Made by a program: the position numbers and the translations under genes. The notes beneath the pieces are model-generated. The model had not been told where the DNA came from and did not search any database. It was given only the letters and a program-made list of their open reading frames with translations. Below, in pieces: positions 1 through 64,000 of a DNA stretch of 64,000 nucleotides. The DNA comes from Thioalkalivibrio paradoxus ARh 1 (lineage in GTDB: Bacteria > Pseudomonadota > Gammaproteobacteria > Ectothiorhodospirales > Ectothiorhodospiraceae). The stretch is from the NCBI RefSeq assembly GCF_000227685.2, contig NZ_CP007029.1:1152501-1216500 (forward strand), given 5' to 3'. The first letter of the stretch is position 1; every line of letters starts with the position of its first letter.

Positions 1-364
1 CCCGGTCGGTGCACCGGGAGTGTTCCGCTAGGGCGCCCGCGTGGTCGAGGTGGGGCAGGTGCTCACCGGTTGCACGGGGTGCCACGGTCGGACCGTACAC
101 CTGCTTGTTCGCGCGCGCTGCCGCAACATGGGACCCTGCGCCGAGAGGCTGGCGCGGGCATCGTCCCGCTGGAGCCAGCGACCGGTATTCCGGGCATGTG
201 CCGGTGATCGATCGCCGGGCGCGGGTTTGAACCCGAAGTCGGTTCTGGTAGTCACCGCCGGTGCCGGGAACCGTGGACGCGGAGAACGGGAGCCGCTGCA
301 TGAAGGTTGAATATATCGTGATGCCGGTTGGGGCCGGAGTCGATCGACCCGGTCGGGTTGCCGA
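1..364. other. No supported gene at left edge
   Basis: Several overlapping open frames exist on both strands, but all have the arginine/alanine/proline composition of random GC-rich frames and none shows a recognisable motif or ribosome binding site. It probably holds the 5' region of the ABC exporter that follows. Confidence 0.5.
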
Positions 365-2197
365 TTGCCGCCGGGCAACGGGGCCGCGTGCCTGTGGACT
401 CGACCCGGTGATGTCGTGACCAGCTGGGACGATCTGGCGGCGCCGCGCCCGGCGGGCCGCGACTTGCGCGTATTGGTGCCGCTTGCGCGCTTTCTGCGGC
501 CCTACCTGCGCACGCTGGCGCTCGGGGTGTTGGCGCTGCTGGTCGGTGCCGGTGCCATCCTGGCCTTCGGCGCGGTGCTGCGGCTGTTGATCGACGCCGG
601 CCTCACCCAGCAGGATCCGGCCGCGCTGAATCGGGCATTGCTGATCCTGCTGGGAGCGGTGGCGGTGATGGCGGCGGGTGCGGGCGCACGCATCTACCTG
701 GTCGCCTGGCTGGGGGAGCGGGTGGTGGCCGACTTGCGCCGCGCGGTCTTCGCCAACGTGATCGAACTGGATCCCGGGTTCTTCGAGCGTACCCGCACCG
801 GCGAGGTCATTTCCCGGCTCACGGCCGATACGACGCTGATCCAGTCGGTGGTCGGGCACACGCTGGCGATCGCCGCGCGCAACCTGCTGCTGATCGCGGG
901 CGGCCTTTTCTTGATGCTGCATACCAGCCCCGTGCTCACGGCCTGGCTGCTGCTGGGCCTGCCAGTGGTGGCCCTGCCGGTGTGGTTCCTTGGCCGCAGG
1001 GTGCGCGCGCTGTCGCGCCGGGCCCAGGATCAGGTGGCGGCCGTCGGGGGACGGGTAGACGAGAGCCTGTACGCGATCCAGACCGTGCAGTCGCATGTCC
1101 AGGAGGCCGCCGAACGCGCACGCTACGGCCAGGCCGTGGAGCAGGCTTTCGGGGTGGCCGTCCGGCGTGCCGCGGTCGGAGCGCTGCTGGCCGCGTCGGT
1201 GATTCTGCTGATGTTCGTGCTGATCACGGCCGTGCTCTGGGTCGGGGGACACCGTGTGCTCGCCGGGTTGATCACACCGGGCGAATTGGCGGCGTTTCTG
1301 TTCTACGCGGTACTGGTGGCCGGATCGGTCGCGGCCCTCAGCGAGGTCGCGAGCGAACTGCTGCGCGCGGCGGGCGCGGCCGAGCGGCTGCTGGAACTCC
1401 TGCAGGTTCGTTCCGGTCCGCCGTCGCCGCGGCATCCGCAGTATTTCCCCGAATCTGCGCGCGGCACGATCCGGTTCGAGAACGTGTCCTTCCACTACCC
1501 GACACGCCCGCAACCGCCGGCGCTGCAGAATTTCGATCTGGAGATTCCCGCTGGCGCCACGATAGCGCTGGTCGGGCCCTCGGGAGCCGGCAAGTCAACG
1601 GTGTTCCAGTTGTTGCTGCGTTTCTATGATCCCGACGCGGGGTGCGTGCGCGTCGATGGCATCGACGTCCGCCGAGCGCATCTCGCGGCGCTGCGCGGCC
1701 GCATCGCGCTGGTTCCTCAGCAGCCGGTGCTGTTTGCCGCCAGCGTCCGGGACAACATCGCCTACGCGGCGCCGGAGGCGCCGGAATCGGCGATCCTGGA
1801 TGCCGCCGTGGCCGCCCATGCGATGGAATTCGTTTCCGCGCTTCCTGAGGGCCTGGACACGCCGCTGGGCGAGCGCGGGGTCCGGTTATCGGGAGGGCAG
1901 CGCGCCCGCATCGCGCTGGCGCGAGCGATTCTGCGCGATCCGGCCATCCTGCTGCTGGACGAGGCGACCAGCGCCCTGGATGCCGAGAGCGAGCGGCTGG
2001 TGCAGGCGGCGCTGGAACGCATCAGCCGCGGGCGCACTACGGTGACGATCGCGCACCGCCTCGCGACCGTACAGGCAGCGGACCGGATCGTGGTGATGGA
2101 TCGCGGCCGTATCGTCGCCCAGGGGTCGCACGCCGAGCTGGTGGACGAGAATGGACTGTACGCGCGCCTGGCGGCCCTGCAGTTCTCGACGACCTGA
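365..2197 (+). CDS. ABC transporter, fused permease/ATPase (MsbA/LmrA-like half exporter)
   Basis: A half-size ABC exporter that should dimerise in the inner membrane and use ATP to export a hydrophobic or lipid substrate. The N-terminal half (about residues 40-325) contains six hydrophobic segments of the type-1 exporter fold. The C-terminal nucleotide-binding domain has Walker A GPSGAGKST (about 404), a Q-loop region VPQQPVLF, signature LSGGQ (about 508), Walker B ILLLDEATSALD (about 530) and switch histidine IAHRL (about 561). The length of 610 residues is normal. A GTG at 416 is an alternative start and would remove 17 atypical residues. It stands alone, so the substrate cannot be inferred. 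Confidence 0.93.
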   Translation: MPPGNGAACLWTRPGDVVTSWDDLAAPRPAGRDLRVLVPLARFLRPYLRTLALGVLALLVGAGAILAFGAVLRLLIDAGLTQQDPAALNRALLILLGAVAVMAAGAGARIYLVAWLGERVVADLRRAVFANVIELDPGFFERTRTGEVISRLTADTTLIQSVVGHTLAIAARNLLLIAGGLFLMLHTSPVLTAWLLLGLPVVALPVWFLGRRVRALSRRAQDQVAAVGGRVDESLYAIQTVQSHVQEAAERARYGQAVEQAFGVAVRRAAVGALLAASVILLMFVLITAVLWVGGHRVLAGLITPGELAAFLFYAVLVAGSVAALSEVASELLRAAGAAERLLELLQVRSGPPSPRHPQYFPESARGTIRFENVSFHYPTRPQPPALQNFDLEIPAGATIALVGPSGAGKSTVFQLLLRFYDPDAGCVRVDGIDVRRAHLAALRGRIALVPQQPVLFAASVRDNIAYAAPEAPESAILDAAVAAHAMEFVSALPEGLDTPLGERGVRLSGGQRARIALARAILRDPAILLLDEATSALDAESERLVQAALERISRGRTTVTIAHRLATVQAADRIVVMDRGRIVAQGSHAELVDENGLYARLAALQFSTT

Positions 2198-2243
2198 ACG
2201 CCTCGGCTGTGGTGTCGGGACGCACATTTTTTTCGTCGGGTGA

Positions 2244-2270
2244 GCACTGGCTCACCTGGTGAGCCAGTGC
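2244..2270. repeat. Perfect 13-bp inverted repeat, possible terminator or operator
   Basis: GCACTGGCTCACC and its exact complement are separated by one base. As RNA it would fold as an 11-bp stem with a CCTGG loop. No T-tract follows on the plus strand, so it is either a weak terminator for the ABC exporter or a protein binding site. The rest of 2198-2655 holds no gene. Confidence 0.5.
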
Positions 2271-2655
2271 CCCGGGGATAATGTTGGTGCGGGGTCCCAG
2301 GGATGGGAATCAGACGGCCGCAGGGTCGCGGCCCCCCGCCTTTCCCGCCATCCCTCTCCCCATCCCATCACTCCGGGCATCTTGCCCTACGCCGTTCGGG
2401 CCAGCCTGCGGCTGTTCGAAATCGGCTCCCGGCGGATTTGTCCCGTTTGCGGGAAAGGGGGATTCCGTGCGCGCTGCGCGCGATTTTCACGTTAAAAAGA
2501 CTTTGCATGCCCTTCATTTTCCTTGATGTCCATGTCCTTCCGTGGCAGCTTTTTCACGTTGATCGGGTGGGCCGGGAACTTCCGCGCGTCGGTTCGATTC
2601 TGATCACGAGAGCCCCGGGGGCGGGCACGGCTACATGCCGGAGGGGGATTGCGGG

Positions 2656-3606
2656 ATGGAGCCTTCGCTGAAGGACAGCATCTACTTGCAGCGCGAGCGG
2701 CTTGCCAGGATCCTGCACGAACCGCTGGCGCAGCTGGCGGTGGAGTGTTCCGGGGCCTGGGATGACCGGGAACGTCTGAACGACGTGCTGCGCAAGGGCT
2801 TTTGCACCATACCGCACCGCACCTTCCTGTACTGCCTGCGCACCGACGGGATTCAGATCTCCGACAACGTTGCGGCCACCGGGCTCGTGCCCGAACATTT
2901 CGGGCGTGACCGGTCGTCGCGGCCGTACATGAACGAGGCCGTGCCCGGCTGGGGTTTCCTGCTCTCGGATGCGTACATCAGCCTCTACGGGCGCAGGCCC
3001 TCGATTACCGCGTTGCAGCTGGTGCGCACCGACGATCACGCGGTGCTGGGCTATCTGGGCGCGGATTTCGACCTGCGCGACCTGCCGTTGACCGCCGAAC
3101 TCTACGAGGAACCCTCATACTGGCGCCAGATCAAGGGAGACCCCGCGATCCGCGGCGGCGTGTTCCAGCAGGTTCGGGTCGAAAGTCCGCTGGACCGCAG
3201 CCTGGACCAGTCGCTCGCCATCCTCGACGAACTGTTGACTCAGCGCGGCGTGTTCCAGTGCCAGGTGCATTTCTCGAGCAGCCAGGCGACCGTGTGGACG
3301 GCCAGCGACCCGCTGCGCTATCGCCTGTTGGATCACGAGGCACTGAATGACCCCGACGTCTGCCTGGTGTACCCGCGGACGCCCTATCCGGCCGATGCCG
3401 CGATCCCTCAGAACTGCATCGGCCCGATACTCGGCACCCTGCGGTCGCTACGGCTGACCGACGAAACCTTTTACCTGCGCATGTCGTCGATCAACCTGTT
3501 CAACGGCATGGTCAGCGTCACGTTCTCCTGCGATGGCTCCCACTACATGCGCTACGACGAATTCCTCGCCCGGAGCCATGCGTTCTGGTTCGGGGTAGAC
3601 GGCTGA
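2656..3606 (+). CDS. PDC/Cache sensor-like soluble protein
   Basis: A 316-residue protein with no signal peptide or membrane helix. The region NVAATGLVPEHFGRDRSSRP, followed by a strand-rich segment ending GYLGADFDLRDLP, resembles the small-molecule-binding PDC (Cache) fold usually found in periplasmic sensor domains; here it is a stand-alone cytoplasmic protein. An in-frame ATG lies 21 bp upstream, but the strong Shine-Dalgarno GGAGGGGG at 2640-2647 sits 8 bp before ATG 2656, which is why I chose that start. Family assignment rests on fold-level similarity recalled from annotated relatives; the ligand is unknown. Confidence 0.7.
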   Translation: MEPSLKDSIYLQRERLARILHEPLAQLAVECSGAWDDRERLNDVLRKGFCTIPHRTFLYCLRTDGIQISDNVAATGLVPEHFGRDRSSRPYMNEAVPGWGFLLSDAYISLYGRRPSITALQLVRTDDHAVLGYLGADFDLRDLPLTAELYEEPSYWRQIKGDPAIRGGVFQQVRVESPLDRSLDQSLAILDELLTQRGVFQCQVHFSSSQATVWTASDPLRYRLLDHEALNDPDVCLVYPRTPYPADAAIPQNCIGPILGTLRSLRLTDETFYLRMSSINLFNGMVSVTFSCDGSHYMRYDEFLARSHAFWFGVDG

Positions 3607-3695
3607 CGCGCGGGGCAGACGGGTCTGAAGCAGAGGGGCTCAAGCTGACGACCGCTGCGCAGCCGATCGACTGGTCCAGGCCATGGCTGGCACCG

Positions 3696-4427
3696 TTGCG
3701 GCCCTGGGCGCCGTTGCTGGCGGCCGACGATGCGCGCGCGGCGTTGAACCTGGCCGCCCGGGAGCGGGACCTGCGCACGAGCACCGGGCACCCGGTGCGC
3801 TTCGTCGCCGCCACCGACGCCGGGACGGGTCCCGATGCACGTCCCTACGAGCTGCACATCTCGGAAACGGGGCGCGTTCCCACCCGCGACGATCTCCACG
3901 ACCTGTTCAACGCGCTGTGCTGGCTCGCCTTCCCGCGAACCAAGGCGGCGCTCAACGCGGTGCAGGCTGCGGTGATCGCGCGCGACGGAGTGCGTGGCCG
4001 GCGGGGACCCGTCCGCGACGCCGCGACGTTGATCGACGAGAGCGGGTTGTTGCTTGCCGCCGCGGATTCGCGTGTGTTCGCGGCGCTCGCCGCGCATGAT
4101 TGGCCGCGCCTGTTGGTGCACGAACGCGCACGTTGGGGGGCGGAGATCGTTCCCATGGCCTTTGGGCATGCCCTGTTCGAAAAGCTGGTGCGGCCGTTCA
4201 AGGCCATTACCGCCGTGGTGGTGCCGCTGCCGCTCGCGGTACCGGGGGATGGGGTCGATACCCGGGCGCTCGACGCGGCGGCCGCTGACTTCGTGCGGGA
4301 CCCCGAGCTGCGGCCCCGGCGGCTACTGCGTCTGCCGGTGCTGGGGATCCCCGGTTGGCACGAGCCCAATACCGACGCCGGTTTCTACGACGATGCCGCT
4401 GTGTTCCGCCCCGCACCGAACCGGTAA
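3696..4427 (+). CDS. DUF3025 domain protein
   Basis: Matches the DUF3025 family of uncharacterised proteobacterial proteins: the segment LHDLFNALCWLAFPRTKAAL and the later WGAEIVPMAFGHALFEKL are typical. Function unknown. The start is uncertain: 3696 is a TTG, but the same frame is open upstream and encodes IDWSRPWLAPL from 3666, a conserved-looking N-terminus for this family, so translation may begin at a non-standard codon near 3645 (CTG). It follows the PDC-like gene by about 90 bp and converges with the LapD gene. A cytoplasmic location is likely, as no membrane segment is visible. Confidence 0.75.
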   Translation: MRPWAPLLAADDARAALNLAARERDLRTSTGHPVRFVAATDAGTGPDARPYELHISETGRVPTRDDLHDLFNALCWLAFPRTKAALNAVQAAVIARDGVRGRRGPVRDAATLIDESGLLLAAADSRVFAALAAHDWPRLLVHERARWGAEIVPMAFGHALFEKLVRPFKAITAVVVPLPLAVPGDGVDTRALDAAAADFVRDPELRPRRLLRLPVLGIPGWHEPNTDAGFYDDAAVFRPAPNR

Positions 4428-4465
4428 ACCGCAACGGCCGGGGAGTAGACCCCGGGCCTGGCCGA

Positions 4466-6385
4466 CTATCGATAGTCGACGACCCCGGGGCCGGTGACTC
4501 CGTCGAGGCCGAGTGTCTCGAGGGCCTGGCGTTCCTCGTCGGTGCGCACGCCTTCGGCGATCACGATCACCCCGATCGAGTGGCCGATGGTACAAAGCGT
4601 GCGCAACAGGGTCTGGTTCGCGGGGTTCTTCTCGACGCTTCGGACGAACGAGGCATCGGCTTTCAGGTAATCGAGGCCGATGTCGTGCAGGCGCCCGATC
4701 TCCGAGACCTGATGACCGAAGTGTTCGATTCCGATCCTGCATTCGAATGCCTTGGCCTCGCTGCACAAGTGCGCGAAGCGATCGAGGTGGCGGAAAGCCA
4801 TCGCTTCGGGAAGCTCGAGCCAGAGCTGGCGGGCGGCGTCGGGGGCTGCCGCGCAGCGCCGGCCGAGCCAGGAAGGGAAGTTCGGGTCGAGCAACGCGTC
4901 GACCGAGAGATTGATGCCTACCGGTCGTCCCTGTGCCCCAATCAGGCCCAGCGCCAGGTCGACCACCTGCCGATCCAGTTCGGAGGACATCTCCAGCCGG
5001 TGGATCCACGGCAGGAAGTGCCCGGCTGCCAATGTCTCTCCCTCCCAGCGCAGGCGTACCGGCGCCTCCAGGTGAATCAGCCGGCCCTGCAGATCGACCA
5101 CCGGGAAGGTCGCGAGGGAGAACGAGCCTTCGGCAAAGGCTTGGGCCAGGATATCGCGCCAGCGCTCCATCTGCTCGTGAACCGGCGTGGCGTCTGCGTC
5201 ATCGGCATGCGCGATACGGATCGTCGAGCCTCCCTGCCGGTCGGCGGCCTGCAATGCGGCATCGAGTCGGGTCAGCAGGCTGCTGACCGTCGCGCCATGG
5301 GTAAAGATGGTCGCGGCGCAGGGTAACGTGATCCCGGCATCCATGCTGTGTTGTTCCAGCACCCCGCGCAGTGCCTGTTGCGCCTCGCTGGCAACCCGTT
5401 GGGGTTCCATGGCGCGCGGCGCCAGCAGCGCAAAGTCGGAGCCGTTCAGGCGCGAGGCGCCCCAGCCGCTTTGATCGCCGACGATCGCGTTGAGCGCCGC
5501 CCCCATGTCGGCCAGCAGACCGTCGATCGCCTTGCGGCCGTAGGCCACGTTCAGGTCTGCCAGCCCGTTGATCCGGACCAGCACCAGCAATCCGGCGGCA
5601 TTCTCGTCGTCCGCCTGCAACGTGGTATCCAGCATCCGCAGGAAGGGGTCGCGGTTGAGCAGCCCCGAAATCTTGTCCACATGCGCGTCGCGCTGGAATT
5701 GCTCGAGGCGCCGGGCTTCCTGTTCGAGCATCGTGCGTACGCGGCCCGAGAGCGCGTTCATCGCAACGACCACGCGCCGGAATTCGCGTGTCGCCGGTTC
5801 GGCCACGGTGATGAAGCGTCGATTGCCGATCGCCTCGGCCTGCTGGACGACGGCGTCCAGCGGACGCACCGTGCGACGCAGCAGCAGCGTTCCCAGGAGC
5901 CCGATCAGGATCACGCCGCCGGCGAAGATCAACGCCAGTTGCCGCGTGCCCTCCCAAAGCGATTCGTAGGCGTAGCTGGTCTGGCTTTCCACGGTCAGCG
6001 CCCCGAATTGCGACCAGCCGTCGGTGATGTGCGCGACCCCGGGCTCGATGTCGAATGCCATCAGGCGCACGAACCAGCCCGGAACTCCTTCCGGGTCGAC
6101 GAAGTTGGTCCGTTCCTGCATCACCTCTCCGCGCGGGTTCGTGAGGCGGATGAGTCGGTAATGGCCGGTGTCGAACTGGGCCGCGAGCGCCAGTTCGACG
6201 ATGGCATCGTCCTTGGGCAGCTGCGTGAGCGACAGCGCCAGCGACGCGGCGTTGTCCACATTCTTCAAATGCAGTTGCTGGGCGAGGTAGTTGCGCGCGG
6301 AAACCGTACTGACCCCGATGCTGACGAGCAGCGACAGCAACATCAGGATGGCGACCGCGATCCAGAGCTGTGTTTTTAGTGACAT
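4466..6385 (-). CDS. lapD: LapD-type inner-membrane c-di-GMP receptor
   Basis: A 639-residue membrane protein controlling adhesin retention. A first membrane helix (about residues 7-28) precedes a periplasmic LapD/MoxY-type domain, then a second helix (LIFAGGVILIGLLGTLLLRR), a HAMP linker (RRTVRPLDAVVQQAEAI), a GGDEF domain and an EAL domain. Both catalytic motifs are degenerate: NGSDF replaces GGDEF and the EAL position reads EAP, so it is expected to bind c-di-GMP rather than make or break it. In characterised systems c-di-GMP-bound LapD sequesters the protease LapG, whose gene follows immediately upstream on the same strand. Translation is placed at ATG 6385; the frame remains open upstream but overlaps lapG. 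Confidence 0.92.
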   Translation of the reverse strand: MSLKTQLWIAVAILMLLSLLVSIGVSTVSARNYLAQQLHLKNVDNAASLALSLTQLPKDDAIVELALAAQFDTGHYRLIRLTNPRGEVMQERTNFVDPEGVPGWFVRLMAFDIEPGVAHITDGWSQFGALTVESQTSYAYESLWEGTRQLALIFAGGVILIGLLGTLLLRRTVRPLDAVVQQAEAIGNRRFITVAEPATREFRRVVVAMNALSGRVRTMLEQEARRLEQFQRDAHVDKISGLLNRDPFLRMLDTTLQADDENAAGLLVLVRINGLADLNVAYGRKAIDGLLADMGAALNAIVGDQSGWGASRLNGSDFALLAPRAMEPQRVASEAQQALRGVLEQHSMDAGITLPCAATIFTHGATVSSLLTRLDAALQAADRQGGSTIRIAHADDADATPVHEQMERWRDILAQAFAEGSFSLATFPVVDLQGRLIHLEAPVRLRWEGETLAAGHFLPWIHRLEMSSELDRQVVDLALGLIGAQGRPVGINLSVDALLDPNFPSWLGRRCAAAPDAARQLWLELPEAMAFRHLDRFAHLCSEAKAFECRIGIEHFGHQVSEIGRLHDIGLDYLKADASFVRSVEKNPANQTLLRTLCTIGHSIGVIVIAEGVRTDEERQALETLGLDGVTGPGVVDYR

Positions 6386-6405
6386 GGCATCCGCGACCCG
6401 TTGAG

Positions 6406-7128
6406 TTATCTGCCCGTGGTGATCGGGCGGGAAAGGTTGATTCCGTCGGCTTGCATGCGTTCGAGCACGCCGCGCCAGTTCGAGAGTCGGGCGGTGGAGT
6501 CTCCCGCCGAAGTCGTCGCCCCGTCCGGCCATAGGCCCTGACTGTTGAAACTGAACACGGGTGTCAGGTCGTCGCGCCGGGAGGCCGGACGGATGTCGGA
6601 GATCAGGTTGTCCAGGATCAGGGGTTCTGCGTCCTCGGACGGATAATAGCCCAGCACCATGTGCGCCTCGGTGGCATTGCTCGCCAGCGCTCCGAGTCGG
6701 GCATGGACGTAGAACAGGCGCAGGCGCGAGTCCGGGATGCCCAGCTTGCGCAGGCTTACGTATTTGGCGATCGAGTAGTCCTCGCAATCGCCGCCGCCCT
6801 TGCCGAGGGTCTCCAGCGGCGTGGCCCAGTAATCGGTCTGGCCCCAGAGCTCCTGGTCGGTCATGTAGCGCACGTTGCGGTTGAAGAAATCGTTGATTCG
6901 ATGGACCTGTCGGCGCTCGTCGAGCGAGGCCGCGCTCACCAGCGTGTCCCGCCAGTCCTGGACACGTTGGGCGGCCTGGTGGTCGTAGCGCTGCGCGGCA
7001 AGACGCTCCAGTCGCGCGAATTCGGATAGTCCCGCGTGCAACCAGCCGGCAGCGATCAGAGCGCAAACGAGCAGTGCCGACACGATGGCCGGCAGGGTGA
7101 TCACGGGCCAGGAACGCGCAGGCCTCAT
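6406..7128 (-). CDS. lapG: LapG-type periplasmic transglutaminase-like cysteine protease
   Basis: A periplasmic protease of the bacterial transglutaminase-like cysteine proteinase family, which cleaves LapA-type adhesins. The N-terminal hydrophobic segment PVITLPAIVSALLVCALIAA gives export or anchoring. The triad is visible: Cys in GGGDCEDYSIAKY, His in EAHMVLGYY and Asp in LILDN. It is encoded 20 bp upstream of lapD, as is common. The frame is open to 7224, but ATG 7128 places the hydrophobic segment close to the N-terminus as expected. No LapA-type adhesin gene is in this window. Confidence 0.92.
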   Translation of the reverse strand: MRPARSWPVITLPAIVSALLVCALIAAGWLHAGLSEFARLERLAAQRYDHQAAQRVQDWRDTLVSAASLDERRQVHRINDFFNRNVRYMTDQELWGQTDYWATPLETLGKGGGDCEDYSIAKYVSLRKLGIPDSRLRLFYVHARLGALASNATEAHMVLGYYPSEDAEPLILDNLISDIRPASRRDDLTPVFSFNSQGLWPDGATTSAGDSTARLSNWRGVLERMQADGINLSRPITTGR

Positions 7129-7236
7129 GCCGGTTTCAACGCGACTCCGTCGGCGGGCGTCGCGGTGTTGCTGGCAGCTGCGCCGGTGCGAACTGCGATC
7201 GAGGGCCGACGTCATGCCTCGCACCGGTGCGTCGGA

Positions 7237-7758
7237 TCACCGAAACGGCATCCCCGGCATCAAGCTCTCCGGCCGGGTCATGCGGTTCATGTCGGTTGAA
7301 ATGCGCCACATCGAGCCACTCATCGTGCCGGCGGCGTGGCTCATCCGCCCGACCGTGTGGTCCATGGCCCCCACGTCCACGGCCATGCCTCGGATGCTCA
7401 GGGTGATGCGGTCGACATCGGTGTTCATCGAGCGCAGATCGGTACCCATGAATTCCGCATTGCGCCGGATCCGGGAGAAGTCACTGGACATGACGGACTG
7501 ACCTTCCACCATGCTCTGTGCCATGACTTCCATGTCCCCAACCATGTAGGACATGTCCACATTCATGCTGGAGACATCGAGTCCCATCTGGGACACGGCC
7601 TGGGTCATCGTGCTCATGTCGCGGCCCATGTTGAGCATGAACAGGCCCATTCCCCCAAAGGCCAGGGCGACGCCGATCAGCAGGATGCCTGCACCGGCCA
7701 TGGCCGCTCCGGAAACCGTGGCCGTGGGCGTCTCCTGTTGACTGACCTGCTCGGACAT
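7237..7758 (-). CDS. Methionine-rich single-pass membrane protein upstream of lapG
   Basis: About 173 residues: a short hydrophilic N-terminus, a long glycine/methionine-rich hydrophobic helix (AMAGAGILLIGVALAFGG), then a methionine-rich, probably coiled-coil region with repeating S-x-M/D-x-M spacing. ATG 7758 is preceded by GGAGA at a good distance; the adjoining ATG 7761 is also possible. It sits just upstream of lapG in the same orientation, so it may be co-transcribed and play a part in the adhesin-control system, but that is inference from position only. I do not recognise the family. Confidence 0.7.
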   Translation of the reverse strand: MSEQVSQQETPTATVSGAAMAGAGILLIGVALAFGGMGLFMLNMGRDMSTMTQAVSQMGLDVSSMNVDMSYMVGDMEVMAQSMVEGQSVMSSDFSRIRRNAEFMGTDLRSMNTDVDRITLSIRGMAVDVGAMDHTVGRMSHAAGTMSGSMWRISTDMNRMTRPESLMPGMPFR

Positions 7759-7969
7759 CATCCGTCTCCAACGGGTGCTGACACGGTGGCATTTCCTTGA
7801 GCCAATTGCCGTCGGCAATGGTGGCCGTGTGCCGGCATCGTTACCGGCGGGTTACCCAAGAGCATAATCCATGCGGGCCGGTACTGCCCGGTACCGGGCG
7901 GAATCCGAAATCCCCGCACAGAGCGGCGGCAAACGGACGGAAAGACGGCTTTGTGAAATAGTCGGGTCC

Positions 7970-9496
7970 ATGCGCTGGAACTTCGATCACAGTTACGCCC
8001 GGCTGCCCGAGCCGTTCTATGCCCGCGTGGAACCGGTACCGGTGAACGCTCCTGAACTGGTGTTGCTGAACCGCTCCCTGGCCGACGACCTGGGGCTGGA
8101 CGCGGACGCACTGGCGGGCGCGGAAGGTGCCCGGATGCTCGGCGGCAGCCGGGTCGACGCCACCAGCACGCCGATCGCGCAGGCCTATGCCGGCCACCAG
8201 TTCGGGCACTTCACCCTGCTCGGGGACGGACGCGCGCATTTGCTCGGAGAGCACCGCACACCCGATGGCCGGCGCGTGGACATCCAGCTCAAGGGTTCCG
8301 GACCGACGCCGTACTCGCGCCGGGGCGACGGGCGTGCGGCGCTCGGGCCGATGCTGCGGGAATACCTGGTCAGCGAGGCGATGCGCGGTCTGGGCATCCC
8401 GACCACCCGCAGTCTTGCCGTGGTGGCAACCGGGGAGCGGGTGTTCCGCGAGGACGCGCTGCCCGGGGCCGTGCTGACGCGGGTCGCCGCCAGCCATATC
8501 CGGGTCGGAACCTTCGAGTACGCGGCGGCGCTGGACGCGGGTCTGGACGTGCCTGGACGGGGCAGAAAAGGGAAGGGTGCCGATGCGCCAGCATCCGACG
8601 CGGCTGCGTTCACGCGCGCGCTGGCCGACTACACGCTGTGGCGCCACGATCCCGACCGACGCGACCGGCCGGCACGCTATCTCGAGCTGCTGGAAGCGGT
8701 GATGGATCGCCAAGCGGCACTGATCGCGCAATGGATGCGGGTGGGTTTCGTGCATGGCGTGATGAACACCGACAACATGGCGCTGTCCGGTGAAACCATC
8801 GACTACGGCCCCTGTGCGTTCATGGACGAATACGATCCGGCCACCGTGTTCAGTTCCATCGACCGCCAGGGGCGCTACGCATTCGCCAATCAGGCAGGGA
8901 TCGCGCAGTGGAACCTCGCGCGTTTCGCGGAGACACTGCTGCCGCTGTTCGACCCCGACCCCAAGGCGGCGGTGGCGATCGCCGAGGACGCGATCGGCCG
9001 GTTTCCGGCGCTGTTCACCGGCTACTGGCGGCGCGCGATGCGCGGCAAGCTCGGGCTCGAGCGCGAGGAACCGGAGGATCAGGCGCTGATCGAATCGCTG
9101 CTGGACTGGATGCAGCTCAGCAGCGCCGACTACACGAACACCTTCCGCGATCTCGCTGATCGGGCCGCGATCGATACGCCAGAGCGGGTCGATCCCGCGT
9201 TCGGGGATCCGGAGTTCCTGGCCTGGCACGCGCGCTGGAAGGAACGGCTGGCACGCGAGCCGGGTACCCCGGACGACGCGGTCGCCCGGATGCGCGCCGC
9301 CAACCCGGCGGTCATCCCCCGCAACCACCGGGTCGAACAGGCCCTGGACGCGGCGGTGCAATCCGGCGACCTCGGCCCCGTGCACCGCCTGTTGCAGGTA
9401 CTCGCCGACCCCTACGATACCCGCCACGACGGTTCCGAGTACCGTCGCCCGCCGCCACCGGATCAGCGCGTCTACCAGACTTTCTGCGGTACCTGA
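7970..9496 (+). CDS. selO: SelO family protein adenylyltransferase (YdiU/UPF0061)
   Basis: A pseudokinase-fold enzyme that in characterised members transfers AMP to Ser/Thr/Tyr of target proteins and is linked to oxidative stress. Typical segments are HQFGHFTLLGDGRAHLLGE, KGSGPTPYSRRGDGRAALGP and GVMNTDNMALSGETIDYGP; the latter carries the metal/catalytic Asn and Asp. The C-terminus reads QTFCGT, with Cys third from the end, where some homologues carry selenocysteine. ATG 7970 begins the conserved RWNFDHSYARLPEPFYARV; the frame is open 99 bp further upstream but those residues are atypical. It is divergent from the membrane protein/lapG group. Confidence 0.95.
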   Translation: MRWNFDHSYARLPEPFYARVEPVPVNAPELVLLNRSLADDLGLDADALAGAEGARMLGGSRVDATSTPIAQAYAGHQFGHFTLLGDGRAHLLGEHRTPDGRRVDIQLKGSGPTPYSRRGDGRAALGPMLREYLVSEAMRGLGIPTTRSLAVVATGERVFREDALPGAVLTRVAASHIRVGTFEYAAALDAGLDVPGRGRKGKGADAPASDAAAFTRALADYTLWRHDPDRRDRPARYLELLEAVMDRQAALIAQWMRVGFVHGVMNTDNMALSGETIDYGPCAFMDEYDPATVFSSIDRQGRYAFANQAGIAQWNLARFAETLLPLFDPDPKAAVAIAEDAIGRFPALFTGYWRRAMRGKLGLEREEPEDQALIESLLDWMQLSSADYTNTFRDLADRAAIDTPERVDPAFGDPEFLAWHARWKERLAREPGTPDDAVARMRAANPAVIPRNHRVEQALDAAVQSGDLGPVHRLLQVLADPYDTRHDGSEYRRPPPPDQRVYQTFCGT

Positions 9497-9639
9497 ATCG
9501 CTCGGTCGGGGGGCTGCGGGGATTCCCCCATGGTTCCCGCGCACGCGGGCCCGTATCCTTTGACAGTACGAAGCCGATCCGCGACCCTGCAGCCCAGGTG
9601 CACGCGGCTGGGGTCGAGCGGGCCCCAAGGAACGAGGAC

Positions 9640-10413
9640 ATGCAGGATAGCGGTGCCGAATCCGTACGGACAGCGCTGATCACCGGCAATTCCAGCGGGC
9701 TGGGCCTGGGGCTCACCCGGGTGCTGGGGCGCCAAGGCACAGCGGTCTACGGGTTGAGCCGGCGCGGCTGTCCCGACCCGGTCGCCGGAGACGTGCGCGT
9801 GGACCTCGCCGAACATGACCGGATTGCGCCCGCGCTGGGCCGGTTGCTCGAGGGTGTCGAACAGCTGGATCTGGTCGTGCTCAATGCCGGGATCCTGGGC
9901 CGGATCCAGCGCATGCAGGATGCCGATCTTGCCGAACTCAAGCAGGGGATGGACGTGAACGTCTGGGCCAACAAGGTGATCCTGGACGAGTTGCTCCGGC
10001 GGCGCCAGCCGGTTGGCCAGATCGTGGCCATCTCCTCCGGCGCGGCCGTGTTCGGGAGCCGCGGCTGGAGCGGCTATGCGCTGTCCAAGGCCGCCCTGAA
10101 CATGTTGGTGCAGCTTTACGCCCACGAGTTTCCGGGTACGCCGGTGCATAGCCTGGCCCCGGGGCTGGTCGAAACTGCGATGCAGGACTATCTGTGCGAG
10201 GAAGCCGATGCCGGGGCGTTTCCCGGTTTGGAACGCCTGCGCAAGGCTCGCGGAACGGACGACATGCCGGGCCCGGAGGCAGCGGCCCAGCAGGTGCTCG
10301 ACAGCCTGGCTGCGCTACGGGCGGAGCCAAGTAGGCATTTCGTGGACTTGCGAGCATTGCGTGACCCCGATGCCTACCAGCGCCTGCTGGCCAGCAAGGC
10401 GGCCGAGCGCTGA
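9640..10413 (+). CDS. Short-chain dehydrogenase/reductase
   Basis: A classical SDR of about 257 residues: the dinucleotide-binding motif TGNSSGLG near the N-terminus, the structural motif LNAGIL, catalytic Ser in AISSGAAVFGSRG and the YALSK pair downstream. Substrate unknown; the overall pattern resembles sepiapterin reductase/benzil reductase-like SDRs that use NADPH. ATG 9640 is chosen because the preceding AAGGAACGAGG is a plausible ribosome binding site and the 14 upstream residues look non-coding. Confidence 0.9.
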   Translation: MQDSGAESVRTALITGNSSGLGLGLTRVLGRQGTAVYGLSRRGCPDPVAGDVRVDLAEHDRIAPALGRLLEGVEQLDLVVLNAGILGRIQRMQDADLAELKQGMDVNVWANKVILDELLRRRQPVGQIVAISSGAAVFGSRGWSGYALSKAALNMLVQLYAHEFPGTPVHSLAPGLVETAMQDYLCEEADAGAFPGLERLRKARGTDDMPGPEAAAQQVLDSLAALRAEPSRHFVDLRALRDPDAYQRLLASKAAER

Positions 10414-10547
10414 AGCGCGGCCAGCCCGGGGCGTACTCGAACACAGCCTGTTGCGGCGAAGTCGCCCCGGGCGATGTTCTCTCAAAGCCGTGCGCGGACC
10501 TGGTCTGTGCACGGAAAACGGTGCCAACACGGGGGAGGCAGACTGAA

Positions 10548-11072
10548 ATGCGCAAACGGATTGTCCCGGCGCTGCGGGATCCGGCCGCGGCCGAGCACGG
10601 CGACTGGCTGGATCTGGAACGTTTGGCCGAGGTGGAGATCACGTCCGAGGATCCCGGACACCCGATCGAGAACGCACTGATCCCCGGCGCCGAGCGTGGC
10701 TGGCGGGCCTCCGAGCCGGGCGAGCAGGTCATCCGGCTGTTGTTCCACGAACCGCAGGCCATCCGACGGGTCTGGCTGCATTTCGAGGAGCCGCAGTTGG
10801 AGCGCACCCAGCAGTTTGTGCTGCGCTGGTCGCCGGATGGCGGGCAGAACCTGATCGAGGTGCTGCGCCAGCAGTGGAATTTCAGCCCCCGGGGCGCCAC
10901 CGCGGAGACCGAGGACATCGTTCTCGGTGTGCCCGACGCGACGCTTCTGGAGCTGACCATCATTCCGGACATCAGCGGTGGCGACGCCCGGGCGTCGCTC
11001 GCGCAGCTGCGAGTGGAGAGGAACGACGGGCGAGCTTCGCGGGCACCGGCCGCCCCCGATGCCCGGAAGTAG
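10548..11072 (+). CDS. Hypothetical protein with discoidin/carbohydrate-binding-like fold
   Basis: A 174-residue soluble protein. The pattern HPIENALIPG, followed by a beta-rich segment with IRLLFHEPQAIRRVWLHFEE and the terminal LLELTIIPDISGG, is reminiscent of galactose-binding/F5-8C-like sandwich domains, but I do not recognise a specific family. ATG 10548 has GGAGG at 10534-10538. It lies 39 bp before the DUF2891 gene and is probably co-transcribed with it. Confidence 0.7.
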   Translation: MRKRIVPALRDPAAAEHGDWLDLERLAEVEITSEDPGHPIENALIPGAERGWRASEPGEQVIRLLFHEPQAIRRVWLHFEEPQLERTQQFVLRWSPDGGQNLIEVLRQQWNFSPRGATAETEDIVLGVPDATLLELTIIPDISGGDARASLAQLRVERNDGRASRAPAAPDARK

Positions 11073-11111
11073 CGGCTGGGAACGACTTCCGCCGGGCCCG
11101 TCACCCGGGCC

Positions 11112-12155
11112 ATGACCAGCAGCATGAGCTTCGCCGATCCCGTGCTCGACGCCGCGACCGCCGACGCGTACGCGCGGGCGGGATTGGCCAACATCCGGCG
11201 CGAGTATCCCAACCATCCCGGGCATCTTCTGACCGACAGCGCGGACCATTGCGCGCCGTCGGTGCTGCACCCGATCTTCTACGGCAGCTTCGACTGGCAC
11301 TCGTCGGTGCACCAGCACTGGATGCTCGTGCGGCTGCTGCGCCGGTCGCCGCAACTGGAGATGGCCGATGCGGTCCGAAGCGCGCTGGAACGCCAGTTCG
11401 ATGCCCATTCCGCGCAGCGCGAGGCGGCCTACTTCCGGCATCCGGAACGCCGCAGCTTCGAGCGGCCGTATGGCTGGGCCTGGCTGCTGACACTGGCCGC
11501 CGAGCTCGAGGCCTGGGGGGAAGCGGTGCCACGGCGCTGGGCCGCAGCGCTGCAGCCGTTGACCGACACGGTGCGGGATCGCTGCCTTGCCTGGCTGGAC
11601 GGAACGCGGTACCCGCAGCGCTGCGGCACCCATGGCAACAGCGCATTCGCCTGCGGTCTGCTGCTGGATGCCGCGAAGGTTTTCGGCGACGTGGCTCTGA
11701 CCGAAGCCGTGCGGGCAGCTGCATCGCGCTGGTACGCGGCCGATGCCGGATATCCGGCCTGGATCGAACCGTCGGCCACGGACTTCCTGTCGCCGGCACT
11801 GGTCGAGGCCGACCTGATGGCGCGCATCATGCCGAGTGACGGGTTTCCCGAATGGTTGGAGGGCTTCCTCGTGGCCCCCGATGTGCTCGAGGAACCGGTG
11901 GTGGTGACGGAACGCGGCGATCCTCAGGGCGTTCATCTCGACGGCCTCAACCTCAGCCGTGCCTGGTGCTGGCGCAGGATCGGGGCCGCGCTTCCGGCAG
12001 GCCATCGCTGGCGGCCGGTGGCACGCAGGGCGTCTGCGCGCCACGCGGCTGCCTCGCTGCCCGCCGTGCTGTCCGGTGACTACGTGGGGGAACACTGGCT
12101 GCCGACTTTCGCCGTCTACCTGTTCGAAGGGGCCCTCGTGCGGCCCGGAACCTGA
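11112..12155 (+). CDS. DUF2891 family protein
   Basis: About 347 residues. It matches the DUF2891 family: the HPIFYGSFDWHSSVHQHWML segment near residue 55, GWAWLLTLAAEL and the C-terminal LNLSRAWCWR are hallmark stretches. The helical, aromatic-rich pattern suggests an alpha/alpha toroid, possibly acting on a carbohydrate, but the activity is unknown. The C-terminal GEHWLPTFAVYLFEG is also conserved in appearance. It follows the preceding sandwich-like gene closely, and the pair may work together. Confidence 0.85.
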   Translation: MTSSMSFADPVLDAATADAYARAGLANIRREYPNHPGHLLTDSADHCAPSVLHPIFYGSFDWHSSVHQHWMLVRLLRRSPQLEMADAVRSALERQFDAHSAQREAAYFRHPERRSFERPYGWAWLLTLAAELEAWGEAVPRRWAAALQPLTDTVRDRCLAWLDGTRYPQRCGTHGNSAFACGLLLDAAKVFGDVALTEAVRAAASRWYAADAGYPAWIEPSATDFLSPALVEADLMARIMPSDGFPEWLEGFLVAPDVLEEPVVVTERGDPQGVHLDGLNLSRAWCWRRIGAALPAGHRWRPVARRASARHAAASLPAVLSGDYVGEHWLPTFAVYLFEGALVRPGT

Positions 12156-12203
12156 GCGTCGCGTGGTGCGGCGGTGAGCACCGCGCGCTGCCGGCACCGG
12201 GTG

Positions 12204-12692
12204 CTACCGGGGTTCGCCGGGAGCAGCAGGGGGTGTGGGGCGTTCGCGCAGCCGTTGTTGCAGGAACCGGTCCAGCTGGTTGGCGAAGGCCTGGCGGTCG
12301 CGCGGGTGCAGCGCCGGCGGGCCGCCAGTGTCGACCCCCGATGCGCGCAGCGTCTCCATGAAGTCGCGCATGCCGAGGCGTGCACGAATCGTGTCCGCGC
12401 CGTACAGCTCGCCGCGAGGGTTCAGCGCATGGCCGCCGCGTTCGATGACCTCTGCGGCCAGCGGAATGTCTGCGGTGACGACCAGATCGCCGGGCTCCAG
12501 CCGTGCGACGATCTCGTTGTCGGCCACATCGAACCCCGAACCGACCTGGATCGCGCGCACGAACCGGGAAGGCGGCACGCGGAGCGGCTGGTTCGCCACC
12601 AGCGTCACCGGTATCCGGGTGCGTTCCGCCGCCCGGAACAGGATCTCCTTGATCGCGCCCGGGCAGGCGTCGGCATCGACCCAGATCTTCAT
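12204..12692 (-). CDS. YaiI/YqxD (DUF188) family protein
   Basis: A 162-residue protein starting [18 protein letters not shown], the hallmark N-terminus of the DUF188 family, which has a PIN/NYN-like nuclease fold with acidic residues (D6, D8). Later conserved segments are [20 protein letters not shown] and [21 protein letters not shown] nuclease-like role is inferred from fold only; no activity is established here. The frame extends upstream but MKIWVDAD is clearly the family start. Divergent from the DUF2058 gene. Confidence 0.93.
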
Positions 12693-12849
12693 CGGCGCGT
12701 GTTCATCACTGGACGTTCCTCTGCGGCCTCGTTGGCAGCGGCCCCGACCGAACGCCGGAGCCCGAGGGTTCTCCGCTGCGGCCGCGGCTGTCGCGGGGCG
12801 TGCATGATACCATCGCGGCCACCACCCACCGGAACACCGGGAACGGAGC

Positions 12850-13401
12850 ATGGCGGGGTCACTGAAGGACCAATTACTGAAGGCCGGAATCGCGAGCAAG
12901 CAGCAGGCGAAACAAGCCGAGCTGGACAAGCGCCGGAAACAGAAGCAGAAGCAGGGCCGGCGGGCGCCTGACCAGGACGAGCGCGAACGCGCGGCGGCAA
13001 TCGAGGCGGCGCGGGTCGCGAAGCGGGAGAAAGACCGGCAGCTGAACGAGCAGCGCAAGCAGGAGCAGGCGCAGCGCGCGCTGCAGGCCGAGATCCGGCA
13101 GCTGGCCGAGCAGCACCGAATCGACCCGCCCGAGAACGCCGACCTGCGCTACCACTTCGTCTGGAAGAACAAGGTCCGCTCGCTGTGGGTCGATGCGGAC
13201 CTGCGTGCCCAGCTGTCGGACGGGCGGCTGGTGCTGGTGGCGGTCGATCAGGCGTTTCTGCTCGTGCCCGCTGCGATCGCCGAGCGTATCCGGCACCGGG
13301 ATCCGAACGCCGTAGTCCAGCCGGACGCGGGGTCCGCGGACGGCACATCCGGCGACGACCCGTACGCGGACTACCCCGTCCCGGACGATCTGCACTGGTA
13401 G
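12850..13401 (+). CDS. DUF2058 (YaiL-like) nucleoprotein
   Basis: A 183-residue protein of the DUF2058 family. It begins [19 protein letters not shown], continues as a long lysine/glutamine/arginine-rich charged helix (about residues 20-90) likely to bind nucleic acid, then a compact domain with [15 protein letters not shown] and ending [14 protein letters not shown]. The GGAG just before ATG 12850 supports the start. Function remains poorly defined in characterised relatives. Confidence 0.9.
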
Positions 13402-13560
13402 CCGGGCTGCCCGCCATACCCGGATCGGAATCGATCCCGGGTGCACCCCTTCCGTACGCGTTTTGCGGCGTGACCGGCAACCGGTGCGGGCCGGGAACTC
13501 GGGAGCCGAAAAGGACCCGGGCCGGCCGGCCACGATAACCGCGAGTCCAGATATCCCGCT

Positions 13561-15093
13561 ATGCCCATGAGTCGACCAGCAAGCATCTTTGCGTCACGCG
13601 ACGAGTCGCACGCTTCGATATCCACCTACCAAGCGTTCCTGCTGATCCTGGCCGTTACCATCGTCAGTTACGGCTACAACCTGACCAATTTCACTCTCAA
13701 CATCGACGGTGAAATCGCAGACAATATCCTGCACACGATCTCACTTGGTCGCTGGGGACACGCATTCTTGCACGCGTATCTGCTCCCCGAACCCTACCTC
13801 CCGTACTTCACGGACCTAGTGGGCCTCATCGCACTGGCACTGGCTGCGCTGCTCGCGGCAAAGACCATCGGTTTCACAGGAGTGATGACTGTGGTTTTCG
13901 GCGCGTTGATGGTGAGTTTTCCCCAGCTCGCGTATCAATTGCAGTTCACCAACCAGGCCGACACCTATCCGATCGGGCTCTTGCTCGCGGTGCTCTCTGC
14001 CTACTTCTACATACGATTTGCATTCGGCACTCCACAACGGTGGCGCACACGGTATCCGACTCTTTTGTTGAGCATCGTCAGCGCGACGCTCGCGCTCTCC
14101 ATCTACCAGACCCTGATCGTGGTTTCACCTCTGGTCGTGTTGGGGTTTCTGCTGGTGCGCAGCCAGTCTGAAGGGGCACGACCCGGGAGGGACATGATGC
14201 TGCTGGTCGGTTACGCGGCGGCGCTTGTGGTCTCTTTGGTCGTCTACTTTCTGACCGCGAAGGCCGCTCAGGGATTGGCTGGAAGCGGATCGCAAGCGTC
14301 ATATCTGCTTGCGCATGCATCGGAATTCGAAACCCTGAGCGATAGCCTGCTTCTGAGTCTTACGTTCTTCGGAGAACTCCTCCAAGGCACCAGTTTCTAT
14401 GGGCTGGGTGCATTTCCGATCGCGGTCGTTGCTGTGGCACTGATCATCGGTTTGAGAATTGGTGCCAGGTGGCAGGATCCGGTTTGGGCAACCGCGCTGC
14501 TGAGCATGATGTTCCTGGTGCCGCTGACCATGATTTTGGCCACGCAAGGATCGCTCCCGCCGCGGGCCTTGTCGTTCATGCCGGTTCTATTCGCGACCAT
14601 GATCGCGGTTGCCGTGAAACCGTTCAAGATACAGTGGGTAGTTGCAGGCGCACTATTTGTCGTCCTATCCAATATCGCAATGATTACGAATCTGTTCTAC
14701 TCGGATCACCTGGTTCGTCAGGCGGACATTCAGATGGGGAAACAAATCCAGTCCATTATTGACAACCAGTTTCCCGGATACGCTGGCTCCGAGACGACTC
14801 GGGTGTTCTGGGGTGCCTATGGCGGGAATGAAAGCCGACGGTTGCCAGAGTCCGACATTTTTGGAACCTCGTTTTTCAATTATGGTGGGGGCAACAATCA
14901 TAGGATTTTTCTTTTTCTTCAACACGCAGTGCCCATCGCTCAATATCAACGGGCGACGTCTGCGGATGTGGAAAGGGTTCGTGGCGGGATCGCTGATATG
15001 CCGACGTGGCCCGACCCGCGGGCTGTCGCAGTCGTCGACGGCATTGTTGTGATCAAACTCCAGGACGATCCCGAGTGGTCGATGAAATTCTAA
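13561..15093 (+). CDS. GtrII-type membrane glucosyltransferase
   Basis: A 510-residue polytopic membrane protein with about ten hydrophobic segments and a large C-terminal periplasmic portion. The early acidic motif NIDGEIADN after the first helix resembles the catalytic Asp/Glu region of GtrII-type glucosyltransferases, which move glucose from an undecaprenyl carrier to O-antigen or another surface glycan in the periplasm. GtrA- and GtrB-like genes lie just downstream on the opposite strand, which strongly supports the role. Base composition is visibly more AT-rich than the neighbours, suggesting transfer. Confidence 0.85.
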   Translation: MPMSRPASIFASRDESHASISTYQAFLLILAVTIVSYGYNLTNFTLNIDGEIADNILHTISLGRWGHAFLHAYLLPEPYLPYFTDLVGLIALALAALLAAKTIGFTGVMTVVFGALMVSFPQLAYQLQFTNQADTYPIGLLLAVLSAYFYIRFAFGTPQRWRTRYPTLLLSIVSATLALSIYQTLIVVSPLVVLGFLLVRSQSEGARPGRDMMLLVGYAAALVVSLVVYFLTAKAAQGLAGSGSQASYLLAHASEFETLSDSLLLSLTFFGELLQGTSFYGLGAFPIAVVAVALIIGLRIGARWQDPVWATALLSMMFLVPLTMILATQGSLPPRALSFMPVLFATMIAVAVKPFKIQWVVAGALFVVLSNIAMITNLFYSDHLVRQADIQMGKQIQSIIDNQFPGYAGSETTRVFWGAYGGNESRRLPESDIFGTSFFNYGGGNNHRIFLFLQHAVPIAQYQRATSADVERVRGGIADMPTWPDPRAVAVVDGIVVIKLQDDPEWSMKF

Positions 15094-15142
15094 GGCATCG
15101 CTGATCAATAAATACACTGGTGATCGCGAGCGCCGCGCGGCA

Positions 15143-15342
15143 CTAATTGTCATGCCGCCGGGCGCGCGGCACCCCTGATGAAGAAAGACGCGTAGGGCGG
15201 AAAAGGCCGAAGGCCGTCATCCGCCAGCTGGCGCCCGGATTTCCGCGGGCGCCTGGGCGCTGCGAACGCCGTACGGCGGATGACGCTGCGCTTTTCCGCC
15301 CTACGGGTCGCCCGGAACGTGCGTGGGGTTCTCTTGCATTAA
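15143..15342 (+). repeat. P element copy 1
   Basis: A dispersed palindromic element. Arm 1 begins TAGGGCGGAAAAGGCCGAAG at 15193 and runs to 15225; arm 2 (15275-15303) ends CTTTTCCGCCCTA. The outer flank has degenerate TAATTGTCATG and TTGCATTAA ends. It occupies the gap between the convergent gtrII and gtrB genes and could act as a bidirectional terminator. Confidence 0.85.
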
Positions 15343-15523
15343 GGACACCGCTGGCGAGACCCGTGTCTTGCCGGGGCAGGCGTTCGTGAAGAATCGGGTC
15401 TGTAAAGCGGCACGTTTGCCCTCTGATGACCCACTGACTTCACTGCGGCGTGATAGTCATGTTCTCAAGAGGCCGGCCTTTGCCCCCCTGCGCATCGTTC
15501 ATGGTCGAGAGTGGCGGCTGGCC

Positions 15524-16519
15524 TTACGAGCCGTCGCTTGTTCGGTGCTTGCCTGTGGCCCCGTGCTGCAAACGTGGCCGAACCGTCTGCGCCGGACGGT
15601 ATTCCTGCACGAAGTACAGGGGGCGATTCTTGGTCTCGTCGAACATGCGCCCCAGGTATTCCCCCATCACACCGATGAAAATCAGTTGCACGCCGCCAAG
15701 GAACAGAATTGCCACCATCATGGACGGATATCCCTGCACTGGCTCGCCGAACAGAAGGGTCTTGATGATCACCCATCCACCGTAGGTGAGAGCGAGCATC
15801 GCCACCAGTCCACCAAGGTAACTGGCGATCTTCAACGGCACGTTGGAGAACGCGGTCAGACCGTCGAGCGCGAAATTCCAGAGTTTCCAGTAGTTCCACT
15901 TGGTCTGTCCCGCGTGCCGCGGATCGCGCTCGTAACGCACCGGCTTCTGCGGAAACCCGACCCAGGAGAACAGGCCCTTCATGAAGCGATGCTGCTCGCG
16001 CAGTTGCTTCAGCGCATCGACCGCACGCCGGCTGAGCAGGCGGAAATCGCCTGTGTCGTGGGGTATGTGTACGCGGCTCAGCTGTTGGATCACGCGGTAG
16101 AATGCGCCGGCAGTCGCTCGCTTGAACCAGGATTCGCCATGGCGCCGCGTGCGTTGCGCATAGACAACGTCGTAACCTTCGCGCCAGCCCGCGACCAATT
16201 CTGGAATGACCTCCGGGGGGTCCTGCAGATCGGCGTCGATGACTGCCACGGCGTCGCCGTGGGCATAATCGAGACCGGCCGACATCGCGCGCTCCTTGCC
16301 GAAGTTGCGACTCAGGTTGAGCACAGTGACCCGCGAGTCCTCTTCCGACAAGCGGTGGAGAATATCCAGCGTTGCGTCGGAACTGCCGTCGTTGACGAAC
16401 ACGATCTCGGCGTCGCAATCCAACGCAGCCAAGACCGGAGCGAGCCGTCGGTGAAATTCTTCGATTGCTTCCTCTTCGTTGTACGCCGGCACGATGACCG
16501 ACAACAGCGTTTGCGACAT
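15524..16519 (-). CDS. GtrB-type bactoprenol glucosyltransferase (GT2)
   Basis: Transfers glucose from UDP-glucose to undecaprenyl phosphate on the cytoplasmic face. It begins SVIVPAYNEEEAIEEFHRRL (GT-A fold), has DADLQDPPEV as the DXD-like region, then DTGDFRLLSRRAVDAL, and ends with two C-terminal membrane helices (VPLKIASYLGGLVAMLALTY and the segment before GVMGEYLGRMF) typical of GtrB/DPM-like enzymes. ATG 16519 has GGAGT upstream. It is followed upstream on the same strand by gtrA. Confidence 0.93.
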   Translation of the reverse strand: MSQTLLSVIVPAYNEEEAIEEFHRRLAPVLAALDCDAEIVFVNDGSSDATLDILHRLSEEDSRVTVLNLSRNFGKERAMSAGLDYAHGDAVAVIDADLQDPPEVIPELVAGWREGYDVVYAQRTRRHGESWFKRATAGAFYRVIQQLSRVHIPHDTGDFRLLSRRAVDALKQLREQHRFMKGLFSWVGFPQKPVRYERDPRHAGQTKWNYWKLWNFALDGLTAFSNVPLKIASYLGGLVAMLALTYGGWVIIKTLLFGEPVQGYPSMMVAILFLGGVQLIFIGVMGEYLGRMFDETKNRPLYFVQEYRPAQTVRPRLQHGATGKHRTSDGS

Positions 16520-16567
16520 CAAGACTCCGTACTGCCGTTTATCGGGGATGGTGCGGGTTCCCCGCGT

Positions 16568-16978
16568 TCACTTCAAGTTTGGCAGACGCTCAAAGCTGCG
16601 GAAGGTCCACAGGCGGTTCGCCCCGAAGTTCCAGAACAGCGCCGCGAGCGTCGCGATGACCTGGGCCACCAGGTAGTGCCAATGGACCAATGCCAGCACT
16701 GAGGCCAGCACCCCGACGTTGATGATCAGGCCGCCGAGCGCCACCACCAGGTACCGGGGCAGCGCTTCGCGGTGCCGGCGGTCGCTGGCGAACGTGAAGC
16801 GCCGGTTCAGGACATAGCCGACGATCGCGCCGATCAAGAATCCGAACCCCGACGCCGGCACCGGTCCGATTCCCAGACCCTCGACCAACGCCATCAGGGT
16901 CGCGTAATGCGCCGTGGTCGCGATGCCGCCGACGATCACGAAACAAGCAAACGATCCGCCGACCGACACGGTGCACAC
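16568..16978 (-). CDS. GtrA family flippase-like protein
   Basis: A small polytopic protein with four predicted helices (ACFVIVGGIATTAHYATLMAL, FGFLIGAIVGYVLNRRFTFA, YLVVALGGLIINVGVLASVL, YLVAQVIATLAALFWNFGAN) ending NRLWTFRSF; the LNRRFTF and NRLWTF motifs are GtrA signatures. The family is thought to flip undecaprenyl-phosphate-glucose. The start is uncertain: GTG 16978 gives a short cytoplasmic lead, but the frame is open to 17113 (ATG 17053 also available). Probably co-transcribed with gtrB 48 bp downstream. Confidence 0.85.
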   Translation of the reverse strand: MCTVSVGGSFACFVIVGGIATTAHYATLMALVEGLGIGPVPASGFGFLIGAIVGYVLNRRFTFASDRRHREALPRYLVVALGGLIINVGVLASVLALVHWHYLVAQVIATLAALFWNFGANRLWTFRSFERLPNLK

Positions 16979-17209
16979 GCCATCCCGAGAAGGCTCGTGC
17001 AAACCGGCCTCTTGGGAATCGGGCGTCGGGATTCTGGAGTGGCTGGCGCACATACCAACCAGTCTATCGCGACACACAACCCTGGATGAATGGTGCCGGT
17101 CGTGTGGGCCCATTCGCAGGCCTCGACGTGAAGGTTTTCACCCTGCAGCCGCGGCCGGCGTGACGCGAGGTGTCGGATGCCGGGGGCGCGCAGGAAGTGG
17201 GACCGTGCC

Positions 17210-17409
17210 TTAACGTGAAAGTCACGGCCTGTCTCGTGTCCCGGGCAACCCGTAGGGCGGAAGAGCGTAGCGTCATCCGCCGCTCGGCGTTCGCGCCTCC
17301 CCGGTGCCTACGGCAACCCCGGCGCCGGATGGCGGATGACGGCCTTCGGCCTTTTCCGCCCTACGCCTCTTTCATCCTCAGGGGTGGCCGCGTGCGCCAT
17401 GAAAGTTAA
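17210..17409 (-). repeat. P element copy 2
   Basis: Same element as at 15143, in the opposite orientation: it starts TTAACGTGAAAG, arm TAGGGCGGAAGAGCG at 17253 and second arm ending CTTTTCCGCCCTA at 17363, and ends ATGAAAGTTAA. Its right end abuts a truncated hydrolase gene. Confidence 0.85.
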
Positions 17410-17669
17410 TGTTAGCCTATATCGAGCGACAGGCCGGAACCCTGCGCAGCTGGCGGGGTTCGTTCCACCGCCTCGCGGCCGTTGCCGTCCCGACGTTGAT
17501 CATCACTGGCACGGACGATCGCATCATCCCGCCCGAGAACGCGGAACTGCTGGCCCAAGGTCTGCGCGATTCCCGTGTCGTGAAGATCCAAGGCGGCGGG
17601 CATGGTGTGCTGTACCAGCAGCCGAAACGACTGGCCGAGTTGATCTCAGCCTTCCTGGCCCCCGATTGA
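17409..17669 (+). pseudogene. C-terminal fragment of an alpha/beta hydrolase
   Basis: Only the last 86 residues of an alpha/beta-hydrolase fold protein remain: VAVPTLIITGTDDRIIPPENA carries the triad Asp region and GGGHGVLYQQPKRLAELISAFL the triad His. The nucleophile-serine half is absent, because the frame begins directly at the end of the P element. I read this as a gene truncated at the repeat, not as an active enzyme. Confidence 0.8.
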
Positions 17670-17981
17670 GGCGCGTTCGTGCGTTCCGGTGGAACAGTGC
17701 GGGGCAACGGCGTGCCGGGCGCCCTGGATGGGGTCCGTAGAGCGAGGAACCCGACCGCCACTGTGGTGGCCGACGTCCAGCCGCGTGGCCTTGGGCGAGG
17801 CGACCGAAGTTGTGCTGCAGCTCGCAGTGGCCGGCTCACCCTGCCTGAGACCCGAGCCTGTGCGAGCACCCCGGTAAGCGGTCCGCGAACGCTGGTGCGG
17901 CCCTGTACAGACCCCGTGGAGCGCAATCCTGGTCCTGAATGCGCCCACGGGCACCGCTCAGCAGCCGGACGCGGTGCGCGA
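17670..17981. other. No supported gene
   Basis: The frames here are short, in conflicting phases and without motifs. The region separates the hydrolase remnant from the 3' end of the EPS operon. Confidence 0.5.
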
Positions 17982-19361
17982 CTATCTGGGCGCGGACGGC
18001 ATCCGGTGGCGGGGGCGGCGTAGCAGCGTTCCGATGAACAGCGCGAGCACGAACTGGGTGGCCGGAATGTGCCAGCTGAAGTCGCCCAGACCCACCATGG
18101 ATAGCGCGGCGAGCCCGGCATAGAGGGCGATTCGCTCGGTACTCAGGTGTGCGGATCGGATCAGGGCCATGACCACAGCTGCCAGCAGCAGCAGTCCTGC
18201 GAGCCCCATTTCCACCAGCCATTGCATCAGGTCATTGTGCGCGTAGTCGTACCAGCCGCTGATATGCCCCGGCTGGAGCTGCTTGAACACGGCCTCGAAC
18301 CCGCCCAGCCCCACCCCGTGCAGATACCACTGCCAGGGGAGCTCCGCGAGCATCAGCGTGGCCACCTCGAAGCGCCCCTCATCGATGCCGGTGGCCAGCA
18401 GGCGTGCAGCGAGGGGAGTCAGGCCGTACCAGGCCGCGGCCAGCAGAGCGGCTGCCAGCGCTAGGTACGCCGGCCAGGCCGAACGGGCGTGCAGCAGATG
18501 CCGATGCCGCGACCACAGCACCAGCGCCACCAGCATGCCGGCGATCCCTGCGGCACTGCCGAGGCGCGAGGCACTGGCCAGCAGCGCGGCGCCGATTATC
18601 GCGCTGGCCATCAGGCTGCCGGCGACCTTCAGCTCACTCGGCAGCCTGCCCAGCAGCGGCATGTCGCGGATCCACCACACCGCGACCGACATCGGCCAAA
18701 GCAGCGCCAGATAGGCCGCGAACAGGTTTCGGTTGCTGAAGCTCCCATGTACGAAGTCCGGATTGTTCCGCGGCCAGATGCCGAAGATGCTGTCGGCACC
18801 GGCGGCGTGCGCGGCGACTCCATAGCCCGCCTGGAACAGGGCCATGCCTACCAGCCCGAGCCAGATCAGATTGCGCTGGGTGCGGCGCAGGCCATGGGCA
18901 ATCCACGCGGTGGTGAACAACGCGACGAATGCAGCCCAGCCTCGCAGGGTCGCACCGACATCGGGCGACCAGTGGCGCGGTTCGAATTCCGGATGCAGCC
19001 AGAGTGCGTCGGGGTACGCGCCGAACGCCTGCGCCAGCGTCGGCAGCGGCAGCACCTGAACGAGCACCAGCGCGCTGAAGACAGCTCCGAATGCCAGCCA
19101 GCTGCGCGCCGGTGGAGCCAGAGCGCCCTGCGGTGGCAACATCGCCAGGATTCCCGCGAGCAGCGCCGCGGAGGTCATCAACAGCAGGCTGGCCGTCATT
19201 GCCTCCGGGGTACGGTTGCCCAGCATCAGCGGCAGTGCGAGCGCCGCCAGCGCGAGCACGAGAGTCGCACCCCAGACGCCTGGGCCGGCAGACAGCTCAG
19301 GGTGGCGGTCCTGCCGTCTGCGCCGCCGACGTGGGCCGGCGTCAGTACTGGATGCTGTCAA
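17982..19361 (-). CDS. O-antigen ligase/polymerase family protein (WaaL/Wzy-like)
   Basis: A 459-residue polytopic inner-membrane protein with about eleven hydrophobic segments. The large periplasmic loop contains NPDFVHGSFSNRNLFAAYLAL and, before the late helices, YAHNDLMQWLVEMG, matching the His/Asn/Glu motif of the O-antigen ligase superfamily. As the last gene of the EPS operon, a Wzy-like polymerase for the exported polysaccharide is most likely. Its start overlaps the end of the J-domain gene by 20 bp, implying translational coupling. Confidence 0.9.
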   Translation of the reverse strand: MTASSTDAGPRRRRRRQDRHPELSAGPGVWGATLVLALAALALPLMLGNRTPEAMTASLLLMTSAALLAGILAMLPPQGALAPPARSWLAFGAVFSALVLVQVLPLPTLAQAFGAYPDALWLHPEFEPRHWSPDVGATLRGWAAFVALFTTAWIAHGLRRTQRNLIWLGLVGMALFQAGYGVAAHAAGADSIFGIWPRNNPDFVHGSFSNRNLFAAYLALLWPMSVAVWWIRDMPLLGRLPSELKVAGSLMASAIIGAALLASASRLGSAAGIAGMLVALVLWSRHRHLLHARSAWPAYLALAAALLAAAWYGLTPLAARLLATGIDEGRFEVATLMLAELPWQWYLHGVGLGGFEAVFKQLQPGHISGWYDYAHNDLMQWLVEMGLAGLLLLAAVVMALIRSAHLSTERIALYAGLAALSMVGLGDFSWHIPATQFVLALFIGTLLRRPRHRMPSAPR

Positions 19362-21657
19362 TCCGCCATTCCTCGAACTGATTCAGGATCCGGTACCGGA
19401 TCGGTCCGCTGGCCCGCACCCGGGGCTGATCGGGATAATCGACCTCGAGTTCGAACCGGGCCTCGACCAGCCAGCCGTCGGCCTCCGGCTGGATGCTCGC
19501 GATCTCGACCCGAAGCACGCGAGCCTGTGAGCGCTGGAAGAGTTGCAGGTACCTTTGCTGGAACCAGTTCCGGCCACGGTTCGCATTCTCGGTGGGCGAT
19601 AACGTGAGGTGCTGGAGAAAGGCATGGAGATCGCCTCGTTCGAAGGCACGGCGGTACCCCTCGATCAGCGACCGGATCTGCTGCTCGGCGTTCACGGCCG
19701 GGGCCGCCGTCACCGTGCGGGACGGCGCGGGCGGCTCTGCGGCAGATGGCGACTGCTGGTGGACGTTGGCCGACACGGGCGGTCTGGCACCATCTCTGGC
19801 CGGCGGCGATACCGGGCTGCGAGCACCGGCTTCGCTGGCGCTGGCCGCTTCGGACGGCGGATCCATGCGGTGCTCGGGGCGATCGGGCTGCTGCGGAGCC
19901 GCCGCAGGCGGTTTGCTCTGCTCGGGGCGATCGGGCTGCTGGGGAGCCGGCGCAGGCGGTTTGCTCTGCTCGGGGCGATCGGGCTGCTGCGGAGCCGGCG
20001 CAGGCGGTTCGCTCTGCTCGGGGCGATCGGGTTGTTGCGGAGCCGGCACACTTGGTTCGCTCGGCTCGGGGGTGCGGGTGGTGCCGCGGCTGTCGGGCAC
20101 ACGTCTCTCCCGGGCCTCTATGCCCAGAGCGGCGGAGGTGTCCGGCCGGACCGTGGACCCGGTGGCATCCCGTGCTGGACGGCTTCGATCCGAAGCCGCT
20201 TCAAGGTCCTCCAGCGCCGCCTCGGTCGAGGCGCCGGAAATGTCCCGGTCTGCAACGGCAGCGGCCGAATCCGGGGGCGACACAGCCGCCGGGGAATCGG
20301 CGCCGGCCTCCGGTGTGTCGCCACGAACAGTTGCGGCCGGTGCCGAGGCGGCTGACGGCCGCCCATCGTCGGGCGGAACCGCAGAGCCTGCGTCCGCGCG
20401 GGCGGGGGCACCCGCTTCCGGGTACACGGGAGGTACCCACGCGACGAGCGGTTCGGGTACCGGCGGTGCCTGCTCGGAAGTCGGATCCGGCGGGTTCGAG
20501 ATGCGGACTGCACCCGCTCCGGGAGAGGCTGCGCTCCATTTCGTGCTCGCGGGCGCGAATCCAGAGAAGTGGGTGGTGGGGTCACCAGACTCCGATCGCT
20601 GGGACATGCTGAGTGAACTCAGCGGTCGGGAGAGCGCAACTCCGGGAATCGCACGGGTCCCGGCCAGCGGCTCCAGAGACCTATCGGGAGCGAGCTCGAT
20701 CACGGGAGGCTCCTCCACGGGCGAGGCCTCTATCGTCTGCACGCCGGTCAGCACCGGATCATCATCGCCACCGGCGTTCTCCTGCGGTTGCGAAGCAGGT
20801 GCAGGCTGCGTGCGTTCAAGCGGCCCCGGTGGCCCGGAATCCACTCTCCCGTGCGCCTCGCGCCCGCCCGCTGCAGAGGCGAGCCGGTCATCGGCCCCGG
20901 GGTGATCTTCGCCTGACCAGCGATCGATGCCGGCGGTCCCGTCGTGGCCCGCAGAGGCATGTTCCAGCGCCTGGGGTTCCGGGGCAGCGACCAAGTCGTG
21001 CCCGGACTCCGACTGCGCCCCGCGGGCCGGGCCCTGGGTCAGGTAGATGTGCAGAACCGGGAGGAAGGCCATGATCGCGACCAGGGTCAGGATCTTGGCT
21101 TGCAGGTTGCGCACCTGGGCCAACTGCCCCCGGAGTAGAACCAGCAGTCCGGGCCCGAAGTGAATCCGGCGCCATCGCCGGCGGGCCACCGGTGCGGGCG
21201 CCCCATGCCGCGGGCGCATGGCCTGAGTCTGCGGCGGCGCCGGCTCCCCGGCTGCGGCGTTTCGCCGGAAGCGCGCGTAGGCTTGGTGGATGGCCTGCGA
21301 TCGCGGTGTCACCCATTGCACGAGTTCCGGGTGGCGGTCCGGGTGGAAGGCCGCCATCAGGCGGCGGTAACGGACACGCCGCGCCTCGACCGTGAGCCGT
21401 TGCCCGACGCCGGCGGCCTCTTCCTGCAGGGCCCCATCCCGAAAGATCTGCCGGTCGAGCTGTTCGAAAATCCGGCGCAGGAGTTCGGGGTCGGTCTGCG
21501 ACGGCCCCAGGTACTCGGCCAGGGGCGCTGCGAAACCGGCATCACCAGCGGCGATCCAGGCCAGCACGGCGTCGAGTTCGCGATCGTCGAGGCGCCATGC
21601 CATGCCCTGCCGAAGTCGGCTGGCAAGGGCTTGCAGATTGTCGTCGGAGGCAGGCAT
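19342..21657 (-). CDS. J-domain membrane protein with proline-rich stalk and NTF2-like domain
   Basis: A 771-residue protein in three parts. Residues about 90-135 form a J-like domain with HPD at 105-107 (AAFHPDRHPELVQW). A single helix near residues 187-206 crosses the membrane. A long Pro/Ala/Ser/Glu-rich disordered stalk includes four copies of a 16-residue unit (PEQSEPPAPAPQQPDR-like). The last about 115 residues resemble an NTF2/SnoaL-like fold (IRSLIEGYRRAFERGDLHAF, ending FEEWRIDSIQY). The likely layout is a cytoplasmic J-domain recruiting DnaK and a periplasmic C-terminal domain. It sits inside the EPS operon between the TPR protein and the polymerase; a role in secretion-machine assembly is inference. 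Confidence 0.8.
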   Translation of the reverse strand: MPASDDNLQALASRLRQGMAWRLDDRELDAVLAWIAAGDAGFAAPLAEYLGPSQTDPELLRRIFEQLDRQIFRDGALQEEAAGVGQRLTVEARRVRYRRLMAAFHPDRHPELVQWVTPRSQAIHQAYARFRRNAAAGEPAPPQTQAMRPRHGAPAPVARRRWRRIHFGPGLLVLLRGQLAQVRNLQAKILTLVAIMAFLPVLHIYLTQGPARGAQSESGHDLVAAPEPQALEHASAGHDGTAGIDRWSGEDHPGADDRLASAAGGREAHGRVDSGPPGPLERTQPAPASQPQENAGGDDDPVLTGVQTIEASPVEEPPVIELAPDRSLEPLAGTRAIPGVALSRPLSSLSMSQRSESGDPTTHFSGFAPASTKWSAASPGAGAVRISNPPDPTSEQAPPVPEPLVAWVPPVYPEAGAPARADAGSAVPPDDGRPSAASAPAATVRGDTPEAGADSPAAVSPPDSAAAVADRDISGASTEAALEDLEAASDRSRPARDATGSTVRPDTSAALGIEARERRVPDSRGTTRTPEPSEPSVPAPQQPDRPEQSEPPAPAPQQPDRPEQSKPPAPAPQQPDRPEQSKPPAAAPQQPDRPEHRMDPPSEAASASEAGARSPVSPPARDGARPPVSANVHQQSPSAAEPPAPSRTVTAAPAVNAEQQIRSLIEGYRRAFERGDLHAFLQHLTLSPTENANRGRNWFQQRYLQLFQRSQARVLRVEIASIQPEADGWLVEARFELEVDYPDQPRVRASGPIRYRILNQFEEWRIDSIQY
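19873..20064 (-). repeat. 48-bp tandem repeat, four units
   Basis: Four consecutive 48-bp units starting CTCGGGGCGATCGGG (plus strand), at 19873, 19921, 19969 and 20017. They encode four 16-residue repeats in the stalk of the J-domain protein; units 2 and 3 are nearly identical and unit 4 has diverged. Confidence 0.95.
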
Positions 21658-21886
21658 GCGTGTAGGTCAGCGATCCGTTCGATTGTGTGACGGGACGGCT
21701 TCGGGGGCCTGCAGGCGGTAGCGACCCTGTGCGGGAACGCGAACGGACGAACTTGCCGGCATCGGGATCGCCCCGGGCCGGCGGGCAAGGCCCCGCGCCG
21801 GTGTGTCATGCCCAACACGCGAAACGCCGGCAACCCGCGAAGCACGCCAATCCCCGACACTCGGGCCGTCGCGGGTTGCTGGGTGT

Positions 21887-23143
21887 TCAGGGCTCATCGG
21901 AATCCATCGTCTGCAAGGGCGCTGGTTCGACGCGCAGTGCATCCAGCCAAAGCCGGCCCGCCAGGTAACGGTCGAAGTCCCGGGCCGGCGGGTCACGCCG
22001 AAGCTGCAAGTGGAGCATTCTACCGCCCTCTGGGGTGTCGAGTTCCACCCGAAACGGCTGCCAGTCGAATTCGGATCCAGGGGCGTCCACCCGCGTCCTT
22101 CTCCCACCATCGGCCCAGGCCGAGAGATAGGGCAGGGCACGTGTGGTGAGCCCTTCGGCCCGCCAGTGGCCGGAAACGGTCCAGCGCTCGACGCCTGCCG
22201 GTACCGGAATTCGCACCGAAGGGGCAGTCAAACGCAGGTTTTCGGTCCCGTCGAAATCCAACCGGAGACTGGCAGGTTCGGTGAAATAGTGCTCCGGATC
22301 GAGTACGACTCGAGCGCCGGCCGGCACGCGTATCCGCCAGTGCAACCCACGCGGGCTGGCCGGCTCGTGGCGAAAATCGGCATTCGGAACCATCCCGTAT
22401 CGATAGTCGGGGAAGGTTTCGGCCCAGGCCCAGGCTGCCCGTTCGTGGTCGCCCTGCGCGAGCGCGAGATCGACGAAATCGAGCAGCGCACGATCCCCCG
22501 GCGGTCGCGGCCTCGACAAGCGTTCCCAGGCTTCTGCCGCCAGATCCAGCCGCCCGTGCTGGCGGGCAGCCGCGATCGCGGCTTCGAGGTAGGGGTCACC
22601 GGGCGGCAGAATGCGGTCCAGCAACTGTGCCGGGTCGTCGATCCAGCGCATCGCGACGAACAGCGCGCGGTGCGTGCCGGCAGGTTGCCCCGCCAGCCAG
22701 TCACGCAGGTGTTCTTCCGTGCGTTCAACGCGGCCCAACTGCTGGGTGATCGTCGCCGCGCGCCACAGCAATTCGCGATTGTGCGGCTGCGCCGCAAGCG
22801 CCGCATCCAGATGCGCCAGCACGGCGTCGGGGTCGGCATCCTGCAGGCGTGCGAGTCGGGCACGATCCGCCCAGCGCCAGGGATCCAACGGGTAGTGCCG
22901 CAAATGCCAGGCAAGGGCCTCGTCGACCGCGGGCGGGTCGCGACGCCAATGGGGCTCCAGCGACGCAGCGAGTTGCCGCCCGGCCAGCCCGCCCCAGGGG
23001 ACATTCGCCTGCACCGCCGCGAGACTCTGTGCCGGCTGTTGCGGGTCGACGCTACGCAGCCCGCGGTACTCGGCCCAGGCGATACCCGCCGCCAGCAGAC
23101 CGGCGAGCGGCAGCACCAGGCCGCGCATGGCGCGGGCGTTCAT
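21887..23143 (-). CDS. TPR-type protein with C-terminal sandwich domain, EPS-associated
   Basis: A 418-residue exported or anchored protein. The N-terminus has a hydrophobic signal (RGLVLPLAGLLAAGIAWA). The middle is a helical tetratricopeptide-like region (DPDAVLAHLDAALAAQPHNRELLWRAA). The last about 160 residues are beta-rich (HWRIRVPAGARVVLDPEHYF onward), resembling a carbohydrate-binding sandwich. It lies between the Wzc-like kinase (16 bp away) and the J-domain gene, in the same orientation. A periplasmic scaffold or glycan-binding role in EPS secretion is inferred from context. Confidence 0.75.
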   Translation of the reverse strand: MNARAMRGLVLPLAGLLAAGIAWAEYRGLRSVDPQQPAQSLAAVQANVPWGGLAGRQLAASLEPHWRRDPPAVDEALAWHLRHYPLDPWRWADRARLARLQDADPDAVLAHLDAALAAQPHNRELLWRAATITQQLGRVERTEEHLRDWLAGQPAGTHRALFVAMRWIDDPAQLLDRILPPGDPYLEAAIAAARQHGRLDLAAEAWERLSRPRPPGDRALLDFVDLALAQGDHERAAWAWAETFPDYRYGMVPNADFRHEPASPRGLHWRIRVPAGARVVLDPEHYFTEPASLRLDFDGTENLRLTAPSVRIPVPAGVERWTVSGHWRAEGLTTRALPYLSAWADGGRRTRVDAPGSEFDWQPFRVELDTPEGGRMLHLQLRRDPPARDFDRYLAGRLWLDALRVEPAPLQTMDSDEP

Positions 23144-23159
23144 TCGCGTACCGCCGGCG

Positions 23160-25523
23160 TCAGGACGCCTTGCTCAGATCCGGCTTTGGGGCATCCAACT
23201 GCTCCTGGCTGCTTTCGTAGTTGTAGTAATACGACGAGTAGTACGCGTAGTCGGGGCTCTCGAGATCGACCCGGTTGAGTACGACCCCCAGCACCGGCGC
23301 CTGCACCTGGTTCAACCGCCGGATCGCGACCCGGAAGCTCTCCTTTCCGGTCTGGCCCGAGGCCGCCACCAGAATCACACCGTCGACGATCCGCGACAGA
23401 ATCACTGCATCCGCCAATCCCAGGATCGGCGGCGCATCCACGACGACATGGTCGAAGATCTGCTTGCAGTCGGCCAGCACCTTGCCCAGGCGGCTGGAGC
23501 TGAGCAGCTCGGCGGGGCTCGGGGTGGAATGGCCCGCCAGCATCAGCGACAGGCCGTCCACGTCGGATGCGTGGATCGCCGGTCCTTCGACGATGCGGGT
23601 CTGATTGGCCTGAGCAATGCAATTGGTGAGCCCCGGCGACCGCGGTTTGCCGAAGTCCCGATGCAGCGCGGGCTTGCGCAGATCGGCATCGATCAGCAAT
23701 ACGCGGCTCCCATTCTGGGCGAGCACGGTCGCAAGATTGGCCGCCGTAGTGCTCTTGCCCTCGCTCTGCGCGGCGCTGGTCACGAGCAGTACCTTCGGCA
23801 TTCCCTCCGGAGTGGCAAACATCAGGCTGGTGCGCAGCGAACGGTAGGCCTCCGACACCGATGACTGCGGATGCTCTGCGCTGTAGTGGCTGAGCGAGCG
23901 GTCGGTGCCTTTCGACTTCTTCCGTCGGCTGCTGCTACGTTCACGCGGTCGCACCAAGGGCACGAGGCCTAGCACGGGCCGGTCCACCAAGCGTTCCACG
24001 TCCTCGGTACGGCGGATGGTGTTGTCAAGGAATTCGAGCAGCAATGCGAAGCCGATTCCGACCATCAGCCCGAGCATCGAGGCGATCGCGAGGTTCTTGG
24101 CCAATACCGGCTTGAATGGCGCAGCTGGCGTACGCGCCTCGTCGATCATTGAAATGTTGTTTTCCTGGATCCCGGCCGCGACGCCGATCTCCTTCATACG
24201 CTGCAGAAGGCCGTCGTAGAGTTCCTGGTTGGTCTCGAATTCCCGGCGCAGGATGTTGTACTGCACGCCCTGCTCGTTCAGCGCCATGATCCGTTCTTCG
24301 CGCTCGGCAATTGCGCGCTCGAGTGCGGCCTCCTGCGCGCGCAGGGTTTCGAACCGCCCCAGGATGCCGTCGGCGATCTTCTGCTTTTCGCTTGCGATCT
24401 CGGCGCGCAGAAGCTCGATCCGCCGCAGCGTCTCGGCCACCGTTGGGTAGCTGTCGAGGAAGCGCTCCGACAGGCTGGCATACTCGGCGTTGGCGTCGAG
24501 CAGCCGCTTCTGCAGATCGGCGATCGTGGTACTGTTCGCTATCGGATCGAGGTGATCGATCTGCCCCTGCTGCACGAGTTCGCGCCAACCGGAGAGCTGC
24601 ACGAGTTCGTTGCGCACATCGTCGAGCCGCTCGCTCAGGCTGCGCAGCCCTGCGCGTGCCATCTCCATGTTCTCGGCGAGATCGGATACATGCGCGTCGC
24701 GCGCGAAATCGGCCAGGGCGCGGTCGGATCTTTCCAGCGCGATGCGCATCTCGTCGAGCTGGGTCTGAAGGAACTTGCGCGCCTCGCTGCCGGCATCGTA
24801 GCGGCGCTGCATCGTGCCTTCGATGTACTCGCGCACCACGGCGTTGGCGACGCGCGACGAGAACTCGCGGTCGAAACTCACTACGCTGACCTGCACCAGG
24901 TTCGAGTTGCGAACCGGCTGCACCTCGATGCGACTGCGCAGGCGGCCTGCGGTGGAACGAACCGGATCCGCGGGCGCGGCCTCCGACACGCCTTCGGCGT
25001 CCTCGCCACCCACGGCGGGGCGGATCGCCGCCAGCAGCATGCCGGCCAGTTCGCGCATTTCGCCCATCACGCTGCGCTGGCGTATTTCGCCAGTCAGTTC
25101 CGGATGATCCTGCAGTCCCTCGCGCCGCACCACCGCCTCGGCCAGCGAGCGGCTGCGCAGGATCTCGTACTGCGTGGTCAGGAACTGTTGACTCCCGGCG
25201 GCACCGCGGGCGGAGGATTCGAAATCCTCGTAGGCGAGGATCCGTCCCCCCTCAGGCTTGATTTCCACCGTTGCCGTCGCGCGATATTCCGGAACCATCA
25301 GCAACGTGCCCATCGCGGTGGCCGTGAGCATGATCGCCAGCAGGCCGAACACGACCCATTTGCGCTTAACCAAAATCCGCCAGTATTCGCGCAGGTCGAT
25401 GCTGTCATCGTCCTCGGGCACGGACACGTGGGGATCGTAAACGGTCATCTGTCCGCCGGCCCCGCTGACCGGCTTGAGATGGTGGACCGGACGGTCCCTT
25501 TCCTTGTCCTTGTCAGAAGCCAT
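23160..25523 (-). CDS. wzc: Wzc-type polysaccharide co-polymerase / tyrosine autokinase
   Basis: A 787-residue bifunctional protein. The N-terminal Wzz/GumC-like domain begins IDLREYWRILVKRKWVVFG, with the first membrane helix near residues 55-75; a coiled-coil periplasmic region spans about 230-430; the second helix is NLAIASMLGLMVGIGFALLL. The cytoplasmic BY-kinase has Walker A SAAQSEGKSTTAANLA (about 582), Walker A' LLIDADLRKP (about 608) and Walker B VVVDAPPILG (about 694). The tail DYAYYSSYYYNYE holds seven tyrosines for autophosphorylation. It controls chain length and export with the Wza-like exporter and CpsB-like phosphatase nearby. Confidence 0.95.
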   Translation of the reverse strand: MASDKDKERDRPVHHLKPVSGAGGQMTVYDPHVSVPEDDDSIDLREYWRILVKRKWVVFGLLAIMLTATAMGTLLMVPEYRATATVEIKPEGGRILAYEDFESSARGAAGSQQFLTTQYEILRSRSLAEAVVRREGLQDHPELTGEIRQRSVMGEMRELAGMLLAAIRPAVGGEDAEGVSEAAPADPVRSTAGRLRSRIEVQPVRNSNLVQVSVVSFDREFSSRVANAVVREYIEGTMQRRYDAGSEARKFLQTQLDEMRIALERSDRALADFARDAHVSDLAENMEMARAGLRSLSERLDDVRNELVQLSGWRELVQQGQIDHLDPIANSTTIADLQKRLLDANAEYASLSERFLDSYPTVAETLRRIELLRAEIASEKQKIADGILGRFETLRAQEAALERAIAEREERIMALNEQGVQYNILRREFETNQELYDGLLQRMKEIGVAAGIQENNISMIDEARTPAAPFKPVLAKNLAIASMLGLMVGIGFALLLEFLDNTIRRTEDVERLVDRPVLGLVPLVRPRERSSSRRKKSKGTDRSLSHYSAEHPQSSVSEAYRSLRTSLMFATPEGMPKVLLVTSAAQSEGKSTTAANLATVLAQNGSRVLLIDADLRKPALHRDFGKPRSPGLTNCIAQANQTRIVEGPAIHASDVDGLSLMLAGHSTPSPAELLSSSRLGKVLADCKQIFDHVVVDAPPILGLADAVILSRIVDGVILVAASGQTGKESFRVAIRRLNQVQAPVLGVVLNRVDLESPDYAYYSSYYYNYESSQEQLDAPKPDLSKAS

Positions 25524-25603
25524 GACTTGCCTCGATTACAACAAAATTGGTCCAGCGTTGCGGCGTGGGCACCGGCGCCTCTCGCAGCATCGGCATTGGG
25601 CGC

Positions 25604-26653
25604 TTACAGGGGGCGGAAGCCCAGCAGTGCCAACCCGGGCACAGTCCGCCAGAATCCGGCCCATCCCGCCTTGAAACCATCGGTCTCGACCACGACGACA
25701 TCCCCGTTTTTCAGCGGTATATCGAGTTCCGGGTTGTCGCGGATCTCGGAATAGTTCACTTCCAGATGCTCCCAGTCGCCACTGCCCGCCGAACGCCGCA
25801 GGATGCGCATCGACGACCGGTTGGCTTCGAATTTCGGCCCCCCGGCCTCGGCCAGCGCCTTCAGCACGGTGATGTTCCCGCGTTGCGCAAACGCCCCGGG
25901 ACGGTTCACTGCCCCTTCGACATACACAAAGCCGCCGCGGGGTACGTTGACCAGTGCCGACTCGCCCAGCACCACGTTGTTCTCGCCGGCGTGGCGCATC
26001 AGGTCGTCTACCGGCACCAGCAGCGTCCGCACCTGCAATTCACCCGATTCGGGGTCGCGGACACGATCGGTGAGATAGATGGTATCGCCGGCGTTTTCGG
26101 TCACGCCGCCGGCCATCGCCAGCGCTTCGATCAGAGTCGTCTGACGGCTGACCGAATACACGCGCGGGTTGGACACCGCCCCGACGACGGTGAACTGCTG
26201 GCTGCGAAACTCGGTGACCCGGGCGCTGACCTGCGGGCTGCGCAGATAGGACTCGCCGTATTTCTCTGCAACCACCGCTTCCACTTCGTCCAGCGTCAGC
26301 CCGGAAACGGCCACCGCCCCGACCAGCGGCATCATGATCCTGCCGCTGCCGTCTACCCGGTATTCGCGCGAAAGCTCGGGAACGCCGAAGATATCAACCT
26401 GGATCTGATCCTCCGGGCCGACCCGGTATACACCGCCCCCGATCCCGCTCTCGGCGGCCAGCGACAGGAGCTGCTCGTTCACATCCTGGATACGGGCCTC
26501 GTTCGCGACCTGTTGCTGGAAATCGGCTGCCGCCGAGGGCTCGCCGTTGCCGCCCGAATGGGTGGCGCAGCCGCCGATCGCAAAGATCAGGGCCAGAAAA
26601 ACCAGCGCCATTACCCGCGCTGGCGCGCGAAAACATACCAACCTGTTCATCAT
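25604..26653 (-). CDS. wza: Wza-type outer-membrane polysaccharide export lipoprotein
   Basis: About 349 residues with a lipoprotein signal: a hydrophobic core VMALVFLALIFAIGGC, with the lipobox Cys followed by ATHSGG. The Poly_export domain contains YRVGPEDQIQVDIFGVPELS, followed by two SLBB-type segments (FTVVGAVSNPRVYSVSRQTT and VYVEGAVNRPGAFAQRGNIT). It forms the outer-membrane channel for the EPS with the Wzc-like partner encoded 80 bp downstream. The first codons read GTG-ATG-ATG after GGAG, so the start is 26653 or 26650. Confidence 0.93.
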   Translation of the reverse strand: MMNRLVCFRAPARVMALVFLALIFAIGGCATHSGGNGEPSAAADFQQQVANEARIQDVNEQLLSLAAESGIGGGVYRVGPEDQIQVDIFGVPELSREYRVDGSGRIMMPLVGAVAVSGLTLDEVEAVVAEKYGESYLRSPQVSARVTEFRSQQFTVVGAVSNPRVYSVSRQTTLIEALAMAGGVTENAGDTIYLTDRVRDPESGELQVRTLLVPVDDLMRHAGENNVVLGESALVNVPRGGFVYVEGAVNRPGAFAQRGNITVLKALAEAGGPKFEANRSSMRILRRSAGSGDWEHLEVNYSEIRDNPELDIPLKNGDVVVVETDGFKAGWAGFWRTVPGLALLGFRPL

Positions 26654-26699
26654 CACTCCTTGCGCGCGCCCGGTTACGCCGCCCGCATCACAATACCTG

Positions 26700-26724
26700 A
26701 CGCGCCCGGAAGTTCCGGGCGCGT
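26700..26724. repeat. Perfect 12-bp inverted repeat between fecR-like and wza genes
   Basis: ACGCGCCCGGAA and its exact complement flank one base. On the minus-strand transcript it would form a very stable hairpin in the fecR-wza gap, without a U-tract; it may partially terminate, stabilise the upstream mRNA or bind a protein. Confidence 0.6.
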
Positions 26725-26782
26725 GGCGCCCGCTCCTCGCAAACCCCCGAGGTGCGGGCGCACTGTTCCGGAAACCCGAACG

Positions 26783-27544
26783 TCAGGGGCTGACAGGATC
26801 GGGATCCGAAGAAGAGCTTGCGGCCGCACTCCCTGCGACGACGGCCAGTCCACCCCCGAGAAATGCCAGTCCCAACCCGTGTCCAGCCGCTCCGGCACCG
26901 GCTCCAGCCCCACCGCCGGCTGCCGCCGCGGCATCGGGGTCAGCAGCCTCGACCTGCGCCTGGATCAGCCCCGGCTCCTCACCGGAAAAGGTCACGCGTT
27001 CTCCGGCGCCGACGCGGTAGTAGACATTACCGGAACGATCACGCGCGGTCACCGAGCCTTCGCGCACGGTCACCTTGAGCTGGCCATCGTCCAGCCGCTG
27101 GATCAGCCCGAAAGAACCGGCATCCGTCGTGCCCACCTGAACGACTTCGCCGTCTGCCGCGGTGCTGAACTCGTACGGCCCGCTGCTGACATGCAGGCTC
27201 AAGCCCGGCTCGGGAAGCGCGTACAGCAACGAACCGGCGTCCAGGGCTACCTGGATCCGGCTTCCGTCGAGTGCCACCGAGGCCTGGGTGTCGGCCGCAA
27301 ATCCGACGCTGGCGCCGGCATCCAGATCCAGTACCGCGCGGCCATTGCGGGTGTCGATACGATCGCCGGAATGCCATGCATACTGGGTGTTGGCGACATT
27401 GATTCTGCCTTCGGAGCCCTGCTGGGCGATCCGGACAGTATCATGCGCGGTCAGTTCGCCGATGGCGCCGGCCAACGCTGGGCCACTTGCCGCCAGACCC
27501 AGAAATGCGAGGCCCACCAGCCCCGAAGTCAGCTTCGTTTTCAT
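26783..27544 (-). CDS. FecR-domain protein of the EPS operon
   Basis: A 253-residue protein with a clean signal peptide (ending SGPALAG) and a FecR-like beta domain (GDRIDTRNGRAVLDLDAGAS ... VREGSVTARDRSGNVYYRVGAGERVTF). The C-terminus is a Gly/Ala-rich hydrophobic helix followed by a short serine/acidic tail (SSSSDPDPVSP). It is therefore periplasmic, probably tethered by its C-terminus. It starts the fecR-wza-wzc part of the EPS operon; a role in EPS assembly is inference from location. Confidence 0.8.
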   Translation of the reverse strand: MKTKLTSGLVGLAFLGLAASGPALAGAIGELTAHDTVRIAQQGSEGRINVANTQYAWHSGDRIDTRNGRAVLDLDAGASVGFAADTQASVALDGSRIQVALDAGSLLYALPEPGLSLHVSSGPYEFSTAADGEVVQVGTTDAGSFGLIQRLDDGQLKVTVREGSVTARDRSGNVYYRVGAGERVTFSGEEPGLIQAQVEAADPDAAAAAGGGAGAGAGAAGHGLGLAFLGGGLAVVAGSAAASSSSDPDPVSP

Positions 27545-27583
27545 AGTCGATCTCTCCCAGTCGTTGAATCGATCCTTTCCGAT

Positions 27584-27699
27584 GCATGCCGAATTGGCAT
27601 GCCCTTTACTGCCGATGCACGATCGCTTGCACCTCGTCTCGGCGTTCTGGCCGGATTGGCCCGGCCAATACCATCTACTTAACCATAGCGGTTACCGCT
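27584..27699 (-). promoter_or_regulatory. Regulatory region with three palindromes upstream of the EPS operon core
   Basis: Between cpsB and the fecR-like gene lie three perfect inverted repeats: AGCGGTTACCGCT (27687-27699), ATTGGCCCGGCCAAT (27655-27669) and GCATGCCGAATTGGCATGC (27584-27602). The first two are about three helical turns apart. They are candidate operator sites for minus-strand transcription of fecR-wza-wzc. No clear -35/-10 pair stands out. Confidence 0.45.
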
Positions 27700-27794
27700 T
27701 GCGTGTGTGATTCGCACCTCATCCCTCACACGTCCCGCTCAAGGTGAGAGAACGCAGAACCCTCGGCTCCGGCAGGTCGATTGCGCCATCATAA

Positions 27795-28646
27795 TCAAGC
27801 ACGCAACCGGCCCAGCCAGCCCCGGATCCCGGCCCCACGCGGCGGCTGCCGCACGTTGTCCAGGCGCTCGGTCTCCACAGGATCGCCGGCGACCAAAGCC
27901 CGGGGAAAGTCCTCGGCCATCAGACATGCCGCGGCGCTGCCCACCCAACGTTCGAGCATTACGCGGCCCTGCGACAATTCGGGTACGCGCCGGCTGTCGC
28001 GGTGCGCATCGGATGCGACGATCTGAACCAGCCCCTGCCGAACCATGCTCTCGGCTGCCTGCTGCACACGCGGGCCGAAGCGGCCGTTGCAGGATTGCGC
28101 GGTAATCTGGCCGAGACAACCCATGGCGACCCATTCCGCAAGCATATCCGGGCTCGCTGCGACTTCGGCGTTGCGCTCGGGGTGCGCGATGATGGGCTGC
28201 AGCCCCATTGCGATCAGCTCTTCCAGGATCTCGGTGGCCCCGAACGGGACGTGGTGCACCGGCAGTTCCACCAACACTGCCCGTCCCCGATCCGCGACGG
28301 TCAGGGCACTGCCCGCGACCAAGGCTGCGGGCAGCTCCGGCACCAGGTGGCATTCCGATCCGGGAAAGATCGCGAGATCGATGCCTTCCCTACGCAGAGC
28401 CGCACGCAGCGACGCGCAATGGCCACGTACCCCGTCCGCCGGATTCCGGTAGACGCCATTGAGGTGGTGCGGTGTCACCACCAGCGCGCGGGTACCGTCG
28501 GCTACCGCCAGCCGTGCCATGTTCAGCGCCTGCTGCAGATTCTTCGCACCATCGTCGATTCCCGGCAGCAGGTGGGCGTGAATGTCCACCATGCCGGTCG
28601 CAGGTACTGCGAGGAACTCCATAGGTTCGGACATGGTATCGGCCAT
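27795..28646 (-). CDS. cpsB: CpsB/CapC-type PHP-fold tyrosine phosphatase
   Basis: A metal-dependent phosphatase of the PHP superfamily that dephosphorylates Wzc-type kinases. Motifs in order: DIHAHLLPGIDDG, TPHH, the Glu in FPGSECH, AHPERN and SDAH. Length is 283 residues if started at ATG 28646; homologues usually begin at the MVDIHAH position (28592), so the first 18 residues may be an extension or a mis-start. It is four bases downstream of the wecA stop and so co-transcribed. The partner kinase is encoded at 23160-25523. Confidence 0.93.
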   Translation of the reverse strand: MADTMSEPMEFLAVPATGMVDIHAHLLPGIDDGAKNLQQALNMARLAVADGTRALVVTPHHLNGVYRNPADGVRGHCASLRAALRREGIDLAIFPGSECHLVPELPAALVAGSALTVADRGRAVLVELPVHHVPFGATEILEELIAMGLQPIIAHPERNAEVAASPDMLAEWVAMGCLGQITAQSCNGRFGPRVQQAAESMVRQGLVQIVASDAHRDSRRVPELSQGRVMLERWVGSAAACLMAEDFPRALVAGDPVETERLDNVRQPPRGAGIRGWLGRLRA

Positions 28647-28650
28647 CGTC

Positions 28651-29751
28651 TTACCCGATCTCGGGCTTCAGCCTGCCCGCGGCCAGACGGCGCCGCCGCA
28701 GCCGCCGCATCGCACGCAGGAAATGATGGGCATTCAGCGAAAAACCGACATAGGCGAGCAGCAGCAGCGTAAACAGCGCGAACTGAAGGGGCTCCGGGCA
28801 ACTGCCAAAATGACAGGCCAGCGCCAGCAGCACCAGCGCCAGCTGGTTCCCAGCGATCAGCGCGACGACCGTGCTCACCGGAAAACCCGCCCGGCACAGC
28901 ACATGATGCAGGTGGGTACGATCGGCCGCGAGTGGGTTGCGGCCCCGGCGCAGACGGCGGAAGGACACGCTCAGGCTGTCCGCCGCCGGCAGCAACAGCA
29001 GAAACGCGATGGAAATGGGAGCCACGCTGGACGCGGGTCCTTGGGTAATCGCCACCGCCAGCCACGCCAGCACGAACCCCAGCACCATGCTGCCGCTGTC
29101 ACCGAGAAAGACCGCAGCCCGGCGCAACCAAGGACTGCGCAGGTTGAACAGCAGGAACGCGGCCAGACCGGATGCGAGCAGCACACCCACGGCCGCCTTT
29201 GCGTCCATCCCCGCCGACAACGCGAGCACAGACAGGCCCGCCACGGCCAGCAGGCTGATGCTTCCCGCCAGCCCGTCGATCCCGTCCATCATGTTGATCG
29301 CGTTGATCATGAATGCAACGCAGAGAATGGTGAATGCGGGTCCAACCCAGCCCAGGTTGAGTGGGCCGGTGCCGAGCAGGTTTCCAAGCGACACGATCTG
29401 CACGCCTGCTACGACCATGATCCAGGCGACCCCGAGCTGGACGACAAGCCGAACGATCGACCCGATGTCGACCAGATCATCGACCAGACCCAGCAGCCCG
29501 AGGACCACGACACCCAACGGAAGCGACCACAGCGCCCACCAGTTCACGGGGGTTAACGTGGCCGCGACGATCAGTGCGGCCAAAAGGGCCACCCCTCCGG
29601 TGAGCGGAACGGCACCCTCATGCCGCTTTCGATGGTTCGGCCTATCCACCAGCCCGAGCCGCATCGCGGGCCGGCGCAGTAAAAGTATACCGGCGCCGGT
29701 CAGGACAAAAGCCGCCCCGCCCCCCACCAGCACTCCATGCCCAAAATCCAC
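28651..29751 (-). CDS. wecA: WecA-type undecaprenyl-phosphate sugar-1-phosphate transferase
   Basis: A polytopic MraY/WecA-family enzyme that starts glycan synthesis by loading a sugar-1-phosphate (typically GlcNAc-1-P) on undecaprenyl phosphate. Diagnostic motifs: DRPNHRKRHEGAVPLTGG, LLGLVDDLVDIGS (metal-binding Asp pair), INMMDGIDGLAG, FLGDSGSM and DRTHLHHVL. Start: GTG 29751 follows GGAAGGAAGGGGGGC, an excellent Shine-Dalgarno, and gives 366 residues; the frame is open further but those codons look non-coding. First gene of the minus-strand EPS operon. Confidence 0.93.
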   Translation of the reverse strand: MDFGHGVLVGGGAAFVLTGAGILLLRRPAMRLGLVDRPNHRKRHEGAVPLTGGVALLAALIVAATLTPVNWWALWSLPLGVVVLGLLGLVDDLVDIGSIVRLVVQLGVAWIMVVAGVQIVSLGNLLGTGPLNLGWVGPAFTILCVAFMINAINMMDGIDGLAGSISLLAVAGLSVLALSAGMDAKAAVGVLLASGLAAFLLFNLRSPWLRRAAVFLGDSGSMVLGFVLAWLAVAITQGPASSVAPISIAFLLLLPAADSLSVSFRRLRRGRNPLAADRTHLHHVLCRAGFPVSTVVALIAGNQLALVLLALACHFGSCPEPLQFALFTLLLLAYVGFSLNAHHFLRAMRRLRRRRLAAGRLKPEIG

Positions 29752-30104
29752 GCCCCCCTTCCTTCCGACCTCCGGCCGGCGCCCCGTGGTCGACTGGCGC
29801 CACGGGCGGATTCCAACGTCGCCGGCTCGCGCCGGCAGCTTCCTACGTTCGTCTAGCGGACCTTGCCGGCAAACAGCGAGTGAGTCAATAGGATGTATAC
29901 CCATTGACAATCGCTTGTCGCAGCCAGAACGCAGGACTCGCCCACGCACCGTGGCGGAAAGCCGACGCGGCAGTCCACCCCCCCCATCGTCACTGCGAGG
30001 AGCCCACGGGGCAACGTGGCAATCCACACGCCGCCTGGATCGCCACGGGCATTCGGATGCGGTGCGGATGCCGCGAAGCCCCTGCTACACTCGGCCTCAT
30101 GCGT
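29752..30104. other. Intergenic region upstream of wecA with G-repeat fragment
   Basis: The leader/promoter region of the EPS operon, divergent from the accessory island. A G-element fragment begins GTCACTGCGAGGAG near 29990 and runs to about 30050. No gene is supported. Confidence 0.5.
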
Positions 30105-30302
30105 GTAACTTCCATGGCCTGTGTGGCCACCCCCGATGATGAAAGAGGCGTAGGGCGGAAAAGGCCGAAGGCCGTCATCCGCCAGCTGGCGCCGGGGTTA
30201 CCGCAGGCGCCTGGGCACTGCAAACGCCGTACGGCGGATGACGCTGCGCTTTTCCGCCCTACAGGTCACCCCGGACGCGCGCCGCGGGTTCTTTCACGCT
30301 AA
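30105..30302 (+). repeat. P element copy 3
   Basis: It starts TAACTTCCATGGCC, with arms at 30151 (TAGGGCGGAAAAGGCC) and ending near 30262 (CTTTTCCGCCCTA), and ends TTCTTTCACGCTAA. It lies about 11 bp upstream of the nucleotidyltransferase-ParE ORF and forms that gene's leader. Confidence 0.85.
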
Positions 30303-30313
30303 GCTCGGAACAC

Positions 30314-30874
30314 ATGCAAGCGATCCGTGAAGTGGTGCGCCGCGAATGCGGGTCCGACACACGCGTTCGCCTGTTTGGTTCACGCCTGGACGACACGCGG
30401 CGCGGCGGGGACGTGGATGTGCTCGTCGAGATCGATCGGCCGATAGAACGCCCTGCGCTGCTTTCGGCGCGGCTCTCGGCCATGCTCAGCCGCCGATTGG
30501 ACGGGCGTTCCGTCGATGTCGTCCTGTCCGCTCCGAACCTCCCCCGGCGCACGGGTCATCGGGTTGCCGAGGAGAAAGGACAACTCGAAACAGGGGTGAA
30601 GGTTCGCTGGACGCCGGAGGCCCTCGAGGATCGCCTCCAGATCTGGGACTACATCGCGGCCGAAGACCCGCAGGCAGCGCTGAGGCTGGATCAGCGTATC
30701 GCCGGCACGGTCTCGTTGCCTGAGGAACACCCGGAGATGGGTCGCCCCGGCCTCATTGCCGGCACACGTGAGCGGATCCCACACGAAAGCGACCGCGTGG
30801 TCTATGAAATCGCGCCGAGCGCCGGCTGGATTCTCGCAGTCGTGCATTCGGCGAGGAATTGGCCGGCCGTTTGA
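30314..30874 (+). CDS. MNT-type nucleotidyltransferase fused in frame to a ParE-like toxin
   Basis: A single 186-residue frame. Residues 1-92 are a minimal nucleotidyltransferase (LFGSRLDDTRRGGDVDVLVE, the GSX10DXD pattern, ending GHRVAEEKGQLETG). From residue 95 the frame is a typical ParE/RelE toxin start (VKVRWTPEALEDRLQIWDYI) through to RIPHESDRVVYEIAPSAGW. No stop codon separates them. GTG 30596 could start a separate ParE, but no good ribosome site precedes it. MNT proteins commonly pair with HEPN proteins and ParE with ParD, so this pairing is unusual; it may be a genuine fusion or two cistrons whose boundary stop was lost. Confidence 0.75.
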   Translation: MQAIREVVRRECGSDTRVRLFGSRLDDTRRGGDVDVLVEIDRPIERPALLSARLSAMLSRRLDGRSVDVVLSAPNLPRRTGHRVAEEKGQLETGVKVRWTPEALEDRLQIWDYIAAEDPQAALRLDQRIAGTVSLPEEHPEMGRPGLIAGTRERIPHESDRVVYEIAPSAGWILAVVHSARNWPAV

Positions 30875-30892
30875 TGTTTGCGGTTATGGTTC

Positions 30893-30972
30893 CCGGGGCT
30901 CGCAACGAAACCGCCGCAAGCGCGGGTGAGGTGGATGCACCGTCCAGCGCCGCTTCGCGTGCACCGCACGTT
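30893..30972. repeat. Degenerate R (REP-like) element
   Basis: Resembles the R family GCGAACGCGCCGCAGGCGCGGG...CCGATTCGCGTGCA with several mismatches. It separates the MNT-ParE gene from relBE. Confidence 0.5.
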
Positions 30973-31009
30973 CCTAGGGCATTGCCACGTGCACAGTGCC
31001 AGGGCTTTC

Positions 31010-31025
31010 GCTATACTTGTATAGC
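31010..31025 (+). promoter_or_regulatory. Palindromic operator of relBE
   Basis: GCTATAC-TT-GTATAGC, a perfect 16-bp palindrome containing a TATACT -10-like hexamer, 20 bp before the RelB start. Typical position for RelB-type autoregulation. Confidence 0.6.
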
Positions 31026-31045
31026 CATTGATTGGAGGTCATCCC

Positions 31046-31270
31046 ATGCTCGCGTTACGGCTTCCTGAGGATGTGGAAGAACGCCTGGCTGCCCTCGCCA
31101 AGGCCACCGGTAGAAGCAAAAGCTACTACGCCCGCGAGGCGATCCTGCAGCATCTGGACGATCTGGAAGACATCTACCTGGCTGAACAGCGCCTGATCGA
31201 TCACCGCAAAGGAAGCGGCGAGACAGTGTCCATGGATGAAATGAGGCGCCGGCTTGAGTTGGACGATTGA
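31046..31270 (+). CDS. relB: RelB/ribbon-helix-helix antitoxin
   Basis: A 74-residue protein starting MLALRLPEDVEERLAALAKA, the short beta strand plus two helices of a ribbon-helix-helix DNA-binding domain, with an acidic C-terminal half that would wrap the toxin. GGAGG at 31034-31038 supports ATG 31046. It overlaps the RelE-like toxin gene by 17 bp and is expected to repress the operon through the palindrome at 31010. Confidence 0.88.
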   Translation: MLALRLPEDVEERLAALAKATGRSKSYYAREAILQHLDDLEDIYLAEQRLIDHRKGSGETVSMDEMRRRLELDD

Positions 31271-31586
31271 ATTTGATCGCCGCGTCGAGAAAGACCTGCG
31301 TGCATTGGACAAGCCATCAGCACGCCGGATTCTGAAATACCTGAACGAGCGTATCGCGCCATTGGACGACCCGCGGCGTCTGGGCATGTCGCTGACCGGG
31401 GAATTGGGCGAATACTGGCGCTACCGCGTGGGTCAGTACCGAATCATTGCATCGATAGAAGATGAACGGCTTCGGGTGCTGGTGGTGCGTGTGGCTCACC
31501 GCAATGAGGTCTATCGCCAGGGCCTCGGGGCTCGCCATGTGCTACGATCCGAAATAATGCAGCACATACCAAGAGGTATCCGATGA
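31254..31586 (+). CDS. relE: RelE-family toxin
   Basis: A 110-residue RelE/ParE-superfamily toxin, expected to cleave mRNA in the ribosome. It starts at TTG 31254 with SWTIEFDRRVEKDLRALDK and contains PRRLGMSLTGELGEYWRYRVGQYRI and RVLVVRVAHRNEVYR, the usual basic active-site region. About 15-20 residues longer than typical; the tail GARHVLRSEIMQHIPRG runs into the start of the next module. Overlap with relB indicates coupled translation. Confidence 0.9.
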   Translation: MSWTIEFDRRVEKDLRALDKPSARRILKYLNERIAPLDDPRRLGMSLTGELGEYWRYRVGQYRIIASIEDERLRVLVVRVAHRNEVYRQGLGARHVLRSEIMQHIPRGIR

Positions 31587-31810
31587 AAGAGCTCAACATT
31601 CGGGAAATGCGCGCTGCCATCGGTCAGCTCGACAAACTGGTGAACGAGGCGGGCGAGATCATCGTGAATCGCCGCGGCCGCGCGATCGCACGCATCCTGC
31701 CCGTTGCCGGGACGCGTCGGCGTCCCAATCACGCCGACCTGCGCGCACGTACCCCGCGGCTGCCGACGCCGTCGGCCGAGTTGATCCGTGCCGAGCGCGA
31801 TGAGCGCTGA
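31583..31810 (+). CDS. Phd/YefM-type antitoxin
   Basis: A 75-residue protein beginning MKELNIREMRAAIGQLDKLV, with EIIVNRRGRAIARILPV, the Phd/YefM DNA-binding fold. The C-terminal arginine-rich tail would bind the PIN toxin. Overlaps the upstream toxin stop by four bases (ATGA) and the downstream PIN gene by 11 bp, so two toxin-antitoxin modules are stacked head to tail and may share transcripts. Confidence 0.88.
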   Translation: MKELNIREMRAAIGQLDKLVNEAGEIIVNRRGRAIARILPVAGTRRRPNHADLRARTPRLPTPSAELIRAERDER

Positions 31811-32240
31811 CGACCGTGTCTACCTCGACACCAGCGCGCTCGCGAAGTGGTACCTCAACGAACCGGGGTCCGACGCCTTTGTCGATTACCTGCAGGGAAT
31901 CGATGTGGCCATCATCAGCAGGCTCACCCGCACCGAGATGCGTTCGCTGCTGAGTCGGCGCCGGCGCATGGGCGAACTCAACGCTGAGCTCGAATCCGTG
32001 CTGTATGCCGCGTTCCTGGAGGATATCGCCCGCGGCTGGCTGCAGGAGCACCCGGTGACCGACGCCTGCTTCGACGAAGCCGTGAATCTGATCAACCGCT
32101 ATCCGGAACATCCGCTGCGGACACTCGATGCCTTGCACCTCGCTCTGGTCAACCAGATGGGGATCGCGACGCTCGCGACTGCCGATACCGTGATGGCCGA
32201 AGCCGCTTCCTCCATGGGCCTGGTGGTGAGACGGTTCTGA
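31800..32240 (+). CDS. vapC: VapC-type PIN-domain toxin
   Basis: A PIN-domain ribonuclease of 146 residues. Acidic active-site residues are visible: YLDTSALAKWYLNE (first Asp), RTEMRSLLSR (Glu), TLDALHLAL (Asp) and ATADTVMAEAA (Asp). ATG 31800 lies inside the end of the Phd-like antitoxin. Pairing a Phd-type antitoxin with a PIN toxin is common. Confidence 0.92.
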   Translation: MSADDRVYLDTSALAKWYLNEPGSDAFVDYLQGIDVAIISRLTRTEMRSLLSRRRRMGELNAELESVLYAAFLEDIARGWLQEHPVTDACFDEAVNLINRYPEHPLRTLDALHLALVNQMGIATLATADTVMAEAASSMGLVVRRF

Positions 32241-32245
32241 GCGGT

Positions 32246-32312
32246 GCTCACCGCGAACGCGCCGCAGGCGCGGGTAAGGTGGGTGCCGCATCCAGCGCCG
32301 ATTCGCGTGCAA
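32246..32312. repeat. R element
   Basis: GCGAACGCGCCGCAGGCGCGGG followed by CCGATTCGCGTGCAAG, the REP-like R family, directly after the vapC stop. Confidence 0.7.
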
Positions 32313-32374
32313 GTGAAGTGGTCTACTTGAAGCCCGAGGATCGTCAGGAGCCCTATGCCCTTATCATGGGCCTC

Positions 32375-32403
32375 CCAGGGCTGAAGGCCGGGGAGGATGT
32401 CAG
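32375..32403 (-). mobile_element. IS200/IS605-like end remnant (left of hicAB)
   Basis: On the minus strand this reads CTGACATCCTCCCC followed by GGCCTTCAGCC, the hairpin-bearing end typical of IS200/IS605-family elements. No transposase is near. A matching end in the opposite direction is at 33598. Confidence 0.5.
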
Positions 32404-32465
32404 TGCCCACAGGTGCATCGCCCGGACCTTGATATCGCGGTACCAATAATGACACCATTCCAAGT

Positions 32466-32720
32466 ATGGCGTCGGTAGAAAAAATCCTGGCGCAGATGCG
32501 CGAGGAGCCGAAGAACATCCGCTATGCCGACCTGAAGAAGGTTTATGAAGCGTATTTCGGAGTACCGCGGCAAAGTGGCACGAGCCACCTGGTATTCAAG
32601 ACGCCCTGGCCCGGCGATCCGCGGGTCAACATCCAGAATGCGGGCGGGCAGGCGAAGCCGCAGCAGGTCCGGCAGGTGCTGCAGGCAATCGAAAAGCTGG
32701 AGAACGGCGATGAGCGCTGA
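32466..32720 (+). CDS. hicA: HicA-like toxin
   Basis: An 84-residue protein of the HicA double-stranded-RNA-binding-like fold: MASVEKILAQMREEPKNIRY then SGTSHLVFKTPW, with the conserved His in the GTSH motif that is needed for mRNA cleavage in HicA toxins. The tail QAKPQQVRQVLQAIEKLE is also typical. It overlaps hicB by 11 bp, toxin first, as in many HicAB loci. Confidence 0.88.
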   Translation: MASVEKILAQMREEPKNIRYADLKKVYEAYFGVPRQSGTSHLVFKTPWPGDPRVNIQNAGGQAKPQQVRQVLQAIEKLENGDER

Positions 32721-33045
32721 TCACTACACCTACCGCGTGACCTGGTCCGCTGAAGATCAGGAACATGTTGGACTCTGCACCGAGTTCCCATCCCTCACTT
32801 GGCTCGCAGACACGCCGGAAGCGGCGCTGAGCGGCATCCGCATGCTGGTGCATGACGTCATCGACGATCTGCGGGCGAATAATGAGCCTGTTCCCGAGCC
32901 GCTTGCGGAGCGCAAGTACAGCGGCGAATTCCGGGTTCGGATTCCGCCCGAGCTGCACCGGCAGCTTGCCATGGCGGCGGCCGAGCAGGGCATCAGTCTG
33001 AATCGACTGGCTAGTTCCAAGCTGGCGGGTGAAAAGGTCACCTGA
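32710..33045 (+). CDS. hicB: HicB-like antitoxin with ribbon-helix-helix tail
   Basis: A 111-residue protein: an RNase-H-like HicB domain (YRVTWSAEDQEHVGLCTEFPSLTWLADTPEAAL) and a C-terminal Arc/CopG-like helix-turn segment (FRVRIPPELHRQLAMAAAEQ, then SLNRLASSKLA). It should neutralise the HicA encoded just upstream and repress the operon. ATG 32710 overlaps the hicA end. Confidence 0.9.
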   Translation: MSADHYTYRVTWSAEDQEHVGLCTEFPSLTWLADTPEAALSGIRMLVHDVIDDLRANNEPVPEPLAERKYSGEFRVRIPPELHRQLAMAAAEQGISLNRLASSKLAGEKVT

Positions 33046-33134
33046 CGTTGTTTCGCAACCCGAGCCTCGCACCCCAACTGTAGCGAGCCCGGCCCGCGAA
33101 CGCGCTCGCTGGCGCGCATAGGGCAGGATGCCGC

Positions 33135-33374
33135 AGCCTGGGCGCAACGAACTACTGCCTGCGCGCGCTGATCGACAAGGGGCTGGTGAAGGCCGAGAAC
33201 TTCCGCAAGAGCCACCGTAAGCGCGCCTACCTCTACCTGCTCACCCCGGCGGGGCTTGCCGAGAAGCTGCGCGTCACCCGCGCCTTCCTGGCGCTGAAGC
33301 AAACGGAGTATCGGGCCATCGAACAGGAGATCGAAGCGCTGCGGCGGGAGTTGCGTAACCTGTCCCCAGAATAG
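33135..33374 (+). pseudogene. 5'-truncated copy A of the EPS-associated MarR regulator
   Basis: From LGATNYCLRALIDKGLVKAE to the stop this matches the later intact MarR copies, but the first about 33 residues are missing and are replaced by R-element DNA. It is more diverged than the others (LTPAGLAEKLR, ending LRNLSPE), so it is probably the oldest copy. No start codon remains. Confidence 0.85.
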
Positions 33375-33416
33375 GCCACGCCAACGCGTCGCCGACGTGT
33401 CGTTCCCGAGCGGGAT

Positions 33417-33539
33417 TTTTCGGCGCAGGATCAAACGGCCATCCTGAGCGAGCTCCGAACCTTTCTGGCGAGGCAAGAACCAGCGAGGAAGACGGCGGTG
33501 GCCCGTGTGCGCGAATTGCGGGATGACGCCCGCTACTGA
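33417..33539 (+). pseudogene. C-terminal fragment of a putative antitoxin
   Basis: A short frame encoding FSAQDQTAILSELRTFLARQ and ending ELRDDARY directly upstream of a PIN-like start. Helical and charged like an antitoxin tail; no N-terminus exists. Assignment rests on size and position only. Confidence 0.4.
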
Positions 33540-33542
33540 CCC

Positions 33543-33650
33543 ATGCGCTATGCCGATACCTGTCTGTTGCGTTCTCTGATCTATCGCGATTCCGGTATTG
33601 ACATCCTCCCCACGGCTAAAGCCGGGGGATTCCTCGCGCAACATTGGTGA
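33543..33650 (+). pseudogene. PIN-toxin N-terminal fragment truncated by an IS605-like end
   Basis: ATG 33543 begins MRYADTCLLRSLIYRDSG, the typical first strand and helix of a PIN toxin (ADTxxL), and then runs straight into the GACATCCTCCCC element. The rest of the toxin is missing. Confidence 0.65.
33598..33633 (+). mobile_element. IS200/IS605-like end remnant (right)
   Basis: TTGACATCCTCCCC followed by the hairpin CGGCTAAAGCCG and GGGGATTCCTC is a characteristic IS200/IS605 terminal hairpin. It interrupts the PIN gene. Inverted relative to the copy at 32375-32403. Confidence 0.55.
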
Positions 33651-33697
33651 TGCCATGGGGATTCGCTGCTCATGATGGTGGGATCATGTTACCGGGC

Positions 33698-33711
33698 GAT
33701 ATCGTGATATC
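33698..33711 (+). promoter_or_regulatory. Palindromic operator upstream of fitAB
   Basis: GATATC-GT-GATATC, a 14-bp palindrome 35 bp upstream of the antitoxin start; a likely FitA-type autoregulatory site. Confidence 0.5.
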
Positions 33712-33746
33712 ATCTGCTGAAAACAGCCCGTCACGAGAGGTGTGCC

Positions 33747-33995
33747 ATGGCCCAGGTCATCGTCCGCAATCTTGAAAACGATCTGAAAGACGCGCTCAAG
33801 CGGCGTGCGCAGCGCCACGGCTGCAGCATGGAGGAAGAAGTGCGTCAGATCCTGCGGCGCGCCGTGAACGAAAACTCGGAAGCGCTTCCCAACCTGGGTT
33901 CGCGTATTGCCAAGCGTTTTGCGGGCATCGGCCTGGAAACGCCACTGCCGGAACTGCACGGACAGGAGATCGATCCCGTCGCCTTTGACGCATGA
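33747..33995 (+). CDS. fitA: FitA-type ribbon-helix-helix antitoxin
   Basis: An 82-residue antitoxin beginning MAQVIVRNLENDLKDALKRR, continuing GCSMEEEVRQILRRAV, the FitA/VapB ribbon-helix-helix pattern, followed by a C-terminal toxin-binding tail (AKRFAGIGLETPLPELHGQ). GAGAGG before ATG 33747 is a reasonable ribosome site. Overlaps the PIN toxin by four bases (ATGA). Confidence 0.92.
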   Translation: MAQVIVRNLENDLKDALKRRAQRHGCSMEEEVRQILRRAVNENSEALPNLGSRIAKRFAGIGLETPLPELHGQEIDPVAFDA

Positions 33996-34411
33996 TGATC
34001 CTCGACACCAACGTGCTCTCCGCGCTGATGCAGCGACAGCCCGATTCCACCGTGGTTGAGTGGTTGGATCGGCAAGCGGCCGACACCGTCTGGATCACGA
34101 GCGTCACCCTGTTCGAAGCCCGGTACGGCCTCAAGCTCCTCGCCGACGGTCAACGCAAAGCCCTACTGGTGGAACGTCTCGACGAGGTTGTTCAACTCGA
34201 CCTGGCCAACCGTATCGCGGTGTTCGACGTACGAGCGGCAGAGCAGGCCGCACACCTGGCGGCCGACCGCAAGGCCCGCGGCCGTCCCGTGGATATGCGC
34301 GACACCTTCATTGCCGGCATCGCCATCGCCCGTGGCGCTACGCTTGCCACGCGGAACGCGAAGCACTTTGAAGATGTACCGACCCCGGTCGTGAACCCCT
34401 GGGCTGCATGA
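33992..34411 (+). CDS. fitB: FitB-type PIN-domain toxin
   Basis: A 139-residue PIN ribonuclease very like FitB: MILDTNVLSALMQRQPD (first Asp), ITSVTLFEARYGLKLL (Glu), PVDMRDTFIAGIA (Asp) and GATLATRNAKHFED (Asp). It starts at 33992 overlapping fitA. Length and motifs are complete. Confidence 0.94.
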   Translation: MMILDTNVLSALMQRQPDSTVVEWLDRQAADTVWITSVTLFEARYGLKLLADGQRKALLVERLDEVVQLDLANRIAVFDVRAAEQAAHLAADRKARGRPVDMRDTFIAGIAIARGATLATRNAKHFEDVPTPVVNPWAA

Positions 34412-34485
34412 CAGCGCCGCATGGCATCTGCAGGCATGGCCACGGGCGCTGACCTTGTCGGAGCGGACCTCGCCCGCGAACGCGC

Positions 34486-34641
34486 CGCAAGCGCGCCTAC
34501 CTCTACACGCTCACGCCCAGCGGCATCGTCGAGAAACTGCGTGTCACCCGTGCCTTCCTCGCCCGCAAGCAGGCCGAGTACAGCGCCATCGAGCGGGAGA
34601 TCGAGGAGCTGCGGCGGGAATTGCAGGAAGAGTCGGGTTAG
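34486..34641 (+). pseudogene. C-terminal fragment, copy B of the MarR regulator
   Basis: Only the last about 51 codons of the MarR gene survive, from RKRAYLYTLTPSGIVEKLR to ELQEESG. The left junction is at CGCCGCAAGCGCGCC, where an R element (GCGAACGCGCCGC) joins the gene at a shared GC-rich word, suggesting deletion through short homology. Confidence 0.85.
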
Positions 34642-34647
34642 GGTTGG

Positions 34648-34852
34648 GTTAACGTGAAAGAACCCGCGGCGCGCGTCCGGGGTGACCTGTAGGGCGGAAA
34701 AGCGCAGCGTCATCCGCCGCTCGGCGTTCGCGCCTCCCCGGCGCCTGCGGCACCCCGGGCGCCGGCTGGCGGATGACGGCCTTCGGCCTTTTCCGCCCTA
34801 CGCCTACGCCACTTTCATCCTCATGGGGTGGCTGCCCGGGCCATGACAGTTA
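34648..34852 (-). repeat. P element copy 4
   Basis: Runs from GTTAACGTGAAAGAACC to CATGACAGTTAAC; the arms begin at TAGGGCGGAAAAGCGC (34692) and end CCTTTTCCGCCCTA (near 34801). First of a direct tandem pair. Confidence 0.88.
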
Positions 34853-35050
34853 ACGTGAAAGAACCCGCGGCGCGCGTCCGGGGTGACCTGTAGGGCGGAA
34901 AAGCGCAGCGTCATCCGCCGCTCGGCGTTCGCGCCTCCCCGGCGCCTGCGGCAACCCCGGCGCCGGATGGCGGATGACGGCCTTCGGCCTTTTCCGCCCT
35001 ACGCCTACGCCTCTTTCATCATCGGGGGTGGCCTAGGGTCATGATCGTTA
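34849..35050 (-). repeat. P element copy 5
   Basis: Nearly identical to copy 4 and directly adjoining it, sharing the GTTAAC junction; it ends GGTCATGATCGTTA. The pair fills the gap between the broken MarR copy B and the next toxin-antitoxin module. Confidence 0.88.
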
Positions 35051-35150
35051 GAAGCGAGCCCTGCTCGCGAACGCGCCGCCGGCGCGCCTGACTCGGTGCA
35101 CCACCCAACGCCGATTCGCGTGCAAGGCACGCTCCCACAAGGGGCAAGCG
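35051..35150. repeat. R element pair
   Basis: GAAGCGAGCCCTGCTCGCGAACGCGCCGCCGG followed by CGCCGATTCGCGTGCAAGGCACGCTCCCAC: a REP-like half and its partner half. Confidence 0.75.
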
Positions 35151-35185
35151 CTCCCACCGGGGGTGAAAATCAGTGTCCTGATGAT

Positions 35186-35203
35186 GGTTGTCGGTTGACA
35201 ACC
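35186..35203 (+). promoter_or_regulatory. Palindromic operator, GGTTGTC-N4-GACAACC
   Basis: A perfect 7-bp inverted repeat 32 bp upstream of the HicA-like gene at 35235, in the position expected for autoregulation by the helix-turn-helix partner at 35483. Confidence 0.55.
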
Positions 35204-35234
35204 ATTCGCTTCTGCCACCACTCAGGGACAAGAC

Positions 35235-35479
35235 ATGGCAAGGCCGATCCACCCAAGGAAGGAGATCGAGGAAGCACTGCGATACGCGGAAGCCCGCGGG
35301 TGGCGGATCGAACCGGGTGGTAGTCATGCCTGGGACGGATCTATTGCCCCTACAACGATGCAGAGTGTCGCTGCGGAGCATTTTGCATCACCAGCATCTG
35401 GACCACGCCAAGAAACGCATCGAATCACGCAAAGGCGCTGCGGCGCGTGGTCGACCGGTGCTCCCGCCTTGAGGACTAG
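35235..35479 (+). pseudogene. Frameshifted toxin-like gene (HicA-like family)
   Basis: The frame from ATG 35235 encodes MARPIHPRKEIEEALRYAEA and RGWRIEPGGSHAW; after TGGGACGG at about 35330-35340 the continuation lies one frame over: GRIYCPYNDAECRCGAFCIT, then SIWTTPRNASNHAKALRRVV, ending at TAG 35477-35479. One missing base (probably a G in the G-run) explains it. The restored protein would be about 81 residues. It pairs with the regulator 3 bp downstream. Confidence 0.75.
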
Positions 35480-35482
35480 CGG

Positions 35483-36007
35483 ATGGAATATACCTTTACA
35501 CTCCGATACAAACTGGCCGACAGCCATCAGGAGCCGGATGAACTGATCGAGCGGCTGGCCGAGGCAGGTTGCGACGATGCGCTGGTAGGCATCGGGCAGC
35601 GCGGCTACCTGGCACTGGAATTCACCCGGCAAGCACCGAACGCGTTAGAGGCGTTTCGAACCGCACTGGCTGATGTCAAGGCCGCGATTCCGGAAGTAGT
35701 CCTCATCGAAGCAGCCCCTGATTTCGTCGGCCTTTCCGACGTTGCCGACCTTGTCGGTGTCACCCGCCAGAATATGCGCAAGCTGATGCTCTCCCACACC
35801 GACACGTTCCCGCCGCCCGTGCATGGTGGAAGCACACTGATCTGGCACCTGGACGACGTTCTGGACTGGCTGAGCACCCGGGGGCGATATCCCGTTGCCC
35901 AGGCGACTCTTGAAACCGCCCGTCTGCTACGGCAACTGAACCTGGCCCGGGAATCGCGTCATCTGAGGCCTGAGCTCATCAATACGCTGGATACCTATCT
36001 CGCCTGA
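35483..36007 (+). CDS. Helix-turn-helix partner/antitoxin-like protein
   Basis: A 174-residue protein. The N-terminal about 75 residues look like a ferredoxin-like or HicB-like sandwich (YTFTLRYKLADSHQEPDELI); the middle contains a winged-helix excisionase-type motif (LSDVADLVGVTRQNMRKLML) with GSTLIWHLDDVLDWL as the wing. The upstream partner gene is frameshifted. By analogy with two-gene modules of this shape, this is the probable antitoxin/repressor. Confidence 0.75.
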   Translation: MEYTFTLRYKLADSHQEPDELIERLAEAGCDDALVGIGQRGYLALEFTRQAPNALEAFRTALADVKAAIPEVVLIEAAPDFVGLSDVADLVGVTRQNMRKLMLSHTDTFPPPVHGGSTLIWHLDDVLDWLSTRGRYPVAQATLETARLLRQLNLARESRHLRPELINTLDTYLA

Positions 36008-36051
36008 GAGCGCCAAAGGCGAGCATGTTGCTGTAACTGCTGGCCCCGGCC

Positions 36052-36097
36052 CTGTAGGAGCGGGCCCTGCTCGCGAACGCGCCGCAGGCGCGGGTAT
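36052..36097. repeat. R element
   Basis: TGTAGGAGCGGGCCCTGCTCGCGAACGCGCCGCAGGCGCGGG-type sequence between two toxin-antitoxin modules. Confidence 0.7.
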
Positions 36098-36121
36098 GGC
36101 GCTTGGGGGCCACGACGAATC

Positions 36122-36139
36122 TGTAGCCTGAAAGCTACA
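36122..36139 (+). promoter_or_regulatory. Operator of the first HigBA-like module
   Basis: TGTAGC-N6-GCTACA, a perfect inverted repeat 8 bp before the toxin frame; it probably overlaps the promoter. Confidence 0.5.
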
Positions 36140-36147
36140 AATGGGGT

Positions 36148-36471
36148 ATCCTGCAGCTATTCCGTTACCAACGGCCGGACGGATCCGAGCCGTTCACCGA
36201 ATGGCTCAATGGGGTTGCGGACAAGGTCACCCAGGCCAGAATCCGTGTTCGTCTTCAGCGACTCGCGGCTGGAAACCCCGGCGATGTAAAGCCCATCGGT
36301 GGCGGCGTCAGCGAGCTCCGGTTGCAGTTTGGTGCCGGATACCGCATCTACCTGTCCCAACAGGGCGCGACATGGATCCTCCTGCTATGCGGGGGAGACA
36401 AATCCAGCCAACAACGGGATATCGCCAAGGCGCAGAGGTATCTCGAGGACTGGAAAGCGAGGCAAAAATGA
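36148..36471 (+). CDS. HigB/RelE-type toxin (addiction module killer family) with ATC or CTG start
   Basis: About 107 residues: LQLFRYQRPDGSEPFTEWLN, GNPGDVKPIGGGVSELRLQF, GAGYRIYLSQQG and WILLLCGGDKSSQQRD are diagnostic of the phage-derived HigB-like killer family, which cleaves mRNA. Between the preceding stop (36124) and the conserved region there is no ATG, GTG or TTG in frame; only ATC 36148 or CTG 36151 can start it. The stop TGA 36469-36471 overlaps the antitoxin ATG. The second copy of this family at 46039 has the same peculiarity. Confidence 0.8.
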   Translation: MLQLFRYQRPDGSEPFTEWLNGVADKVTQARIRVRLQRLAAGNPGDVKPIGGGVSELRLQFGAGYRIYLSQQGATWILLLCGGDKSSQQRDIAKAQRYLEDWKARQK

Positions 36472-36791
36472 AAAAAGCCGCCGTATCCCATCACGAAGTC
36501 GAAGTTCGGGAATTGCGTGCGGATCCCGAGCTTGCCGTGGCGTACCTGAAGGCTGCGATGGCTTCTCTCGATGATCCCGAAGATCGCGCTGCCGGCCTTC
36601 TTGCATTGCGCACCGTTGCCGAAGCCTACGGTGGTCTAGGTGCTGTGGCCGCCGAGGCAGGCATCAGCCGCGAATCGCTCTACCGGGCGTTGTCACCCAG
36701 GGGCAACCCGACCCTGAAAACACTCGTGGCTGTGTTGAAGACGGTGGGCATGCGGCTTTCCGTCGAACCCGAGCATCGCGAGTCGGCATAA
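36468..36791 (+). CDS. HigA-type antitoxin (addiction module antidote)
   Basis: A 107-residue helix-turn-helix protein: DPELAVAYLKAAMASLDDPE and AYGGLGAVAAEAGISRESLYRALS (HTH), then GNPTLKTLVAVLKTVGMRLS. This architecture is the usual partner of the HigB-like killer. Overlap ATGA with the toxin gene implies coupling. Confidence 0.92.
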   Translation: MKKAAVSHHEVEVRELRADPELAVAYLKAAMASLDDPEDRAAGLLALRTVAEAYGGLGAVAAEAGISRESLYRALSPRGNPTLKTLVAVLKTVGMRLSVEPEHRESA

Positions 36792-36798
36792 AGTGCCG

Positions 36799-36925
36799 AT
36801 TCGCGTGCAGGCACGCTCCTGCAAGGCGGGCCACCCGGACAAGGCGGGCCACCCGGACAAGGCGGGCCCCCGGACCCTGTAGGAGCGAGCCTCGCACGCG
36901 AACGCGCCGCAGGCGCGGCTGAGAT
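36799..36925. repeat. R elements with an 18-bp tandem repeat
   Basis: GCCGATTCGCGTGCAGGCACGCTCC, then three tandem 18-bp units AAGGCGGGCCACCCGGAC (36823-36875, the last degenerate), then GTAGGAGCGAGCCTCGCACGCGAACGC. The 18-bp expansion is between the two halves of the R element. Confidence 0.75.
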
Positions 36926-37286
36926 GGGTACAAGGTTCGACGCCAACTCGCCTGCGAGGCACGCCACAGCGTGCATTTTCCTGGGAAGGGTAACCCGCTG
37001 TGAGTCGAAGCCAATAGACCGTGCGATCTATGCTTTCGCCTGCGCATTCGGCAAGAAACACAGAAGAATTCGCTCTTCACCATTGCAACTGCCCACCGAA
37101 CCCGGTACCGTCCCCAGCGGTTCACGGATTGAACGGATCCGTCTGGAACCCATTACCACCGCGCTCCCAACCGTTTGGAGTCGGCGCGGGGGGCCCGAAC
37201 TACCGCGCGTGCAGCGGCGCGAACCGAGGCTCGGATGGCCGCCAAAGGCACCCGGGGATGGCGGTAGCGTGTCCGAAGCCACAACC
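36926..37286 (+). repeat. X region copy 1 (conserved MarR upstream region)
   Basis: About 360 bp that recurs with near identity at 44860-45216 and 50615-50970, always immediately upstream of a P element and a MarR gene. It contains a plausible sigma-70 promoter (TTGCAA 37083-37088, 17-bp spacer, TACCGT 37106-37111) and ends GGCGGTAGCGTGTCCGAAGCC, the original GTG start of the MarR gene. Open frames exist on both strands but none is convincing. Confidence 0.75.
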
Positions 37287-37481
37287 TAACGGTCATGGCC
37301 AGCGGCCACCCCCGATGATGAAAGAGGCGTAGGCGTAGGGCGGAAAAGGCCGAAGGCCGTCATCCGCCAGCTGGCGCAGGATTGCCGCGGGCGCCTGGGC
37401 ACTGCGAACGCCGTACGGCGGATGACGCTGCGCTTTTCCGCCCTACAGGTCACCCCGGACGCGCGCCGCGGGTTCTTTCAC
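37287..37481 (+). repeat. P element copy 6, inside the 5' end of MarR copy C
   Basis: Runs from TAACGGTCATGGCC to GGTTCTTTCAC. Its first three bases form an in-frame TAA that ends the old GTG-started frame. Downstream sequence resumes the MarR gene. Confidence 0.88.
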
Positions 37482-37494
37482 CCAACCCGAACCT

Positions 37495-37833
37495 TTGAAA
37501 CCCTTCCCCGAAGAAACCCGCCTGAAGGTCATGCGCCTGCTGGCAGAGAACCCCGAGCTCACCCAGCGCGAGCTTGCGGAAGCGCTCGGCATCAGCCTGG
37601 GTGCAACGAACTACTGCCTGCGCGCGCTGATCGACAAGGGGCTGGTGAAGGCCGAGAACTTCCGCAAGAGCCACCGCAAGCGCGCCTACCTCTACACGCT
37701 CACGCCCAGCGGTATCGCCGAGAAGCTGCGCGTCACCCGCGCCTTCCTCGCCCGCAAGCAGGCCGAATACGTGGCCATCGAACGCGAGATCGAACAACTG
37801 CGCCAGGAACTGCAGGAAGAGGGCCGGCCATGA
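37495..37833 (+). CDS. EPS-associated MarR-family regulator, copy C
   Basis: A 112-residue winged-helix regulator: ETRLKVMRLLAENPELTQRE, recognition region ALGISLGATNYCLRALIDKG, wing SHRKRAYLYTLTPSGIAEKL and a C-terminal coiled coil (AIEREIEQLRQELQEE). It matches the MarR family that co-occurs with exopolysaccharide clusters. Translation now appears to start at TTG 37495 just after a P element, because the ancestral GTG start is cut off. The stop lies in a hairpin (GGGCCGG-N6-CCGGCCC, 37821-37840). Target promoters are unknown. Confidence 0.9.
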   Translation: MKPFPEETRLKVMRLLAENPELTQRELAEALGISLGATNYCLRALIDKGLVKAENFRKSHRKRAYLYTLTPSGIAEKLRVTRAFLARKQAEYVAIEREIEQLRQELQEEGRP

Positions 37834-37867
37834 CCGGCCCCGTACCGCAGCCATGACGTTAGACGCC

Positions 37868-38168
37868 ATCGTCACTGCGAAAGAGCCGCAGTCAACCCCC
37901 TCACCGTCACTGCGAGGAGGCGAAGCCGACGCGGCAGTCCACACGGCCTGGATTGCCACGGGCCTCCGGCCCTCGCAATGACCATGCAGATGCAATCGTC
38001 ACTGCGAGGAGCCTGTCATTGCGAGGCCGAAGGCCGTGGCAAAGGCGACGTGGCAGTCCAACCGCCGTCTGGATTACTCGCTACGCTCGCCCTTCGGGTC
38101 AGCCTGCGGCTGCTCAATGCGCGTTGCGCATTAGTGCCACGGGCCTCCGGCCCTCGCAATGACGGTGA
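37868..38168. repeat. G-repeat cluster
   Basis: Several units of CGTCACTGCGAGGAGGCGAAG and the opposing end GGGCCTCCGGCCCTCGCAATGAC, at least three partial copies. They directly precede, in frame, a fragment of a GDP-mannose dehydratase gene. Confidence 0.85.
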
Positions 38169-38177
38169 AGGTGTCAT

Positions 38178-38385
38178 CATCGCCGTAGACCCCCGCTACT
38201 TCCGCCCCACCGAAGTCGAAACCCTCCTCGGTGACCCCACCAAGGCGCGCGAAAAACTCGGCGGGACGCCCCGGCTCAGCTTCCACGAACTCGTCGCGGA
38301 AATGGTCCGCGAAGACCTCGCCATCGCCCAGCGCGACGATCTGGTGCGCAATAGCGGCTACACCGTGATGAATCACCACGAGTAG
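38178..38385 (+). pseudogene. gmd: C-terminal fragment of GDP-mannose 4,6-dehydratase
   Basis: [20 protein letters not shown], then [20 protein letters not shown], ending in GYTVMNHHE, is the C-terminal end of Gmd, which makes GDP-4-keto-6-deoxymannose from GDP-mannose. About 70 residues remain; everything N-terminal is replaced by G-repeat DNA. It shows that a sugar-nucleotide gene once stood here. Confidence 0.88.
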
Positions 38386-38582
38386 CCATCGCGAGCAGGC
38401 GAAAAGCCATCTTCGGCACCGTAGGAGCGGCTTCCAGCCGCGATCGAGGCGGAAGTCTGTCGCTTCCGGCACAAAGAAATCGCAATTAATGCGAAGAAAT
38501 CTCCTTAGAACTTGAAATTCTGCCGAATTGTCGACAAATTGCGGGTCGTAGCAGAAACTTCTCCTGCTTGGACGCCAAAGCG

Positions 38583-39923
38583 ATGATTCTGACCTTCACC
38601 CTCGAGAACTGGATGTCGTTCCGCGACCCGGTCACCTTCACCATGGTGGGCACCGCCGAGCGGCAGCACGCCGAGCGCGTCCCGCGCGTGGAGAAATACC
38701 GTACGAAGATTCTGCCGATCGCGGCCATCTACGGCGGCAACGCGTCTGGCAAGACGAATTTCTTCCAGGCCCTGAACTTCGCCAAGCGGTTCGTGACCCA
38801 GGGTGTATTGCCGGATGCCCGCATCCCGGTTGAACCTTTCCGGCTGGATGCGGCCGTGGCCGAGCGTCCCTCGCGCTTCGCGTTCGAGCTGCTGATCGAC
38901 GAGCGCGTCTACGCATTCGAGTTCACTGTGACTCCTAAGGCGGTCCTGGACGAGCAACTCACGCTTATCCTCAGTACGGGCGACAAGCTGCTTTATCACC
39001 GCCGCGGCGAGGCCTGCGACTTCGGGAAGGCCCTGAAACGGGATGCGCGCCTGCAGTTTGCCTTCGAGGGGACCCAGGCGAACCGGCTGTTCCTCACCAA
39101 CAGCGTCTCGCAGAAAATCGACGCCTTCCGGCCTGTCTACGATTGGTTCCGGGATCGGCTGGAACTCATCGCGCCGGATGCGCGTTTCCAAGGGTTCGAA
39201 GAATTCTTCGGCGAAGGCGGCCCGCGTCACGGTGCGATGAATCAGTTGCTGCCCCAGCTCGATACTGGGATTGCCCGCGTGTGCGGAGAGGAGGTCGCGC
39301 TGGATGCCCTGCATCTGCCGGCCGCTATCAAGGCGGACCTCCAGGAGAGGGTCACGGAAGGCATGTCCGTGCGACTCCTCAACGACGGCAGTGGAGACCG
39401 GGTCATCCTCACCCGGGAGGGCGGCGAGCTGCAGGCACGCAAGCTGGTGACCTGGCATCGCCGCAGCGACGGCACCGAGGCGCGATTCGAGTTCCGCCAG
39501 GAATCGGACGGCTCGCGGCGGCTGGTCGATCTGCTCCCGGCTTTTCTCGACCTTGCGCTTCAGGCTTCCGACCGCGTGTACGTGATCGACGAAATCGACC
39601 GGAGTCTGCACACGCTGCTGACGCGCCGGTTGGTGCAGGCCTATTTGGACCAGTGCACTGCGCAAACACGTACCCAGCTCCTGTTCACCACGCACGATGT
39701 CTTGTTGATGGACCAGACGATGCTCCGGCGGGACGAAATGTGGGTGGCCGAACGCGAGGCTTCTGGCAACTCCATCCTCACGGCATTCAGCGAATTCGAG
39801 GATGTGCGCCACGACAAGGACCTGCGCAAGAGCTATCTCCAGGGGCGTTTGGGAGGGATCCCGAGGCTCACGATGAACCCCGGCCTTGGCGAGCGCGGCG
39901 ATGATGGCCGCACCATGCATTGA
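38583..39923 (+). CDS. RloA-like AAA15-family ATPase, defence-associated
   Basis: A 446-residue SMC/ABC-like ATPase of the COG1106 type. It begins ILTFTLENWMSFRDPVTFTM, has Walker A YGGNASGKTNF (about residue 50), a long insertion with coiled segments, RRLVDLLP as a signature-like region, Walker B VYVIDEIDRSLH (about 332) and the switch LLFTTHD. Such ATPases pair with RloB proteins in AbiL/RloAB-type abortive infection systems, and an RloB-like gene follows 12 bp downstream. ATG 38583 starts the conserved N-terminus; ATG 38568 is also in frame. The promoter is probably in the AT-richer 38480-38567. Confidence 0.92.
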   Translation: MILTFTLENWMSFRDPVTFTMVGTAERQHAERVPRVEKYRTKILPIAAIYGGNASGKTNFFQALNFAKRFVTQGVLPDARIPVEPFRLDAAVAERPSRFAFELLIDERVYAFEFTVTPKAVLDEQLTLILSTGDKLLYHRRGEACDFGKALKRDARLQFAFEGTQANRLFLTNSVSQKIDAFRPVYDWFRDRLELIAPDARFQGFEEFFGEGGPRHGAMNQLLPQLDTGIARVCGEEVALDALHLPAAIKADLQERVTEGMSVRLLNDGSGDRVILTREGGELQARKLVTWHRRSDGTEARFEFRQESDGSRRLVDLLPAFLDLALQASDRVYVIDEIDRSLHTLLTRRLVQAYLDQCTAQTRTQLLFTTHDVLLMDQTMLRRDEMWVAEREASGNSILTAFSEFEDVRHDKDLRKSYLQGRLGGIPRLTMNPGLGERGDDGRTMH

Positions 39924-39935
39924 CGGGCAGCAACG

Positions 39936-40541
39936 GTGCGCAGGAGGCGATTCACGCGCCCGTTGGGCAACCGCAGGTACGGCAAGCGTTTTGTGCTGGC
40001 CACAGAAGGTGAGCGAACCGAACCGCAGTATTTCCAACAGTTCGACCGCCAATCGTCCAACGTTTCTGTGTTCTGCGTCCGAAAGCCGGCAGGGAATGCG
40101 CCCCGGCAGGTGCTCAGGCGAATGGTTAACCATCTGGAACGGGAAGATCTGCGCCACGGGGATGAGGCGTGGTTGATCGTGGATAAGGACCACTGGTCCG
40201 ATGAGCAGTTGGGCGAGTTGTACCGATGGGCTTGCGCTGCCCCGAACCGGCATCTGGGCCTGAGCAACCCGAAGTTCGAATATTGGCTGCTGCTCCACTT
40301 TGAAAACGGTGTCGGAATCCGTTCGGCGAGAGACTGTGAGCAACGCCTGCGCCGCTATTTGCCCGACTACCGGAAGGGCCTGGATACGCGTGAATTCACC
40401 CGAACGCAGGTCGAAGCGGCGGTCGAGCGGGCGCGACAGCGGGACCAGCCACCCTGCGCAGATTGGCCACGGGACGTCGGGTCCACCACTGTGTATCGCT
40501 TGGTCGCTGGCATTCTTTGCGCCCAAGACGCGCATTCCTAG
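39936..40541 (+). CDS. RloB-like protein, partner of the RloA ATPase
   Basis: A 201-residue protein: GKRFVLATEGERTEPQYFQQF near the start and WLIVDKDHWSDEQL later give the Glu and DxD residues of a TOPRIM-like fold, and NPKFEYWLLLHFENGV is the hallmark RloB stretch. It is likely the nuclease effector of the two-gene system. It starts at GTG 39936. The stop is followed by the upstream region of MarR copy D. Confidence 0.9.
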   Translation: MRRRRFTRPLGNRRYGKRFVLATEGERTEPQYFQQFDRQSSNVSVFCVRKPAGNAPRQVLRRMVNHLEREDLRHGDEAWLIVDKDHWSDEQLGELYRWACAAPNRHLGLSNPKFEYWLLLHFENGVGIRSARDCEQRLRRYLPDYRKGLDTREFTRTQVEAAVERARQRDQPPCADWPRDVGSTTVYRLVAGILCAQDAHS

Positions 40542-40670
40542 AGCGCGCCGCAGACGGTCGAACCGCTGGCGTACCACCACGCGCCGCTTCCCCCGCAGGC
40601 ACCCGCCCACCGGGCGACGACCGGGCATTGACTTCGGTTCACCACTTGAACGAACATTCACAAAGCCTAA

Positions 40671-40692
40671 CGAGCGGTCTATATCCCGCTCG
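40671..40692 (+). promoter_or_regulatory. Inverted repeat upstream of MarR copy D
   Basis: CGAGCGG-N8-CCGCTCG, with a TATATC hexamer inside the loop, about 100 bp before the GTG start. A possible autoregulatory MarR operator. The rest of 40542-40788 holds no gene. Confidence 0.4.
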
Positions 40693-40788
40693 GCCTATAC
40701 CCACCTGCCGCCACTCCCGATGCCTTCCGGAGGGTGCCGCCACACGCCCGCCCCGGCGCAGCAAAACGCGCACGGGAATGGCGGTAGC

Positions 40789-41157
40789 GTGCCCGAAGCC
40801 ACAACCCAAGCTGAACCGCTGAAAGCCTTCCCCGAAGAAACCCGCCTGAAGGTCATGCGCCTGCTGGCAGAGAACCCCGAATTCACCCAGCGCGAGCTTG
40901 CGGAATCGCTCGGCATCAGCCTGGGTGCAACGAACTACTGCCTGCGCGCGCTGATCGACAGGGGGCTGGTGAAGGCCGAGAACTTCCGCAAGAGCCACCG
41001 CAAGCGCGCCTACCTCTACACGCTCACGCCCAGCGGTATCGCCGAGAAACTGCGCGTCACCCGGGCCTTCCTCGCCCGCAAGCAGGCCGAGTACAGCGCC
41101 ATCGAGCGGGAGATCGAACAGCTGCGCCAGGAACTGCAGGAAGAGGGCCGGCCATGA
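40789..41157 (+). CDS. EPS-associated MarR-family regulator, copy D (uninterrupted 5' end)
   Basis: The same winged-helix regulator as copy C, with few substitutions (NPEFTQRELAESLG, IDRGLV). Here the 5' end is intact: GTG 40789 begins VPEATTQAEPLKAFPEETRL, and this GTG with its surrounding GGCGGTAGCGTGCCCGAAGC corresponds exactly to the point where P elements sit in copies C, E and F. It may therefore represent the ancestral form; CTG 40819 is the alternative start aligning with the TTG of the other copies. Confidence 0.88.
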   Translation: MPEATTQAEPLKAFPEETRLKVMRLLAENPEFTQRELAESLGISLGATNYCLRALIDRGLVKAENFRKSHRKRAYLYTLTPSGIAEKLRVTRAFLARKQAEYSAIEREIEQLRQELQEEGRP

Positions 41158-41192
41158 CCGGCCCCGTACCGCAGCCATGACGTTAGACGCCA

Positions 41193-41364
41193 TCGTCACC
41201 GCGAAAGAGCCGCAGCCACCCCCCACCGTCACTGCGAGGAGCCCACAGGCCGACGCGGCAGCCCCCCTCGTCACTGCGAGGAGGCGAAGCCGACGCGGCA
41301 GTCCAAATGGCCTGGATTGCCACGGGCCTCCGGCCCTCGCAATGACCATGCAGATGCAACCGTC
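41193..41364. repeat. G-repeat cluster
   Basis: Units CACTGCGAGGAGCCCACAGG, CACTGCGAGGAGGCGAAGCC and GGCCTCCGGCCCTCGCAATG, ending CCGTCACT, exactly where a truncated toxin frame begins. Confidence 0.8.
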
Positions 41365-41448
41365 ACTCAAACGCCCAAGCAGGACATGGACTTGATTCGA
41401 GAGCGATTAATAGCAGCGCAAGAGCACGCAGCAGGGTGCAAGAAATGA
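41365..41448 (+). pseudogene. C-terminal remnant of a RelE/Gp49-type toxin
   Basis: TQTPKQDMDLIRERLIAAQE and HAAGCKK before a stop that overlaps the XRE gene. This is the usual C-terminal tail of phage-derived Gp49-like (HigB-type) toxins, whose partner is an XRE protein like the one that follows. The body of the toxin is replaced by G repeats, so the antitoxin is orphaned. Confidence 0.65.
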
Positions 41449-41765
41449 CACAGATCGAAAAGAGCGCGACCAACATCTACCAAGACCTTGGCTTTCCGAA
41501 TGCCGAGGAAATGCAGGTGAAAGCCGCGCTGGCTGCGAAGATTGGCGAAATCATCAAGCATCGCCATCTCACGCAAATACAGGCCGCCGAGCTGTTGGGT
41601 ATCACCCAGCCCAAACTCTCGGGCATGCTGAGTGGCCAGTTTCGAGGCATCAGCGAAAGCAAGATGATCGACTGCCTCAACCGCCTGGGGCGAGACGTTG
41701 AAATTGTCGTACGCAAGCCGTCCCGTGCCCGCAAGACCGGCCATACTCGCGTCGTAGTCGCCTGA
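41445..41765 (+). CDS. XRE/HigA-type helix-turn-helix antitoxin (orphan)
   Basis: A 106-residue DNA-binding protein: ATNIYQDLGFPNAEEMQVKA, then LTQIQAAELLGITQPKLSGM as the helix-turn-helix and GRDVEIVVRKPSRAR as the tail. It is of the type paired with Gp49-like toxins. ATG 41445 overlaps the stop of the toxin remnant; GTG 41436 is an alternative. Confidence 0.88.
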   Translation: MTQIEKSATNIYQDLGFPNAEEMQVKAALAAKIGEIIKHRHLTQIQAAELLGITQPKLSGMLSGQFRGISESKMIDCLNRLGRDVEIVVRKPSRARKTGHTRVVVA

Positions 41766-41784
41766 TTGGACTGGCACGGCGCTT

Positions 41785-41840
41785 TCAGCACCCATTCGCG
41801 CGCGAGGCACGCTCCTACAGCGAACGCGCCCCAGGCGCTG
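41785..41840. repeat. R element
   Basis: CCATTCGCGCGCGAGGCACGCTCCTACAGCGAACGCGCC-type sequence before the metallo-hydrolase gene. Confidence 0.65.
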
Positions 41841-41860
41841 CCCTTCTATCCGATACCTCC

Positions 41861-43600
41861 ATGACCTACCCAACCCTCACCCACCACGGCGGCGCACAGG
41901 GCGTCACCGGCAGCTGCCACCGCTTGCAGCTGGCGCCGGATCGCGCGCTGCTCGTCGATTGCGGCCTGTTCCAGGGCCAGGACGCCGAAAGCGCCGACAA
42001 CCTCGAACAACACCGCGTCACCTTCCCCGTGCACGACGTGCTGGCGCTGATCGTCACCCACGTGCACATCGACCACGTCGGTCGCCTGCCGTACCTGCTC
42101 GCCGCCGGCTACCGGGGCCCGATTCTCTGCTCCGTGCCCTCGGCCCGGCTGCTGCCGCTGGTGATCGAAGACGCCCTGAAAGTCGGCTTCACGCGCGACC
42201 GCACGCTCATCGAGCGCTTCCTCGAAGAAGTGCACAGCCGCCTCGTCCCGCTCGAATACCAGACCTGGCACACCCTCATCAATGACGCACGCCACCACGT
42301 CCGCATCCGCCTCCAACGCGCCGGCCACATCCTCGGCTCCGCCTACGTGGAAGTGGACATCCGGACGCCGGAGGCCAATCCGTCACTGCGAGGAGCCGCA
42401 GCCCAACCCCCATCGTCACTGCGAGGAGGCGAAGCCGACGCGGCAGTCCATGCGCCGCCTGGATCGCCACGTCGCTCCTCTCCTCGCGATGACGCCCTTG
42501 CCTCGTCCCTGCGAGGAGCCCAACCCCCCTCGTCACTGCGAGGAGCCGCAGCCCAACCCCCATCGTCACTGCGAGGAGGCGAAGCCGACGCGGCAGTCCA
42601 ACCGCCGCCTGGATCGCCACGGGCCTTTGCCACGGCCTCCGGCCTCGCAATGACAGGCCCTCGCGATGACGGTGAGGAGGTGTCCTCCGGCCCTCGCGAT
42701 GACGAGGCAGAGGGGGCCACCACCCGCATCGTCTTCTCGGGCGATCTCGGCGCCCCGAACAGCCCGCTGCTCCCGGCCCCCGACCCGCCGGAGCGCGCGG
42801 ACATCCTCGTCCTCGAAAGCACCTACGGCGACCGTGTGCACGAAGATCGCAGCACCCGCCAGGCGCGCCTGAAGGCCGCGATCGACCACGCGCTGGAAAA
42901 CAACGGCACCGTCGTCATCCCGGCGTTCAGCATCGGCCGCACCCAGGAACTGCTGTACGAACTCGAAGACCTCATCCACCAGGCCACCGACCCGCACTGG
43001 CAGGACCTCGAAATCATCGTCGATTCCCCGCTCGCCGCCCGCTTCACCGAGGCTTACCGCGACCTGAAGCCCTATTGGGACCTCGAGGCCCACGAACGCC
43101 TGGACCACGGCCGCCACCCGCTGGCCTTCGCGAACCTCTACACCGTGGACAGCCACGAAGAGCACCTGCAGACCGTCGACTACCTCGCGCGCACCGGCCG
43201 CCCCGCGGTCGTCATCGCCGCGAGCGGCATGGCCGCCGGGGGCAGGGTGGTGAACTACCTCAAGCGCATGCTCGGTGACGAACGCCACGACGTACTGTTC
43301 GTCGGCTACCAGGCCGAAGGCACCCCCGGCCGTGCCATCCAACGCCACGGCCCGCGCGGCGGCTGGGTGCAGCTCGACGGCGAACGCATCGACATCCGCG
43401 CCGGTATCCACACCATCGGCGGCTACTCCGCCCACGCGGCCCAGAACGACCTGCTCGCCTTCATCCAGGGCATCCCGCAAGCGCCGAAGGAAATCCGCCT
43501 CATCCACGGCGAACGCGACGCCCGGGAAGCCCTGAAAACCGAAATCGAAACCTGGGCCGAAGCCAACGGCCAAGCAGTCCAAGTCACATGTGCCGCGTAA
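41861..43600 (+). CDS. MBL-fold/beta-CASP metallo-hydrolase (RNA-specificity type) with in-frame repeat insert
   Basis: A 579-residue zinc hydrolase of the KH-less CPSF/RNase J-related family. Motifs: HHGGAQGVTGSCH, THVHIDHVGRLPYL (HxHxDH), AGHILGSAYVEV, FSGDLG, LVLESTYGDR, the beta-CASP segment GTVVIPAFSIGRTQELLYEL, and SAHAAQNDLL near the end. Residues 173-287 are not protein of this family: they are translated G repeats inserted between the strands AYVEVDI and RIVFSGDLG. The insert keeps frame and lacks stops, so the gene may still be functional, with an exposed Ser/Pro/Ala/Arg-rich loop. Confidence 0.9.
   Translation: MTYPTLTHHGGAQGVTGSCHRLQLAPDRALLVDCGLFQGQDAESADNLEQHRVTFPVHDVLALIVTHVHIDHVGRLPYLLAAGYRGPILCSVPSARLLPLVIEDALKVGFTRDRTLIERFLEEVHSRLVPLEYQTWHTLINDARHHVRIRLQRAGHILGSAYVEVDIRTPEANPSLRGAAAQPPSSLRGGEADAAVHAPPGSPRRSSPRDDALASSLRGAQPPSSLRGAAAQPPSSLRGGEADAAVQPPPGSPRAFATASGLAMTGPRDDGEEVSSGPRDDEAEGATTRIVFSGDLGAPNSPLLPAPDPPERADILVLESTYGDRVHEDRSTRQARLKAAIDHALENNGTVVIPAFSIGRTQELLYELEDLIHQATDPHWQDLEIIVDSPLAARFTEAYRDLKPYWDLEAHERLDHGRHPLAFANLYTVDSHEEHLQTVDYLARTGRPAVVIAASGMAAGGRVVNYLKRMLGDERHDVLFVGYQAEGTPGRAIQRHGPRGGWVQLDGERIDIRAGIHTIGGYSAHAAQNDLLAFIQGIPQAPKEIRLIHGERDAREALKTEIETWAEANGQAVQVTCAA
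42377..42721 (+). repeat. G-repeat array inside the metallo-hydrolase gene
   Basis: 345 bp with five starts of CGTCACTGCGAGGAG or CCTGCGAGGAG type and opposing ends (CTCGCAATGAC, CTCGCGATGAC). A unit of about 70 bp (CCTCGTCACTGCGAGGAGCC onwards and CATCGTCACTGCGAGGAGGC onwards) occurs twice. Length is a multiple of three and all 115 codons are sense. Confidence 0.92.
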
Positions 43601-43613
43601 CGCACCCGCGCGC

Positions 43614-43640
43614 GCAGGGGTCAGACCCCGGTTTTTCTTT
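43614..43640 (+). terminator. Probable terminator GGGGTC-A-GACCCC plus T-tract
   Basis: Hairpin GGGGTCAGACCCC, followed by GGTTTTTCTTT, about 20 bp after the metallo-hydrolase stop. The same hairpin word recurs at 49753-49765 without the T-tract. Confidence 0.55.
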
Positions 43641-43698
43641 ACCGAAGCGGAAGGAGGCGAAGGCTGGACTTGATCGTACCCATAACAGGCACTAAAGT

Positions 43699-43711
43699 AC
43701 CCAATATGGGT
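43699..43711 (+). promoter_or_regulatory. Operator/promoter of the MNT-HEPN module
   Basis: ACCCA-ATA-TGGGT palindrome just downstream of a good promoter match (TTGATC 43670-43675, 17-bp spacer, TAAAGT 43693-43698); position fits autorepression. Confidence 0.55.
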
Positions 43712-43729
43712 TCCATTCCACCGCAAAGC

Positions 43730-44341
43730 ATGCCCTCGGCAGAAGCCGTGCGTACCAGCCATTTCGGGTCCGCCCTGTTCACCGAGACCCAGCAGCGGGT
43801 GTTGGGGTTTCTGTTTGGTCGGCCCGAACGCAGTTTTTACGCCAAGGAACTGATCAAGCTGACAGCCTCGGGTTCCGGCGCCGTGCAGCGGGAACTCAAG
43901 CGCCTGGAAACGAGCGGCCTCGTGACCGTGCGCTGGCAGGGCAATCAGAAACACTATCAGGCCAACCCCGAGTCACCGATTTTTGTTGAACTGTGCAGTA
44001 TCGCCCAGAAAACCTTTGGTCTTGCCGAGCCCATCCGCGAGCGCCTGAACCGTCTCTCGGACGATATCCACGCGGCGTTCATTTATGGGTCGGTGGCCAA
44101 GCAGAGTGAACACGCTGGCAGCGATGTCGACCTGTTGGTCATCAGCAGCGAAGTGACGTATGGCCAACTCATGGGCATTCTCGAGTCGGTGGAGGAACTG
44201 CTGGGGCGGCGCATCAATCCGACCCTCTACACGCCGGACGAATTCCAGCGTCGCCTGGAGCAACGCAACAGCTTTCTGATGCGCTTGCTGGAACAACCCA
44301 AGATCTGGCTCATCGGAAGCCAACATGACCTCGGCACTTGA
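43730..44341 (+). CDS. Winged-helix plus MNT nucleotidyltransferase (antitoxin-like)
   Basis: About 203 residues: an N-terminal ArsR-like winged helix (LFTETQQRVLGFLFGRPERS ... ASGSGAVQRELKRLETSGLV) and a C-terminal minimal nucleotidyltransferase (AAFIYGSVAKQSEHAGSDVD), with the GSX10DXD-type active site. In MNT-HEPN modules the nucleotidyltransferase modifies and silences the HEPN RNase. The start is uncertain: ATG 43706 and TTG 43670 are in frame, but they overlap the promoter/palindrome, so ATG 43730 is preferred. Overlaps the HEPN gene by 17 bp. Confidence 0.85.
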   Translation: MPSAEAVRTSHFGSALFTETQQRVLGFLFGRPERSFYAKELIKLTASGSGAVQRELKRLETSGLVTVRWQGNQKHYQANPESPIFVELCSIAQKTFGLAEPIRERLNRLSDDIHAAFIYGSVAKQSEHAGSDVDLLVISSEVTYGQLMGILESVEELLGRRINPTLYTPDEFQRRLEQRNSFLMRLLEQPKIWLIGSQHDLGT

Positions 44342-44747
44342 AAACCTCTGCGGCCCCGGCAAGCCGCTGCGCCAGGAAGCGCCCGATCAGGCCGAATTTG
44401 ACGGACTGCTCCGTTCCGGCAAGGTTCGCCTCAAGGATGCGCAAAACACGCAGAATGCCATCGAGAGCCGCTTTGATCTCGCCTACAACGCCGCCCACGC
44501 CTTGTGCCTGGCGGCGCTGCGGCAGTTGGGCTTCCGCGCGCAGCATCGCTACATCGTCTTCCAGGTATTGCCGCACACCCTCGGTCTTGGCCCGGAGATC
44601 TGGCGCGTACTCGACAAATGCCACCACCAACGCAACCTCGCGGAATATGAAGGCATGCTGGATGTAGACGAGCAGCTTTTTGCCGAACTCCTCCGTGCAA
44701 CCGCTACTGTTTTGAAGACGATCGAGCAGCGCTATCCGCGGCAATGA
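44325..44747 (+). CDS. HEPN-like protein
   Basis: A 140-residue all-helical protein: ALENLCGPGKPLRQEAPDQA, SRFDLAYNAAHALCLAALRQ, and KCHHQRNLAEYEG near residue 105, which matches the HEPN fold. The canonical RxxxxH dyad is not clear (RNLAEYE), so activity is uncertain. Expected partner of the overlapping nucleotidyltransferase. Confidence 0.82.
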   Translation: MTSALENLCGPGKPLRQEAPDQAEFDGLLRSGKVRLKDAQNTQNAIESRFDLAYNAAHALCLAALRQLGFRAQHRYIVFQVLPHTLGLGPEIWRVLDKCHHQRNLAEYEGMLDVDEQLFAELLRATATVLKTIEQRYPRQ

Positions 44748-44802
44748 GCGGATCGCCGCGACCGCGGGTGTACCCAGCCGCCTCGTCCCGCTCGAATACC
44801 GG

Positions 44803-44860
44803 ACCCTGTAGGAGCGAGCCCCGCTCGCGAACGCGCCGTAGGCGCGGCTGAGATGGGTGC
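44803..44860. repeat. R element
   Basis: CTGTAGGAGCGAGCCCCGCT, then CGCGAACGCGCCGTAGGCGC: a good match to the REP-like consensus, adjoining X copy 2. Confidence 0.8.
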
Positions 44861-45216
44861 AAGGTTCGACGCCAACTCGCCTGCGAGGCACGCCACAGCG
44901 TGCATTTTCCTGGGAAGGGTAACCCGCTGTGAGTCGAAGCCAATAGACCGTGCGATCTATGCTTTCGCCTGCGCATTCGGCAAGAAACACAGAAGAATTC
45001 GCTCTTCACCATTGCAACTGCCCACCGAACCCGGTACTGTCCCCAGCGGTTCACGGATTGAACGGATCCGTCTGGAACCCATTACCACCGCGCTCCCAAC
45101 CGTTTGGAGTCGGCGCGGGACGTCTGGAAGTGCGGCGCGAGAAGCGGCGCGAATCGAGGCTCGGATGGCCGCCAAAGGCACCCGGGGATGGCGGTAGCGT
45201 GTCCGAAGCCACAACC
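44861..45216 (+). repeat. X region copy 2
   Basis: Near-identical to 36926-37286, with promoter-like TTGCAA (45012-45017), 17 bp, TACTGT (45035-45040). Differs mainly in a short GC-rich segment after GGCGCGGGA. Ends GGTAGCGTGTCCGAAGCC. Confidence 0.75.
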
Positions 45217-45418
45217 TAACGGTCATGGCCAGCGGCCACCCCCGATGATGAAAGAGGCGTAGGCGTAGGGCGGAAAAGGCCGAAGGCCGTCATCCGCCAG
45301 CTGGCGCAGGATTGCCGCGGTCGCCTGGGCACTGCAAACGCCGTACGGCGGATGACGCTGCGCTATTCCGCCCTACGTATCGCCCGGGACACGAGACAGG
45401 CCGTGACTTTCACGCTAA
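45217..45418 (+). repeat. P element copy 7
   Basis: Starts TAACGGTCATGGCC right after ACAACC, as in copies 6 and 10; ends CTTTCACGCTAAC, shared with copy 8. Confidence 0.88.
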
Positions 45419-45610
45419 CTGCCATGACCCGTGTGGCCACCCCCGATGATGAAAGAAGCGTAGGGCGGAAAAGGCCGAAGGCCGTCATCCGCCATTCCCA
45501 CGCCGGGGTTGCCGCGGGCGCGCAGGGGCGCTCCGAACGCCGTACGGCGGATGACGCTGCGCTTTTCCGCCCTACAGGTCACCCCGGACGCGCGCCGCGG
45601 GTTCTTTCAC
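45415..45610 (+). repeat. P element copy 8
   Basis: A direct tandem partner of copy 7, from CTAACTGCCATGACCC to GGTTCTTTCAC; immediately precedes MarR copy E. Confidence 0.88.
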
Positions 45611-45623
45611 CCAACCCGAACCT

Positions 45624-45959
45624 TTGAAACCCTTCCCCGAAGAAACCCGCCTGAAGGTCATGCGCCTGCTGGCGGAGAACCCCGAGCTCACCCAGCGCGA
45701 GCTTGCGGAAGCGCTCGGCATCAGCCTGGGTGCAACGAACTACTGCCTGCGCGCGCTGATCGACAAGGGGCTGGTGAAGGCCGAGAACTTCCGCAAGAGC
45801 CACCGCAAGCGCGCCTACCTCTACACGCTCACGCCGAGCGGCATCGCCGAAAAACTGCGCGTCACCCGCGCCTTCCTCGCCCGCAAGCAGGCCGAGTACA
45901 GCGCGATCGAGCAGGAGATCGAGGAGCTGCGTCGGGAGTTGCAGGAAGAGTCAGGGTAG
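45624..45959 (+). CDS. EPS-associated MarR-family regulator, copy E
   Basis: 111 residues, nearly identical to copy C up to residue 90; the C-terminus reads AIEQEIEELRRELQEESG. TTG 45624 is the apparent start after two tandem P elements. Its TAG stop is formed by the first bases of an R element (GTAGGAGCGAGCC). Same DNA-binding residues as the other copies, so it probably recognises the same site. Confidence 0.9.
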   Translation: MKPFPEETRLKVMRLLAENPELTQRELAEALGISLGATNYCLRALIDKGLVKAENFRKSHRKRAYLYTLTPSGIAEKLRVTRAFLARKQAEYSAIEQEIEELRRELQEESG

Positions 45960-46003
45960 GAGCGAGCCCCGCTCGCGAACGCGCCGCAGGCGCTGGTGGG
46001 TGC
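45957..46003. repeat. R element
   Basis: GTAGGAGCGAGCCCCGCTCG, then CGAACGCGCCGCAGGCGC; supplies the stop codon of MarR copy E. Confidence 0.8.
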
Positions 46004-46015
46004 CGTTGACTATTC

Positions 46016-46031
46016 TTCGTCTATAAACGAA
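46016..46031 (+). promoter_or_regulatory. Inverted repeat TTCGT-N6-ACGAA upstream of the second HigBA module
   Basis: Sits 8 bp before the toxin frame with a TTGACT hexamer at 46006; a probable operator/promoter overlap. Confidence 0.45.
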
Positions 46032-46038
46032 AATATGC

Positions 46039-46365
46039 ATACCTAAGATACGCCACTACGTAACGGCAGACGGCAAAGACGCCTATCAGGAGTGGTTTGA
46101 AGGTCTCCGTGATGCACGCGTGAAGATCCAGATCTTGCGGCGCATCAACCGCATCGAACTGGGCAACCTGGGGGATCATAAGTTTTGCCGCGACGGTGTG
46201 TGGGAGTTGCGGCTCGACCTCGGTCCTGGCTATCGGGTGTACTACGCCCAAAGCGGGCATCAACTGATTCTTCTGCTGTGTGGTGGCGACAAGCGCAGAC
46301 AAACCGCCGATATCGATCAGGCGGTGCGCTTTTGGCAAGACTGGCAGCGGAGAACAGAAACATGA
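46039..46365 (+). CDS. HigB/RelE-type toxin (second copy) with ATA start
   Basis: About 108 residues: IPKIRHYVTADGKDAYQEWF, ILRRINRIELGNLGDHKFCR, DGVWELRLDLGPGYRVYYAQ and LILLLCGGDKRRQTADI are the killer family of 36148. Between the stop at 46024 and the internal GTG 46120 no ATG/GTG/TTG is in frame; ATA 46039 aligns with ATC 36148 of the first module. If GTG 46120 were used the essential N-terminal third would be lost. Stop overlaps the antitoxin ATG. Confidence 0.82.
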   Translation: MPKIRHYVTADGKDAYQEWFEGLRDARVKIQILRRINRIELGNLGDHKFCRDGVWELRLDLGPGYRVYYAQSGHQLILLLCGGDKRRQTADIDQAVRFWQDWQRRTET

Positions 46366-46670
46366 AAGACCGAACACACGACGAAGCCACGGCGGAGCTT
46401 TTCCAGAAGGATCCCGCCTTTGCCTTGGCGTATCTCGACAATGTGCTTGAAGAAGGGAATCAGGCTGAACTGATGATTGCGCTGCGGCAACTGTCCAAAG
46501 CCTATGGTGGTGTTGCCCGGGTGGCCGAAGCGGCACACCTCAACCCAACGCAGTTGTATCGCACGCTATCGCCCGAGGGTAATCCCGAGCTGCGCAGCTT
46601 GAGTGCCATCCTGAAGGCGATGGGAATGCGTCTTTCTGTCCAGCCGCTCCCACCATCACCAACCCTGTAG
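46362..46670 (+). CDS. HigA-type antitoxin (second copy)
   Basis: A 102-residue helix-turn-helix antitoxin: FQKDPAFALAYLDNVLEEGN, KAYGGVARVAEAAHLNPTQL, YRTLSPEGNPELRSLSAILK, GMRLSVQ. Same family as 36468 but clearly diverged, so the two modules were probably acquired separately rather than duplicated with the MarR units. Confidence 0.92.
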   Translation: MKDRTHDEATAELFQKDPAFALAYLDNVLEEGNQAELMIALRQLSKAYGGVARVAEAAHLNPTQLYRTLSPEGNPELRSLSAILKAMGMRLSVQPLPPSPTL

Positions 46671-46735
46671 GAGCGAGCCCCGCTCGCGAACGCGCCGCTG
46701 GCGCGGCTGAGCCGGATGCACCACCTGGCGCCAAA
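46666..46735. repeat. R element
   Basis: CTGTAGGAGCGAGCCCCGCT, then CGCGAACGCGCCGCTGGCGC; overlaps the antitoxin stop (TAG in CTGTAGGAG). Confidence 0.75.
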
Positions 46736-46797
46736 ACGCGCCGCGGCCGAGCCAGATCCGCCACACCCCAACACCACCGCCACAACCGAACCCACAC

Positions 46798-47949
46798 GTG
46801 AAAACCCTCGTCATCTTCGGCACACGCCCGGAGGCCATCAAAATGGCGCCGGTCATCCAGGCGCTGCGGCAGGCCGATGGCATCGAGACGCGCGTGTGCG
46901 TGACCGCCCAGCACCGGCAGATGCTCGACCAGGTGCTGCAGCTGTTCGACATCCGTCCGGACCACGACCTGAACCTGATGCAGCCCGGGCAGGACCTCAC
47001 CGACATCACCGCCAACGTGCTCCACGGCCTGCGCCCGGTGCTGGCCGCCGAACGGCCGGACCTCGTGCTGGTGCACGGCGACACCACCACCACGCTCGCC
47101 GGTGCGCTGGCCGCCTACTACCAGCGCATCCCGGTCGGGCACGTCGAGGCCGGCCTGCGCACCGGCAACATCCATGCCCCCTGGCCCGAGGAAATGAACC
47201 GGCGCATTGCCGGCGCGATCACCAGCTTCCACTTCGCGCCCACCGCCCGCGCGCGCGACAACCTGCAGCGCGAAGGGGTAGGGGAGGAACGGATCCACGT
47301 CACCGGCAACACCGTCATCGACGCCCTGCTCGCCGTGGTCGACAAGGTCCGCGCGAACCCGGAACTGCAAGCGCAATTCCGCTTTCTCGACCCGGCCCGG
47401 CGCACCGTCGTCGTGACCGGCCACCGGCGCGAGAACTTCGGCGACGGCTTCCAGCGCATCTGCCGCGCCCTCGGCCGTCTCGCGGAGCGCAGCGACGTGC
47501 AGATCGTCTACCCGGTGCACCTGAACCCCAACGTCCTCGGCCCGGTGCGCGAAGCACTCGGCCAGCGCGACAACGTCCACCTGATCGAACCGCTCGACTA
47601 CCTCCCGTTCGTCGCACTGATGGACCGCGCCGACCTCATCATCACCGACTCCGGCGGCGTGCAGGAGGAAGCCCCCTCGCTCGGCAAGCCGGTGCTGGTG
47701 ATGCGCGAGACCACCGAGCGTCCGGAAGCCGTCGAAGCCGGCACCGTGCGCCTGGTCGGCACCGACGAGGAACGGATCGTGCGCGAAGCCGCGCGCCTGC
47801 TCGACGACCCGCAGGCCTACGCCGCGATGTCCCGCGCCCACAACCCCTACGGCGACGGCCGCGCCGCCGGCCGCATCGTCCGTGTGATCCAGCAGCAAGA
47901 GGAACCCAGTCTTGGTCCCTGCGGAAGCGAGCCTGCACGCGCACGCTAA
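46798..47949 (+). CDS. wecB: WecB-type UDP-GlcNAc 2-epimerase (non-hydrolysing)
   Basis: A 383-residue epimerase converting UDP-GlcNAc to UDP-ManNAc, or a related uronic acid epimerase in WbpI-like context. Motifs: [69 protein letters not shown] and [14 protein letters not shown] 46798 starts it. The last about 13 residues ([13 protein letters not shown]) are encoded by R-element DNA and the TAA stop by the junction with a P element, so the native C-terminus was replaced. The partner polysaccharide genes resume at 52.2 kb. Confidence 0.93.
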
Positions 47950-48141
47950 CTGCCATGACCCGTGTGGCCACCCCCGATGATGAAAGAGGCGTAGGGCGGA
48001 AAAGGCCGAAGGCCGTCATCCGCCATCCGGCGCCCGGGGTGCTGCGGGTGCCTGGGCACTGCGAACGCCGTACGGCGGATGACGCTGCGCTTTTCCGCCC
48101 TACGGGTCGCCCGGGACACGAGGCAGGCCGTGACTTTCACG
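47945..48141 (+). repeat. P element copy 9
   Basis: From GCTAACTGCCATGACCC to GTGACTTTCACG, arms at 47992 and ending near 48103. Begins within the wecB stop codon. Confidence 0.88.
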
Positions 48142-48222
48142 CGAACGCGCCGCCGGCGTGCCGTGCGCTGGCGAATCACCCACCGCGTGAAAGACGCCAG
48201 CATCTGCTAAAACAAGCCTCAC

Positions 48223-48366
48223 GTCCCGGAGGTTGCCGAGGACTACCCAGGTATCGACCGAGCGGCATTGAACCACGCCGCGATCGAGGCCCGGATGGGG
48301 AACGCACCCGGTTGGCCCGCAAAGGATTTGCAGGTCAGGCGTCGGGCGGGTGAAGCTGCTCATTGA
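48223..48366 (+). pseudogene. Putative DUF433-like antitoxin fragment
   Basis: VPEVAEDYPGIDRAALNHAA, then IEARMGNAPGWPAKDLQ, resembles the C-terminal helices of DUF433-type antitoxins; no N-terminus. Overlaps the next fragment by 17 bp, as in intact modules. Confidence 0.4.
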
Positions 48367-48401
48367 CGAAAATCGCTCGCCGGGGTTGGCCATATGGGCA
48401 C
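48350..48401 (+). pseudogene. N-terminal fragment of a DUF5615-type PIN-like toxin
   Basis: GTG 48350 encodes VKLLIDENRSPGLA, the standard start of DUF5615 proteins, then is joined to an unrelated gene tail at 48402. Confidence 0.55.
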
Positions 48402-48446
48402 CGGCATGCGCTGGCCGAGGCCGGGGTCACGGTCTGGCGGCTTTGA
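48402..48446 (+). pseudogene. Last 14 codons of a UDP-sugar dehydrogenase gene
   Basis: RHALAEAGVTVWRL-stop matches RHALAAAGITVWRL-stop of the dehydrogenase at 52251-53759. A scar of a second copy or of a past recombination linking these two places. Confidence 0.7.
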
Positions 48447-48489
48447 ACGGGAAACACGAGCCCGGCCGGCGCCAGACGCATCCAACCGT

Positions 48490-48580
48490 GCTGAAGAGAG
48501 ACCCGCTCGCTAACGTGCCATAGGCACGGGTGGGGTGGGTGCCGGATCCAAAGCCGATTCGCATGCGAGGCACGCGCCTA
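48490..48580. repeat. Degenerate R element
   Basis: GAGACCCGCTCGCTAACGTGCC, then GCCGATTCGCATGCGAGGCA, before brnT. Confidence 0.6.
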
Positions 48581-48625
48581 TCGGGTTCGGTGATGCCGAC
48601 CTGAGCCGGTTTGCGCTGGATTTCC

Positions 48626-48895
48626 ATGGAACTGGAATACGACCACGACAAGGACGCGCGCAATCTCGCCAAGCACGGCGTGTCGCTCGCAGAGGCCTCG
48701 AGACTCGCGTGGGATACGCTTCTCGCTTGGGAAGACCGGCGGAAGCACTACGGTGAACCGCGTATGGCGGGACTTGCTCTGATGAACGACCGGCTCTACT
48801 CGGTAGTCTATGTAGAACGAGGGGCAAGACGCCGTATCATCAGCCTGCGCAAGGCCAATCGGCGTGAGGTAAAACGTTATGCATCTGAAAACTAA
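48626..48895 (+). CDS. brnT: BrnT-family toxin
   Basis: An 89-residue ribonuclease-type toxin: MELEYDHDKDARNLAKHGVS, then AWEDRRKHYGEPRMAGLALM, LYSVVYVERGARRRIISLRKAN. This is the canonical BrnT layout. ATG 48626 is preferred to the in-frame upstream codon at 48611. Overlaps brnA by 17 bp. Confidence 0.93.
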   Translation: MELEYDHDKDARNLAKHGVSLAEASRLAWDTLLAWEDRRKHYGEPRMAGLALMNDRLYSVVYVERGARRRIISLRKANRREVKRYASEN

Positions 48896-49178
48896 ATCGG
48901 GCCGAAGGGTGATCCTGCCCACACCCGAGGAGGATGCGGCCATTACGGCAGCCGCTGCGGACGATCCCGACAACCCTGTCCTGAGCGATGACGAGTGGGA
49001 CGAAGCCCGGCTTCGTGCCGTCCGCCCCGAGCCCGATACGGGCAAGGATCGCGTAGCGGTTCGTCTCTCCGAACAGGTTGTTCAACGTTTCCGTGCCACG
49101 GGTTCCGGCTGGCAAGGGCGCATGGACGCGGCCTTGCAGGATTGGCTGAAGCATCACAAGCCGGAGCAATTGCCATAG
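48879..49178 (+). CDS. brnA: BrnA-family antitoxin
   Basis: A 99-residue antitoxin with the BrnA C-terminal ribbon-helix-helix region: KDRVAVRLSEQVVQRFRATG, GWQGRMDAALQDWLKHH. The N-terminal acidic part (PEEDAAITAAAADDPDNPVL) binds the toxin. Complete and in the normal toxin-first order. Confidence 0.92.
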   Translation: MHLKTKSGRRVILPTPEEDAAITAAAADDPDNPVLSDDEWDEARLRAVRPEPDTGKDRVAVRLSEQVVQRFRATGSGWQGRMDAALQDWLKHHKPEQLP

Positions 49179-49189
49179 CGCCGATGCCC

Positions 49190-49290
49190 TCGTGTAGGAG
49201 CGAGCCCCGCCCGCGAACGCGCCGCAGGCGCGCCCGACCCGGTGCCGCACCCAACGCCGATTCGCGTGCAAGGCACGCTCCCACAAGTGA
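49190..49290. repeat. R element pair
   Basis: GTGTAGGAGCGAGCCCCGCCCGCGAACGCGCC and, 40 bp on, CGCCGATTCGCGTGCAAGGCACGCTCCCAC, the two inverted halves of an R unit. Confidence 0.8.
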
Positions 49291-49299
49291 GACAGCGTC

Positions 49300-49731
49300 A
49301 TGCATGCCTTCGTTTATCCAATCGCCTTGATCGACGATCCGGACGGCGGCTTCGTGGTGGCCTGCCGGGACCTGCCCGAAGCCATCACCCAGGCCGAGAA
49401 CCGCGCTCAGGCACTGGAAGAGGCGGAAGGTGCCTTGCAGGCCGCGATCGAAATGCGTATCCAGGACGGCACGGCCATCCCGACGGCGAGCCGCCCGAGG
49501 CGTGGAGAACTCCTGGTGGCCGTACCCATCGGCACCGCGATGAAGGCGGCCTTGTATCTCGCCATGCGCGAGCAGGGCGTCAGCAAGAGCGAACTGGCCC
49601 GTCGGCTCGGCGTGAACGAAAAGGAAGCCCGACGCATGCTGGATCCGAGGCACAGCACCAAGGTCCCAGCGCTTGAACACGCGCTACACATACTGGGCAA
49701 GCGGGCGGAACTGCGCGTAAACGGCCTGTGA
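49300..49731 (+). CDS. HicB-type antitoxin with helix-turn-helix tail (orphan)
   Basis: A 143-residue protein: HicB RNase-H-like domain (FVYPIALIDDPDGGFVVACR, DLPEAITQAENRAQALEEAE) and a C-terminal XRE-like motif (GVSKSELARRLGVNEKEARR). No hicA is next to it: R-element DNA precedes it and non-coding sequence follows. It may act as a stand-alone regulator or be a leftover. Confidence 0.88.
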   Translation: MHAFVYPIALIDDPDGGFVVACRDLPEAITQAENRAQALEEAEGALQAAIEMRIQDGTAIPTASRPRRGELLVAVPIGTAMKAALYLAMREQGVSKSELARRLGVNEKEARRMLDPRHSTKVPALEHALHILGKRAELRVNGL

Positions 49732-49899
49732 TCTCGGCGCAAGGGGTCCAGCGCAAGGGGTCAGACCCCGGCTCGAAGGCCCCGGTTCGAAGCTCCGAAC
49801 GCCGATGCGCGCGCAGGCACACTCCCGCAGGGGTAATTCGCGCGGGAAGGGAAACCCCGAACCCTGTCCTCTACTCGACACCGGAACCAGGAATGGAGA
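49732..49899. repeat. Hairpin word and R-element fragments
   Basis: GGGGTCAGACCCC (49753-49765), followed by degraded R sequence (GCCGATGCGCGCGCAGGCAC). No gene is seen. Confidence 0.5.
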
Positions 49900-50294
49900 A
49901 TGGGAAGATACTCTAAGCTCAAGGCGGTCATCCTCGCGGGGACCGCCGACGCCAATGTGGATTTCGCTGCCTTGTGCCAGCTTCTGGTTCGGCTCGGGTT
50001 TGAACAACGGGTGAGAGGTAGCCACCATATCTTCACGCGCGCGGACATCTAGGGAAACGCTGAAGAACTCGTCATCGCGAGGAGCGAAGCGACGTGGCGA
50101 TCCATAAGGCACTGATTTCGTGGGTTCCGCTTGGATTGCCGCGCTTCGCTCGCAATGACAGGGCCCTTTGTTCAATGTTTCCCTAGGAAATCCTCAACCT
50201 GCAACCCAAGGCGAACAAGGCCAAGCCATATCAGGTCAGACAAGTCCGGGGCATACGGGTGAAATATCGGCGTGGAGAGAGCGATGTCGATTAA
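49900..50294 (+). pseudogene. hicA: hicA toxin gene split by a 138-bp MITE
   Basis: The 5' part from ATG 49900 encodes MGRYSKLKAVILAGTADANV and LVRLGFEQRVRGSHHIFTRADI, with the GSHH catalytic-type His, then hits a TAG made by the insert. The 3' part resumes at 50187 as EILNLQPKANKAKPYQVRQV and VKYRRGESDVD to TAA 50294. Removing 50049-50186 restores a normal HicA, apart from codons at the junction. Toxin activity should be lost. Confidence 0.88.
50049..50186. mobile_element. Complete G-type MITE, 138 bp
   Basis: Terminal inverted repeats of 16 bp with two mismatches: CTAGGGAAACGCTGAA at the left and TTCAATGTTTCCCTAG at the right. The interior has GTCATCGCGAGGAGCGAAGC and the opposing CGCTTCGCTCGCAATGAC, the same words as the shorter G repeats elsewhere in the window. 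It encodes nothing and would need a transposase in trans. Confidence 0.88.
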
Positions 50295-50496
50295 GTACGA
50301 GCTCATCGTGTACTGGAGTGAAGAGGAGCAGGCGTTCGTGGTCGAAGTCCCGGAACTTCCCGGTTGCATGGCCGACGGGTCGAGCTACGAGGAGGCCATT
50401 GCCAACGCTCAGCGGGTGATCGAAGACTGGATCGACACCGCGCAGCGTCTGGGGCGCCCCATTCCAGAACCCAAAGGACGCCTGATGTATGCCTGA
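50284..50496 (+). CDS. hicB: HicB-type antitoxin, partner of the split hicA
   Basis: A 70-residue HicB-like protein: MSIKYELIVYWSEEEQAFVV, EVPELPGCMADGSSYEEAIA, NAQRVIEDWIDTAQRLGRPI. ATG 50284 overlaps the hicA tail by 11 bp. The antitoxin remains intact although the toxin is broken, as expected if loss of the antitoxin was never tolerated. Confidence 0.9.
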   Translation: MSIKYELIVYWSEEEQAFVVEVPELPGCMADGSSYEEAIANAQRVIEDWIDTAQRLGRPIPEPKGRLMYA

Positions 50497-50509
50497 CCAA
50501 GCGGCGCGC

Positions 50510-50614
50510 TGACGGCCGATTCGCGTGCAGGCACCTCCTGCAAGGCGGGCCCCCGGACCCTGTAGGAGCGAGCCTCGCACGCGAACGCGCCGCAGGCGCG
50601 GCTGAGATGGGTAC
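50510..50614. repeat. R elements
   Basis: GCCGATTCGCGTGCAGGCAC and CTGTAGGAGCGAGCCTCGCA, then CGCGAACGCGCCGCAGGCGC, adjoining X copy 3, as before X copies 1 and 2. Confidence 0.78.
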
Positions 50615-50970
50615 AAGGTTTGACGCCAACTCGCCTGCGAGGCACGCCACAGCGTGCATTTTCCTGGGAAGGGTAACCCGCTGTGAGTCGAAGCCAATAG
50701 ACCGTGCGATCTATGCTTTCGCCTGCGCATTCGGCAAAAAACACAGACGAATTCGCTCTTCACCATTGCAACTGCCCACCGAACCCGGTACTGTCCCCAG
50801 CGGTTCACGGATTGAACGGATCCGTCTGGAACCCATTACCACCGCGCTCCCAACCGTTTGGAGTCGGCGCGGGACGTCTGGAAGTGCGGCGCGAGAAGCG
50901 GCGCGAACCGAGGCTCGGATGGCCGCCAAAGGCACCCGGGGATGGCGGTAGCGTGTCCGAAGCCACAACC
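50615..50970 (+). repeat. X region copy 3
   Basis: Nearly identical to copy 2, including the GGGACGTCTGGAAGTGC segment; promoter-like TTGCAA (50766-50771), 17 bp, TACTGT (50789-50794). Confidence 0.75.
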
Positions 50971-51172
50971 TAACGGTCATGGCCAGCGGCCACCCCCGAT
51001 GATGAAAGAGGCGTAGGCGTAGGGCGGAAAAGGCCGAAGGCCGTCATCCGCCAGCTGGCGCAGGATTGCCGCGGTCGCCTGGGCACTGCGAACGCCGTAC
51101 GGCGGATGACGCTGCGCTTTTCCGCCCTACGTATCGCCCGGGACACGAGACAGGCCGTGACTTTCACGCTAA
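50971..51172 (+). repeat. P element copy 10
   Basis: Same boundary (ACAACC then TAACGGTCATGGCC) as copies 6 and 7; first of a direct tandem pair. Confidence 0.88.
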
Positions 51173-51364
51173 CTGCCATGACCCGTGTGGCCACCCCCGA
51201 TGATGAAAGAAGCGTAGGGCGGAAAAGGCCGAAGGCCGTCATCCGCCATTCCCACGCCGGGGTTGCCGCGGGCGCGCAGGGGCGCTCCGAACGCCGTACG
51301 GCGGATGACGCTGCGCTATTCCGCCCTACAGGTCACCCCGGACGCGCGCCGCGGGTTCTTTCAC
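51169..51364 (+). repeat. P element copy 11
   Basis: From CTAACTGCCATGACCC to GGTTCTTTCAC; precedes MarR copy F. Confidence 0.88.
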
Positions 51365-51377
51365 CCAACCCGAACCT

Positions 51378-51716
51378 TTGAAACCCTTCCCCGAAGAAAC
51401 CCGCCTGAAGGTCATGCGCCTGCTGGCGGAGAACCCCGAGCTCACCCAGCGCGAGCTTGCGGAAGCGCTCGGCATCAGCCTGGGTGCAACGAACTACTGC
51501 CTGCGCGCGCTGATCGACAGGGGGCTGGTGAAGGCCGAGAACTTCCGCAAGAGCCACCGCAAGCGCGCCTACCTGTACACGCTCACGCCGAGCGGCATCG
51601 CCGAGAAGCTGCGCGTCACCCGCGCCTTCCTCGCGCGTAAGCAGACCGAATACGAGGCCATCGAACGCGAGATCGAGCAACTGCGCCAGGAACTGCAGGA
51701 AGAGGGCCGGCCATAA
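51378..51716 (+). CDS. EPS-associated MarR-family regulator, copy F
   Basis: 112 residues, almost identical to copies C-E (IDRGLV; RKQTEYEAIEREIEQ). TTG 51378 start after tandem P elements; the stop TAA lies in a slightly damaged version of the GGCCGG hairpin seen after copies C and D. It is the copy closest to the sugar-uronate cluster and so the best candidate for controlling it. Confidence 0.9.
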   Translation: MKPFPEETRLKVMRLLAENPELTQRELAEALGISLGATNYCLRALIDRGLVKAENFRKSHRKRAYLYTLTPSGIAEKLRVTRAFLARKQTEYEAIEREIEQLRQELQEEGRP

Positions 51717-51749
51717 CTGGCCCCGTACCGCAGCCATGACGTTAGACAC

Positions 51750-51985
51750 CATCGTCACTGCGAAAGAGCCGCAGTCAACCCCCTCACCGTCACTGCGAGG
51801 AGGCGAAGCCGACGCGGCAGTCCACACGGCCTGGATTGCCACGGGCCTCCGGCCCTCGCAATGACCATGCAGATGCAATCGTCACTGCGAGGAGCCTGGG
51901 ATTGCGAGGCCGAAGGCCGTGGCAAAGCCGACGTGGCAGTCCACACGCCGCCTGGATGGTCAAGGAGCTCCGGTCCTCGCGCTGC
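51750..51985. repeat. G-repeat cluster
   Basis: Follows MarR copy F with the same order as after copy C (CACTGCGAAAGAGCCGCAG, then CACTGCGAGGAGGCGAAGCC, then GGCCTCCGGCCCTCGCAATG), so the duplicated unit extends past the MarR gene. Confidence 0.85.
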
Positions 51986-52027
51986 CGGCGGGAAAACGAA
52001 TCCGCCCGACATTCGCGCATAAGAAAA

Positions 52028-52206
52028 TCCGCGTCCATCCGTGGCTAACTCTCATGGCCAGCGGCCACCCTGCAGGATGAAAAAGCGAGCCACGGATGAA
52101 CACGGATAGGGTTTCAACCAATAAACATCCGTGTTCATCCGTGTTCATCCGTGGCAAAGAACGCTTTTCGGCCCTTGTCCGTGCCTTCCGTGTGCTTCCG
52201 TGGCCG
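52028..52206. repeat. S element with P-element fragment
   Basis: ATCCGCGTCCATCCGTGGCTAA joined to a P left end (CTCATGGCCAGCGGCCACCC), then CCACGGATGAACACGG and CCGTGTTCATCCGTGGC, then degenerate CCGTG words. It forms the leader of the UDP-sugar dehydrogenase gene. Confidence 0.82.
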
Positions 52207-52250
52207 TATCTTCACGCTAAGAAAGCCCTGCCAACAAAGGCCCACTCCCC

Positions 52251-53759
<1,509 letters not shown>

Positions 53760-53781
53760 TCTAAAGTGCCACAGGCTTTTT

Positions 53782-53884
53782 GAGCCACGGATGGACACGG
53801 GTAAACAAGTTGAGCCACGGATGAACACAGATAGAATTAAATTTATAAAAAATCCGTGTTTATCCGTGTCCATCCGTGGCTAAA
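53782..53884. repeat. S element
   Basis: GAGCCACGGATGGACACGG, GAGCCACGGATGAACAC, an AT-rich loop, then CCGTGTTTATCCGTG and CATCCGTGGCTAA. A GTG at 53876 inside its right end is in frame with the next gene. Confidence 0.85.
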
Positions 53885-53932
53885 TCCAACCCACGCGCAA
53901 CCCAGCCCCCACGCCAACCAAATGACAGGCCA

Positions 53933-54982
53933 ATGAACGAACCCATCAAGGACCGAAAAATCCGCATCGCCGTCGTCGGCTGCGGGCGCATCTCGAAGAA
54001 TCACTTCGGCGCCATCGAGCGCCACGCGGAGAACATGGAACTCGTCGGCGTCTGCGACACCCACGCACCTACGCTCGAACAACACGAAAACGCGTACAAG
54101 GCTCCCGGGTTCAGGAGCCTGCCCGAGCTCCTCGGCAGCGTCGAGCCGGATATTATCTCGCTCTGCAGCCCCAGCGGCCTGCACCCGGAGCAGACGATCA
54201 CCGCCGCGCGCCACGGCGTGCACGTGATGACGGAAAAGCCGATGGCAACCCGCTGGCAGGATGGCGTGCGCATGGTCAAGGCCTGTGACGAGGCCGGGGT
54301 ACGGCTGTTCGTCGTCAAACAGAACCGTCGCAACGCCACCCTGCAACTCCTGAAACGCGCGGTCGCCGAGAAGCGCTTCGGCCGCATCCACATGGTGCAC
54401 CTGAACGTCTTCTGGAGCCGCCCGCAAAGCTACTACGACCAAGCCAAGTGGCGCGGCACCTGGGAGTTCGACGGCGGCGCGTTCATGAACCAGGCCAGCC
54501 ACTACGTCGACCTGCTCGACTGGCTGATCGGCCCGATCGACAAGGTGCAGGCGATGGTCAGCACCACCCGCGACATCGAAGTGGAAGACACCGGCGTCCT
54601 CAACGTCCGCTGGCGCAGCGGCGCGCTCGGCTCGATGAGCGTCACCATGCTCACCTACCCGAAGAACCTCGAGGGCAGCATCACCATCCTCGGCGAGCAG
54701 GGCACCGTGCGCGTCGGCGGAGTGGCCGTGAACGACATCCAGCTCTGGGATTTCGCCGAACCGCGCGACTACGATGCCGAAATCAAGAGCGCGAACTACG
54801 AAACCACCTCGGTCTACGGCTTCGGCCACCCGCTCTATTACAAGAACGTGATCGACGTACTCCGCGGCGAAGCCGAACCCGAAACCGACGGCCGCGAGGG
54901 CCTCAAATCCCTAGAAGTCCTCATCGCCGCCTACCTCTCCGCCCGCGACGGCCGCACCGTCTCCCTGCCGCTCGAGTATTAG
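53933..54982 (+). CDS. wbpB: Gfo/Idh/MocA oxidoreductase (WbpB-like)
   Basis: About 349 residues: NAD-binding IAVVGCGRISKNHF, EKPMATRWQDGVRMV (the EKP motif), NQASHYVDLLDWLIGPIDKV. In the WbpB role it oxidises C3 of UDP-GlcNAcA so that the aminotransferase can add nitrogen. Start ATG 53933, or GTG 53876 supplied by the S element (adds 19 residues). Its stop codon TAG is the second to fourth base of TTAGCCACGG, an S-element end. Confidence 0.88.
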   Translation: MNEPIKDRKIRIAVVGCGRISKNHFGAIERHAENMELVGVCDTHAPTLEQHENAYKAPGFRSLPELLGSVEPDIISLCSPSGLHPEQTITAARHGVHVMTEKPMATRWQDGVRMVKACDEAGVRLFVVKQNRRNATLQLLKRAVAEKRFGRIHMVHLNVFWSRPQSYYDQAKWRGTWEFDGGAFMNQASHYVDLLDWLIGPIDKVQAMVSTTRDIEVEDTGVLNVRWRSGALGSMSVTMLTYPKNLEGSITILGEQGTVRVGGVAVNDIQLWDFAEPRDYDAEIKSANYETTSVYGFGHPLYYKNVIDVLRGEAEPETDGREGLKSLEVLIAAYLSARDGRTVSLPLEY

Positions 54983-55012
54983 CCACGGATGGACACGGAT
55001 AAACACGGATTG
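54979..55012. repeat. S element
   Basis: TTAGCCACGGATGGACACGG then ATAAACACGGATTGGG; half element supplying the wbpB stop. Confidence 0.85.
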
Positions 55013-55055
55013 GGTAGGATTTGGGAAGGCATCATGGATGATGAGGGGCATTCTC

Positions 55056-55430
55056 ATGGACGAGAAACTGGTTGCAGAAGATCTGACGTATCGCATTCGT
55101 GCTGGCATCTTCGCGGTTGCGAACACGCTGGGCTCCGGTTTTCTGGAGAAGGTCTACGAGAATGCCCTTGCGATCGAGCTTCGCAGCGCCGGCCTGGCGG
55201 TCAGCACCCAGGTGCCGATCCGGGTCTTCTACAAGCGGCAGATCGTCGGCGACTACCAGGCCGACATGCTGATCGAAAACCACGTGCTCCTGGAACTGAA
55301 AGCCGTCAGCGCCCTGAGGCCCGAACACGAAGCGCAACTCCTCAACTACCTGCGCGCGACTCGAAAACCCCTCGGCCTGCTCGTCAACTTCGGCCAACCC
55401 AAAGTCCAAATCAAGCGCATGGTCCTCTAA
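55056..55430 (+). CDS. GxxExxY family protein
   Basis: A 124-residue protein with GSGFLEKVYENAL (the GxxExxY motif) and a PD-(D/E)XK-like DMLIENHVLLELKAV core. The family is common and of unknown role, often within surface-polysaccharide or accessory loci flanked by small repeats. GAGGGGC before ATG 55056 is a fair ribosome site. It is bounded on both sides by S elements and may have been inserted into the wbp cluster. Confidence 0.9.
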   Translation: MDEKLVAEDLTYRIRAGIFAVANTLGSGFLEKVYENALAIELRSAGLAVSTQVPIRVFYKRQIVGDYQADMLIENHVLLELKAVSALRPEHEAQLLNYLRATRKPLGLLVNFGQPKVQIKRMVL

Positions 55431-55441
55431 CCCCAAATCCC

Positions 55442-55474
55442 TATCCGCGTTCATCCGTGTCCATCCGTGGCTAA
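55442..55474. repeat. S element end
   Basis: TATCCGCGTTCATCCGTGTCC then ATCCGTGGCTAATC; contains the GTG start of wbpD. Confidence 0.85.
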
Positions 55475-56060
55475 TCAAATTCATTCCACCGCCATCGTCG
55501 ACGAAGGCGCCCAAATCGGCCAAGGCACCCGCATTTGGCACTGGACCCACGTCTGCGCTGGCGCCCGTATCGGCCAACACTGCTCCCTCGGCCAGAACGT
55601 CTTCGTCGGCAACCGCGTGGTCATCGGCAACAACGTGAAGATCCAGAACAACGTCTCGGTCTACGACGACGTGACCCTGGAAGACGACGTCTTCTGCGGC
55701 CCCAGCATGGTCTTCACCAACGTCTACAACCCGCGCTCGGCGGTCTCGCGCAAGCACGAATACCGCCCCACGCACGTGAAGCGCGGCGCCACCCTCGGCG
55801 CCAACTGCACCATCGTCTGCGGCATTACCATCGGTGAATACGCCTTCATCGGCGCCGGCGCCGTCGTGAACAAGAACGTGAAGCCCTACGCCCTGATGGT
55901 CGGCGTCCCCGCCCGCCAGATCGGCTGGATGAGCGAATACGGAGAGCAAATCCCGTTGTCTATCGAGGGAACCGGGACCTACCATTGCCCGCATACGGGT
56001 AGCCAGTACACACTCAGTGACGGCCAGTTGCGGCGAACAGGAGCAACTCATGCAAGTTGA
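55467..56060 (+). CDS. wbpD: WbpD-like UDP-sugar 3-N-acetyltransferase (left-handed beta helix)
   Basis: A 197-residue hexapeptide-repeat acyltransferase: [60 protein letters not shown] and [20 protein letters not shown]. In the WbpD role it acetylates the 3-amino group to give the 2,3-diacetamido uronic acid. Translation starts at GTG 55467, which lies within the S-element word CATCCGTGGCTAA, so residues MAN come from repeat DNA. The 3' end overlaps the next gene by 11 bp. Confidence 0.92.
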
Positions 56061-56331
56061 AGCCATCTACGAGAACGGCAAACTCGAATTCGTTAAGCCC
56101 CTCAAGCTCAAGCACCAACGCGTTCGCTTGGTCGTGACCGTGCCGGACGAGGAGGTCGATGTCTCGCTCCGTGACCTGGTGTCCGAGGAAGTGCTTCTGC
56201 GTGCGCGAGCCATGCGCGAGCATCTCGACGCCGTTCGTGACGCACCCTTGCCGCCCGATGACGCATTGCCGGACCTGACACCCAAGCAGATCGACCGCAT
56301 CAAAGCCTTCGAGCTTCGGGAAGATCGTTGA
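56050..56331 (+). CDS. DUF104/AF2212-like antitoxin
   Basis: A 93-residue protein: [20 protein letters not shown] (typical AF2212-like antitoxin strand pattern), then [20 protein letters not shown] and an acidic C-terminal tail. It precedes the PIN part of the next ORF by one base and so forms a toxin-antitoxin module embedded between wbpD and wbpE. Confidence 0.82.
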
Positions 56332-56332
56332 T

Positions 56333-58030
56333 ATGGATTTGCTGCTCGACATCAACGTAGCGGTCGACAGTTGCACTGGACGAAAACCCTGGTGCTCCGC
56401 ATCCGACGTCGCGATCAGCAAATGCCGGTCCGAGGGAGGGCGTCTCTGGCTCTACGCGGGCAGCGTGCAAACCCTGGAATACGTCACGCGAAGCGAGTTG
56501 AGGCGACTCGCCACCGAGAAGGGCAATCCCCTCAGTGGCAAACAACTCGTTGCTCAAACCCAGAACCTCCTCAAAACCTTTGCGGCTGACAAACACTGGC
56601 TCGCCGCCCTGGCTGGCGAAGGCCCGGTCTTTGACACCGCCGACCCGGAAGACGAGCAACTTCTTCGCGCCCTGGATCGCTTCCCGGCCGACTCGATTCG
56701 GTTGCTCACTCGCGATGAGGAGCTGCTGAACGACTATCCCGAAAAAACCATCAGCCCCTTGGCCTATTGTCAGATGGGGCAGCCCAAGGCCAAACTCGAC
56801 TTCATCGACCTCGCCGCCCAACAGCAGATCATCCGCCCCGAACTCGAGCGCAACATCCATCGGGTGTTGCACCACGGCCAGTACATCCTCGGCCCCGAAG
56901 TTCGCGAGCTGGAACAGCGTCTCGCCGCCTACACCGGCGCGAAGCACTGCATCACCGTCGCGAGCGGCACCGAGGCGCTGCTGATCAGCCTGATGGCGCT
57001 GGGCATCGGCCCCGGCGACGAGGTGATCACCACGCCGTTCACCTTCGTCGCCACCGGCGAGATGATCGTGCTGCTCGGCGCCACCCTGGTGTTCGTCGAC
57101 ATCGAACCCGACACCTGTAACATCGACGCAAGCCGGATCGAAGCGAAGATCACCGAGCGCACCAAGGCGATCATGCCCGTGAGCCTCTACGGCCAGCCGG
57201 CCGACATGGACGAAATCAATGCCATCGCCGCGCGCCACGGCAACATCCCAGTGATCGAAGACGCGGCGCAGAGCTTCGGCGCGACCTACAACGGCCGCAA
57301 GTCCTGCAACCTGTCCACCATCGGCTGCACCAGCTTCTTCCCGAGCAAGCCCCTCGGCTGCTACGGCGACGGCGGCGCGATCTTCACCAGCGACGACCAC
57401 ATCGCCCAGGCCTGCCGCGAAATCCGCGTCCACGGCCAGAGCCAACGCTACGTCCACACCCGCATCGGCGTCGGTGGCCGCATGGACACCCTCCAATGCG
57501 CCATCGTCCTCGCCAAACTCGACCGTTTCGACGAGGAAATCACCCAACGCCAAACCGCCGCCCGCCGCTACCACGATGCGTTAGCCATGGATGAACACCG
57601 GTCAGTTGTAGCCACGGATGAACACGGATCAACACGAGCCACGGATGCACACGGATTAACACGGATGGATGAAAACTCAAAAAACATCCGTGTCCATCCG
57701 TGTCCATCCGTGGCTAATCCCATATGCCCTCTACCGTGGCCCAAAACAGACCGCACGTCGGTCTTCGCCCAGTACACGATCCTCGCCGATGACCGCGACG
57801 CCCTCCAGGCACACCTGAACCAGGCCGGCATCCCCACCGCCGTCCACTACCCGGTGCCCCTGAACGAACAACCGGCCTACGCCCACCTCTGCTGCCGCGA
57901 TTGCACCCCCGTCGCCCAGCAGATCGCCAAACAAGTCATCAGCCTCCCGATGCACCCCCTGCTCACCCCAGCAGACCAAGACCGCATCGTCCAGGCACTA
58001 AAAACGGCAGCCACCGATAAACACGGATGA
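56333..58030 (+). CDS. wbpE: PIN-domain toxin fused in frame to WbpE-like PLP aminotransferase
   Basis: One 565-residue frame. Residues 1-147 are a PIN toxin (LLLDINVAVDSCTGRKPWCS, GPVFDTADPEDEQLLRALDR, LLTRDEELLNDYP). From LDFIDLAAQQQIIRPELERN (about 154) it is a DegT/DnrJ/EryC1 aminotransferase: VASGTEALLISLMALGIGPG, VIEDAAQSFGATYNGRKSCN and PLP lysine in FFPSKPLGCYGDGG. ATG 56774 could start the enzyme alone but lacks a clear ribosome site. Residues about 418-464 are translated S repeat, and the terminal ATDKHG-stop is S-element too. WbpE adds the 3-amino group. Confidence 0.88.
   Translation: MDLLLDINVAVDSCTGRKPWCSASDVAISKCRSEGGRLWLYAGSVQTLEYVTRSELRRLATEKGNPLSGKQLVAQTQNLLKTFAADKHWLAALAGEGPVFDTADPEDEQLLRALDRFPADSIRLLTRDEELLNDYPEKTISPLAYCQMGQPKAKLDFIDLAAQQQIIRPELERNIHRVLHHGQYILGPEVRELEQRLAAYTGAKHCITVASGTEALLISLMALGIGPGDEVITTPFTFVATGEMIVLLGATLVFVDIEPDTCNIDASRIEAKITERTKAIMPVSLYGQPADMDEINAIAARHGNIPVIEDAAQSFGATYNGRKSCNLSTIGCTSFFPSKPLGCYGDGGAIFTSDDHIAQACREIRVHGQSQRYVHTRIGVGGRMDTLQCAIVLAKLDRFDEEITQRQTAARRYHDALAMDEHRSVVATDEHGSTRATDAHGLTRMDENSKNIRVHPCPSVANPICPLPWPKTDRTSVFAQYTILADDRDALQAHLNQAGIPTAVHYPVPLNEQPAYAHLCCRDCTPVAQQIAKQVISLPMHPLLTPADQDRIVQALKTAATDKHG
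57583..57722 (+). repeat. S-element array inside the aminotransferase gene
   Basis: GCCATGGATGAACACCGG, GCCACGGATGAACACGG, GCCACGGATGCACACGG, GGATGGATGAAAACTC, then CATCCGTGTCCATCCGTG and GGCTAATCCC: both inverted halves, read through in frame without a stop (about 47 codons), between the helix ARRYHDALA and the strand SVFAQYTILAD. Confidence 0.9.
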
Positions 58031-58197
58031 ACACGGATAGGGTTTAAATCAAAAAACATCCGTGTCCATCCGCGTCCATCCGTGGCTAATAAATGCCCTT
58101 CAACCCTTTTCCGTGTCTTTCCGTGTTCTTCCGTGGCCAAAAACGCCCTTGACCTCTGCCCTTCAATCCTCTCCACATCCGTGTCCATCCGTGGCTA
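58010..58197. repeat. S-element array
   Basis: GCCACCGATAAACACGGATG, ACACGGATAGGG, then CATCCGTGTCCATCCGC, CATCCGTGGCTAATAAATG, TCTTCCGTGGCC and a last CATCCGTGGCTAAATCC. It supplies the aminotransferase stop (GGATGA) and the GTG of the next gene. Confidence 0.88.
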
Positions 58198-59273
58198 AAT
58201 CCCCAAAGCACATCGCAATAGTCGGCGGCGGTATCAACGGCCTCTGCTGCGCCTGGGAACTCGCCCGCCAGGGCCACGATGTCGAACTCTTCGAGCGCGG
58301 CCGCCTAATGGACGAAACCAGCCGCGCCTCGTCCAAGCTGCTCCACGGCGGCCTGCGCTATCTCGAAACCCTACAACTGCGCCTCGTCCGCGAAGCCCTT
58401 GCCGAACGCGACCAGTGGTTCGAGCGTGCCCCGCAATGGGCGCGCCCCCTGTCCATCGTCATTCCCATCTATGGGCACGGCAAGCGAAGCCGCTGGCAGT
58501 TCGGCCTGGGTCTCTGGCTTTACCGCCGGCTCGCGGCCCATAGCCCCCACCGCGACTACCACTGGCTGCCCGCCGAGGAATTGACCGCGATCGACCCGGG
58601 GCTGAACCCCAACGGCTTGATCGGCGGCTACCGCTTCACCGACGGCCAGATGGACGACCAGCAGCTCGGGCTCTGGGTGGCCGAACAGGCGCGGCAAGCG
58701 GGTGCCCGGCTGCACGAACAGGCGCCCGTCGAACGCATCGACAGCCAGGGCCGGCTGTGGCAGCAGGGCGAGGAGGCGCGGCAGTTCGACACCGTGGTGA
58801 ACGTCGCTGGCCCCTGGGCTGAACAGCTCGCACGGAACAGCGGCCTGAATCTCACCCACGGCCTCGACCTCGTCCGCGGCAGCCACATCGTTCTTAACCG
58901 GCCCTGTCACCAGGCCTACCTGGCCGAGCATCCGCAAGACCGGAGAATCTTCTTCATCCTGCCGTGGAAGGAGGGGACCCTGCTCGGTACAACGGAAGTG
59001 CGCCAAGCCCTTGATGAACCGATCGCCTGCAGCGATGCGGAAGCCCAATACCTGCTCGACGCCTACGGCAATATCGTGCAGCCTGCAGCCACCGCCACCG
59101 AAATCCGCGAACGTTTCGCTGGCCTCCGGCCCCTGCTGCGTTCCCGTGGCAATGCCAATCACGCCAGCCGCGAATACACGATCGAACGGACCGGGAAGGC
59201 GATCAACGTGCTGGGCGGGAAGTGGACTACTGCGCCGGCTCTGGCGCGCAAGCTCCCGGCGATCGTTCGCTGA
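58191..59273 (+). CDS. FAD-dependent oxidoreductase, GlpD/DAO-like
   Basis: About 360 residues: IAIVGGGINGLCCAWELARQ (FAD-binding GxGxxG), RASSKLLHGGLRYLETLQLR, VVNVAGPWAEQLARNSG, IFFILPWKEGTLLGTTE, REYTIERTGKAINVLGGKWTT. It resembles glycerol-3-phosphate dehydrogenase-type flavoenzymes that appear in surface-polysaccharide loci; substrate uncertain. GTG 58191 is in the S-element word CATCCGTGGCTAA and aligns with the natural start of relatives (MAKSPKHIAIVGGG). Confidence 0.85.
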   Translation: MAKSPKHIAIVGGGINGLCCAWELARQGHDVELFERGRLMDETSRASSKLLHGGLRYLETLQLRLVREALAERDQWFERAPQWARPLSIVIPIYGHGKRSRWQFGLGLWLYRRLAAHSPHRDYHWLPAEELTAIDPGLNPNGLIGGYRFTDGQMDDQQLGLWVAEQARQAGARLHEQAPVERIDSQGRLWQQGEEARQFDTVVNVAGPWAEQLARNSGLNLTHGLDLVRGSHIVLNRPCHQAYLAEHPQDRRIFFILPWKEGTLLGTTEVRQALDEPIACSDAEAQYLLDAYGNIVQPAATATEIRERFAGLRPLLRSRGNANHASREYTIERTGKAINVLGGKWTTAPALARKLPAIVR

Positions 59274-59436
59274 CCAATGTGCGATCCTGGCCGCTGCGTT
59301 CATCTGCTTCGACTGGGAAAGCTCCCAGCGCCAGCTCGTCCGACTTGGCTACCAGTAGTGATTAGCCTTGTGTACCCACACATGAGGCCGGATAGCTGTT
59401 CGTTCACAGGACATCCGTGTTCATCCGTGTCCATCC
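59274..59436. other. Intergenic region with S-element end
   Basis: A short frame ending ICFDWESSQRQLVRLGYQ-stop (59352) looks like the tail of an unidentified gene; I cannot assign it. From 59411 the S words CATCCGTGTTCATCCGTG and CATCCGTGGCTAAC lead into wzx. Confidence 0.5.
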
Positions 59437-60906
59437 GTGGCTAACCCTCACTCCGTGATCGCCAGAGCAAAGAACCAAATCCGCCGCGTGCTGCCGAAAA
59501 ACCGGTTTGCGCGCAGTGTGTCGGTGCTGGCTGGCGGTACAGCCGCGGGGCAGTTCATCGTAATTGCAGCATCTCCCGCCCTTACGCGCCTCTACAGCCC
59601 AGAAGACTTCGGGCTGCTGGCCGTCTTTTCGGCCCTGCTAGGCATCCTGGGCGTCATCGCCAGTCTGCGCTATCAGCTCGCCATCCCGTTGCCGGAAAGC
59701 GACGAGGAAGCGGCCCACGTGGTCGTCCTGGGCCTCATCATCGTGGCCGCCATGAGCCTGCTGGCCACTGTACTGGTGATTTTCTTCGCCCAGCCCATCG
59801 CCGACCTGTTCAACACTCCGGCTCTGGCGAGCTACCTCTGGCTGCTCCCCCTGGGCCTGCTGCTCGGCGGCATCTATGGGGTCTTCAGCTACTGGGCCAT
59901 TCGCGTGAAAGCGTTCACGCCGATTGCCCGTACCAAGCTCACCCAGTCGATCACAATGGTTGGCGTTCAGTTGGGTGGTTACCTTCTGGGCCCCGTGGCC
60001 CTCATATTGGGCCAAGTCACCGGGCAAGCAGCGGGTGCTTCTAGCCTCGGTGCTCTCACGATCAGAAATCGATGGGCAGTGTTCAGAGCAATCCGTTGGC
60101 GCGATATACGCGCTGCCACCCGCCGCTATGTGCGGTTTCCCATTTATTCCACCTGGGGCGGGCTGTTCAACACCGCCGGTTCGCAGCTACCCCCCATCCT
60201 GTTTGCCATCCTGTTCAGTCCTGCTGCTGCCGGGATCTACATGATTGCCCACCGGGTGTTGGCCATGCCCATGTCCTTGATCGGCAAGGCCATCGCCGAT
60301 GTCTTCCTCTCCAGTGCGGCCGAAGCACGACGCAATGGCACCCTGGCACCTTTGGTGGCGGACATCCACGCCAAGCTGGCCCATATCGCCATGCCACCGG
60401 CACTGATCCTCATACTGGCAGGGCCGGATCTCTTCGCCTTCGTGTTTGGCGCCGACTGGCGGCAGGCCGGGGAGTTTGCCCAGTGGATGGCACCCTGGGT
60501 GTATCTGGTCTTCATCACCTCTCCACTCAGCACCTTGTTCTCCGTGCTGGAAAAACAGGCACAAGGCATGCTGTTCCAGGGCATCCTGCTGGTCACACGC
60601 GGTGGCGGCCTCATCCTGGGGGCCTACCTGGGAGACATCATGCTGGCCGTGGCCCTTTTTGCCGGGGGCAGCGCCCTGTGTTGGCTGGGTTTCCTGGTCT
60701 GGATCATTCGCGCCTCGGGTAACCCCTGGAAGGCTCTCTGGCTTCCCACGTTCCATGCACTGGTGCTGGGCGCGCTGATCGTGACCCCTCTGGCCATGTT
60801 CTACAGCGTGCCCCATGACCTTGCCACTGGTTGGTTTGCGGCCATTCTCGCCACACTCCTGTTCACCGCTCTGCGCTACAGTGTTTTACTCAAACGAGCC
60901 TGGTAA
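59437..60906 (+). CDS. wzx: Wzx-type lipopolysaccharide/O-unit flippase
   Basis: A 489-residue polytopic protein (about 12 helices) of the MATE/MOP superfamily: SVSVLAGGTAAGQFIVIAAS, PALTRLYSPEDFGLLAVFSA, RYQLAIPLPESDEEA. It should flip the undecaprenyl-linked repeat unit across the membrane. GTG 59437 lies in the S-element end, so residues MAN are repeat-derived, as in wbpD. Followed with no gap by the amidotransferase-like gene. Confidence 0.92.
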   Translation: MANPHSVIARAKNQIRRVLPKNRFARSVSVLAGGTAAGQFIVIAASPALTRLYSPEDFGLLAVFSALLGILGVIASLRYQLAIPLPESDEEAAHVVVLGLIIVAAMSLLATVLVIFFAQPIADLFNTPALASYLWLLPLGLLLGGIYGVFSYWAIRVKAFTPIARTKLTQSITMVGVQLGGYLLGPVALILGQVTGQAAGASSLGALTIRNRWAVFRAIRWRDIRAATRRYVRFPIYSTWGGLFNTAGSQLPPILFAILFSPAAAGIYMIAHRVLAMPMSLIGKAIADVFLSSAAEARRNGTLAPLVADIHAKLAHIAMPPALILILAGPDLFAFVFGADWRQAGEFAQWMAPWVYLVFITSPLSTLFSVLEKQAQGMLFQGILLVTRGGGLILGAYLGDIMLAVALFAGGSALCWLGFLVWIIRASGNPWKALWLPTFHALVLGALIVTPLAMFYSVPHDLATGWFAAILATLLFTALRYSVLLKRAW

Positions 60907-62505
60907 ATGGATCGCCTCAACCTTCACCTCACCCGTCCCGAATGGCAGTCTACGGAACGCACCTCATTGCACATGCGTGGCACGGCGTTTTTTGACAACA
61001 GACGGCTGCCTTTCGCCGAAGTCTCCACGCACCTACCTAACAACACGAACGATTTGGAAGCCTGGCAAGAGTTCCTGCTGAGCCTCAACGGATTCTTTGC
61101 GCTGATTTACCAAAGCCATTCCCACGTCATTGCCGCCGTGGACCGGGTTCGCAGCGTACCGCTTTATTTTGGGCAGGACGGCACAGAAGTCTACCTGAGT
61201 GATGATGCGGAGTGGATACGTCAGCATGTCGGAGACAACGAGGTGGATCCGGTCGCGCGTGAGGAATTTCAACTTGCGGGCTATGTGACGGGTGCTGACA
61301 CACTATTTCCCAAAGTCAAACAACTTCAACCGGGCGAATTCCTAATAGCCACGAAAACCCTGAATGGCCTAGGATTGCAGGCGCGCCGTTATTATCGGTT
61401 CCTTCAAACCAAAACGGCTCACAGCGATGAGTCGGCGATGCGCACTGCATTGGATCGGGCAACCGAGGCTAGTATTCGCCGGCTAGTCGACTATGCCGAC
61501 GACCGCCAGATCGTTATCCCGCTGAGCGGTGGATACGATTCGCGCTTGATTGCGTTGATGTTGAAACGCATCGGCTACGAAAATGTCGCGACCTTCACGT
61601 ACGGGATGCAGGGGAATCGCGAGGCCAGATATGCAAAGCGCGTTGCCGAAGCTCTGGATCTGCCGTGGCAATTCGTGGAATATTCCCGGGACAAGTGGCG
61701 AAAAGCGTGGATTACTGACGAAAGACGAAAGTATCAGGCGGATGCATCTGGTTGGGCGAGTCTGCCCCACGTTCAAGACTGGTTGGCGGTTCGTGAGCTG
61801 AACCACCTCACGAGTATCGCGCCGGATTGTGTCTTCGTGCCCGGACACGGTCCAATGGCCATTTTGAGCCACTTAGGACACTTCACTGCCGCGAGCCGAT
61901 CCAGCGATGTGCTGGACGCAGTTCTCAAAACGAAGTTCAATCTCGCACCGACGAATACAGAAAACCAACGTCTCGTTCGCGCTCGGGTCGCGGCGTTGCT
62001 GCAGGGTTGCGATGAAGAGAGGCTTGATGCTTGGGCGCTCTACAGCTACTTCGAATGGCAGGAGCGTCAGTCGAAATTCCTCGCAAATGCAGTTCGCGTC
62101 TACGAGTTTCATGATTACGATTGGTGGCTTCCTTTATGGGATGTCGCGTTCGTTGGATTTTGGGAGTCAGCGCCTTTGAGTATACGGCGTAATAAAAAGT
62201 GGTATTGCGATTACGTCGCAAGCCGGTATTCCGTTTTCGACCCTCAGGCAACGGACTTGGGGAACGCAAGTAAGACGCCTTCTGGGTTTTGGATCGCGGG
62301 CTTAAAAAGGCATGCTCCCAAGAGCTATGAACATATGAGGCGGAAGTGGTACAGCATATTGAAGGGGCGCCCCAAATCGGTGCTGGCGTCTGACGGTCGC
62401 TATGACGAATGCGAACAGCGACGGCTTCGCGCTCGCGGATTCTCTTCTAATGGCGTGGCCGCATATTTCTTTCTACGTGACGTGTTAGGGAGGAGCTTTG
62501 CGTAG
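60907..62505 (+). CDS. Asparagine synthase-like amidotransferase
   Basis: A 532-residue protein with an N-terminal glutaminase-like beta-sandwich (residues about 1-180) and a C-terminal AsnB synthetase domain; the PP-loop IPLSGGYDSRLIALMLKRIG is near residue 203. The catalytic N-terminal Cys of true class-II glutaminases is absent (starts MDRLNLHL), so it may use free ammonia or act differently. In clusters making 2,3-diacetamido uronic acids such enzymes (WbpS-like) amidate the carboxylate; that role is inferred from context. It starts one base after wzx. Confidence 0.85.
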   Translation: MDRLNLHLTRPEWQSTERTSLHMRGTAFFDNRRLPFAEVSTHLPNNTNDLEAWQEFLLSLNGFFALIYQSHSHVIAAVDRVRSVPLYFGQDGTEVYLSDDAEWIRQHVGDNEVDPVAREEFQLAGYVTGADTLFPKVKQLQPGEFLIATKTLNGLGLQARRYYRFLQTKTAHSDESAMRTALDRATEASIRRLVDYADDRQIVIPLSGGYDSRLIALMLKRIGYENVATFTYGMQGNREARYAKRVAEALDLPWQFVEYSRDKWRKAWITDERRKYQADASGWASLPHVQDWLAVRELNHLTSIAPDCVFVPGHGPMAILSHLGHFTAASRSSDVLDAVLKTKFNLAPTNTENQRLVRARVAALLQGCDEERLDAWALYSYFEWQERQSKFLANAVRVYEFHDYDWWLPLWDVAFVGFWESAPLSIRRNKKWYCDYVASRYSVFDPQATDLGNASKTPSGFWIAGLKRHAPKSYEHMRRKWYSILKGRPKSVLASDGRYDECEQRRLRARGFSSNGVAAYFFLRDVLGRSFA

Positions 62506-63079
62506 CTGGATCCAAAAGACCGATAATTTTGGGAAGGCCCTGTCGTTCGTTCGGCGGAATCTGCTTTATGGGCCTCGTATTCAGCGGTGTACGGCCGTGC
62601 GGATAAACGGGTTCGTTTTCGCTGGGGTTACCAAGAAACGAGTTCCAGAGGCCATGGATTTCTATCGTTCGCTGCATCAAGGGGGGTCGATTGGGTGGGC
62701 CAGGAGGTTGGTCTATACCCTGTTGGCCGATCGTCTGTGTGTAGCGTGCGTCAACGAAGAGACCGCGGAGCTTTGTGGGGTAGGATTCTATTATTTTAAT
62801 AGGAGAGATATCGACGAGGGCACGGTTCACGAGGGGTTTAGTGGAGTCAAGGAGAGTTTCCGGGGGAAGGGTTTGGGCACCTTGCTACGAAAGACGGCGA
62901 TTGAGCATTTTGGGAGATCCGGCATCATGGGGGTTTCAAGTCGGGTCTCGGCCGACAACCAGCCATCACTTCGAAGTAATCTGAAGTTAGGGTTCAAGAT
63001 TGTAGAAGTGTACTATGACAAAGGTCTTGAGAAAGAACGGTATTATTTGGTAAAGCGTTTCGATGAACGAACCAATTGA
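62498..63079 (+). CDS. GNAT-family N-acetyltransferase
   Basis: A 193-residue enzyme; the acetyl-CoA loop appears as SFRGKGLGTLLRKTAIEHF and the last strand as NLKLGFKIVEVYYDKG. The N-terminal half (RRNLLYGPRIQRCTAVRING) is less typical. TTG 62498 overlaps the end of the amidotransferase-like gene. Possible acyl modification of the sugar. The sequence here becomes clearly more AT-rich than the left part of the window. Confidence 0.8.
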   Translation: MRSWIQKTDNFGKALSFVRRNLLYGPRIQRCTAVRINGFVFAGVTKKRVPEAMDFYRSLHQGGSIGWARRLVYTLLADRLCVACVNEETAELCGVGFYYFNRRDIDEGTVHEGFSGVKESFRGKGLGTLLRKTAIEHFGRSGIMGVSSRVSADNQPSLRSNLKLGFKIVEVYYDKGLEKERYYLVKRFDERTN

Positions 63080-63998
63080 AAAAGTGTGTAAGGATCCAAT
63101 GCTGCTGGAAGGCTGGGTTCGGTTCAATGAGAAGCAATGGGGCCTTCGAGCGCATTGGGTAGAACTTGGGCCAGCCAAGGGGAACGCTTGGTCATTGAGA
63201 ACGGTGATGTACGAAAATCGGCGGGGAGTTCTAAAGACGCCGCCGCGGAATCCGTATCTCCCGATCGAGTTCACAAGTCAAGACGGGCGACGCGGTTCGG
63301 TTAACCGGCGTAAACGGGAGGCACTTGAGGGGTTGGCCCGTGTGATGGCCGGCTTTAGGTCCCAAGGTATTATTGCACTGGATCCGTGGGTAGAAGACGC
63401 CAGGCCGTTCCAGTGGAGGGGGCAGTTGGCGGAGCCTCGGTATACGTATCGTCTAGAGTTGCCGGGTTGGAAAGAGCAGGCTGACAAGAACGTGTTGCAG
63501 AAAGCACGAAAAGCTGAGCGTTTGGGCTATGTGGTGGAGCGGTCGACTGACTACCTTGCGGTGCAGAATTGCCTGGAGTCCGTCCAGGCGCGCAAGGGAT
63601 TCGATCACCGGGTGGATGTGGCAGCGCTAGCGTCTGTGGCGGATTCGCTGGGTCCAGAGCATTTTGTGTGTTTCCTGGCGCGCGATAAGGCGGGCGAGCC
63701 AAAAGGAGCATGGGTTCGACTGTATATGCCGGGTGGTCGGGCTTTGGCCTGGTCAGCTGGGGTGAGAACCGAAGCGTTGAGGGATGGTGTGAATAATCTT
63801 CTTGGGGTATATGCAATTCAGTTTTTCGTAGAGGCCGAGTGCAAGAGTTTTGATTTTGTTGGGGCCAATATCCCTCCTGTTGCCGCCATGAAGGAGGCAT
63901 GGGGTGGGCGGCTAGTGCCGAACTTCGTTGTTTATCCCCCAAGTTTTCGCGCTATTGGTAGGCTCTGTCAACGATGGATTCAGGCGAAAAGAAAATGA
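63063..63998 (+). CDS. FemAB/GNAT-like acyltransferase
   Basis: A 311-residue protein resembling the FemAB-type or BioF2-like GNAT fold: FQWRGQLAEPRYTYRLELPG, LQKARKAERLGYVVERSTDY, FVCFLARDKAGEPKGAWVRL, NNLLGVYAIQFFVEAECKSF, FVGANIPPVAAMKEAWGG. Such proteins in polysaccharide loci may attach an amino acid or acyl group; the acceptor is unknown. Overlaps the GNAT gene by 17 bp. Complete at the window edge. Confidence 0.78.
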   Translation: MNEPIEKVCKDPMLLEGWVRFNEKQWGLRAHWVELGPAKGNAWSLRTVMYENRRGVLKTPPRNPYLPIEFTSQDGRRGSVNRRKREALEGLARVMAGFRSQGIIALDPWVEDARPFQWRGQLAEPRYTYRLELPGWKEQADKNVLQKARKAERLGYVVERSTDYLAVQNCLESVQARKGFDHRVDVAALASVADSLGPEHFVCFLARDKAGEPKGAWVRLYMPGGRALAWSAGVRTEALRDGVNNLLGVYAIQFFVEAECKSFDFVGANIPPVAAMKEAWGGRLVPNFVVYPPSFRAIGRLCQRWIQAKRK

Positions 63999-64000
63999 GC

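Follow-up and report, generated by a model that had tools for sequence, protein, structure and literature searches.

A J-like membrane protein with a periplasmic NTF2-like domain in an exopolysaccharide operon of Thioalkalivibrio paradoxus

The stretch of the Thioalkalivibrio paradoxus ARh 1 genome analysed here (64,000 nucleotides, hereafter the window) contains an exopolysaccharide (EPS) operon in which one gene encodes an N-terminal extension, a diverged J domain with an intact HPD motif, one transmembrane (TM) helix, a Pro/Ala-rich stalk and an NTF2-like domain, in that order. Judging from sequence comparisons, we put at about even the chances that its product works in the inner membrane as part of a Wzc/Wza/Wzy-type complex for EPS assembly and export, to which the J module would recruit DnaK. 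A sequence-only reading of this DNA had proposed both the domain layout and the EPS setting. The layout is borne out by the open reading frame, the alignment, hydropathy and an AF2 model, and the setting by Pfam matches for CpsB, Wza, Wzc and Wzy_C.

Architecture of the protein and its operon

The protein gene, its parts and its neighbours are as follows.

17982..19361, minus strand: Wzy_C/O-antigen-ligase-like membrane protein, directly downstream (PF04932, 41.3 bits, above cut-off)
19342..21657, minus strand: J-TM-stalk-NTF2 protein gene (ATG start, 771 aa; alignment with the G013 orthologue begins at this Met)
19345..19707, minus strand: periplasmic NTF2-like domain, about aa 651-771 (profile match, AF2 model)
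19708..21036, minus strand: periplasmic stalk, about aa 208-650 (about 440 aa, or 433 aa by the HMM boundary; Pro 17%, Ala 18%)
19871..20071, minus strand: 48-bp tandem repeat (4.2 copies, 16-aa unit, 92% matches)
21037..21093, minus strand: transmembrane helix, aa 189-207 (hydropathy 2.19; AF2 helix 170-207, modest confidence)
21238..21657, minus strand: N-terminal extension and J domain, cytoplasmic, aa 1-140 (J part about aa 57-137)
21337..21345, minus strand: HPD motif, aa 105-107 (sequence and clade alignment)
21887..23143, minus strand: TPR-like membrane protein, upstream (PF14559 weak, E 0.0046, below cut-off; position conserved)
23160..25523, minus strand: Wzc-like chain-length protein with BY-kinase domain (Wzz, GNVR, AAA_31; TIGR01007, 170 bits, above cut-off)
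25604..26656, minus strand: Wza-like outer-membrane export protein (Poly_export, SLBB)
26783..27544, minus strand: FecR-like periplasmic protein (PF04773, E 0.0064, below cut-off)
27795..28646, minus strand: CpsB/CapC tyrosine phosphatase (PF19567, 165.6 bits)
28651..29733, minus strand: open reading frame found in the same place in G013, which we take from its sequence to be a WecA-like initiating sugar-phosphate transferase

Wza, the Wzc BY-kinase, the CpsB phosphatase and a Wzy_C-type protein thus occur together at the window locus, where the J protein gene sits between the Wzc-TPR and Wzy-type ligase genes. The window protein belongs to a clade of 12 rows (alignment A1, window included), which covers eight genomes of its own genus and one Wenzhouxiangella MAG, and all 12 clade loci, the window's included, have Wzc either next to the gene or with one gene in between. 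A scan of positions 17500-30000 gave 0 promoter-like sites, and 5 terminator-like sites compared with 5.7 in shuffled sequences.

The topology proposed earlier, with the J region in the cytoplasm and the NTF2-like domain in the periplasm, was right and is conserved; the single TM helix, as read from the sequence, has its basic side on the N-terminal flank. Both the model and the profile evidence give the C-terminal domain an NTF2 fold, with helices followed by a curved sheet. Its AF2 model (pLDDT 82) aligns to 3rob_A with Z 16.6 and an rmsd of 1.9 over 120 residues, and the profile matches 3f7x_A at E 3.5e-4. The description of the architecture as uncommon overstated its rarity: the NTF2-like domain was matched in 38 of 369 class genomes, of which the weakest rows are small soluble NTF2-like proteins.

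The stalk evolves much faster than the domains it joins. Against the orthologue in G013, the nearest relative, it shows 45% identity with 39 gap columns, while the folded ends retain 85-89% and 79%. The repeat within it is real, with 134 of 144 positions matching at a lag of 48; when the codons of the stalk were shuffled 1000 times, no shuffle exceeded 70. With one genome per species compared, no other genome was found to have the array, and G013 has one unit. Among relatives, the stalk measures anywhere from 38 to 452 aa. The repeat had been proposed to vary the length of the stalk; as the cause of the variation among relatives we reject it, because G013 carries a single unit and stalks differ tenfold besides; the large differences arise otherwise. 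Fast stalk evolution would also be expected if a decaying J protein were hitch-hiking in the operon while its low-complexity stalk grew by slippage, and a 183-aa remnant in G030 that lacks the J core, TM and stalk is in line with such drift. Considering the conservation of the folded ends and a gene position kept across families, we regard this explanation as highly improbable.

The J region and its HPD motif

The J domain of the window protein is diverged. With PF00226 it scores 11.8 bits, below the cut-off of 27.8, and a search of its own genome with this model missed it while listing four other J proteins. A single-sequence PDB search returned only hits at E 0.18 and 0.52. Among PDB entries, the profile of the 12-row clade (window included) matched J domains best (2ctp_A, E 6.7e-4), and the clade J region aligned to a wider J set at E 8.7e-10 (hhalign); in that set, all nine proteins scanned exceed the Pfam DnaJ cut-off. 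In the AF2 model, helices span residues 57-71, 90-103 and 110-137, so that the HPD motif is flanked by helices on either side. Structural alignment of the J part with VIA-align placed the J domains 6jmg_B (Z 7.8, rmsd 2.7 over 79), 6rzy_A (6.0) and 2qwo_B (5.5) among the top rows, with unrelated helical folds intermixed. A Foldseek search with the N-part model yielded no significant match, the best being at E 1.7; this and the sub-threshold Pfam score count against a DnaK-based reading.

Within the clade, the HPD motif is strictly maintained. All 12 rows carry AAFHPDR unchanged, and the 14 residues preceding HPD have a mean net charge of +3.9, similar to two DnaJ-type proteins of the window's own genome (+4 and +5) and in contrast to the HPD-less relatives (+0.9). 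The genome encodes one full-length DnaK. Of all 45 J rows, the clade included, 19 lack the motif, among them all six J domains fused to AAA+. Wzc was found beside 25 of 26 HPD rows and 4 of 19 HPD-less rows. Among the 14 HPD rows outside the clade, Wzc adjoins 13, and the remaining one lies at a contig edge with a TPR-like gene and Wzy downstream. However, a single change of HPD state suffices on the tree (1-3 in bootstraps), so about one event underlies any link of HPD with operon type or with the presence of an ATPase.

Recruitment of a chaperone to the EPS complex had been put forward for this protein. Given the invariant HPD and the basic helix II, this is plausible in its own clade; it does not extend to the whole family, as HPD is missing in 19 J rows and in every AAA+-fused one, and no J gene was found in G035 (by profile searches and locus reading), a genome that carries an ATPase in the same operon slot. 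Since the fold is kept without HPD, and four HPD-less J rows adjoin both Wza and Wzc, DnaK would not be needed for the general role of the family. The absence of HPD in these rows is what one would expect if the J-like fold were instead a docking platform that acts without Hsp70 and binds Wzc or another J-like module, HPD being retained for structure or binding. Consistent with this, four HPD-less relatives (L122, L135, L144 and L131) nonetheless exceed the Pfam DnaJ cut-off, and the HPD-less chloroplast J-like domain CJD1 bound ARC6 in yeast two-hybrid assays and did not bind Hsp70 (PMC3196505). A docking platform fits less well with the full retention of HPD and helix II basicity in a clade where identity to the window protein over that part is 40-52% in 10 of 11 other rows, or with the adjoining Wzc of nearly all HPD rows. 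We consider it possible, at clearly less than even chances.

Relatives and interchangeable cytoplasmic modules

Distant relatives in the class share this layout and operon and have DnaJ domains of Pfam grade. L077, for example, lies between Wzc and Wzy and has both DnaJ (52.5 bits) and SnoaL_2 (28.2 bits) above cut-off. The TM-stalk-NTF2 part is also found on XrtA-type AAA+ ATPases, on AAA+-J fusions and on one J-receiver fusion. In G035, the operon slot is occupied by an XrtA-type ATPase-NTF2 protein, L089 (TIGR03015, 301.3 bits, a little short of the 324.5 cut-off), and in G031 a J-TM gene is followed by a separate ATPase gene. Together with the AAA+-J fusions, these arrangements suggest that the modules are functionally linked. 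The window protein itself had no AAA match in the Pfam and NCBIfam scans.

Because the same TM-stalk-NTF2 part bears an ATPase, an AAA+-J or a J-receiver module in place of the J domain, the conserved function of the family probably lies in connecting the periplasmic NTF2-like head with a cytoplasmic module that is regulatory or uses ATP. That the outer domain is kept and the inner one swapped suggests an ATP-using or regulatory unit plugged into polysaccharide secretion. TIGR03015 matches of at least 200 bits were present in 9 of the 18 genomes with HPD and in all 14 without it (34 genomes compared, the remaining two being G035 and G029), a comparison that is partly circular because 6 of the 14 HPD-less genomes have an AAA+-J fusion among their ATPase hits. 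The idea that HPD is kept where no ATPase is present, with J standing in for the ATPase, is a poor fit, as half of the HPD genomes hold such a match.

In the J-receiver fusion (L135), a receiver domain lies between J and TM (PF00072, 78.3 bits). This would agree with a transmembrane sensor whose NTF2-like head detects periplasmic polymer or wall fragments, and whose J, receiver or AAA+ module is the output that adjusts synthesis. The NTF2 fold is also common to the extracytoplasmic domains of Csd6, Pgp2, Bd1075 and the RsgI9 S1C-NTF2 bi-domain (Z 13.9-15.1 to the window domain). However, the window protein has no output domain besides J, a disordered stalk of more than 400 aa would be poor at passing conformational signals, and free NTF2-like proteins adjoin L135 and L138. 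A sensor thus seems unlikely.

The class search with A1 matched 106 of 369 genomes. Among 17 loci opened (15 from the class search, 2 from the order and family search), the TM-stalk-NTF2 layout was found only in L051; the other 16 were of DnaJ/CbpA or DjlA type, as named by reading, or had no HPD frame. We count this outcome as support for A1 being a J profile. The order search reached no genome beyond the 47 of the family search, and the order around G061 comprises a single genome. Of 398 genomes in the phylum search, four matched at E 1e-6, one being the window's own; in two of the four the frames are just 145 and 164 aa long. Three spirochaete loci (L008-L010) were rejected as relatives as they match the HPD region only; L008, the one locus read, encodes a small separate J protein.

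Known systems and proposed role

DjlA has an N-terminal TM, a TerB-like domain and a C-terminal J domain and, to our knowledge, no NTF2-like periplasmic domain. The J domain of the window protein precedes the TM, unlike the DjlA-type order with J behind an N-terminal TM, and an NCBIfam scan of the protein matched no DjlA model. What the two have in common is a membrane-anchored J domain: DjlA is an E. coli co-chaperone that acts with DnaK and GrpE (PMC11709261). It differs in acting on a regulatory phosphorelay. Overproduced DjlA increases capsule synthesis via Rcs, which requires the HPD His, DnaK and GrpE, and weakens IgaA-RcsD binding; in the same work, no effect of deleting it on Rcs signalling was detected (PMC11709261).

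The XrtA/PEP-CTERM ATPase (TIGR03015) is similar in its stalk and NTF2-like domain, which are homologous in the same genus, and in its slot in G035; it differs in that its cytoplasmic module is an AAA+ ATPase. Wzc/Wza/Wzy-dependent EPS systems resemble the window in the surrounding operon, and we know of no J-TM-NTF2 component in the standard ones. Another inner-membrane protein of similar layout is ARC6, whose cyanobacterial counterpart in division is named Ftn2. ARC6, too, carries a J-like domain at its N-terminus, on the inner side of the membrane, and differs in serving organelle division and in that "J-like" is there defined as lacking HPD (PMC3196505). Its intermembrane-space domain matches the window NTF2 model (5had, E 5.6e-4; 5d9r, E 8.5e-4). 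A Pfam scan of 12 NTF2-like domains gave SnoaL/DUF4440-type models, with none of ARC6 type among those listed. The shared layout is probably convergent. The NTF2-like domains of Csd6/Pgp2/Bd1075, RsgI9 and the Rv0361 family sit on other proteins. The first four are alike in fold; the Rv0361_Cterm model matches weakly, at E 0.02 for the window protein and E 8.6e-5 for L089, and neither match reaches the cut-off. A literature search, with subscription papers mostly outside its coverage, found no description of a J protein within an EPS export complex.

If DnaK is recruited, the J module, through HPD and its basic helix II, would bind and stimulate the cell's DnaK at the membrane. DnaK might then remodel or reset a cytoplasmic partner in the EPS complex, the likeliest clients being the Wzc BY-kinase rings or the polymerase/ligase. 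In B. subtilis, DnaK is phosphorylated by a BY-kinase (PMC4835898). The NTF2-like domain may dock on the growing polymer or a periplasmic partner, which would place the action of DnaK at working export sites. More tentatively, these proteins may form a modular EPS-machine family with a common TM-stalk-NTF2 part that interchangeable cytoplasmic units power or regulate, in which DnaK would be the ATP-using unit of the window's own clade. Interchangeable AAA+, J and receiver modules on one periplasmic head would open the roles of the J protein and the XrtA-type ATPase to module swaps and HPD or Walker mutants. If the DnaK reading is true, polysaccharide export would join the processes with a tethered DnaK.

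The gene, its domains and its operon

A J-domain/NTF2-like membrane protein inside an EPS operon had been proposed in the sequence-only reading. This proved correct: the J domain is supported by profile matches and its HPD motif, the NTF2-like domain by profiles and a model, and the neighbours include Wza, Wzc, Wzy_C and CpsB. The operon, entirely on the minus strand, is transcribed in the order WecA-like, CpsB/CapC phosphatase, FecR-like, Wza-like, Wzc with BY-kinase, TPR-like membrane protein, the gene studied here and Wzy_C ligase-like.

19342-21657, minus strand: J-TM-stalk-NTF2 gene, single open frame, ATG start, 771 aa
28651-29733, minus strand: ORF named by reading, presumably WecA-like

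The N-part (N-terminal extension and J domain) scored 11.8 bits against Pfam DnaJ, below the cut-off of 27.8. Relatives were gathered by searching with the N-part alone and with the whole protein. In the 12-row N-part alignment of the clade (A1, window included), AAFHPDR and, seven residues past its Arg, a Trp are invariant, as are stretches of the N-terminal extension. The top matches of the A1 profile among PDB sequences were J domains (E 6.7e-4); DNA polymerase beta rows (E ≥0.12) matched another part. An AF2 model of the N-part (four sequences, pLDDT 77) has helices flanking HPD on both sides. Its best Foldseek match had an E of 1.7, and VIA-align returned the J domains 6jmg_B (Z 7.8), 6rzy_A (6.0) and 2qwo_B (5.5; a chain from the Hsc70-auxilin complex) amid other helical folds of similar Z. 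The C-part model (two sequences, pLDDT 82) has an NTF2 fold (3rob_A, Z 16.6; Csd6, 15.1), its profile matched NTF2 and ketosteroid-isomerase chains, and SnoaL_2 or DUF4440 exceeded the cut-off in relatives at loci L077 and L089. Between the two parts lies a single hydrophobic helix, whose strongly basic N-terminal flank suggests, by the positive-inside rule, an N-in/C-out topology.

The stalk carries the sole 48-bp array that TRF found in the window. Its units (PAPQQPDRPEQSKPPA) vary slightly, and lag-48 matches occupy 134 of 144 positions versus at most 70 across 1000 codon shuffles of the stalk. Elsewhere, 34648-35032 is a tandem duplication of 201 bp (96% identity). Five short similar genes (LKPFPEETRLKVMRLLAENPELTQRELAE...) lie within 18 kb amid polysaccharide-type genes (33186, 37495, 40789, 45624 and 51378, plus strand) and read like a repeated winged-helix regulator; the copy at 33186 is a C-terminal piece only.

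Relatives in the genus and the wider family

The protein was matched in 11 of 47 family genomes and its N-part in nine, all belonging to the genus of the window's genome. Two further N-part rows (E 6.5e-4 and 9.4e-4) were set aside: one is CbpA-like by reading and the other lacks an HPD frame. The 12 clade rows represent eight genomes (G031 contributes three rows and G032 two) and L007, from a Wenzhouxiangella MAG, where the contig stops within the stalk; Wzc adjoins the gene or lies one gene off in all 12 loci. Genome G030, one of the nine, was excluded: its 183-aa version (L088:1371-1916, G030:C94) joins the N-extension straight to the NTF2-like domain without J core, TM or stalk, reflecting either a deletion or an assembly error. 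Identity to the orthologue in G013 is 85% (aa 1-140), 89% (141-211), 45% in the stalk (212-645, with 39 gap columns) and 79% (646-771), and the repeat unit there is a single copy without an array. Stalk length ranges from 38 to 452 aa among the nine clade proteins with both ends visible.

The operon slot also has other occupants. In G035 it holds an XrtA-type ATPase with a homologous NTF2-like domain (L089:812-3382), and the N-part search of the family genomes found no J gene in this genome. G029 has the stalk-NTF2 end alone in the slot, at a contig edge. G031 contains two full J-NTF2 genes and, in addition, a headless 250-aa J-TM protein (L081); the next gene after the latter encodes an ATPase on its own and is truncated where the contig stops.

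A bridge to a wider family is L051/L077, which belongs to a different family of the class. The L077 protein has DnaJ (52.5 bits) and SnoaL_2 (28.2 bits) matches with a TM in between, in the order Wza-Wzc-[L077 protein]-TPR-like position-Wzy-CpsB. At the TPR-like position, orf441 matched no Pfam family; its relative in L121 gave a weak TPR_19 match. An alignment built without L051 (A2) recovered the L051 C-part at E 3.1e-11 in a search of 3699 ORFs. For the N-parts, each aligned independently, hhalign gave an E of 8.7e-10 over 107 columns, some N-extension included. Searching with the NTF2-like domain (A3, which is A2 with row L021 swapped for L051) matched 38 of 369 class genomes; G061, which contributes a sequence to A3, has an inflated score in this search, and the lowest-scoring rows are small soluble proteins, mostly frames of ~140-165 aa. 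The family is rare in a phylum-wide draw: at E 1e-6 it was matched in four of 398 genomes.

Layouts in the wider family, by locus
J-TM-stalk-NTF2: layout of the window protein
AAA+-TM-stalk-NTF2: AAA+ assigned from a BLAST match with the ATPase part of L089
AAA+-J-TM-stalk-NTF2: L124, L128, L131, L132, L137, L139
J-receiver-TM-stalk-NTF2: L135 (Pfam), L138 (by reading)
A single EPS protein with two tandem J-like domains, neither carrying HPD: L144:7685-10264
Two tandem C-terminal NTF2-like domains: L124, L128, L148, L151, L159
Free NTF2-like proteins, each sharing its EPS operon with a J-NTF2 protein and encoded downstream of the TPR-like gene: L135:11728-12294, L138:11662-12225

The free proteins have a signal-like N-terminus by reading. 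No TM above threshold was found in L126, L132 or L140. In a spirochaete MAG, a small J protein (L008:7701-8138) whose HPD region resembles the window's lies beside what reads as a WecA-like transferase gene.

HPD state and the ATPase

Across 45 aligned J rows, 26 carry HPD, two QPD and 17 other triplets; scores ≤60 bits, duplicate loci, four canonical J proteins, the G030 remnant and the first L144 J copy were omitted. Besides the 12 clade rows, HPD is present in L077, L142, L121 and 11 rows from further genomes in the order of G114. A tree built from the J and NTF2 columns after masking of the HPD positions implied one HPD state change (1-3 in bootstraps), on a branch with support of only 40/82 and with long-branch warnings. 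The tree gives no direction; loss is the natural reading because canonical J domains carry HPD.

Wzc lies beside 25 of the 26 HPD rows; the last is at a contig edge, with a TPR-like gene and Wzy downstream. Wza and Wzc accompany at least four of the 19 HPD-less rows; the neighbours were identified solely by BLAST against the proteins of the studied gene's operon and of L077, so this is a minimum. Four others are near an SLBB-type match and one near CpsB, and the same BLAST detected no EPS genes near the remaining ten. The mean net charge of the 14 residues preceding HPD is +3.9 for clade rows (range 3 to 5), +1.4 where HPD occurs outside the clade and +0.9 in HPD-less rows; two of the genome's own DnaJ-type proteins have +4 and +5.

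TIGR03015, the XrtA/PEP-CTERM system-associated ATPase model, reached at least 200 bits in nine of 18 HPD genomes, all 14 HPD-less genomes, G035 and G029 (34 genomes); the best score in the window's own genome was only 49.6 bits. A link between ATPase presence and HPD state is suggestive, but it reflects roughly one evolutionary event, is partly circular (the AAA+-J fusion is itself among the matches in six of the 14 HPD-less genomes) and includes some incomplete MAGs.

A putative DnaK step

The architecture, operon context and conservation of the protein are established, and its J module would recruit DnaK. A dedicated Hsp70 is not apparent in the genome, since it encodes one full-length DnaK (885.7 bits) and only a 41-bit partial HSP70-family match besides. 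Adjacency, together with a report of DnaK phosphorylation by a BY-kinase in B. subtilis (PMC4835898), suggests Wzc as a candidate client. The closest layout is that of ARC6 (PMC3196505; structures 5had, 5d9r). DjlA provides a working precedent: overproduction of this membrane J protein is reported to affect capsule through DnaK, and no effect of its deletion on Rcs signalling was detected (PMC11709261).

The literature searched yielded no description of such a modular family. The window protein is one arm of it and a real, conserved EPS-operon protein of unusual layout, with a putative DnaK step that is directly testable.
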